Below are positions 1-24,983 of a stretch of 24,983 bases of DNA, in pieces. The notes beneath the pieces were generated by a model. The model searched no databases, was not told where the DNA came from, and worked only from the letters and a program-made list of their open reading frames with translations. How positions within the stretch are numbered: position 1 is the first letter of the stretch; each line of letters begins with the position of its first letter. Origin of the DNA: a virus. Where the stretch lies: positions 1 to 24,983 of IMG/VR virus record IMGVR_UViG_3300046514_000119; one strand, given 5' to 3'. A program made the translations under genes and the position numbers.

Positions 1-1
1 C

Positions 2-349
2 CGCTCGATGTGGGAAGCGAACTACGCGCGATTCCTCAACTGGATGCTCGCACGCGGCAACATCGCGAAGTGGGAGTACGAAGCCGAGACATTCTGGTTC
101 GAGCGCATCAAGCGCGGCGTGCGATCGTACAAACCGGACTTCAGGATAACCGGGGCAGACGGCGCCGTCTGGTTCGTCGAGGTAAAGGGATGGATGGACC
201 CGAAGAGCAAAACCAAAATCAAGCGCATGGCGAAGTATCACCCGACGGTGGACCTTCGCGTCTTTGACGCCAAGGCGTACCGAGAACTAGCTCGAATGCT
301 CGGTCCCGCCATTCCCGGCTGGGAGACAGACGACCGAGGTCGCTCGTGA
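2..349 (+). CDS. PD-(D/E)XK nuclease-like phage protein (5' end outside window)
   Basis: The frame is open to the left edge, and the first in-frame ATG (base 8) sits inside what looks like the family's conserved start (an R-S-x-W-E-A-N-Y-A-R-type motif), so the true start is probably upstream. Numbering from that ATG, the visible motifs are Y41-K-P-D44-F and V57-E58-V-K60-G. This is the D...ExK pattern of PD-(D/E)XK nucleases, followed by a basic stretch (K66 to K74). At about 113 residues it fits small phage nucleases of the resolvase or T7 endonuclease I type, and relatives are often annotated only as hypothetical. A role in trimming or resolving replicated DNA before packaging is inferred from the fold motif and the nearby terminase genes. 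The LuxR-like gene follows about 10 bases later on the same strand. The nuclease fold is fairly sure; the substrate is unknown. Confidence 0.72.
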   Translation, partial: RSMWEANYARFLNWMLARGNIAKWEYEAETFWFERIKRGVRSYKPDFRITGADGAVWFVEVKGWMDPKSKTKIKRMAKYHPTVDLRVFDAKAYRELARMLGPAIPGWETDDRGRS

Positions 350-359
350 GGGTGAAACC

Positions 360-563
360 GTGACGGTCGACCTGACGCCAGCCGAATCTCGCGTCGCTGA
401 GTTGATCGGTCGCGGCCTCTCATGCGCGCGCGTCGCCGAGACGCTGGGCCTGACGCAGTCGACGGTTCAAGCGTACATCGTCAGCATCGCGCGGAAGATT
501 CCGAACCCGGATCGATTGATGGCGCGCTCGCTTGTCATGGTCACTTTCGCCCGCGGCAAGTGA
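360..563 (+). CDS. Stand-alone LuxR/GerE-type helix-turn-helix protein
   Basis: This 67-residue protein starts at GTG with a strong ribosome site (GAGGG at 348-352, seven bases upstream) that overlaps the stop of the nuclease gene. The sequence L-T-P-A-E-S-R-V-A-E-L (residues 5-15), then G-L-S-C-A-R-V-A-E-T-L-G and T-Q-S-T-V-Q-A-Y, is the canonical four-helix GerE/LuxR DNA-binding domain. There is no receiver or autoinducer-binding domain, so the whole protein is the HTH. Proteins of this fold bind DNA as dimers. Its place just before the packaging genes suggests a regulator of the late operon, or a DNA-binding accessory to packaging, but neither is shown by the sequence. An AT-richer gap of 92 bases follows (564-655) in which I see no gene and no convincing promoter. 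Confidence 0.75.
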   Translation: MTVDLTPAESRVAELIGRGLSCARVAETLGLTQSTVQAYIVSIARKIPNPDRLMARSLVMVTFARGK

Positions 564-655
564 GATACCACACTTTTACTAATTGCGTAAACGCTCGCGC
601 AGGCTCAACTATTCCCTCCGTAGTTACCCTCCCCCTTGACTACTAGGTTGGCGCA

Positions 656-964
656 TTGCCTCCTGACCTGACCATCGAAGCCCGCGAAGACGCAGACGTG
701 TCCCAGACGGTCGCCCTCTCGGCGGCCGTTCGTCGTTTGGCGGCCAGTCGCCTCCTGCACGCTCGCCTCAACTGGGACAAGCTCTTCTCGAGCGCGGAGC
801 CCCACTTCGAACGCGGGGCCGGTGCGCCATCGCCCGAGTACGCGCGCGCGAGTCTCACGCGCCAAGCGATTCGCGACACGAAAGCCCGTCGCTCCGCTGC
901 CCGCGCCAACGCCAGCGCCGGCCACTCGCGCGCGTTCCAGCAACTCCTCAAGGCGTGCGCGTAG
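656..964 (+). CDS. Hypothetical protein, 102 aa
   Basis: I do not recognise this protein. The frame is closed by a stop at 644-646, so the possible starts are TTG at 656 (AGG eight bases upstream) or GTG at 698. The frame has the strong G/C third-position bias of the neighbouring genes, which supports coding. The protein is helical and rich in Ala and Arg, with a central L-N-W-D-K-L-F stretch, and its C-terminal half is basic. No signal peptide or membrane segment is visible. It overlaps the next gene by 10 bases and sits in the run leading to the small terminase, so a role near DNA packaging is possible but unproven. Confidence 0.55.
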   Translation: MPPDLTIEAREDADVSQTVALSAAVRRLAASRLLHARLNWDKLFSSAEPHFERGAGAPSPEYARASLTRQAIRDTKARRSAARANASAGHSRAFQQLLKACA

Positions 965-1233
965 ACATTCGCGCCGTCGGTCGCCGACTGGCCGCGGCGT
1001 TCCGCCCCAACGACGAAGCCGCCCGACTGCAAGCGCAGCTCGACACCGAACGCACGCGCACCGATACCCTCGTCGAGCTGATCCGCACCCTCGCCCGCCA
1101 GACCAACCACAACACGCTGATGCTCAAGCGGTGGTCGGAGCAGTCCGAGACCCTCAAAGCCATCGAGCAGCGCCACGCGCGGAACGCCAAGAAGAGCAGC
1201 CTGTTGACGCTCGACGAGGCCGTGGGCCAGTGA
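955..1233 (+). CDS. Hypothetical coiled-coil protein, 92 aa
   Basis: Family not recognised. The gene begins at GTG inside the end of the previous gene and ends in a GTGA overlap with the small terminase, so it looks translationally coupled on both sides. The protein is almost entirely helical and heptad-like (A-A-R-L-Q-A-Q-L-D-T-E-R-T-R through L-K-R-W-S-E-Q-S-E-T-L-K), with no cysteine and no membrane segment. That composition suggests a small oligomeric coiled coil. Adjacency to the terminase genes makes a structural or packaging accessory plausible, but nothing in the sequence fixes a function. The start codon lacks a convincing ribosome site, which fits re-initiation after the upstream gene. 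Confidence 0.6.
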   Translation: MRVDIRAVGRRLAAAFRPNDEAARLQAQLDTERTRTDTLVELIRTLARQTNHNTLMLKRWSEQSETLKAIEQRHARNAKKSSLLTLDEAVGQ

Positions 1234-1619
1234 CGGAGCGCCAGTCGCGGTTCGTCGAAGAGTACTTGATCGACCTGAACGCCACGCAAGCCGCGATACG
1301 CGCCGGCTACAGCGAGAAATCAGCCTACTCTCAGGGCGAGCGCCTGTTGAAGAATGCTGAGGTCCGGAAGGCGATCACCGCGGCTGCCGCTTCACGCTCG
1401 GAACGCACGCAAGTCGATGCCGATTACGTGCTTACGAAACTCAAGTTCCTGACCGAGCACTGCACAACGCCGGGCCAAGTCGATCCCCGCGGTGCCGTCG
1501 GGGCGCTGAACCTCATCGGCAAGCACCTCAAGATGTTCGTCGAGCGCGTCGAGTTGGGCGCCGATGAGTCGTTGGCCGCGTTGCTCGCCAAGGCCGCCAG
1601 GGGCTCCGGCAGTGCATGA
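1230..1619 (+). CDS. terS: Terminase small subunit (Terminase_2 type)
   Basis: The small subunit recognises the phage genome and hands it to the large subunit for cutting and packaging. The chosen start is GTG at 1230, overlapping the previous stop as GTGA. It gives 129 residues beginning M-T-E-R-Q-S-R-F-V-E-E-Y, the usual N-terminus of the family, although the frame stays open further upstream. Residues 10-60 (Y-L-I-D-L-N-A-T-Q-A-A-I-R-A-G-Y, then the S-A-x-x-Q-G-E-R-L-L-K-N-x-E-V motif) form the conserved HTH and oligomerisation region. The C-terminus (Y-V-L-T-K-L-K through A-L-N-L-I-G-K-H-L-K-M-F) is also typical. The stop overlaps the large-subunit start as ATGA. Confidence 0.93.
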   Translation: MTERQSRFVEEYLIDLNATQAAIRAGYSEKSAYSQGERLLKNAEVRKAITAAAASRSERTQVDADYVLTKLKFLTEHCTTPGQVDPRGAVGALNLIGKHLKMFVERVELGADESLAALLAKAARGSGSA

Positions 1620-3097
1620 CGGTCGAAGAGGAAGCCGCCACGGCGCTCCGCGAGTGGAAAGCGGATCCGCGCAAGATGGTCTGGGATCTGTGGCAGACCA
1701 CGCCCGACAAGTGGCAGGCCGACGCGCTGATGGCGTTCGCGGACACCAAAGACCCGCGCTCGAGTCGCATCGCGATGCAGGCCTGCGTTGGACCGGGGAA
1801 GACCGCCGGGCTGTCGTGGATGGGCTGGAACTTCATGCTCTGCTACTCGGACGGGATCGACTACCCGAACGGTGTCGTCACCTCGATCACGGCCGACAAC
1901 CTCAAAGACAATCTGTGGAAGGAGTTGGCGAAGTGGCGCGAGCGCTCGCCGGTGTTGCTCAAAGCGTTCGAGCAGACCGGCGAGCGGATCTTCGCGCGCG
2001 AGTTCCCGAAGACGTGGTATCTGTCGGCGCGCACGTACTCGAAATCGGCGGACCCGGAAGCGCAGGGCCGGACGCTGTCGGGCCTGCACTCGCCGTTCAT
2101 CCTGTACCTGATCGACGAGTCGGGCGACACGAGCCCCGCCATTCTCCGCGCGGCCGAGCAGGGGTTATCGAACTGCCGCTGGGGCAAGATCGTGACGGCC
2201 GGCAATCCGACGAGCCTGCAAGGGCTGTTGTACTTGGCAGCCGTCGAGCAGTCGGCGCAGTGGACGGTGATTCGCATCACGGGCGATCCGGACGATCCGA
2301 ACCGCTCGCCGCGTATCTCGCTCGAGTGGGCACGCCAGCAGATTGCGAGCTACGGACGCGACAACCCGTGGGTGATGTCGGCGATCCTGGGGCACTTCCC
2401 GCCGTCGAGCATCAACACGCTCCTCGGTCCCGACGAAGTGCGCGACGCGATGGGCAAGCATCTGCAGCCGGACGTCTACGAGTCGATCCAAAAGCGCATC
2501 GGCGTCGACGTGGCGCGGTTCGGCCCCGACTCGACGGTGCTCTTTCCCCGGCAGGGACGCGCAGCGGGAACGCCCATCGAAATGCGCGGCGCGCGCACGA
2601 CGGCGATCGCCGCGCGCATCGCGCAGGAAAAGGAACGCTACGGCTCCGAGTTGGAGTTGATCGATGACACGGGCGGCTGGGCGGGCGGTGTCATCGATCA
2701 AGCCTTGCTGGCCGGTATCAGCCTCATGCCGATCAACTTCTCTGGTAAGGCGGACGACCGACGTTACTTCAACAAACGCGCGGAGATGTACTTCCGCGCG
2801 GCCGAATGGGTCAAAGGTGGCGGTGCGCTGCCCGACAGCGTGCCCGGCCTCGTCGCTGAAGCGTGCGCCACGACGTACTGGTTCGACAAAGGCCAGTTCC
2901 GCGTCCTCGAGAAGGATCAAGTCAAGTCGCAGCTCGGCGGTCGCTCGCCGGACTACTGGGACGCCTTCGTGCTGACCTTCGCGCTCGTGGATCTCCCGAC
3001 GCAGTTCGCCAACGTGCCAGGGCTCGGTCGGGTGTTGACCAACGCCATCGCGGGCTCGCGCGGCCATGCGGTCGACGACTGGGACCCGCTCGCCTAA
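1616..3097 (+). CDS. terL: Terminase large subunit
   Basis: This 493-residue protein is the ATP-driven packaging motor and headful or end-cutting nuclease, acting at the portal vertex. The ATPase half shows a Walker A-like A-C-V-G-P-G-K-T-A near residue 60, a hydrophobic Walker B ending L-I-D-E-S near 170, and a coupling motif T-A-G-N-P-T-S near 200. The nuclease half shows the RNase H-like acidic motifs: G-V-D-V-A-R-F-G (near 300), L-I-D-D-T-G (near 346) and D-Y-W-D-A-F (near 449). The length is normal for the family. The ATG lies in an ATGA overlap with terS, with only a weak ribosome site, so coupled translation is likely. All the catalytic motifs I looked for are present. Confidence 0.96.
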   Translation: MTVEEEAATALREWKADPRKMVWDLWQTTPDKWQADALMAFADTKDPRSSRIAMQACVGPGKTAGLSWMGWNFMLCYSDGIDYPNGVVTSITADNLKDNLWKELAKWRERSPVLLKAFEQTGERIFAREFPKTWYLSARTYSKSADPEAQGRTLSGLHSPFILYLIDESGDTSPAILRAAEQGLSNCRWGKIVTAGNPTSLQGLLYLAAVEQSAQWTVIRITGDPDDPNRSPRISLEWARQQIASYGRDNPWVMSAILGHFPPSSINTLLGPDEVRDAMGKHLQPDVYESIQKRIGVDVARFGPDSTVLFPRQGRAAGTPIEMRGARTTAIAARIAQEKERYGSELELIDDTGGWAGGVIDQALLAGISLMPINFSGKADDRRYFNKRAEMYFRAAEWVKGGGALPDSVPGLVAEACATTYWFDKGQFRVLEKDQVKSQLGGRSPDYWDAFVLTFALVDLPTQFANVPGLGRVLTNAIAGSRGHAVDDWDPLA

Positions 3098-3121
3098 TGC
3101 CACTCATCACGGAGCCGTCGT

Positions 3122-3280
3122 ATGGCGAAGAAGCATCCGGGGTTCAAAGCGGTGCAGTCGTCGATCGCGAAGAAGGAAGGCGTCTCGATGAAGCGGGCGG
3201 GCGCCATTCTGGCGAGCGCGTCGCGCAAAGCGAGTCCGGCCGCGAAGCAAGCGAACCCCCGACTCAAGCGCGTGAAGTGA
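3122..3280 (+). CDS. Small basic phage protein, 52 aa
   Basis: This short gene lies between terL and the acetyltransferase. It has a good ribosome site (GGAG at 3111-3114, seven bases before ATG). The protein begins M-A-K-K-H-P-G-F-K-A-V-Q and continues I-A-K-K-E-G-V-S, then A-G-A-I-L-A, S-R-K-A-S-P-A-A-K and N-P-R-L-K. I recognise this as a recurrent small lysine-rich protein of podovirus morphogenesis regions whose function is not known. It is strongly basic, so nucleic-acid binding is possible. It ends in a GTGA overlap with the acetyltransferase. The other frame is also open here, so automatic callers could miss it in favour of an extended acetyltransferase. Confidence 0.8.
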   Translation: MAKKHPGFKAVQSSIAKKEGVSMKRAGAILASASRKASPAAKQANPRLKRVK

Positions 3281-3735
3281 GAGCGTCGGTCACCTTCGCG
3301 CAGGAACCGCTCTCGGCGGACCTGTGGGCGGAAGCGATGCCGCTCCTCGTCGCGCACTGGGCCGAGGTCGCACACTTCAAAGACATCCCCCTCGAGCCCG
3401 ATCTGGCGGTCTACCGTCAGGCCGATGTCAACGGCGCCGTGCGCGTGTTCACCGCGCGCCGTGACAGTTCGCTTGTCGGCTATGCGCTCTTCTTCGTCCG
3501 CGCGAATCCGCACTACGCCTCGAGCGTGCAGGCCGTGCAAGACGTGCTCTACATCGCGCCCGAATGCCGCGGGGTCACGTCGTATCGGTTCATTCGCTGG
3601 TGCGACGAGCAACTCAAGGCGGAAGGCGTCGAGGCGGTCTACCAGCATTCGAAAGCCGCGCACGACTTCGGCGGGCTGCTCGAGCATCAAGGCTATGAAC
3701 TCGTGGACTACATCTATGCGAAGAGGCTCCGGTAA
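3277..3735 (+). CDS. GNAT-family N-acetyltransferase
   Basis: This is a predicted acetyl-CoA-dependent acetyltransferase of 152 residues. Visible features are the GNAT core strand V-R-V-F-T-A-R (56-62), L-V-G-Y-A-L-F-F-V (66-74), the strand leading into the acetyl-CoA loop V-Q-D-V-L-Y-I-A-P-E-C-R-G (87-99), the following helix F-I-R-W-C-D-E-Q-L, and the C-terminal F-G-G-L-L-E-x-Q-G-Y-E-L-V. The loop lacks the second glycine of the usual R-G-x-G-x-A. I chose GTG at 3277 (GTGA overlap with the 52-residue gene) because upstream codons give a Ser/Glu/Arg-rich extension unlike GNAT proteins. Homologues sit at this position in BPP-1-like phages. The target is unknown and may be a host or virion protein or a small molecule. 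Confidence 0.88.
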   Translation: MRASVTFAQEPLSADLWAEAMPLLVAHWAEVAHFKDIPLEPDLAVYRQADVNGAVRVFTARRDSSLVGYALFFVRANPHYASSVQAVQDVLYIAPECRGVTSYRFIRWCDEQLKAEGVEAVYQHSKAAHDFGGLLEHQGYELVDYIYAKRLR

Positions 3736-4040
3736 TGGCGATTAGCTCCGCGATCGCAATCGGCGCCGGCGTGACGTCGCTCGTCGTCGGGAACCAGCAG
3801 AAACAGAAGCAGAAGGGCGATCAGGCCGCGCTCCAGCGTGACCTCGAGTCGTCGATCGCCAACGCGCCCAAACCGCCCGATACCGCGAAGCTCAACGCCG
3901 ATGCAGCGAGACAAGCCGCAGCCGCCAGTGCCGCGCAACGCCGGGCCGCTCCTGAGGGTGGCTTCGCCAGTACGATCCTCACGGGCGGCAGTGGAGCGCC
4001 AGCGGTGCCGACGATCAAGAAAACCCTCCTCGGCCAATAA
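3735..4040 (+). CDS. Small hypothetical virion-region protein, 101 aa
   Basis: Family not recognised with certainty. The protein opens with a hydrophobic, Ala/Gly-rich stretch (residues 2-18) that could associate with a membrane. A Gln/Lys-rich helical segment and an Ala-rich helix follow, and a short C-terminal tail ends T-I-K-K-T-L-L-G-Q. The ATG overlaps the acetyltransferase stop as TAATG, and the stop is immediately followed by the portal ATG, so the three genes form one translational run. Small proteins with this layout commonly sit before the portal gene of podoviruses. A minor or internal virion role is only an inference from position. Confidence 0.7.
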   Translation: MAISSAIAIGAGVTSLVVGNQQKQKQKGDQAALQRDLESSIANAPKPPDTAKLNADAARQAAAASAAQRRAAPEGGFASTILTGGSGAPAVPTIKKTLLGQ

Positions 4041-5831
4041 ATGGCGACGCCCATCGTCAGTGCCGCGACGCCCGCGGAGATCGAAAAGCGCCGGATTTGC
4101 GAGCAGTACCGTTCCCAGCTCTGGACCGAGCGCTCGACGTTTGACGCGCACTGGAAGGATGTCGCCGAGCACATTCTCCCGCGCCGGGCGCGGTTCACGA
4201 CGTTCGACGTCAACCGGGGCGACAAGCGGCACAACAAGATCATCGACTCGTCCGCCACGATGGCCGTCCGCACGCTCCGCTCCGGCATGATGGCCGGCGT
4301 CACGAGTCCCGCGCGGCCGTGGTTCCGGCTCTCGGTGCCCTACCCCGACTTGGCCGAGCAGCCGGAAGTCAAAGACTATCTGTACGAGGTCACGCGGCGG
4401 ATGGAGCACATCTTTGTCGCGTCCAACCTCTACAACAAGCTCCCGACGGTCTACGGCGATTTGGGCGTCTTCGGCACGTCGGCGATGTCCGTCATGGAAG
4501 ACGACGAAGACGTGATCCGGTGCTACGACTTCCCGCTGGGGTCGTACGTGATCGCGAACGACGGCAAGCTCCGACCCCGCACGTTCATCCGTGCATTCCG
4601 CCTCTCGGTCCAACAGGTTGTCGAGAACTGGGGGAACATCGACCCCAAGACGGGCGAGCCCGACTTCGTCGCGGGTCGCCCGACGAACATCTCTCCGACG
4701 GTGCAAGACCAGTGGAACCGCGGCAACCGCTTCGCGTGGGTCGACCTCGTCCACACGATCCAGCCGAACTCGCTCTACGACGGCGTCAAGTTCGAGTCCA
4801 AGTACAAGCGGTTCGAGTGCCTGTACTACGAGCAGGGCCGGACGGACGTCGGGTTCCTCGAGCGCACGGGCTACGACGAGTTCCCGGTGCTGGTGCCGCG
4901 CTGGGAAGTGTCGGGCGAAGACGTGTACGGCACGAACTGTCCCGGCATGGAAGCGTTGGGCGACATCAAGCAACTGCAGCAGGGCGAGAAGCGCTCGGCG
5001 CAGGCGGTCGAGAAGTCGATCAACCCGCCGCTCACGGCGCCGGTGCGGCTCCAGAACCAGCGCGTGTCGATGCTGCCCGGCGACATCACGTACGTCGACA
5101 CCCGCGACGGCCAAGACGGTGTGCGCGCGACGTACGAGGTGAACTTCGACGTGTCGAAGCTCGAGCAGAAGCAGCAGCAGGTCCGGCTCCGCGTGCAGCG
5201 CGCGTTCTTCGAAGACCTGTTCCTCATGTTCGCGTCATCGGACCGCCGGGAGATCACCGCGCGCGAAGTTGACGAGCGGCACGAAGAGAAGCTCCTCGCG
5301 TTGGGGCCGGTGCTCGAGCAGCTCAACCAGGATCTCTTGGACCCGCTGATCGAGCGGACGTTCAACATCATGAACCGCCGCGGGCTCTTGCCGGAAGTGC
5401 CCGACGCGCTCAACGGCGTGCCGCTCAAGATCGAGTACATATCGATCATGGCGCAGGCCCAAAAGGCGATCGGACTGGCCGGCCTCGAGCGCTTCGCGGG
5501 ATTCGTCGGTCAGGTCGCGACGGTGTCGCCCGACATTCTGGACCGCGTCGACAATGACGAGCTGATCGAGTCGTACGCCGACGGGACCGGGATTCCGCCG
5601 AAGATCCTCCGCTCGGTCGACGACGCGCAGCAGATCCGCGACCAACGCGCCAAGGCGGCACAGGTGCAACAGGCCGCGCAAAACGCGCCGCAGATCGCCG
5701 GCGCCGTCAGAGACTTGTCACAGAGTCCGACCGGCGACGGTCACTCAGCGCTGTCCCAGTTGCTCGGCAATGTGCGCGCGAAAGCGCAGCTCAACGCAAC
5801 GTCCGGCCCGCCGAACGTGGGGCTTAACTGA
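4041..5831 (+). CDS. Portal protein (head-to-tail connecting protein)
   Basis: This 596-residue protein forms the ring at the single packaging vertex through which DNA enters and leaves and to which the tail attaches. The N-terminal region shows the family signature W-K-D-V-A-E-H-I-L-P-R-R-A-R-F near residue 35, then I-I-D-S-S-A-T-M-A-V-R-T-L-R-S-G-M-M-A-G-V-T-S-P-A-R-P-W-F near 65-95. Further matches are L-Y-x-x-L-P-T-V-Y-x-D-L-G-V-F-G-T near 135 and a long helical C-terminal half with Q-Q-Q-V-R-L-R-V-Q-R-A-F-F-E-D-L-F. The length matches the head-tail connector portals of podoviruses. The C-terminus is Gln/Ala-rich. The stop overlaps the next start as TGATG. Confidence 0.95.
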   Translation: MATPIVSAATPAEIEKRRICEQYRSQLWTERSTFDAHWKDVAEHILPRRARFTTFDVNRGDKRHNKIIDSSATMAVRTLRSGMMAGVTSPARPWFRLSVPYPDLAEQPEVKDYLYEVTRRMEHIFVASNLYNKLPTVYGDLGVFGTSAMSVMEDDEDVIRCYDFPLGSYVIANDGKLRPRTFIRAFRLSVQQVVENWGNIDPKTGEPDFVAGRPTNISPTVQDQWNRGNRFAWVDLVHTIQPNSLYDGVKFESKYKRFECLYYEQGRTDVGFLERTGYDEFPVLVPRWEVSGEDVYGTNCPGMEALGDIKQLQQGEKRSAQAVEKSINPPLTAPVRLQNQRVSMLPGDITYVDTRDGQDGVRATYEVNFDVSKLEQKQQQVRLRVQRAFFEDLFLMFASSDRREITAREVDERHEEKLLALGPVLEQLNQDLLDPLIERTFNIMNRRGLLPEVPDALNGVPLKIEYISIMAQAQKAIGLAGLERFAGFVGQVATVSPDILDRVDNDELIESYADGTGIPPKILRSVDDAQQIRDQRAKAAQVQQAAQNAPQIAGAVRDLSQSPTGDGHSALSQLLGNVRAKAQLNATSGPPNVGLN

Positions 5832-6223
5832 TGGCGAAGGCCACGCGGAAGCGTTCACTCGTCGCCAATGCGAGCGATCCAGAGCAGACAAAGCGCGCGG
5901 GCCAGGTCACCCGCGCGCGCGCCGAGCGAGAACGCAACAACCTCAACGCGGTGCTGTCCACGCGCGAAGGCCGGGCCGAGTTCTGGCGCCTGCTCGCCGT
6001 GTGTGGGCTGCTCGAGAGCACGTTCAACCAGAACGCGAGCGTCGCGGCCTACCTCGAAGGGCGCCGATCCGTGGCGACGCAGTACCTGCAAGAAGTCACC
6101 GCGTTGTTCCCCGAACTCTACCTGCTCGCGCAGCAGGAAGCGATCGAAGACGACCAGCTGACACAATCCGCGAAGACCCAAACCGAATCCCTCCCCGATC
6201 CCTCAGACGAGCCCGCGACATGA
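5831..6223 (+). CDS. Bbp19-like virion-region protein
   Basis: The 130-residue protein has a basic N-terminus followed by an E-R-E-R-N-N-L helical segment and the core R-E-G-R-A-E-F-W-R-L-L-A-V-C-G (residues 46-60). S-T-F-N-Q-N-A and E-G-R-R-S-V-A-T-Q-Y-L come next. This matches the pattern I know from the Bbp19 family of BPP-1-like phages (x-G-R-x-x-x-W-x-L-L ... F ... E-G-R-R-x-x-G). The family lies between portal and scaffold genes and has no established biochemical role. The acidic tail after residue 100 is poorly structured. The start overlaps the portal stop, and the stop overlaps the next ATG as ATGA. Confidence 0.8.
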   Translation: MAKATRKRSLVANASDPEQTKRAGQVTRARAERERNNLNAVLSTREGRAEFWRLLAVCGLLESTFNQNASVAAYLEGRRSVATQYLQEVTALFPELYLLAQQEAIEDDQLTQSAKTQTESLPDPSDEPAT

Positions 6224-6984
6224 ACAACACCGGAACATTCTCTGCCGCCGGCGACGTGTCGTCGACGCTCTCGCTTGCGGCCAACGAGTCGGTCGAGATC
6301 ATCCTCACCAATTCGGGCGGCCATGCGTGGCGCGTCGATCTCGAGCAACTCACGAAAGGCAACTCGGCCTACAAGAGTCTCCAGCAGTTTAGTTCGGACA
6401 CCGCGACGACGCTCTACGCGAATACCACGGGCAAGCCGTTGCAGCTCCGGCTCCGCTTTGTCACGGTCAACTCAAGCGACACGGTCGCGTATACGTTCCG
6501 CGATACCGTCCCGGTCGCATCGAAAGCGCTCGTAGTTGTGTCCGGCGGGAAGGTTGGCACCACTGCCGGCTGGGTCGTCGGCGCCGCGAACAATCTCGGC
6601 AAACTCGCCACCCTCCCGCTCAACATCACGGCGGGCACGCTCGTCGTTCCCATTCCCCGACTCAGCGTCGGGGATCGCATCGTCGGCGCGTATCTCGTCG
6701 GCTCGCTCCAAGCCGCATCGGCGAAAGCGTCGTCGATCTCGCTCGACGTGCGGAAGCTGGTGGCCGCGACGAGCGGCGCGACCGATTCGAGCGTCGTTGC
6801 CATGTCGACCGCGCTCAGCGTGACGGCCGATACGATCGTGAGCAAGGCGAATACGCAGATCCAGTGCAGCGAGCCCGTCGCGGAAGGCGTGAGCTACTAC
6901 GCGCTGATCACCGCGACGACGTTCAACGACGCTCTCTCGACGCAGCAACTGCTTGCGGTCGTGCTGCAGATCGTCCCCGCGTAA
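6220..6984 (+). CDS. Beta-rich phage structural protein, 254 aa
   Basis: The start is ATG at 6220, in an ATGA overlap with the preceding stop. The frame is open far upstream, but those codons are a shadow of the Bbp19-like gene. The N-terminal half (to about residue 105) reads as a beta sandwich with alternating hydrophobics (S-V-E-I-I-L-T-N-S-G-G, then T-L-Y-A-N-T-T-G and V-A-Y-T-F-R-D). The second half contains G-G-K-V-G-T-T-A-G-W-V-V-G-A-A, a motif recurring in structural proteins of this phage type, then V-V-P-I-P-R-L-S-V-G-D-R-I-V-G and a V-R-K-L-V-A strand. I do not know the precise role. A head decoration or minor virion protein is likely from its position before the scaffold. Confidence 0.72.
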   Translation: MNNTGTFSAAGDVSSTLSLAANESVEIILTNSGGHAWRVDLEQLTKGNSAYKSLQQFSSDTATTLYANTTGKPLQLRLRFVTVNSSDTVAYTFRDTVPVASKALVVVSGGKVGTTAGWVVGAANNLGKLATLPLNITAGTLVVPIPRLSVGDRIVGAYLVGSLQAASAKASSISLDVRKLVAATSGATDSSVVAMSTALSVTADTIVSKANTQIQCSEPVAEGVSYYALITATTFNDALSTQQLLAVVLQIVPA

Positions 6985-7005
6985 CCCTCCCCACTGAGGC
7001 TTTCC

Positions 7006-7695
7006 ATGTCCGATGATGTGAACTCGACCGCGGCGCCGGGAACACCCGGCACGACAGCGCCAGCCAACACCGCCGACGCGACAGCGCCCGACGCTCCGGC
7101 GGCTGATGCACCGCCAGTCGTCGCGGATGCTGCCACGCCTGACGCACCAGCGACACCCGATACGCCGGCCGTTGTCGCGCCGGTGGTTCCTGAAACGTAC
7201 GATTTGAAGTTGCCCGCGGACTCGACGCTCGATCCCGCCATCGTGGAGAGGACAGCCGCCATTGCGCGCGAGCTGGGACTTTCGAACGAGGCCGGACAGA
7301 AAGCGCTCGACTTCGCGGCCGCCGAACGCTCCGCGGCGGTGCAGGAATACGAAGCGGCACGACAGCCGGGCGGTCCGGCGTGGAAGGAGAACGTCACGCG
7401 GCTGGAAGCCGAAGCGTTGGCGGATCCCGAGATTGGTGGCTCGCCCGAGAAGTTGGCGGCGTCCGCTGAACTGGGGAAACAAGCCCTCACGAAGTTCTTC
7501 CCGCCCGAGATCAAAGCTTTCCTCGATGAGACCGGGCTCGGCTCGGACCCGCGTGTCTTGCGTGGGCTCGTGAAGATCGCGAAGGGCATGGGCGAAGGAA
7601 AGCTCGTGCTCGGCGGGACCAGCGACGGCGACAGCAACAGCGAAGAAGCGAAACTCGCGCGGATGTACCCGTCGATGGTGAAGAAGTCGGCGTAG
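7006..7695 (+). CDS. Capsid scaffolding protein
   Basis: The 229-residue protein precedes the capsid gene and would form the internal scaffold that guides procapsid assembly and then leaves. Residues 5-62 are a low-complexity Pro/Ala/Thr/Asp linker. The rest carries the family pattern: Y-D-L-K-L-P, A-I-A-R-E-L-G-L-S-N-E-A-G-Q-K, a W-K-E-N-V helix, D-P-E-I-G-G, F-F-P-P-E-I-K-A-F-L-D-E-T-G-L-G, and R-G-L-V-K-I-A-K-G-M-G-E-G-K-L-V-L, ending with M-Y-P-S-M. The ribosome site is GAGG at 6996-6999, six bases before ATG. No prohead protease domain is visible here or elsewhere in the window. Confidence 0.9.
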   Translation: MSDDVNSTAAPGTPGTTAPANTADATAPDAPAADAPPVVADAATPDAPATPDTPAVVAPVVPETYDLKLPADSTLDPAIVERTAAIARELGLSNEAGQKALDFAAAERSAAVQEYEAARQPGGPAWKENVTRLEAEALADPEIGGSPEKLAASAELGKQALTKFFPPEIKAFLDETGLGSDPRVLRGLVKIAKGMGEGKLVLGGTSDGDSNSEEAKLARMYPSMVKKSA

Positions 7696-7728
7696 ACGCA
7701 GTAGACACTCCCCACCACAAACCACACG

Positions 7729-7751
7729 CGGCCGCCTTCATCGGGCGGCCG
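7729..7751 (+). terminator. Intercistronic hairpin before the capsid gene
   Basis: CGGCCGCC (7729-7736) pairs perfectly with GGCGGCCG (7744-7751) across a seven-base loop. The stem is followed by GTTCGCATTC rather than a clean T run, so termination would be weak. It lies in the 84-base gap between scaffold and capsid genes. It could be a partial terminator, or a stem that stabilises or processes the capsid mRNA. I see no other gene in the gap. Confidence 0.5.
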
Positions 7752-7779
7752 TTCGCATTCACCCTATGAGGATTCTCCC

Positions 7780-8880
7780 ATGAAAACCCTGTTCACCCGG
7801 TGGCCGATGCTGCTGGCGCTGACGCTCGTCGGCCTGTTGGTCGGCTTGGCGGCGCCTGCGTCGGCATCGATCGCCATGATCGGCTTCGCCGGTACGGCCC
7901 TGGCGTCCGGCAACCCAACGCTCCTCGATCTCGCCAAGCGCCTCGATCCCGGCGGCTCCGTGGCCGACGTCGTCGAGATTCTGAACGAGACGAATGAAGT
8001 GCTCGACGATATGACGTGGCTCGAAGGCAATCTCCCGACGGGGCACCGCTCCGTCATTCGGACCGGCATTCCGACGCCGACGTGGCGCAAAATGTACGGC
8101 GCAGTTGCCCCCGGAAAATCGACCACGGCGGCCGTCACGGATACGTGCGGCATGTTGGAAGCCTATTCGAACGTTGATAAGGCGCTGGCGGACATCAACG
8201 GCAACACCGCCGCGTTCCGCATGTCGGAAGACAAAGCCTTCCTCGAGGGCATGTCGGAAGAGGTCGCGGGGACGTTGTTCTACGGCAACCAGGGCACGGA
8301 GCCGGAAGCCTTCACGGGCTTGGCTCCCCGTTTCTCCGGTCTGACGGCCGCGCAGTCGGGCGACAACATCATCGACGCCTTCACCGGGTCGGGTGGCGAT
8401 CTGACGTCGATCTGGCTCGTCGTCTGGGGTCCGCGTACGGTCCACGGCATCGTGCCGCAGGGCTCGAAGGCCGGCTTCCAGCAGCAGGATTTGGGCGAGA
8501 CGATGATCCAGTCGTCGAGCGGCAACTATCAGGCGTACGTCACGCATTACCGCTGGGACGCGGGACTGTGCGTCCGCGATTGGCGCTACGTCGCGCGCGT
8601 CGCGAACATCGACGTGTCGGAAATCTTGGTCGCGTCGGACGCGAAGCGTCTGATCACGTTTATGATCCAGGCCGTCGAGCGCATCCCGAACTTGGGCGCG
8701 GGCCGGCCGGTGTTCTACATGAACCGGCGCGTCCGTGAAGCGCTCCGCATCGGCATCATCGAGAAGATCGCGAACAACCTGACGTGGGACACGGTCGCCG
8801 GGAAGCATGTGATGACGTTCGACTCGATCCCGGTCCGCCGCTCCGATCAGATCCTCATCACCGAGTCGCGCGTCGTCTAA
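7780..8880 (+). CDS. Major capsid protein with signal-peptide-like N-terminus
   Basis: This is the main shell protein, 366 residues. The core begins near residue 33 and is characteristic of the family: N-P-T-L-L-D-L-A-K-R-L-D-P-G-G, V-V-E-I-L-N-E-T-N-E-V-L-D-D-M, E-G-N-L-P-T-G-H-R, P-T-W-R-K-M-Y and D-I-N-G-N-T-A-A-F-R. Residues 1-32 are unusual: K2 and R7, then a hydrophobic stretch from P9 to G22, then A-P-A-S-A-S (A27-S28-A29) resembling a Sec signal peptide with an AxA cleavage site. The ribosome site GAGGA (7768-7772) is seven bases before ATG 7780. The internal ATG at 7876, which would give a normal-length protein, has no visible ribosome site, so the long form is preferred. Confidence 0.94.
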   Translation: MKTLFTRWPMLLALTLVGLLVGLAAPASASIAMIGFAGTALASGNPTLLDLAKRLDPGGSVADVVEILNETNEVLDDMTWLEGNLPTGHRSVIRTGIPTPTWRKMYGAVAPGKSTTAAVTDTCGMLEAYSNVDKALADINGNTAAFRMSEDKAFLEGMSEEVAGTLFYGNQGTEPEAFTGLAPRFSGLTAAQSGDNIIDAFTGSGGDLTSIWLVVWGPRTVHGIVPQGSKAGFQQQDLGETMIQSSSGNYQAYVTHYRWDAGLCVRDWRYVARVANIDVSEILVASDAKRLITFMIQAVERIPNLGAGRPVFYMNRRVREALRIGIIEKIANNLTWDTVAGKHVMTFDSIPVRRSDQILITESRVV

Positions 8881-8917
8881 CCGCGCTTTCCTCACTCAAC
8901 TTCTTCGGAGTTTTCAC

Positions 8918-9397
8918 ATGTCTATCATGGATTCAACCCTCGAGTTTGCCGATGCGGTCAGCGTCGCCGCGGTGGCAAGCACGATTCTCGTCGGGAACCA
9001 GATCCCGCTCACGGTCGCGCGCGACGTCGGCAACGGTCGTCCGATCTACCTCGTGATCACCGTCGACACCGAGATCATCACGGGCGGCTCGGCGGGCACC
9101 ATCAACTTCCAACTGGCGTCGGATGCACAGGCCGCGATCGCGACCGACGGTACGGCGACGGTCCATTGGGACAGCGGCCCGATCGTGACCGACGATTCCG
9201 CCGCGAACAGCGACTTGTGCAACGCGGGCGCTGTGGTCGCGTGCCTCGCGCTGCCGCTCGAAGGCAAGCCGTACGAGGCCTTCCTGGGCATTCTTGCCGT
9301 CATCACGACCACGACAACGACGGCCGGCAAGATCAACGCCTGGCTCACGCTGGATCCGCCGGTGTGGAAGTCGTACGCCAACTCCGCGAACGCGTAA
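8918..9397 (+). CDS. Capsid cement protein (Bbp16-like)
   Basis: The 159-residue protein directly follows the capsid gene with a good ribosome site (GGAG 8907-8910). It opens with I-M-D-S-T-L-E-F-A-D-A, then A-R-D-V-G-N-G-R-P-I-Y-L-V-I-T-V-D (35-51) and I-N-F-Q-L-A-S-D-A-Q. This is the layout of Bbp16-type cement proteins, which sit on the outside of the shell and strengthen it. It is beta-rich with no membrane segment. The late G-K-I-N-A-W-L-T-L-D and W-K-S-Y-A-N-S motifs fit the C-terminal strands of the family. Expression would match the capsid protein, with a structured gap behind it. Confidence 0.85.
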   Translation: MSIMDSTLEFADAVSVAAVASTILVGNQIPLTVARDVGNGRPIYLVITVDTEIITGGSAGTINFQLASDAQAAIATDGTATVHWDSGPIVTDDSAANSDLCNAGAVVACLALPLEGKPYEAFLGILAVITTTTTTAGKINAWLTLDPPVWKSYANSANA

Positions 9398-9432
9398 GCG
9401 ATAGCGGATACGCATGACACCAGTCCGGCGCC

Positions 9433-9496
9433 GGTGGGGGCGTCGGCTGGTGGCATGTCGTGTGGCCGGTTTTCTCTCCGGTCACGCTCCCCCACC
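9433..9496 (+). terminator. Nested stem-loop after the cement gene
   Basis: The 130-base gap (9398-9527) between the cement gene and the small head gene holds a two-level hairpin. The outer stem is GGTGGGGG (9433-9440) with CCCCCACC (9489-9496). The inner stem is GTGGCCGG (9462-9469) with CCGGTCAC (9478-9485; one G-T pair) around a pyrimidine loop, TTTTCTCT. No T run follows, so it may be a leaky terminator, an RNA-processing site or a stability element. A CCGGCGCCGG palindrome (9425-9434) adjoins it. The gap has no convincing gene; ATG 9414 in the downstream frame lacks a ribosome site. Confidence 0.5.
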
Positions 9497-9527
9497 GCCC
9501 CCATCACAATTCATTCCAGAGGATCGC

Positions 9528-9758
9528 ATGGCGAGAAAGAAGACGAAGGCATCGGACACTTCGGACACCGACGAGAGCGTCGAAGTGTCCGGCATCCCCG
9601 TACGCGCAACGCGGATGGGCATCTACGCCAACATGCGTCGGAAGGCGGGCGACGAATTCACGATCACGAGCGAAGAATGGCTCGGCTCGTGGATGGAGCG
9701 TCTCGACGGCGGGCCGAATAAGGGCGAGTCGGCCGAAGACACCGAGGGCGCTGAGTAA
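9528..9758 (+). CDS. Small head-region protein, 76 aa
   Basis: The start is ATG 9528 with AGAGGA at 9518-9523. The frame is open further back (ATG 9414), but that extension is encoded by the hairpin region and looks non-coding. After an acidic, Lys/Thr-rich N-terminus, residues 24-58 read P-V-R-A-T-R-M-G-I-Y-A-N-M-R-R-K-A-G-D-E-F and then W-L-G-S-W-M-E-R-L. This V-R-A-x-x-x-G-x-Y-x-N-x-R-R-x-x-G-D-x-F pattern is common in very short phage proteins placed between capsid and head-completion genes. The function is unknown; a minor head or connector component is inferred. The stop overlaps the next ATG as TAATG. Confidence 0.8.
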   Translation: MARKKTKASDTSDTDESVEVSGIPVRATRMGIYANMRRKAGDEFTITSEEWLGSWMERLDGGPNKGESAEDTEGAE

Positions 9759-10408
9759 TGGCGAAGTACACGGCGGCGCAGCTCGGCATCTGTAACGCTG
9801 CGCTGCGCCACCTCGCCAACAAGGCGATCAAGAGCATCACCGAAGCGTCGGAGCCGGCCGCCGCGTGTCTCGGATTCTACGACCAGACACGCGACGAAGT
9901 GCTGCGCGAGTTCCGCTGGCCGTTCGCCACCCGCTTCGCCGCCCTGACGCTCGTCGGTGGCACCGCCACGCTCCCCGTGACGCTCGAATGGCGGTACAGC
10001 TATCGGTTGCCCGATGACTGCTTGGCGCCGCGACGGATTCTCTCGGGCACGCGGCAGGAGACCGAAGACACGCGGATCCCGTTCGACACCGCGAGCGATG
10101 CGACGGGTGGACTGCTCTACGCCGATGTCCCGCCGGTCGTCGCGACCGACACGACGCCGCAACTCCCGCAACTCGAATACACGGTGGTCGTCGCGGAAGC
10201 GCGGTTCCCGGCCGATTTCGCGCAGGCGTTCGCTTTGAAGCTCGCGTTCTACATCGCGCCGGCCGTCACGGGAGGTGATCCGAACAAGTTGGGGCAGCGC
10301 GCGGGCCAGTTGTACGAGATGCTCCTCGCGCGATCGGAATTTTCGGCGATGACGGAACGCCAGCGCGATCCGGCGCCCGAGTCGGAATTCATTCGCTCGC
10401 GCTATTAG
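9758..10408 (+). CDS. Tail tubular / gatekeeper protein (T7 gp11-like)
   Basis: The 216-residue protein begins L-G-I-C-N-A-A-L-R-H-L-A, then A-A-C-L-G-F-Y-D-Q-T-R-D-E-V-L-R-E-F-R-W-P-F-A (residues 34-57). This is the diagnostic start of the gp11-type tail tubular (adaptor) proteins that bind beneath the portal and hold the tail nozzle. Y-R-L-P-D-D-C-L (84-91) and A-L-K-L-A-F-Y-I-A-P-A-V-T-G-G (157-171) are further family features. The length is close to that of T7 gp11. It is directly followed by the nozzle gene, as expected for these interacting partners. The start overlaps the previous stop. Confidence 0.93.
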   Translation: MAKYTAAQLGICNAALRHLANKAIKSITEASEPAAACLGFYDQTRDEVLREFRWPFATRFAALTLVGGTATLPVTLEWRYSYRLPDDCLAPRRILSGTRQETEDTRIPFDTASDATGGLLYADVPPVVATDTTPQLPQLEYTVVVAEARFPADFAQAFALKLAFYIAPAVTGGDPNKLGQRAGQLYEMLLARSEFSAMTERQRDPAPESEFIRSRY

Positions 10409-10419
10409 CGGAGCCGAAA

Positions 10420-13400
10420 ATTAATAAAGCGCAACGCTCGTTCGCCAAAGGGGAGATCGCCCCGGCGCTCCACGCGCGCACCGATGCCGCGGCGTACGAT
10501 GTCGGGCTCACGAAGTGCCGGAACTTCATGATCATGCGCCAGGGCGGCGCGACCAAACGCCCCGGCACCGAGTACATCGGCCAGATCCGCGACATCACGA
10601 AGCGTGGTCGGCTGATCCCGTTCGTGTTCAACGTGCGCGACGCGCTCGAGCTGGAATTCGGGCACCTCACGCTCCGGTTCCTGCAGGACGGCGCCTTCAT
10701 CGCGGACCCGATCGACCCGACGGAGATCTATGAGATCCTGTCGCCGTACACGGAAGCCGAATTGCCGGCGTTGCAGTACGTGCAATCGGGCGACGTCGTC
10801 ACGATCGTCCACCCGTCGCATCCGCCGTACGAACTCAAGCGCCTGGCGAACAACGACTGGACGCTGACCGCCATCACCTTTGGCGCCACGATCGCGGCAC
10901 CGACCAGCGTCGTCGCTGCTGGTGGGAACTGGAAACTGCCGCGCGAAGTGAAGTATGTCGTGACGGCCATCGACGCCTTCGGGGAAGAGTCGCTCGCGAG
11001 CAACGTCGCGACGAACCCCAATCCGCCCGGCGAGATTCCGGTCGTCGTCAACGGCTCGTGCCCCGGCGCGGTGACGTTCAACGTCTACCGCTCCGAGCAA
11101 GGCGCTGGGGTCTTCGGTTTCGTGGGCTCCGGCGTGCCGACGAGCGATCTCGTGTCGTTCGCCGACTACGGCACGCTCCCGGACTACACGATCCAACCGC
11201 CGATCGAGAAGTTGCCGTTCGCGGCGGCTGGGGATTACCCCAGTGTGGTCGCGTACTACCAGCAACGCCTCGTGTTCGCGAACACGAACAACCATCCCGA
11301 CACGGTCTGGTGCTCGCGCACCGGCCACTTCCACAACTTCAACGTGTCGGTGGTCGTGCAGGACGACGACGCGATCACGTTCCGGCTCGTCTCGGACGAA
11401 GTCGACGCGATCCGCCATATCCTGACGGTCGGTCGGATGATCGTCGGCACCGAAGGCGTCGCGTGGATCATCGAAGGCGGCGCCGATGGCGTGCTGACTC
11501 CGGTCTCGGTCAACGCCCGTGCCGCGTCGTATGACGGCATGTCGGCCTTGCGCCCCGTCAAGATCGGCGAGCGGATGCTGTTCGTCCAAGCGTTGGGTGG
11601 CGTCGTGCGGGAACTTCGGGCCAATGTGCAATTCGGCTCGTACTCGTTCGCGGGTGGCGACCTCACGATCTACTCGAGCCATCTGGTTGACGGCTACACG
11701 ATCGTCGACTGGGCCTTCCAGCAGGAACCCGCGCATACGTTGTGGGCGGTGCGGTCAGATGGCGTGTTGCTCTCGCTGACGTACATCCCCGACCAAGAAA
11801 TGCTCGCCTGGGCGCGGCACGATACAAAGGGCTTTATCGAGAACGTGTCGGTCGTGCCCGAAGGGAAAAGCCATTGGGTGTATTGGATCGTCCGCCGGCT
11901 GATCAATGGCGCGTATCGGCGCTACATCGAACGCCAGACGGTCTCGGCGATCGTGCCGGTGTTCTCAACCGTTGAGGAGATCGCGGGCACGCCGGGCGGG
12001 ATTGTCACGCCGCCGCCGCCACCGATCCCGTTGCCCGTCGTCGGGACGCGCTACGTCGTAACGGTGAGCAGCACGACGCCGACGGCGGGATCAACCGTCG
12101 AACTCGCCGCGCAGCTCGTGGACGCGGACGGCAATCCCGTCGCCCTTGAAGGCATCACGGGGACGTGGACCAAGACCGGCACGGGCGGCATCCTCTCCGC
12201 GAATGGGACGACGAACGATGCCGGCCTCGCCACCGGGTCGCTCGCGGTGTCGTACGACGACGCGGTGAACCACGCGGTGACGTTCACTGACGGCACGGGC
12301 CGGTTCGGCATCTCGTCCACGATCAACATTCAGCCGCTCTCCGCGAGCGACCCGACGCTGCCGACGACGTACGACACAACGTATCCGGCCACGCCGGGCA
12401 CCGTGCATACCGTCAATGGTGGGGACGACTTGCAAGCGGTCCTCAACGCGGCACAGCCGGGCGACGAAATCGTCCTCCAGGCGGGCGCGACGTTCACGGG
12501 GAATTACGAGCTGCCCGTCCATCCGCTGCTCGGGCTCGGCGCGGACTTCATCGTGATCCGGTCGGGCGGCGCGATCACTCCCGCCGTGGACACGCGCGCC
12601 GTGCCGGCCGATGCGTCGGGCTTCGCCAAGACCATTACGCCGAACGTCGCGCCGGCCTTCCTCGTGCGCGACGGCGCGTCCAAATGGTGGCTGTCGCGCG
12701 TCGAGATTTCGGCCACGCCGCAAGGCGGCGGTGTCGATTACAACTACGGGCTCGTGCGGATCGGCGGCGCGGAGACATCGGTCGCGCAACAGCCGTCCGA
12801 TATCGTCCTCGATCGCTGCTACGTCCACGGCAACACGGTGCAGGTCCAGCACGGCGTGTTACTCAACGGCGTGCGGAACGCGGTGATCGACTCGACGGTC
12901 AGTGAGATCCATTGGGTGGGCACCGAGACGCACGCGGTCGGCGGCTGGGCGGGCCAAGGCCCGTTCAAGATCGAGAACAACTACCTCGAAGCGGCCAGCA
13001 TCAACGTGCTCTTCGGCGGCGCGGACCCGGTCGTCACGAACCTCATCCCGTCCGATATCGAGATTCGCCGGAACCATTTCTACAAGCCGACCGCGTATCG
13101 CGGCCTCGGCTACGCCGTCAAGAATCTGCTGGAGTTCAAGAACGCGAAGCGCGTCCTCATCGAGGGCAACGTGTTCGAGAATTCCTGGCCCGACGGACAG
13201 ATCGGATGGGGCATCATCATCGACTCGATGCAGGGCGGGTCTTTCAGCGCTCCGTGGTCGCAAGTCAGCGACGTGACGTGCCAGTACAACAAGATGAAGA
13301 ACGTGAGCGCCGGATTCCAAATCTCGGGCGGCCAGACGCCGGCCGGGTCTGGGGTTCCCACCGCCGCGACGCGCATCGTGCTCCGGCATATGGTGTTCGA

Positions 13401-13884
13401 GAACATCGGCGGCGACGGCGTGTCGATCGGCGTGCAGCTCATCTCGAATCCCGGCCTCGAACTCAGCCACGCGCACGTCTCACACATCACCGTCCTCCGC
13501 AACACGGAAGCGATTGGGGCACCCGTGGAAGTCGTCGGCGAAGGCGCGAGCGATATCGTGCTCCGCGACAGCGTCTTCGTGACCGGCACGCCCTACGGCG
13601 GAATCTTCAGGGACGGCGGACTCACCGGGGCTCCAGCGCTCGACGCCTTTGCGCCCGGCACCGCGTGGGATGCGTTCGGGAACCTGTTCGTGCACGACGC
13701 GGTGAGCAACGAACCGGACGGCAACGCGAGCCCGGCCACGATCGCCGCCGTGGGCTTTGTCGACTACGCGGGCGGCAACTATCGGCTGGCCGTCAGCAGC
13801 GCGTACCACAACGCGGCGACGGATGGCACCGACCCCGGCGCCGACATCGACGCGGTTGAGACGGCGATCGCGGGCGTCGTATAA
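10420..13884 (+). CDS. Tail nozzle (gp12-like) N-terminal part fused to Ig-like and beta-helix domains; ATT start
   Basis: In this frame the conserved nozzle N-terminus (N-K-A-Q-R-S-F-A-K-G-E-I-A-P-A-L-H-A-R-T-D) lies upstream of the first ATG (10528). It begins exactly at ATT 10420, six bases after GGAG (10410-10413), and no ATG, GTG or TTG fits. The 1154-residue product has the nozzle body to about residue 505 (R-Q-G-G-A-T-x-R-P-G-T-E-Y near 40, Q-Q-R-L-V-F-A near 280, ending Y-I-E-R at 502). A Pro linker follows (531-535), then an Ig-like domain (about 542-640) and a pectate-lyase-like right-handed beta-helix (about 662-1110). The helix carries G-G-D-D-L-Q-A-V-L-N-A-A-Q-P-G-D, S-D-I-V-L-D-R-C-Y-V-H-G and S-D-I-E-I-R-R-N-H-F. 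The usual nozzle C-terminus is absent. The distal part probably binds or cleaves a host surface polysaccharide. Confidence 0.9.
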   Translation: MNKAQRSFAKGEIAPALHARTDAAAYDVGLTKCRNFMIMRQGGATKRPGTEYIGQIRDITKRGRLIPFVFNVRDALELEFGHLTLRFLQDGAFIADPIDPTEIYEILSPYTEAELPALQYVQSGDVVTIVHPSHPPYELKRLANNDWTLTAITFGATIAAPTSVVAAGGNWKLPREVKYVVTAIDAFGEESLASNVATNPNPPGEIPVVVNGSCPGAVTFNVYRSEQGAGVFGFVGSGVPTSDLVSFADYGTLPDYTIQPPIEKLPFAAAGDYPSVVAYYQQRLVFANTNNHPDTVWCSRTGHFHNFNVSVVVQDDDAITFRLVSDEVDAIRHILTVGRMIVGTEGVAWIIEGGADGVLTPVSVNARAASYDGMSALRPVKIGERMLFVQALGGVVRELRANVQFGSYSFAGGDLTIYSSHLVDGYTIVDWAFQQEPAHTLWAVRSDGVLLSLTYIPDQEMLAWARHDTKGFIENVSVVPEGKSHWVYWIVRRLINGAYRRYIERQTVSAIVPVFSTVEEIAGTPGGIVTPPPPPIPLPVVGTRYVVTVSSTTPTAGSTVELAAQLVDADGNPVALEGITGTWTKTGTGGILSANGTTNDAGLATGSLAVSYDDAVNHAVTFTDGTGRFGISSTINIQPLSASDPTLPTTYDTTYPATPGTVHTVNGGDDLQAVLNAAQPGDEIVLQAGATFTGNYELPVHPLLGLGADFIVIRSGGAITPAVDTRAVPADASGFAKTITPNVAPAFLVRDGASKWWLSRVEISATPQGGGVDYNYGLVRIGGAETSVAQQPSDIVLDRCYVHGNTVQVQHGVLLNGVRNAVIDSTVSEIHWVGTETHAVGGWAGQGPFKIENNYLEAASINVLFGGADPVVTNLIPSDIEIRRNHFYKPTAYRGLGYAVKNLLEFKNAKRVLIEGNVFENSWPDGQIGWGIIIDSMQGGSFSAPWSQVSDVTCQYNKMKNVSAGFQISGGQTPAGSGVPTAATRIVLRHMVFENIGGDGVSIGVQLISNPGLELSHAHVSHITVLRNTEAIGAPVEVVGEGASDIVLRDSVFVTGTPYGGIFRDGGLTGAPALDAFAPGTAWDAFGNLFVHDAVSNEPDGNASPATIAAVGFVDYAGGNYRLAVSSAYHNAATDGTDPGADIDAVETAIAGVV
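12009..12023 (+). repeat. 15-bp direct repeat, left copy
   Basis: GCCGCCGCCGCCACC is identical to the copy at 15093-15107. It encodes the Pro-5 linker at the end of the nozzle body and lies in the same codon phase as the other copy. Low complexity means chance similarity is possible. Confidence 0.55.
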
Positions 13885-13914
13885 CACCCCTCCCATGAGC
13901 ACAGTGAGCACACG

Positions 13915-14913
13915 ATGACACTCCTCCGACTCGATGGATTCGAAGGCTACGGCGGCGCGCTGGGCCTCGCGCAAGGCTACTCTGGCGCCTCGGCCGGCCT
14001 GAGCGTCGGCAACGGGCGCGGGGGCGGGGCCGCGCTCTTTCTCCAGGGCACGACGTTCACGTTCATCACGCCCGACGGGGCGACGAACATCATTCAAGGG
14101 TTCGCGCGGAAATCGCTCCTCGGCGGGAACGCGATCGTCCAGATCAAGAGCGCCGTACAGGCCACGGGCTACGCGGATCTCGGCATCGATGAAGTCGGGC
14201 GGATCTTCTCCCACAAGATCGATCAGACCGACTGGTTCCGCGTCGACCCGGGAATGCGCCTCGGCGGCGTGTGGCGCTACTACGAACTCGACTTTAAGCT
14301 TCACGCCTCGGCGGGGCACATCATCCTCAGGATTGACGAACAGGAAATCGTCAACCTCACGGGCCTCAATACCGCGCAGTCCGCCGGCTCCGAAATCAAG
14401 AAGCTGATCTACAACGGCTCGGGCGAGTACTTCGACGACTACTACGTCTGCGACGATCAAGACACGTCGGACGGGTGCACGGGCTTTCTCGGCGACCGGC
14501 GGATGTTCAACATCTACCCCAATGGGGCGGTCACCGCCGCGTGGACGCCCAAAACCGTGGGCGCGAACTACCTCCAAGTCAAAGAGACCGCGAACGACGA
14601 CGACGGCTCGTATGTCTCGACGACGGTCGTTGATACCGAAGACAAGCACGATTATGAGAACACCGGACTCCCGGGCGCGCAGGAAGTGCTCGTCGCGCTC
14701 ATGACCTCGGCCCGGCGGGATGCGGACTCGGGGCCGCGCCAGTTGACGAGCTTCTTTGATTGCGGCGGCCATCGCCTCGAGGGCGCGCTGCACCAACTGT
14801 CCGAGACGTACTACATGGAACAGTTGCGGATGACGAAGCATCCGTTCACGGCCGCGAACCTGACGGCCGCCGACATCGACGCCGCGCGTGCCGGCTACCG
14901 GCTGACGGCGTAA
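13915..14913 (+). CDS. Lectin-like (jelly-roll) tail protein
   Basis: The 332-residue protein starts L-R-L-D-G-F-E-G-Y. It has a beta-sandwich-like N-terminal half with W-R-Y-Y-E-L-D-F-K-L-H (residues 119-129) and I-I-L-R-I-D-E-Q-E-I-V-N-L-T-G, resembling concanavalin A-like domains. It continues with Y-F-D-D-Y-Y-V-C-D-D, G-F-L-G-D-R-R-M-F-N-I-Y-P-N-G and a D-D-D-G-S-Y-V-S-T-T stretch. This D-D-x-Y-x-C-D ... F-L-G-D-x-R pattern recurs in phage tail proteins I know only as putative minor tail or receptor-binding proteins. It sits between the two nozzle parts, so a surface-binding role at the tail tip is a reasonable inference. The ribosome site is weak. Confidence 0.8.
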   Translation: MTLLRLDGFEGYGGALGLAQGYSGASAGLSVGNGRGGGAALFLQGTTFTFITPDGATNIIQGFARKSLLGGNAIVQIKSAVQATGYADLGIDEVGRIFSHKIDQTDWFRVDPGMRLGGVWRYYELDFKLHASAGHIILRIDEQEIVNLTGLNTAQSAGSEIKKLIYNGSGEYFDDYYVCDDQDTSDGCTGFLGDRRMFNIYPNGAVTAAWTPKTVGANYLQVKETANDDDGSYVSTTVVDTEDKHDYENTGLPGAQEVLVALMTSARRDADSGPRQLTSFFDCGGHRLEGALHQLSETYYMEQLRMTKHPFTAANLTAADIDAARAGYRLTA

Positions 14914-14922
14914 GGACACCCA

Positions 14923-15972
14923 GTGGCCGACGTCGCGCGTGTTAGTCAGCAATTCGGGATCGTTTCGACCGAGCCGGACCCTGGGGAAGGGTTCGTCTCT
15001 CAGCAGTTCGTCAATGTCACAACCGCGCCCGATCCCGCGACGGCGATCGTTACTCAGCAGTACATTATCGTCGCGATCGCGAACAACTTTGTGCCGCCGC
15101 CGCCACCCGTGGCGATCTCCCCGGCGGCCGTGGGTGCTCGTCGTGGCGCGTTCTACATGGACTCGACGCTCGAGTACGACGGGCGGAATGTCGGCGCCGT
15201 CGACGGCTTATTCCCCGGCGTGGTGCTCAACCTCACGGGCGGCACGACGTGGCAGCCCGGCGAAACGCTCACCGTCACCGCGAGCCTCGGCATCTTCACT
15301 GCCGACGACGTCGGGAACGTCCTCGTCCTCCACGCGGCGGATGACACGAAGGTGCGGTTCGCCATCACGGGCTTCGTGTCGGCGACGGTCGTCACGGGGA
15401 TCGTCGACGTGGCGGTGCCGGCCGATCTCCAGGACGCGACGGTCGCCACCTGGGACCGCGCCGTCGATCAAGTCGCGGGCGTCGATCACCTCGAGGGCGA
15501 ATACCTCGCGATCATGGGCGACGATCACGTCGTCGGCTCGCCGTACAATCCCGCCATCGCGCTCCGGCAAGTCGTCTCAGGCGTGGTCGATCTCGGGGAC
15601 AACTACACCCACATCTTCGTCGGCCTGCCGTACGTGTCCGATTTGGAAACGCTCGACATCGATACCCCGTCAGGGCCGAGCGTGAAGCAACAACAGGTCG
15701 ATGTCACGACCGTCGGGCTCATGCTGCTGCAATCGCGCTCGACGTTCGTGGGCGGGCGGCCGCCGTCCGATGATAGCGTCGACCTGTTGGAAGACTTGCT
15801 CGAGATGCCGCTGCCGACGGACGCGGACTACGAAACGCTCGCGACGGGCTATCGCGACATCGTGATTCCGAGCGCGTGGGACAAACGCGGGCACGTCTTC
15901 GTTCGCTCGGTCGATCCGACGCCGGTGACGGTGCTCGCTGCCATTCCGAACGGTCATTTCCCCCAGACCTGA
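14923..15972 (+). CDS. Split-off C-terminal domain of the tail nozzle
   Basis: The GTG start has AAGGA at 14912-14916, six bases upstream and overlapping the previous stop. The 349-residue product opens with three 18-residue repeats (V-S-Q-Q-F at 7 and 25, V-T-Q-Q-Y at 43), then a Pro-5 linker (58-62). From residue 75 it matches the usual C-terminus of gp12-like nozzles: G-A-F-Y-M-D-S-T-L-E-Y-D-G, an inserted beta domain, V-D-H-L-E-G (187-192), I-F-V-G-L-P-Y-V-S-D-L-E-T-L (about 228-241) and V-F-V-R-S-V-D-P-T-P-V-T-V-L near the end. These motifs are missing from the first nozzle gene, so the two products probably assemble together into one nozzle. The split is sequence-based; the assembly is inference. 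Confidence 0.85.
   Translation: MADVARVSQQFGIVSTEPDPGEGFVSQQFVNVTTAPDPATAIVTQQYIIVAIANNFVPPPPPVAISPAAVGARRGAFYMDSTLEYDGRNVGAVDGLFPGVVLNLTGGTTWQPGETLTVTASLGIFTADDVGNVLVLHAADDTKVRFAITGFVSATVVTGIVDVAVPADLQDATVATWDRAVDQVAGVDHLEGEYLAIMGDDHVVGSPYNPAIALRQVVSGVVDLGDNYTHIFVGLPYVSDLETLDIDTPSGPSVKQQQVDVTTVGLMLLQSRSTFVGGRPPSDDSVDLLEDLLEMPLPTDADYETLATGYRDIVIPSAWDKRGHVFVRSVDPTPVTVLAAIPNGHFPQT
14941..15075 (+). repeat. Three tandem 54-bp coding repeats (VSQQ/VTQQ units)
   Basis: Units begin at 14941, 14995 and 15049 and encode V-S-Q-Q-F, V-S-Q-Q-F and V-T-Q-Q-Y at an 18-residue period, with P-D-P closing the first two. The DNA copies are diverged, so the protein pattern is the one conserved. Similar V-T-Q repeats occur at the ends of other phage tail proteins. 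Confidence 0.7.
15093..15107 (+). repeat. 15-bp direct repeat, right copy
   Basis: Second copy of GCCGCCGCCGCCACC (other copy 12009-12023), encoding the Pro-5 linker before the split-off nozzle C-terminus. Joining the two copies would fuse the nozzle halves in frame. Confidence 0.55.
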
Positions 15973-15981
15973 GACGCTGAC

Positions 15982-16530
15982 ATGGGCGCTACGATGGGCA
16001 TCGCACTGAGCGCATATCAAGGCGTCTCAGGGTTTCAGGGCGCGCAGCGGCAAGCGTCCGCGGCGTCGGCACAGGGCCAGTATCAGAAAACGATCGCGAA
16101 CGAAAATAGCCGGCTCGCGACGGTGAACGCGCAGGACGCGACGCAACGGGGCCAACTCGAGGAACAACGCGCGCGATTGGGCACGCGGCAACAGATCGGC
16201 TCGACGCGGGCAGGACTGGCGGCGCAGGGCGTTGACATCGGGTCCGGGTCCGCGGCGGACGTGCAAGCGAGCGAGGCGGGATTGGGCGAACTTGACGCAC
16301 TCACGATCCGCAATAACGCGGCGCGCGAGGCGTACGGGTTCAACGTCGAAGCGCAGCAGGCGACGCGGGAAGGGCGGCTCGCGCAGTTCGCCGGGGACCA
16401 AGCCGCGGCGGGCTATCGCGCGCAAGGCGTGAGCACGCTCTTGACGGGCCTCGGCAACACCGCCGCTCGGGCGTACTCGTACCAGCACGACCGGAAGGAT
16501 CTCCGCACGAAGCCCAACCGAGCGCCGTAG
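15982..16530 (+). CDS. Internal virion protein, T7 gp14-like
   Basis: The 182-residue protein shows the gp14-type core and ejection pattern. A Gly/Ala-rich, mildly hydrophobic start is followed by a long Ala/Gln helix, then A-N-E-N-S-R-L-A-T-V-N-A-Q-D-A-T-Q-R-G-Q, then S-T-R-A-G-L-A-A-Q-G-V-D-I-G-S-G-S-A (74-91) and L-D-A-L-T-I-R-N-N-A-A-R-E-A-Y-G. In T7, gp14 is ejected first and forms a channel in the outer membrane. The length is close to that of T7 gp14. The ATG at 15982 follows the nozzle stop by nine bases; a second ATG four codons on cannot be excluded. It heads a run of four ejection genes. Confidence 0.88.
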   Translation: MGATMGIALSAYQGVSGFQGAQRQASAASAQGQYQKTIANENSRLATVNAQDATQRGQLEEQRARLGTRQQIGSTRAGLAAQGVDIGSGSAADVQASEAGLGELDALTIRNNAAREAYGFNVEAQQATREGRLAQFAGDQAAAGYRAQGVSTLLTGLGNTAARAYSYQHDRKDLRTKPNRAP

Positions 16531-16533
16531 CCG

Positions 16534-18141
16534 ATGCCTATTGTTCCGATGCGGTCCGGCGAAGGGGTCGTCTCGCCGGGGCCACTGCCGCGCGTGCGGA
16601 TCCCGCAGGGCGCTCCGATCGAAGCGTTCGGCGGCGGCATCGCGTCTCAAGCGGGATCGCCGGACCTCTCCGGGGCATTGGGCGCGTTGGACCACATCGC
16701 CGCAGAGCAGCAGCGCATCCGGCAGGAAGAGAAAGCGCGGGCCGATCAAGTCGCGGTCACCGACGCGATCGCGCAACGCTCGCAGCACTCGACGTACCTC
16801 CTCCACGACCCCGACAAAGGCGCGCTCAACCAGTTCGGGAAGAATGCGTTCGGGTTGCCCGAAGAGGTGCGGGGGAATTACGACGCGGTCAACAATGTCA
16901 TCCGGAACTCGCTCGCGAACGACGACCAGAAAGCCGCGTTTGATCGCTACGCCGCGAACGATTGGTCGAACGTCAACCTCCAACTCCAGCGGCACGTCGC
17001 CGCGCAGCGGCAGAAGTACGACAGCGAAACGTCAGCGTCGCTCGTCACGGCCAAGCGGCAGGAAGCCTTAGCGTCGTTCGATGATCCGTTCACGGTCGAA
17101 TCGTCGATCGACTACCAAACGGCGGCATTGCGCGACCACGGGAAACGGAACGGCTTGCCGGATGAGATGATCGCCCAGCAGGTCAGCGACGCGAAGAGCG
17201 CGACGCGGTACGGCGTGATGCAGCAGATGTTCGACACGGGGAACGACTTGGCGGCGGTCAAGTATTTCAACGACCACAAAGAGGACTTCACCGGCGCCCA
17301 ACTGGTGAACGGCGAGAAGCAAGTCGCCATCGGTTCTCTGATCGGCGAGTCGCAGCGCCACGCAGACGCGATCGTGAAGACGGCGCCATCGCTCTCTGAT
17401 GCGTTGAAAGCGACGGAAGCAATCGACGACCCCCGCGTTCGAGACGCGACGGAAACGAGGGTCCGTCGGCATTTCGCGGATGCGGCCGCCGATGAGCGGC
17501 AGGACCGCGACCGGGCCTTCATGTCGCTCAGCACGCAGTTGGAGCAGAACCACGGGAACGTCGACCGCCTCAAGACGACGAAAGACTGGCTCGCGCTGAC
17601 GCCGACGGAACACGACCAGCTCGAGCATCGCGCGAAGCTCATCAAGCATCCCGACGAAGGGCCGGGCGACAACGAAGCGTATTTGACGCTCTTGAACGAA
17701 GCGTATTTCAACCCCGACCAGTTCTCGACGCGTGCGATTCCCGGCGAGCAGGGACTGAACGCGAGCCAGAAAGCGCGGCTGATGACGCTCCAGCGCTCCG
17801 TCGGGGCGCGTCTGAATAGCGCCGACGCAGCCGAAGCGAAGCCGTTGCTCAAGGCGATCGATGCGGCCAATGCGAGCGGCGACACGCCCGCCATCCCGAA
17901 ATACGCCAGTGCTCTCAGTTCCGATCCGGCGTTGGACGCCGCGCTCGGCGGCGCGAAGCCAGCAGCCGCGCCGGCGCAGCAAGCCGCACCCGTCGCCCCG
18001 CCCAAGCTCAAGCCGCCGACGCCGCACATGTTGCAGGACATCGCACGCCTGGGCCCACACTACGCCGCCTATTTGCGTCTGCACGGCATCGACGCGCCGG
18101 ATGTCGTCCCTGTGGCGCCTGAGCCGAAGAAGAAGCCGTGA
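16534..18141 (+). CDS. Internal virion (ejection) protein, gp15-like
   Basis: The 535-residue protein is mostly helical, with a Pro/Gly-rich N-terminus (R-V-R-I-P-Q-G-A-P-I-E-A-F-G-G-G) and then Q-Q-R-I-R-Q-E-E-K-A-R-A-D-Q, a common opening in gp15-position ejection proteins. The middle is a long series of amphipathic helices, including Y-D-x-x-N-N-V-I-R-N-S-L and M-F-D-T-G-N-D-L-A-A-V-K-Y-F-N-D-H-K. The last 80 residues are Ala/Pro/Lys-rich. There is no enzymatic motif or clear membrane segment. In T7, gp15 forms the periplasmic conduit between gp14 and gp16. Position and architecture support the call, though direct sequence similarity to T7 is not obvious by eye. It ends in a GTGA overlap with the next gene. 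Confidence 0.8.
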   Translation: MPIVPMRSGEGVVSPGPLPRVRIPQGAPIEAFGGGIASQAGSPDLSGALGALDHIAAEQQRIRQEEKARADQVAVTDAIAQRSQHSTYLLHDPDKGALNQFGKNAFGLPEEVRGNYDAVNNVIRNSLANDDQKAAFDRYAANDWSNVNLQLQRHVAAQRQKYDSETSASLVTAKRQEALASFDDPFTVESSIDYQTAALRDHGKRNGLPDEMIAQQVSDAKSATRYGVMQQMFDTGNDLAAVKYFNDHKEDFTGAQLVNGEKQVAIGSLIGESQRHADAIVKTAPSLSDALKATEAIDDPRVRDATETRVRRHFADAAADERQDRDRAFMSLSTQLEQNHGNVDRLKTTKDWLALTPTEHDQLEHRAKLIKHPDEGPGDNEAYLTLLNEAYFNPDQFSTRAIPGEQGLNASQKARLMTLQRSVGARLNSADAAEAKPLLKAIDAANASGDTPAIPKYASALSSDPALDAALGGAKPAAAPAQQAAPVAPPKLKPPTPHMLQDIARLGPHYAAYLRLHGIDAPDVVPVAPEPKKKP

Positions 18142-20444
18142 CCGCGCCGGTAGCTCCCGTCCGTCCGCTTGGGAATGCGGTTGGGGACATTGATCTCCGA
18201 GACCCAGTGCCATCGTCGCGCATTCTCACTGGCGACGAGTGGGAAGCCGCGCAGTACGCGCCGCACCGCGTCGGGCAAGATCCGACGAAGCCGATGGGAC
18301 CGGGGCGGATTCTGACGGGCGACGAGTGGGAGAAAGCGCAGTCGGCGGGCTCGGTGTCGACGCTCCAATTCCCTGCCCTGCCGAAAGTTGTACAGGATGG
18401 CACGCAACGCAGCTACGGTGGGTTCGGGCCATCGTCACCCCGGATGGTGTCGGTATCCGGAGTGGCGCAATCGGATGCAGCCAATCGGCTCAACCCGAAC
18501 AGTGGTCCGCTCGATCGATCCATTCCCGAGCAACTCGGCGCCGGCGTCCACAATCTCGCACAAGGCTTCGACTACGCCGCGCTCGGACTGGATCCAACGT
18601 CAGCCGGCGCAGCGCATGTCGTCGCCGCGCTCGGACGGCAGGTCGTCGAGCCGGCGGTCGAACACCCGCTCGTGACGGCGGCGATGCTCAACCCCGTCGG
18701 GGCCGCGATCGGAACCGGCATGGCGGTGCATACGGTGGCCGCGTACGGCTGGCAGAAAGCGCACGAGTTCTTCATGTCGCCGGAAGAACGCGCGAAAGCG
18801 GAAGCGGACCCCAACCGGGTCTCCGGCGAAGCGGCCGCGGTGCAAGCCGTCTTCCTCGGGCTCGGCGGACTCGCCGCAGTGAAGCACGTCACCGACTTCG
18901 GCAGTGGGATGGTCGAAGCGGGCGCGCAAGGCGTGAAGGCGGCGGATCTCGGGCCAGGGTTCACGCCCGAAGGGATAGACGCGGCCGAGACCGTGCGATT
19001 GCAGAAGGAAGTCAATGCCAGCAGTGAAGCGAATCGCCAGACGGCCGCGATGCAGGTCCGGATCAACGCCGAGAACGCCGCCCGTCGGGACGCGGACGCG
19101 GCGACGCAGGCAGCGCTCAACGCGGAGGATTTGCGCCAAGAGGAATTGACGCGCCAGGCCGCGCTCCGCGCATTGACGGGCGTTCGTCGTCGGCCCGCTG
19201 CCGAAGCCGCGCCGTATTTCGAGACGCCGAAAGGCGCGGAAGTGCTCGGTACCGCCGCCGCGCAACACGGACTCCCCGAAACGTCGAGCCCGTACCCGCC
19301 AGAGTCGCCGCAGGATGTGGCGTGGCAAGCCGGACACGCGGCAACGACCGAGACGTTCCCCGAAGGCTTCACGATGGGCGGGGCGCTGACGGACAATCGC
19401 ATCCCGAGCGACTACACACCGCCGAAACTGCCGCGCGGAGAGCCCGCAACACCAGCAACGCCGAGCGCCCCGGGCGAGACGGCATCGGCCGGCGGTCCGA
19501 CCTACACGGGGCCAGCGTCGCTCTATGGCCGACTCTCCGACGATGCGCTGGGCGCCGAATACCGCGCCCTCCTCGAAAAGCGCACACAGGAAGAGCCGGT
19601 CGCTATGGCGCCGCTGTGGACGCCGGAACGTGAAGCGCGGGCCGTCGAGCAAATCGAAAACCGTCGCCGGCCCGATGGCTCGCTCGCGCCAGCCGATAAA
19701 AAGCGGCTCGCCTACTTGCAGCTGGCCGAAGGCGAGATGTACAACGTCGGCCGCCACACGTTCGAAAGCGCGGCCGCCGAGCAACGCCTCAACGCCGTCA
19801 ACAAGCACATCACGGCGATCGAGAAAGAAATCGGCCTTCGCGGGAAGGACGCCGCGGATTTCGCGCAACCGCCGGCCGCCGGCAACGGTTCCCTCCCTCC
19901 GATCGAGGGCACTGGCGAGACGAGAACGCGCGGCCTCGCGACCAGCGTCGAGCAGCGTGCGATCGCGAAAGACGTCACCGACTATTTGGGCGACTTGCCC
20001 GAATACCGAACGGTCAACATGGCCGACCAAGCGGCGCAGGCGTCGCAACTGCTCAGCGAGAACCCGGACCTCGCGCGCCAGATCGCGCTCGGCGACGCGC
20101 CCGCTCCTCACGGGCTCATCCCAGAAGCCGTCTTCAAGGTCGTCGAACGCAAGGCGCTCGAGGAAGGCGACGTCGCCACGTTGCGCGATCTCGCGTCGGG
20201 CGGGCTCACCGAACAAGCGACCACGATGGGCCAGCGCATTGCCGCATTGGCGGACCGTGACCCCGAATCACCAGTGACGGCGATTCAACAAGTGGCGGAC
20301 GCGCGCGCGGCCCACCTGGGCGACCTCACCGACGCGACCGCGAAGGTGATGAAAGAGATCGAGAAAACGGTGAACAAAGCGAACGGCAACCGGGCGGATA
20401 TGCTGAAAACGTTGTCGGACTTCGTTGACGGATTGCGCTGCTAA
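18138..20444 (+). CDS. Large ejection / internal virion protein, part 1
   Basis: The GTG start overlaps the previous stop, giving 768 residues. The N-terminus carries two copies of R-I-L-T-G-D-E-W-E-x-A-Q, 29 residues apart. A Gly/Ala-rich, partly hydrophobic region follows (about 140-260, with A-A-M-L-N-P-V-G-A-A-I-G-T-G-M-A and A-V-F-L-G-L-G-G-L-A-A-V), then an Ala/Glu coiled coil, a Pro-rich linker (about 390-460) and a helical C-terminus. The C-terminal module (R-A-I-A-K-D-V-T-D-Y-L-G-D-L-P-E-Y, then E-A-V-F-K-V-V-E-R-K-A and A-T-T-M-G-Q-R-I-A-A-L-A-D-R-D-P-E-S-P) recurs in phage ejection and polyvalent proteins. It holds the gp16 position, but no transglycosylase domain is visible. Confidence 0.78.
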   Translation: MTAPVAPVRPLGNAVGDIDLRDPVPSSRILTGDEWEAAQYAPHRVGQDPTKPMGPGRILTGDEWEKAQSAGSVSTLQFPALPKVVQDGTQRSYGGFGPSSPRMVSVSGVAQSDAANRLNPNSGPLDRSIPEQLGAGVHNLAQGFDYAALGLDPTSAGAAHVVAALGRQVVEPAVEHPLVTAAMLNPVGAAIGTGMAVHTVAAYGWQKAHEFFMSPEERAKAEADPNRVSGEAAAVQAVFLGLGGLAAVKHVTDFGSGMVEAGAQGVKAADLGPGFTPEGIDAAETVRLQKEVNASSEANRQTAAMQVRINAENAARRDADAATQAALNAEDLRQEELTRQAALRALTGVRRRPAAEAAPYFETPKGAEVLGTAAAQHGLPETSSPYPPESPQDVAWQAGHAATTETFPEGFTMGGALTDNRIPSDYTPPKLPRGEPATPATPSAPGETASAGGPTYTGPASLYGRLSDDALGAEYRALLEKRTQEEPVAMAPLWTPEREARAVEQIENRRRPDGSLAPADKKRLAYLQLAEGEMYNVGRHTFESAAAEQRLNAVNKHITAIEKEIGLRGKDAADFAQPPAAGNGSLPPIEGTGETRTRGLATSVEQRAIAKDVTDYLGDLPEYRTVNMADQAAQASQLLSENPDLARQIALGDAPAPHGLIPEAVFKVVERKALEEGDVATLRDLASGGLTEQATTMGQRIAALADRDPESPVTAIQQVADARAAHLGDLTDATAKVMKEIEKTVNKANGNRADMLKTLSDFVDGLRC
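18219..18341 (+). repeat. Duplicated 36-bp motif (RILTGDEWE) in ejection protein
   Basis: Copies at 18219-18254 and 18306-18341 (87-bp period) both encode R-I-L-T-G-D-E-W-E-x-A-Q. They differ mainly at third positions, so the peptide appears selected. Confidence 0.75.
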
Positions 20445-22270
20445 TGGCGAACCCATTCTGCTTGATCCCCCAGCACGCCAACGCACTGCTCACGGCGATC
20501 CAATCGGGCAAGTTGGACCCCGCGAAGCTGATGAACATGACGAGCGAGGCACGACGCGCCGAGTTCGCGAAGCATGTCGGGGAGACGAGCGCCGAACGGC
20601 TCAATACCTCGTTCGAAACGAAGTTGCTGCTCAAGAACCAACAGCAGGGGCTCAAGAATTGGGTGCTCCAAGCGACGAAGTCCGGCTCTCCCGTCCAGCG
20701 CGAATTACTCGCCCGTGTGGATCGGATGGACGCGCGCATTCTCACGCCAGCGACGCGACAAGAGTTTCTCGCGGACCTCGCGAAGCAAAAGCTCGGCGTC
20801 GGCGTGACGATGAACGAAGCGGGACAGATCGCATCGCTCGCCAAGAACGTCGCGACCGAGAAGGCGGCGGGGAATTGGGACGGCTACTTGGACGCTCGAG
20901 CGGCGTTCCGCGAATACGTCGCCGGGTTGCAGGGTCACGGTCCGATGACGATCCCGAGGGGGATCGCACAGCTCGCGCGCGCGAGTGCGCTCTCGTGGCC
21001 GACGACGATCGTCAAACTCACGTCGATCGCGCTGAGCCGCGTCGTGACGACGCCCGTCGAGGACGCGATTGCGATGGGCGTCTCGAAAACACTCCCCGGC
21101 TTGGCTGAAGGCGCGCCCCGGTTCGGTACGACGTCGCCGGCAGTCGCACTCAAGGCGGAAGCCGCCGCGCAGTCCGCGATGTGGACCGACGGCATCATCG
21201 ATTCGGGCCGGATGCTGATGAACAAAGCGTCGCGGCTCGATCTCGCGCACTCGGACAAAGCGCAGGCGCATGCGTGGTACGAGTACTTCGGCTCGATTCA
21301 CGGCGCGCTCAAAGAACCCATAAAACGCGCCGAGTACGCGCGCTCGCTCTACCGTCGCACCGTCGAAGCGGCCGGTCGTGGGGAAGACGTCAACGATATG
21401 ACGGTGCGGCTGCGGCTGTCGACGGAAGCGTACAAGGACGGACTGCGTGCGGTGTCGATGCAGGACAACCGCGTCGCGAGCGCGTGGAACTCAGGGCTCC
21501 GGCAACTCGAAGCGGTGGATCCGGCGACGGGCAAGGCGAGTCCGGTCGGCACGATGCTCGCCGCGGCGGCTCGGACGGAAATGCCCGTCATGAAGGCGCC
21601 GACGAATGTCGTCGCGGAAGCGTCGCAGTACATCGGCGGCATCCTCACCGGCCCAGCGAAAGCCGCGTGGGCGTACGCGAAGGGGATTGAGGATCTCAAG
21701 CCGGTCGAGCGCGACGCGATCATCCGCGAAATCAGCAAAGGCGCGGTCGGGGCGGCGATCATGGGCCTCTACTACTTCAAACACGATCAAGTCGACTTCG
21801 GCGGCTACTACCAACAGGGCGAGCATCGGAAGCCGAACGACGTCAAAGCGGACGAGTTGCGGATCTACGGCGTCAACGTCCCGAAGCAACTGATTCATCA
21901 CCCGATGTTTCAGGCCGCGCAATTTGCCGCAACGACGGCGAAGGTGTCGGCCTCGAAACTCAAGAAGAGCGACCACGATCCCGTTGGTGTGGCGAGTGCC
22001 CTCGGTGCAGCCGCCGTGGGGCTACTTGACCAAGTGCCCATCCTCGGCTCGGCCATTCAGGACGTTGAGAAACTGAAGACGCCAGCGACGCGGGATGATT
22101 TCCTCGCGAACAAGACGGCGAACATCGCCGTGCCGGGGATTGTGCAATGGGTCGCGAAGAAAGCTGACCCTGAGGCGGATCGACCGCGCAAGCCGAAGGG
22201 GCTCGTGCAACATCTTGAGGCGAATCTCCCGGTGTTGCGCGAGCGCGTCCCCTTCAAGCCGAAGCACTAG
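20444..22270 (+). CDS. Large ejection / internal virion protein, part 2
   Basis: The 608-residue protein starts in a TAATG overlap with part 1. The N-terminus reads H-A-N-A-L-L-T-A-I-Q-S-G-K-L-D-P-A-K-L-M-N-M, T-S-E-A-R-R-A-E-F-A-K-H-V-G, then L-N-T-S-F-E-T-K-L-L-L-K-N-Q-Q-Q-G. I associate this pattern with very large phage polyvalent or ejection proteins. The middle has hydrophobic helices (T-T-I-V-K-L-T-S-I-A-L-S-R-V-V-T-T-P near 190, A-V-G-A-A-I-M-G-L-Y-Y-F near 440) that could enter the host membrane. Q-V-D-F-G-G-Y-Y follows, and the tail is basic. With part 1 it totals about 1376 residues, close to the single gp16 of T7. The function as inner-membrane ejection machinery is inferred. Confidence 0.75.
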   Translation: MANPFCLIPQHANALLTAIQSGKLDPAKLMNMTSEARRAEFAKHVGETSAERLNTSFETKLLLKNQQQGLKNWVLQATKSGSPVQRELLARVDRMDARILTPATRQEFLADLAKQKLGVGVTMNEAGQIASLAKNVATEKAAGNWDGYLDARAAFREYVAGLQGHGPMTIPRGIAQLARASALSWPTTIVKLTSIALSRVVTTPVEDAIAMGVSKTLPGLAEGAPRFGTTSPAVALKAEAAAQSAMWTDGIIDSGRMLMNKASRLDLAHSDKAQAHAWYEYFGSIHGALKEPIKRAEYARSLYRRTVEAAGRGEDVNDMTVRLRLSTEAYKDGLRAVSMQDNRVASAWNSGLRQLEAVDPATGKASPVGTMLAAAARTEMPVMKAPTNVVAEASQYIGGILTGPAKAAWAYAKGIEDLKPVERDAIIREISKGAVGAAIMGLYYFKHDQVDFGGYYQQGEHRKPNDVKADELRIYGVNVPKQLIHHPMFQAAQFAATTAKVSASKLKKSDHDPVGVASALGAAAVGLLDQVPILGSAIQDVEKLKTPATRDDFLANKTANIAVPGIVQWVAKKADPEADRPRKPKGLVQHLEANLPVLRERVPFKPKH

Positions 22271-22558
22271 ATGCCGCCCCTCACGAATGGCCGGCTCCCG
22301 AAGAAGGTCGTCACCGAGCGCATCATCGAGGAGACGTTGCGGCGGATTCGCCTGGAGCAGGCCACGCCGGGCGGTGGGTCTGGCGGCACGGGCGGAACGG
22401 GTGACACGACGCTGACCGGCCCCTTCGTCCCGACGCGGATTCTCGCGGGGACAACGTTTACCGTGCCCGCCAACATGCAGTGCTGTGCGGCCTTTCCCAT
22501 CGTGGTCGAGCCCGGCGCCACGTTCGACCTCATCGGCTCCTTCGCGTTCGTGAACTAA
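22271..22558 (+). CDS. Small tail-associated protein, 95 aa
   Basis: The ATG immediately follows the ejection-gene stop. The N-terminal 35 residues form a charged helix (K-K-V-V-T-E-R-I-I-E-E-T-L-R-R-I-R-L). Then comes a Gly/Thr linker (37-50) and a short beta-rich end (T-R-I-L-A-G-T-T-F-T-V-P-A-N-M-Q, V-V-E-P-G-A-T-F-D-L-I-G-S-F-A-F-V-N). Small proteins with a final strand-turn-strand repeat ending in hydrophobic V/I residues are common just before fibre genes. They may act as spike tips or fibre connectors, which is inference. The central Cys-Cys pair (in M-Q-C-C-A) is unusual for such a short virion protein. Confidence 0.72.
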   Translation: MPPLTNGRLPKKVVTERIIEETLRRIRLEQATPGGGSGGTGGTGDTTLTGPFVPTRILAGTTFTVPANMQCCAAFPIVVEPGATFDLIGSFAFVN

Positions 22559-22570
22559 CCGAGACGAGTT

Positions 22571-24292
22571 ATGTCACAATTCCAGATGTACGAATTTGTC
22601 GCGGCGGATGTCACAACGCCGCCGAACGGCGCGGTCATGTTGTTTATCGACGCCGACTCGGGCTATCCCGCGTTCAAGGATTCGACCGGCGCGGTGTTCA
22701 TCCTCACGAGCGCGGCCCTGACCGCTCTTGCCGCCGTCAGCGGCGCCGCCGATACCGTCGCGTACTTCACGGGCGCCAGCACGGCCTCGACGACGGCCCT
22801 CACGACGTACGGCCGGACACTCATCGGGCAAGTCAACGCCGCCGCCGCGCGGTCAGCGCTGGGGCTCGCGATCGGGACCGACGTACAGGCATGGGACGCC
22901 GAGCTGGCGGCGATCGCGGCGCTCGTCTCGGCCGCCAACAAGATCATCCTGTTCACGGGCTCGGGGACGGCCTCGCTGCTCGACTACTCGACGAGTAGTG
23001 CGCTGGGGACGAGCGATACGACGCTCGTGAGCCAGCACGCCATCAAAGACGCGATCAGCGCGGCGGTCGCTGGGCTCTCGTGGAAGCAAGCGGTACGCGC
23101 CGCGACGACGGGTGCCGGCACGCTCGCGACGTCGTTCGAGAACGGCGACACGATCGACGGCGTGACGCTCGCGACGGGCGACCGGATTCTCATCAAGAAT
23201 CAGTCAGCGGGCGCGGAGAACGGTATTTACGTCGTCGCCGCGAGTGGCGCGCCGAGCAGGGCCACCGACGCCGACTCAGGTGCGGAGATGGTGAACGCCT
23301 CCGTGTACGTCTCAGAAGGCACGGTGAACGCCGACACGCAGTGGACGTGCACCGCGAACGCCACGATCACCCTCGGCTCGACGTCGCTTGTCTTTAGTCA
23401 ACTCTCAACTGGTGGAGCGCCAAGCGGCGCGGCCGGCGGGGATCTCTCCGGCACGTATCCGAATCCGACCGTCGCGACCGTCGATGGTGCAGCGGTGCAA
23501 TCCGGAACGGTGCCGGCGGCGCGCCTCGGCTCCGGCTCTCCTGGCAGCACAACGTTTCTGCGCGGAGACGGCGCATGGGCGTCTATCGTCGGCGGTGGCG
23601 CTGGTTCGACAACGCCGGGCTGGCTGGCGGATCATCCCGATAACGAACCGGCCTCACCGAACGTGGCCGATGACGAGTTCGGTGGCACGCTCTACGCCGC
23701 CGAAACGTCGCTTGATACGGGCGGCACGCGGTTCACGAGCGCGACCGCTTGGGCGTGGGTGAACCAAGGTACCGCGACGGCGGTCCTCGCGGGCGGCGTG
23801 CTGCGACTCAAGTCGCTCGCGCATAGCGGCAACGATATCAAGATGATCATGCAGACGATCCCCGCTGGGACGTGGCGCTATCGGGCGAAGGTGAGCCATA
23901 TCGCGTTCGGGGCGACCGCCTCGATGGCCGTGCAAATGGTGCTGCGCCAGTCGAGTTCGGGAAAGCTTACGGCGATCAATCTCTACTACTCGGGGAATTA
24001 CAACCTGAGCGTGAGCAACTATACCGATCCGACGACCTATAGCGCGGACGTCGTTTCACCGACCGCCGCCGCCAAACCGAGCGGCTGGTATTTGGAGATT
24101 GAAAACGACGGCACGAACTACATCTACCGCGCGAGCCCTGACGGTTTCGCGTACTTCACGCTCGGCACGCAGGTAAAGACCGCCTTTCTCACGACGACCG
24201 GCGCGGATCAAATCGGCATCGCGGCGGATTCCAATAACGGATCGTCCCGCGACCTCGTGGCGCAGTGCGAGTGGTTCCGGCGCGTCGCGTGA
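22571..24292 (+). CDS. Tail fibre protein
   Basis: This is a 573-residue modular fibre for host attachment. Residues 1-50 form a virion-attachment-like beta domain (F-I-D-A-D-S-G-Y-P-A-F-K-D). Residues 60-118 carry fibre repeats ending A-L-G-L-A-I-G-T-D-V-Q-A-W-D-A-E-L. Residues 170-278 form a well-known tail-fibre domain (W-K-Q-A-V-R-A-A-T-T, I-D-G-V-T-L-A-T-G-D-R-I-L-I-K-N-Q, A-E-N-G-I-Y-V-V). G-G-D-L-S-G-T-Y-P-N-P-T (289-300) and T-F-L-R-G-D-G-A-W-A-S (328-338) are further fibre hallmarks. The C-terminal 220 residues look like a beta sandwich and would be the receptor-binding head. The gene ends in a GTGA overlap with a mini-ORF. Confidence 0.92.
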   Translation: MSQFQMYEFVAADVTTPPNGAVMLFIDADSGYPAFKDSTGAVFILTSAALTALAAVSGAADTVAYFTGASTASTTALTTYGRTLIGQVNAAAARSALGLAIGTDVQAWDAELAAIAALVSAANKIILFTGSGTASLLDYSTSSALGTSDTTLVSQHAIKDAISAAVAGLSWKQAVRAATTGAGTLATSFENGDTIDGVTLATGDRILIKNQSAGAENGIYVVAASGAPSRATDADSGAEMVNASVYVSEGTVNADTQWTCTANATITLGSTSLVFSQLSTGGAPSGAAGGDLSGTYPNPTVATVDGAAVQSGTVPAARLGSGSPGSTTFLRGDGAWASIVGGGAGSTTPGWLADHPDNEPASPNVADDEFGGTLYAAETSLDTGGTRFTSATAWAWVNQGTATAVLAGGVLRLKSLAHSGNDIKMIMQTIPAGTWRYRAKVSHIAFGATASMAVQMVLRQSSSGKLTAINLYYSGNYNLSVSNYTDPTTYSADVVSPTAAAKPSGWYLEIENDGTNYIYRASPDGFAYFTLGTQVKTAFLTTTGADQIGIAADSNNGSSRDLVAQCEWFRRVA

Positions 24293-24417
24293 ACGAGCAG
24301 ACGGGCGCCATAACCGTCGCCGAGGTGCGCTTCTCGAATATTGCGCGCGCGGTCAGTTACGCGACCGCGACGTATAACAACGTCTCGTCCCCCGGCAGCT
24401 TCTACACCGTCACCTAG
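24289..24417 (+). CDS. Mini-ORF after the fibre gene, 42 aa
   Basis: The GTG start overlaps the fibre stop (GTGA), the junction style used throughout this operon. The peptide (N-E-Q-T-G-A-I-T-V-A-E-V-R-F-S-N, then Y-A-T-A-T-Y-N-N-V-S-S-P and F-Y-T-V-T) is beta-prone and resembles fibre material, not a regulator. It could be a tiny independent tip protein or a piece of fibre cut off by a frameshift. Codon bias agrees with coding, but the short length leaves doubt. Confidence 0.5.
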   Translation: MNEQTGAITVAEVRFSNIARAVSYATATYNNVSSPGSFYTVT

Positions 24418-24441
24418 TCACCTCAGCGTTGTGCTCTCTCT

Positions 24442-24472
24442 CGGCTCGCCTCACGGCGGGCCGTTGTCGTTT
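24442..24472 (+). terminator. Intrinsic terminator after the tail genes
   Basis: CGGCTCGCC (24442-24450) pairs with GGCGGGCCG (24455-24463) with one G-T pair, a TCAC tetraloop, and a T-rich run after the stem (TTGTCGTTT). It lies in the 82-base gap before the first small membrane gene and would end or attenuate virion-gene transcription. Confidence 0.65.
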
Positions 24473-24499
24473 CACTCCTTTTCACCCTCGGAGGTTCGT

Positions 24500-24640
24500 A
24501 TGTCGCTCCTCGATCTCCTCATCGTGCTCGTGTTCTTCGTCCTCGTCGCGCTCGCGAAAATTGCGCTCACGCCCTACAGCCTCGCCGTTCTCGTGCTGCT
24601 CCTCTGCGTCGAGCGAGTGCTGAAGGGTGAACGGCTCTAG
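24500..24640 (+). CDS. Small membrane protein, holin candidate, 46 aa
   Basis: There is a strong ribosome site, GGAGG at 24490-24494, five bases before ATG. The frame is open upstream, but those codons cover the terminator. The peptide is almost all membrane: L-L-D-L-L-I-V-L-V-F-F-V-L-V-A-L-A-K (3-20), a short I-A-L-T-P-Y-S-L link, then A-V-L-V-L-L-L-C-V (28-36), ending in a charged tail (E-R-V-L-K-G-E-R-L). Two short hydrophobic segments plus a charged end, placed directly after the tail genes, suggest a holin or lysis accessory. No similarity proves this, and a membrane protein of another role remains possible. Confidence 0.65.
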   Translation: MSLLDLLIVLVFFVLVALAKIALTPYSLAVLVLLLCVERVLKGERL

Positions 24641-24643
24641 GCC

Positions 24644-24983
24644 GTGGGGTTGGCTCCGGGAACGCCCGACGACGGGTTGCTCTGGGATTTCCTCAAGACC
24701 GCTGGCGGAATGCTCGTCGGCGTGGTCGTCACGATCACCAGTCTCCGCGTGTGGCGGAAAGGCGTGGACGGGAGACTGGCGTCCCAGGAAGCACGACTCG
24801 CGGACCTCAAGAACGACCGCACCGTGGGGCTGATGCAGCTCGAACGGAGGCTGAGCGAGCGCGTGATTGAACTCGAAAACGAGTTCGCGTCGTGGCGCCG
24901 GCAGAACGACCGGCGCCAGATCTTCATCCTCGAAGTCTTGTCGGACATCGCCAACAAGGTCAGCGCCGATCAGCGCATGAAGG
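24644..24983 (+). CDS. Membrane-anchored coiled-coil protein (3' end outside window)
   Basis: From GTG 24644 the frame runs without a stop to the window edge (113 codons seen). After G-L-A-P-G-T-P-D-D-G come one membrane helix (F-L-K-T-A-G-G-M-L-V-G-V-V-V-T-I-T, about 16-32) and R-V-W-R-K-G. A long charged coiled coil follows (R-L-A-S-Q-E-A-R-L-A-D-L-K, L-E-R-R-L-S-E-R-V-I-E-L-E-N-E-F, R-R-Q-N-D-R-R-Q-I-F). One N-terminal anchor plus a coiled coil fits a Rz-like inner-membrane spanin or a T7-type holin, both expected here. It starts three bases after the previous stop. The 3' part and the rest of the lysis cassette are not visible. Confidence 0.65.
   Translation, partial: MGLAPGTPDDGLLWDFLKTAGGMLVGVVVTITSLRVWRKGVDGRLASQEARLADLKNDRTVGLMQLERRLSERVIELENEFASWRRQNDRRQIFILEVLSDIANKVSADQRMK

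Follow-up and report, generated by a model that had tools for sequence, protein, structure and literature searches.

Among the closest described systems are BPP-1, a Bordetella phage (major capsid protein Bbp17, cement protein Bbp16), and epsilon15, a Salmonella phage (gp7), whose major capsid proteins (MCPs) belong to the same family as the one described here and whose genes run in the same order: portal, scaffold-like protein, MCP, cement and tail. Unlike the MCP described here, both of theirs start short. The BPP-1 MCP is reported to be uncleaved, with an N-terminus that points outward and augments the β sheet of the cement protein (PMC3863775). Capsid precursors of HK97 (the delta domain) and T4 have an extra, removable N-terminal segment. 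These segments are soluble and scaffold-like, and they are cut by a phage protease. In T4, for which cleavage of the precursor segment by the phage protease is documented, proheads form on the inner membrane (PMC9958956). There, the portal gp20 is the membrane contact, together with the chaperone gp40 and a contact to YidC, and release follows gp21 proteolysis. To our knowledge, the T4 shell protein gp23 has no signal-peptide-like N-terminus. The pVIII coat protein of filamentous phages does carry a signal peptide, is inserted into the membrane by YidC and is cut by signal peptidase, but it belongs to an unrelated virion type that is extruded through the membrane and has no HK97 fold. In the open-access papers searched, we found no precedent for a signal peptide on the MCP of a tailed phage.

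The stretch of DNA analyzed here (the window) is an entire IMG/VR-style virus record, 24,983 bases long, linear and probably a fragment. It comes from an uncultivated virus of bacteria, an epsilon15/BPP-1-like podovirus. The record has one MCP gene only, which lies in a head module ordered portal, scaffold-like protein, MCP and Bbp16-type cement (Table 1). The protein matches the GP7 profile (PF20911) across the full core (residues 56–366, profile positions 1–313) at 447.9 bits (E = 2e-134), far above the curated cut-off of 27 bits, and also falls in phrog_212 of PHROGs. It aligns with the BPP-1 MCP structure (3j4u) from residue 41 (E = 6.5e-116) and is 63% identical to the MCP of Burkholderia phage BcepC6B and 55% identical to that of BPP-1. 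These comparisons place it in a known MCP family; its N-terminus, which reads MKTLFTRWPMLLALTLVGLLVGLAAPASASIAMIGFAGTALASGNPTLLD, is unusual. The protein encoded upstream is scaffold-like, with an Ala/Pro-rich start and a basic C-terminus; its family, phrog_458, is labelled 'protease', yet no Pfam domain is matched, and the label appears doubtful for this protein. The first-pass annotation saw no prohead protease in the window, an absence that is uninformative because the record is a fragment and because PHROGs gives this upstream family that label. Among the tail genes, the phrog_376 protein looks split: its first part matches only residues 2–471 of a 1118-aa ORF (10528–13884), while its last part is found in a separate ORF (14923–15972), with another gene (13915–14913) in between.

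Table 1. Coordinates of the features discussed, in the window and in related loci (L numbers)
Feature	Locus	Coordinates	Strand	Remarks
Portal	window	4041-5831		part of the head gene neighbourhood
Scaffold-like protein, phrog_458 (labelled 'protease')	window	7006..7695	+	upstream of MCP; without hydrophobic N-terminus
Shine-Dalgarno-like GAGGA	window	7768..7772	+	7 nt 5' of the long-form ATG
MCP ORF	window	7780-8880	+	366 aa; first residues MKTLFTRWPMLLALTLVGLLVGLAAPASASIAMIGFAGTALASGNPTLLDLAKRLDP
N-terminal extension of MCP, residues 1-37	window	7780..7890	+	from comparison with 181 short forms and the signal-peptide rule
Hydrophobic core MLLALTLVGLLVGLA, residues 10-24	window	7807..7851	+	mean Kyte-Doolittle 2.60
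A27-S28-A29, signal-peptidase-I-like site	window	7858..7866	+	small-x-A at the matching place in other long forms
Second, weaker hydrophobic stretch IAMIGFAGTALA, residues 31-42	window	7870..7905	+	after the AxA site
MCP core, NPTLLD to C-terminus	window	7912..8877	+	BPP-1/epsilon15 topology family, GP7, phrog_212
Cement protein, Bbp16 family	window	8918..9397	+	without N-terminal extension
Tail genes	window	after 9758		downstream of cement
Extended Bbp16-type cement	L055	11203-11796		
Extended Bbp16-type cement	L150	7013-7606		
Extended Bbp16-type cement	L151	11067-11636		
Extended Bbp16-type cement	L161	7140-7736		
Structural-looking protein with signal peptide	L141	3589-4299		
Structural-looking protein with signal peptide	L149	7745-8341		
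Structural-looking protein with signal peptide	L083	4942-5298		
Structural-looking protein with signal peptide	L007	7491-8681		
Structural-looking protein with signal peptide	L010	8200-8757		
Structural-looking protein with signal peptide	L161	7863-8750		

Ahead of its core, the window MCP carries a signal-peptide-like extension, an observation of the first-pass annotation that our analysis confirms. The basic start (K2/R7), the hydrophobic core and the ASA site are all present in the sequence, and the claim that the long form alone is served by a ribosome site holds as well: GAGGA stands before the long ATG, and a start scan finds no ribosome site at the internal in-frame ATGs (residues 10 and 33). 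That the segment precedes the capsid N-terminus also stands, with a shifted boundary: the usual short start of relatives, MATLS--NPTLLD, aligns to residue 38 and not to M33, so the extension spans about 37 residues. By membrane-helix strength, the second stretch is plausible in L016, L149 and L160 and borderline in L008 and L084 (17-residue free-energy sums of -1.8 to 1.9 over these five), weak in the window (3.0), L002, L005, L072 and L172, and absent in the L124 group. AlphaFold predicts a helix at residues 8–19 and disorder at residues 22–41 of the window MCP, and at such low confidence the model decides nothing about the extension. Just 5' of the ribosome site, an RNA stem-loop (7728–7752) is not significant in the window (z = -1.5), while one upstream of the MCP start is strong in L135 and L140 (z = -4.6 and -5.1).

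To place the extension among relatives, we surveyed 295 loci with 198 distinct MCPs, drawn from six viral-contig scans, one genome-contig scan (two loci) and the window. The start is short in 181 of these proteins and extended in 17. This ratio is not a natural frequency, long forms having served as seeds for the later scans. The apparently long matches of L064, L152, L182, L184 and others are tblastn alignments crossing stop codons, and these loci were counted as short. The long forms are scattered over the tree and, grouped by eye, have about eight sequence-unrelated extensions (the window; L002; L005/L072; L171/L172; L008/L016/L149/L160; L124/L129/L141/L253; L113/L135; L084). When the long label is mapped on a FastTree tree of MCP cores, it requires 15 changes, of which at least 11 are forced by starred branches. 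The layout is shared nonetheless, with a basic start, a hydrophobic core, small-x-A, a spacer or second hydrophobic stretch, and then TL[A/S]..NPTLLD, the TL[A/S] residues beside the core being kept in long and short forms alike. In all 17, a ribosome site precedes the long start, and the internal ATGs lack one. Of 91 cultured-phage records, none gives a match that enters the extension, and all eight annotated ones examined start short. Matches in plasmid-borne prophages start at residue 43 or later, and the sole long form among prophages in about 700 genomes is L226, a locus on a MAG contig.

The first-pass annotation had named beforehand the outcome that would count against it, namely that homologues all start at the internal methionine with the extension unconserved at the codon level. 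Most do start short, yet 17 distinct ones are extended, and in the groups that allow comparison the extension is mostly under purifying selection; we take it to be real. Over the extension, dN/dS is about 0.35–0.4 in the best pairs (0.2–0.3 in the first 28 codons) and 0.4–0.7 in most others, well above the 0.13–0.23 found for most cores in the same pairs; L113/L135 gives about 1.1 for the extension versus 0.54 for the core, and the changes in L171/L172 are too few for a reading. The segment is thus constrained, if loosely, and it evolves fast under mostly purifying selection. The long L135 and the short L140 share 87% DNA identity upstream through the ribosome site; a clean in-frame insertion follows directly after this common site, and 91% identity resumes from L140's own start, ATGGCAACT. 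In L135, that start corresponds to an internal ATG with no ribosome site. Gain in L135 and loss in L140 would look the same here. A junction at the first core codons is also seen in L129/L132 and L071/L049. In L141 (from 1737) and L143 (from 2643), the core DNA is near-identical, with 2 synonymous differences, a count made on L253 (same contig), whereas the extensions are only 49% identical, so that recombination must have broken the sequence at the extension/core junction. We read the extension as modular, gained or lost many times among these relatives.

These observations bear on two simple alternatives. An annotation or assembly artefact might be suspected where most relatives are short and the contigs are metagenomic, but identical long proteins recur in independent samples (L083–L085; L172/L173/L272; L005 and the MAG locus L226), the ribosome sites are in place and there is codon-level constraint; this explanation is largely refuted, and we regard it as most improbable. 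The extension could instead be a weak or mostly unused leader, with the working MCP supplied by internal starts or generic proteolysis and the extra piece tolerated or acting on expression only. The short majority manages without one, and in some long forms (L135, L113, L253) an internal ATG does lie at or near the short start. Against this, the internal ATGs all lack a ribosome site, several long forms (L149, L172, L008) have no suitable ATG near the core, and the extension is repeatedly and independently present under mostly purifying selection. An unused leader is in our view distinctly unlikely.

The resemblance to a signal peptide was evaluated by a home-made rule, not SignalP, that combines charge, a hydrophobic core and a small-x-small site at the right distance (the signal-peptide rule of Table 1). 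It is passed by 17 of 17 long forms, including the window, by none of the 181 short forms and by none of 177 in-frame upstream controls; because the rule was devised with the long forms already in view, the 17 of 17 is not independent and the controls carry the weight. Composition-preserving shuffles of the extensions pass in 10.6% of cases. Under this rule, the window MCP has the basic n-region, the h-region and the small-x-small spacing of a Sec signal peptide. The c-region is conserved within two groups (PEGS.[LM]A and P......A), much as in real signal peptides. Taken as sequence, the extension reads as signal-peptide-like and not as a product of chance.

Such a layout, complete with a cleavage-like site, raises the question of whether some or all of the MCP is genuinely exported and serves a second purpose in the periplasm or at the surface, for instance in superinfection exclusion or as a decoy. 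Export would be in keeping with other β-rich, structural-looking proteins in related loci that have ordinary signal peptides, but it would require a cytoplasmic pool for heads, and there is neither a short-form start site to supply one nor a second MCP gene in the window record. We judge genuine export to be very unlikely. The β-rich proteins lie between the cement and tail genes of related phages (Table 1); the six have no PHROGs family, and the five scanned against Pfam gave no match.

Hydrophobic N-termini also occur on other head proteins in some of the related loci. In L055, L150, L151 and L161, the cement protein has about 40–50 mostly hydrophobic residues, arranged as two stretches and a loop, before a MILDER-type start, with a ribosome site at the long start. 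The loop has no clear cleavage site, and in L151 the extension is predicted to form two low-confidence helices. The MCP is short in L151 and L161 and long in L150 and L055, while L016, L149 and L160 combine a long MCP with normal cement; in this clade, the extension can thus be on the MCP, the cement or both. Co-occurrence of extended cement with long MCP (p = 0.04, uncorrected for relatedness and for how many proteins were examined) is suggestive. The scaffold-like protein, in turn, has a basic-hydrophobic N-terminus in L071, L072, L171, L272 and L083, that is, in 5 of 14 long-MCP loci versus 0 of 159 short-MCP loci (p = 1.6e-6), or in 3 of 12 when near-copies are collapsed (p = 3e-4), neither value being corrected for the tree or the number of proteins tried; the hydrophobic segments are short. 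Portal and tail-tube proteins have no hydrophobic N-terminus in long- or short-MCP loci. The N-termini of MILDER cement cores and of internal virion proteins exceed a coarse hydrophobicity threshold but are not extensions and were left uncounted; the scaffold start of L151, which is Ala-rich, was set aside as well.

The MCP extension could also be an uncut structural arm, a hydrophobic tail that packs on cement, neighbouring subunits or scaffold and stabilizes the shell without any secretion machinery. The N-terminal peptide of the BPP-1 MCP adds to the β sheet of cement (PMC3863775), the TL[A/S] next to the core is kept in long and short forms, the cement extensions of L150 and L151 are near the same site, and the scaffold segments co-occur with long MCPs. 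What a packing role leaves unaccounted for is the recurrence of basic start, hydrophobic core and small-x-A in unrelated sequences; the extension also diverges much faster than the core, unlike a packed interface, and exposed hydrophobic tails, present in their hundreds, should tend to aggregate. On balance, we consider a structural arm rather unlikely.

The explanation we favor, with somewhat less than an even chance of being right, is that an otherwise ordinary BPP-1-like MCP has acquired, as part of its translated sequence, a membrane-targeting N-terminus of the Sec/YidC type, and that the heads would be built at the membrane. The N-terminus would insert in the inner membrane as a signal peptide or, in forms with a strong second stretch, as a hairpin of two helices, and would hold head-building subunits at the cytoplasmic face, where proheads would nucleate. 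Host signal peptidase I would then probably clip many of the MCP forms, a likely step that would free the shell and leave an N-terminus near the normal one. An uncut extension would sit on the outer face of the shell, near a possible site of the cement extension, since the BPP-1 MCP N-terminus points outward to cement and the long forms keep TL[A/S]. Targeting of head subunits to the inner membrane would explain the repeated gain of unrelated hydrophobic N-termini on different head proteins. The roles proposed in the first-pass annotation are supported in part: membrane anchoring and clipping gain from the hydrophobic N-termini on cement and scaffold-like proteins, and interaction with the scaffold may be a further role.

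Several points weigh against membrane targeting. By the positive-inside rule, the one-helix signal peptides of L124, L129, L141 and L253, if fully functional, would export the shell domain, and one has to suppose that folding in the cytoplasm retains it. In the window, as in several relatives, the second stretch is weak, and the cement hairpins have no clear cleavage site. Scaffold occupies the interior of the prohead, whereas the N-terminus of the MCP faces outward. In the window, the long MCP is accompanied by neither a cement extension nor a hydrophobic N-terminus on the scaffold-like protein, and among the 91 cultured-phage records no phage was seen with an MCP extension.

If membrane targeting is nevertheless right, the likeness to T4 would lie in head assembly tied to the membrane with release after proteolysis, and the difference in the contact and the cutting, which in T4 fall to the portal, not the shell protein, and to a phage protease. 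The window segment may be removed as the HK97 and T4 precursor segments are, although it differs from them in being short, hydrophobic and signal-peptide-like. A broader proposal, that a group of tailed phages builds HK97-fold heads on the inner membrane through membrane-targeting N-termini on shell, cement and/or scaffold, and that host signal peptidase instead of a phage protease frees the MCP, is one we put forward as doubtful. For annotation, the lesson is that it would be a mistake to trim such genes to the short start, and equally a mistake to file them as secreted. Should heads indeed be assembled at the membrane through tags on the shell proteins, an HK97-type capsid would be placed and matured by a different route, and the old question of why and how some proheads form on membranes would become testable by a single deletion.

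Follow-up and report, generated by a model that had tools for sequence, protein, structure and literature searches.

A tail nozzle encoded by two genes around a lectin-like tail gene in an uncultured short-tailed phage

The window, that is, the whole stretch of DNA analyzed here, is an entire viral record of 24,983 bases (IMG/VR IMGVR_UViG_3300046514_000119) from an uncultured short-tailed virus of bacteria. As first described, three open frames lie on the + strand at 10420-15972, and all of them share one reading frame. Genes coding for the portal, the protease, the major head protein and the connector are located 5' of gene 1, and genes coding for a T7 gp14-like internal virion protein and an endolysin-like protein are located 3' of gene 3. 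The nozzle genes of the window sit between the connector and internal virion protein genes, the place expected for the nozzle family. In addition, the protein encoded at 22571-24292 (573 aa) shows several matches, of weak to moderate strength, to tail-fibre and virion-structural profiles and is a candidate separate fibre. The features of the locus are as follows.

9758..10408, +, connector (adaptor) gene, upstream neighbor of gene 1 (phrog_394 tail protein, E 2.2e-38; placed as the Carin1 connector gene)
10410..10413, +, candidate ribosome-binding site GGAG of gene 1, six bases 5' of the ATT (sequence)
10420..13884, +, gene 1, nozzle body with an adhesin-like extension, 1154 aa, probable ATT start (phrog_376; N-terminus conserved in relatives)
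10420..11937, +, nozzle body, residues 1-506, with platform strands (about residues 1-47) and a beta-propeller with tip (models compared with 8ck1_A and T7 gp12)
11938..12036, +, conserved proline-rich linker after the propeller (alignment of four clade members)
12085..12300, +, weak Ig-like module (Big_1, E 0.0038, below the Pfam cut-off)
12427..13881, +, beta-helix-like module (PF13229, E 9e-5, below the Pfam cut-off; alginate lyase 6kfn; model mostly low-confidence)
13915..14913, +, gene 2, lectin-like tail protein of the phrog_2448 family, 332 aa (profile match; homologs in tail gene clusters)
14923..15972, +, gene 3, nozzle C-terminal piece with an N-terminal repeat arm, 349 aa (phrog_376, phrog_15566; 8ck1_A 575-824)
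14935..15084, +, three RVSQ-type repeats of about 18 residues, candidate lectin-docking arm (sequence; repeat type beside lectin genes elsewhere)
15094..15108, +, polyproline linker of gene 3 (sequence)
15133..15969, +, fibre-dock and platform part of the nozzle (gene 3 model on 8ck1_A and T7 gp12)
15982..16530, +, gene for a gp14-like internal virion protein, downstream neighbor of gene 3 (PF24072, E 1e-6; phrog_418)

The original prediction held that gene 1 codes for a nozzle body that ends at YIER and has no C-terminus, and that gene 3 supplies the C-terminus. Both statements were borne out. In profile searches, positions 7-531 of phrog_376 (712 positions) matched residues 4-507 of gene 1 (E 1.7e-140), and positions 540-706 matched residues 75-343 of gene 3 (E 5.8e-23). 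The profiles phrog_15566 and phrog_30010 divide between the two genes at the same place; phrog_30010 also matches the protease gene of the window. YIER occupies residues 502-505 of gene 1, and Y502, E504 and R505 are invariant in an alignment of the four clade members. Similarly, profiles built from the clade matched the solved Carin1 nozzle (8ck1_A) at positions 12-563 for the body (E 2.8e-114) and 575-824 for the C-terminal piece (E 3.9e-37). The predicted models gave the same picture: residues 39-515 of gene 1 fit 8ck1_A 52-572 with Z 36.8 (2.2 A over 360 residues) and T7 gp12 41-583 with Z 22.8, and residues 71-349 of gene 3 fit 8ck1_A 567-829 with Z 14.5 and T7 gp12 585-790 with Z 6.6. 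The two halves align to consecutive parts of one nozzle both by sequence profile and by predicted structure, and gene 3 aligns to the nozzle family rather than to an unrelated one. The presence of a two-gene split nozzle in the window is confirmed, with the refinements given below. F1-ATPase N-terminal barrels (Z about 7-8), which also appeared in the PDB fold list for gene 3, were rejected as reflecting a common barrel shape and not kinship.

Each nozzle gene has a start of its own. Gene 3 begins with GTG behind AAGGA. In gene 1, in-frame ATG, GTG and TTG codons are absent before 10528; the first codon of the conserved nozzle N-terminus is an ATT at 10420, a position where the relatives use ATG or GTG. 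Judged from the sequence, the ATT, six bases after GGAG, is probably the start codon of gene 1, or else a sequence error.

Three more IMG/VR contigs (L002/L023, L003/L007, L008/L019) carry a body with extension, a middle gene and a C-terminal piece in the same order, and their middle gene, between the two nozzle halves, is also lectin-like. Their identity to the window is 62-64% for the body, 52-59% for the C-terminal piece and 21-23% for the middle gene. A fifth contig, L024, contains the body and the start of the linker, where the contig ends. In the body tree, the four split members and L024 form one clade (support 100/100) nested among single-chain nozzles. In the four full cases, phrog_376 matches exactly twice per record, at 3-536 and 539-707. 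Profile searches found no second or whole single-chain nozzle in any of the four split records, the incomplete window record included; because all four are fragments, this leaves some room for an additional nozzle elsewhere in these genomes. In the other nozzle loci fetched, the body end and the C-terminus were in one frame wherever both were detected. The body search of bacterial genomes retrieved only distant single-chain loci, in Labrys genomes, the search of bacterial genomes with the C-terminal piece gave no matches, and a scan with the pattern DDHVVGSP revealed no new split member. These data show the split of the nozzle into two genes, its position and its conservation.

The nozzle of the window descends from, and probably works like, the gp12/BPP-1-type nozzle, and we file it as a two-chain variant of that family because the usual one-chain feature is absent. 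Consecutive parts of gp36 of the Cobetia phage Carin1 (8ck1_A, 830 aa) align end to end with the body and the C-terminal piece, with identities over structurally aligned residues of 41% and 35%, respectively, and the Carin1 nozzle gene also directly follows the connector gene. However, the Carin1 nozzle is one chain, in which about 12 residues take the place of the two linkers, the adhesin-like modules and the entire gene found in the clade. T7 gp12 (6r21, 7ey7, 9jyz) has propeller, fibre dock and platform in the same order as the window (PMC6702177), but it is one chain on which fibres dock as separate trimers, and it has no fused adhesin-like part. The BPP-1 Bbp13 and epsilon15-like nozzles (phrog_376) share 38-39% body identity and the gene order of the window, whereas these nozzles are one chain; in BPP-1 a single whole nozzle gene comes after the connector gene and is directly followed by the internal virion protein gene. 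SU10 gp17, for which detectable sequence similarity to T7 was reported absent, is similar in that it contains multiple Ig-like domains and has a loop for docking short fibres adjacent to propeller blade 1; it is nevertheless one chain, and its Ig-like domains, between blades 2 and 3, form the nozzle tube and not a fibre-dock extension (PMC9509320).

The earlier statement that nozzle body and C-terminus are one chain holds as a rule, but not in the Xanthomonas phages CP2 and Olaya, in which the nozzle is encoded by two adjacent genes. Their nozzles are broken within the tip region, at a point between about residue 158 and residue 275 in the numbering of the window body, and they have no inserted gene or cassette and no repeat arm. 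Both are cultured phages (Olaya, L124 2986-6089; CP2, L125 2986-6089) whose nozzle genes, of 464 and 571 aa, are not annotated as a two-gene nozzle. The nozzle of Pseudomonas phage UFJF_PfDIW6 is annotated as two overlapping pieces. No description of a two-gene nozzle was found in the literature searched, most subscription papers, including any on the Carin1 structure, lying outside the search. Two-gene nozzles as such already exist; the new features here are that the break falls at the fibre dock and that an adhesin-like cassette and a repeat arm are grafted there.

The break maps to about 583-585 of T7 gp12, the junction of propeller and fibre dock, where related phages attach fibres. In T7 gp12 the propeller end and the platform are connected by the fibre dock, which lies on the outer surface, and the N-terminus of 45 residues contributes three strands to the platform (PMC6702177). 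In P-SCSP1u the fibres are held between the fibre docks of nozzle and adaptor (PMC10575957). In the gene 1 model, the pLDDT of the body is near 90, but residues 1-47 are mostly below 50 although their sequence is conserved. Since these residues are poorly folded alone and their T7 equivalent completes the platform barrel, the model and the analogy suggest that body and C-terminal piece probably join by strand complementation. The low confidence of residues 1-47 could instead reflect a shallow alignment.

A cassette of an Ig-like domain, a beta-helix and a separate lectin-like gene had been predicted between the halves. The separate gene was recovered as a member of phrog_2448, whereas the Ig-like and beta-helix assignments were only weak, below the Pfam cut-offs. 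The start of the beta-helix-like module resembles alginate lyase 6kfn over 55 residues (E 4.4e-4), and this module is a candidate receptor-binding or polysaccharide-acting part. The AlphaFold model of the Ig-like/beta-helix stretch is mostly low-confidence, with the putative beta-helix mostly under pLDDT 60. Single-protein searches with the beta-helix found no relatives in viral contigs or in named phages. NCBIfam gave no matches. In the three relatives, the proline-rich linker leads instead into a stretch of about 200 residues, which is FN3-like in L007 (fn3 E 3.5e-5, just under the cut-off).

Gene 2 matches phrog_2448 over nearly the full length of the profile (26-333 of 335 positions against residues 21-330, E 1.7e-20), and a single-protein search for it found no relatives in viral contigs. 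Members of this family lie in the tail gene clusters of unrelated phages, next to proteins annotated as lectin-like, and one member is itself annotated as a polysaccharide lyase. The term lectin-like for gene 2 is thus taken from the gene neighborhood and annotation of the family, rather than from a fold.

The N-terminus of gene 3 contains the repeats ARVSQQF, FVSQQF and IVTQQY, followed by the polyproline stretch. Two or three copies, diverged in sequence, occur in the gene 3 arms of the relatives, and the repeats are absent from every other nozzle locus examined. RVSQ-type repeats occurred near phrog_2448 genes in 6 of the 7 named-phage loci inspected, several of which are mutually related. 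A stricter repeat pattern, tried first, gave no matches. For a wider comparison on fresh loci, 65 viral test stretches were chosen by the lectin signature NNDFLGDV; the looser repeat pattern used was fixed before these loci were fetched. Repeat arrays were found in 14 of the 65 lectin loci, whereas 55 control stretches, comparable in total length, had none (Fisher p about 1e-4, a nominal value because some lectin loci may be related). All 14 arrays were in the ORF directly adjoining the lectin ORF, 12 of them downstream, and the boundary of genes 2 and 3 in the window has the same layout. Because the repeat type adjoins the same lectin family in unrelated phages, the gene 3 repeats are suggested to dock the lectin-like product of gene 2.

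From these data we infer a complex of the two chains, its strand complementation, an adhesin role for the extension and a docking role for the arm, as parts of an explanation that we consider likely as a whole. Genes 1 and 3 would each be translated on their own, and six body/C-terminal piece pairs would assemble and work like an ordinary nozzle below the connector. The N-terminal 45 or so residues of the body would give strands to the platform barrel, with the other strands coming from gene 3. The new chain ends, probably on the outer surface, would serve as mounts for host-recognition parts: the body C-terminus would lead through the proline-rich linker to Ig/FN3-like modules and, in the window, a beta-helix-like module, and the repeat arm of gene 3 would dock the gene 2 product. 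The lectin and repeat cassette would have been inserted into an ancestral nozzle gene, after which the arm presumably stayed attached to the C-terminal piece. The stronger proposal, of an obligate two-chain nozzle whose platform barrel is completed in trans by N-terminal strands of the body and whose mobile adhesin cassette at the fibre dock makes the nozzle carry host-recognition parts, rather than act as a socket for separate fibres, is put forward tentatively. The weak family matches of the adhesin modules count against the two-chain nozzle/adhesin explanation, as does the separate fibre-like protein at 22571-24292.

It is very improbable that the halves are rejoined as one chain by stop-codon readthrough, frameshifting, an intron or an intein. 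The three genes of the window do happen to share one reading frame, but the genes of L002 and L008 are in different frames, and readthrough was rejected for this reason. Furthermore, two termination/start boundaries and a whole gene lie between the halves, the genes have their own starts, and intron matches in Rfam and intein matches in Pfam were absent. Equally little credit can be given to a decayed or misassembled nozzle gene that does not function as two chains. The records are metagenomic fragments, and gene 1 of the window has no standard start codon; against this, the break, the linker and the middle gene are common to four independent contigs, and both halves are conserved, with dN well below dS (a ratio that serves only as a guide because dS is near saturation).

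A true two-chain nozzle in which the cassette has a structural role, or arose as a by-product of insertion, rather than serving host recognition seems unlikely, though less so than rejoining or decay. It agrees with the lack of a function annotation for phrog_2448 in PHROGs and with the separate fibre-like protein. However, the cassette has changed far more rapidly than the nozzle halves and has exchanged modules, in the manner of adhesins, and this pattern between two conserved halves is in keeping with a role in host recognition. The resemblance of the beta-helix start to an alginate lyase, and the gene 2 relatives located beside lectin-like proteins in tail clusters or annotated as a polysaccharide lyase, also argue against a purely structural part.

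Short-tailed phages gate their DNA with the nozzle, and the way in which receptor binding opens this gate is still under study. In the two-chain nozzle described here, candidate recognition parts extend directly from the end of the gating propeller, at the site of fibre docking in other phages, and through this fusion receptor and gate would be in direct mechanical connection. For studies of nozzle assembly, the break also offers a natural place to divide the protein. The pairing of lectin and repeats points beyond nozzles: phrog_2448 proteins with RVTQxxVEVL repeats may be a docking module in general use among several types of phage tail. L181, L179, Tetraselmis virus S20 and Brevundimonas phage Bambus resemble the window in that a lectin-like gene adjoins an RVTQxxVEVL repeat array, but their repeats are on other proteins or in small ORFs of their own, whereas those of the window head the nozzle C-terminal piece.

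Several minor observations were made at related loci. Two to four tandem RVTQxxVEVL repeats of 17-18 residues, alone or fused to other proteins, adjoin phrog_2448 ORFs in many unrelated phages. Loci with lectin and repeats include L137, L138, L145, L147, L151, L154, L160, L165, L168, L179, L180, L181, L183 and L198, and further ones are L127-L130, L132 and L133. At L060 3986-6455, L049 1000-3058 and L015 1242-3926, overlapping frames or a stop break the nozzle gene close to its N-terminal third; these cases could be real two-gene nozzles or sequencing errors. In Sodalis phage phiSG1 (L126 3410-4963), a 517-aa protein matches only the last 110 or so body residues and part of the C-terminal piece; phrog_30010, the profile that also matches the protease gene of the window, looks like the product of a deletion that joined protease and nozzle in a decayed prophage.
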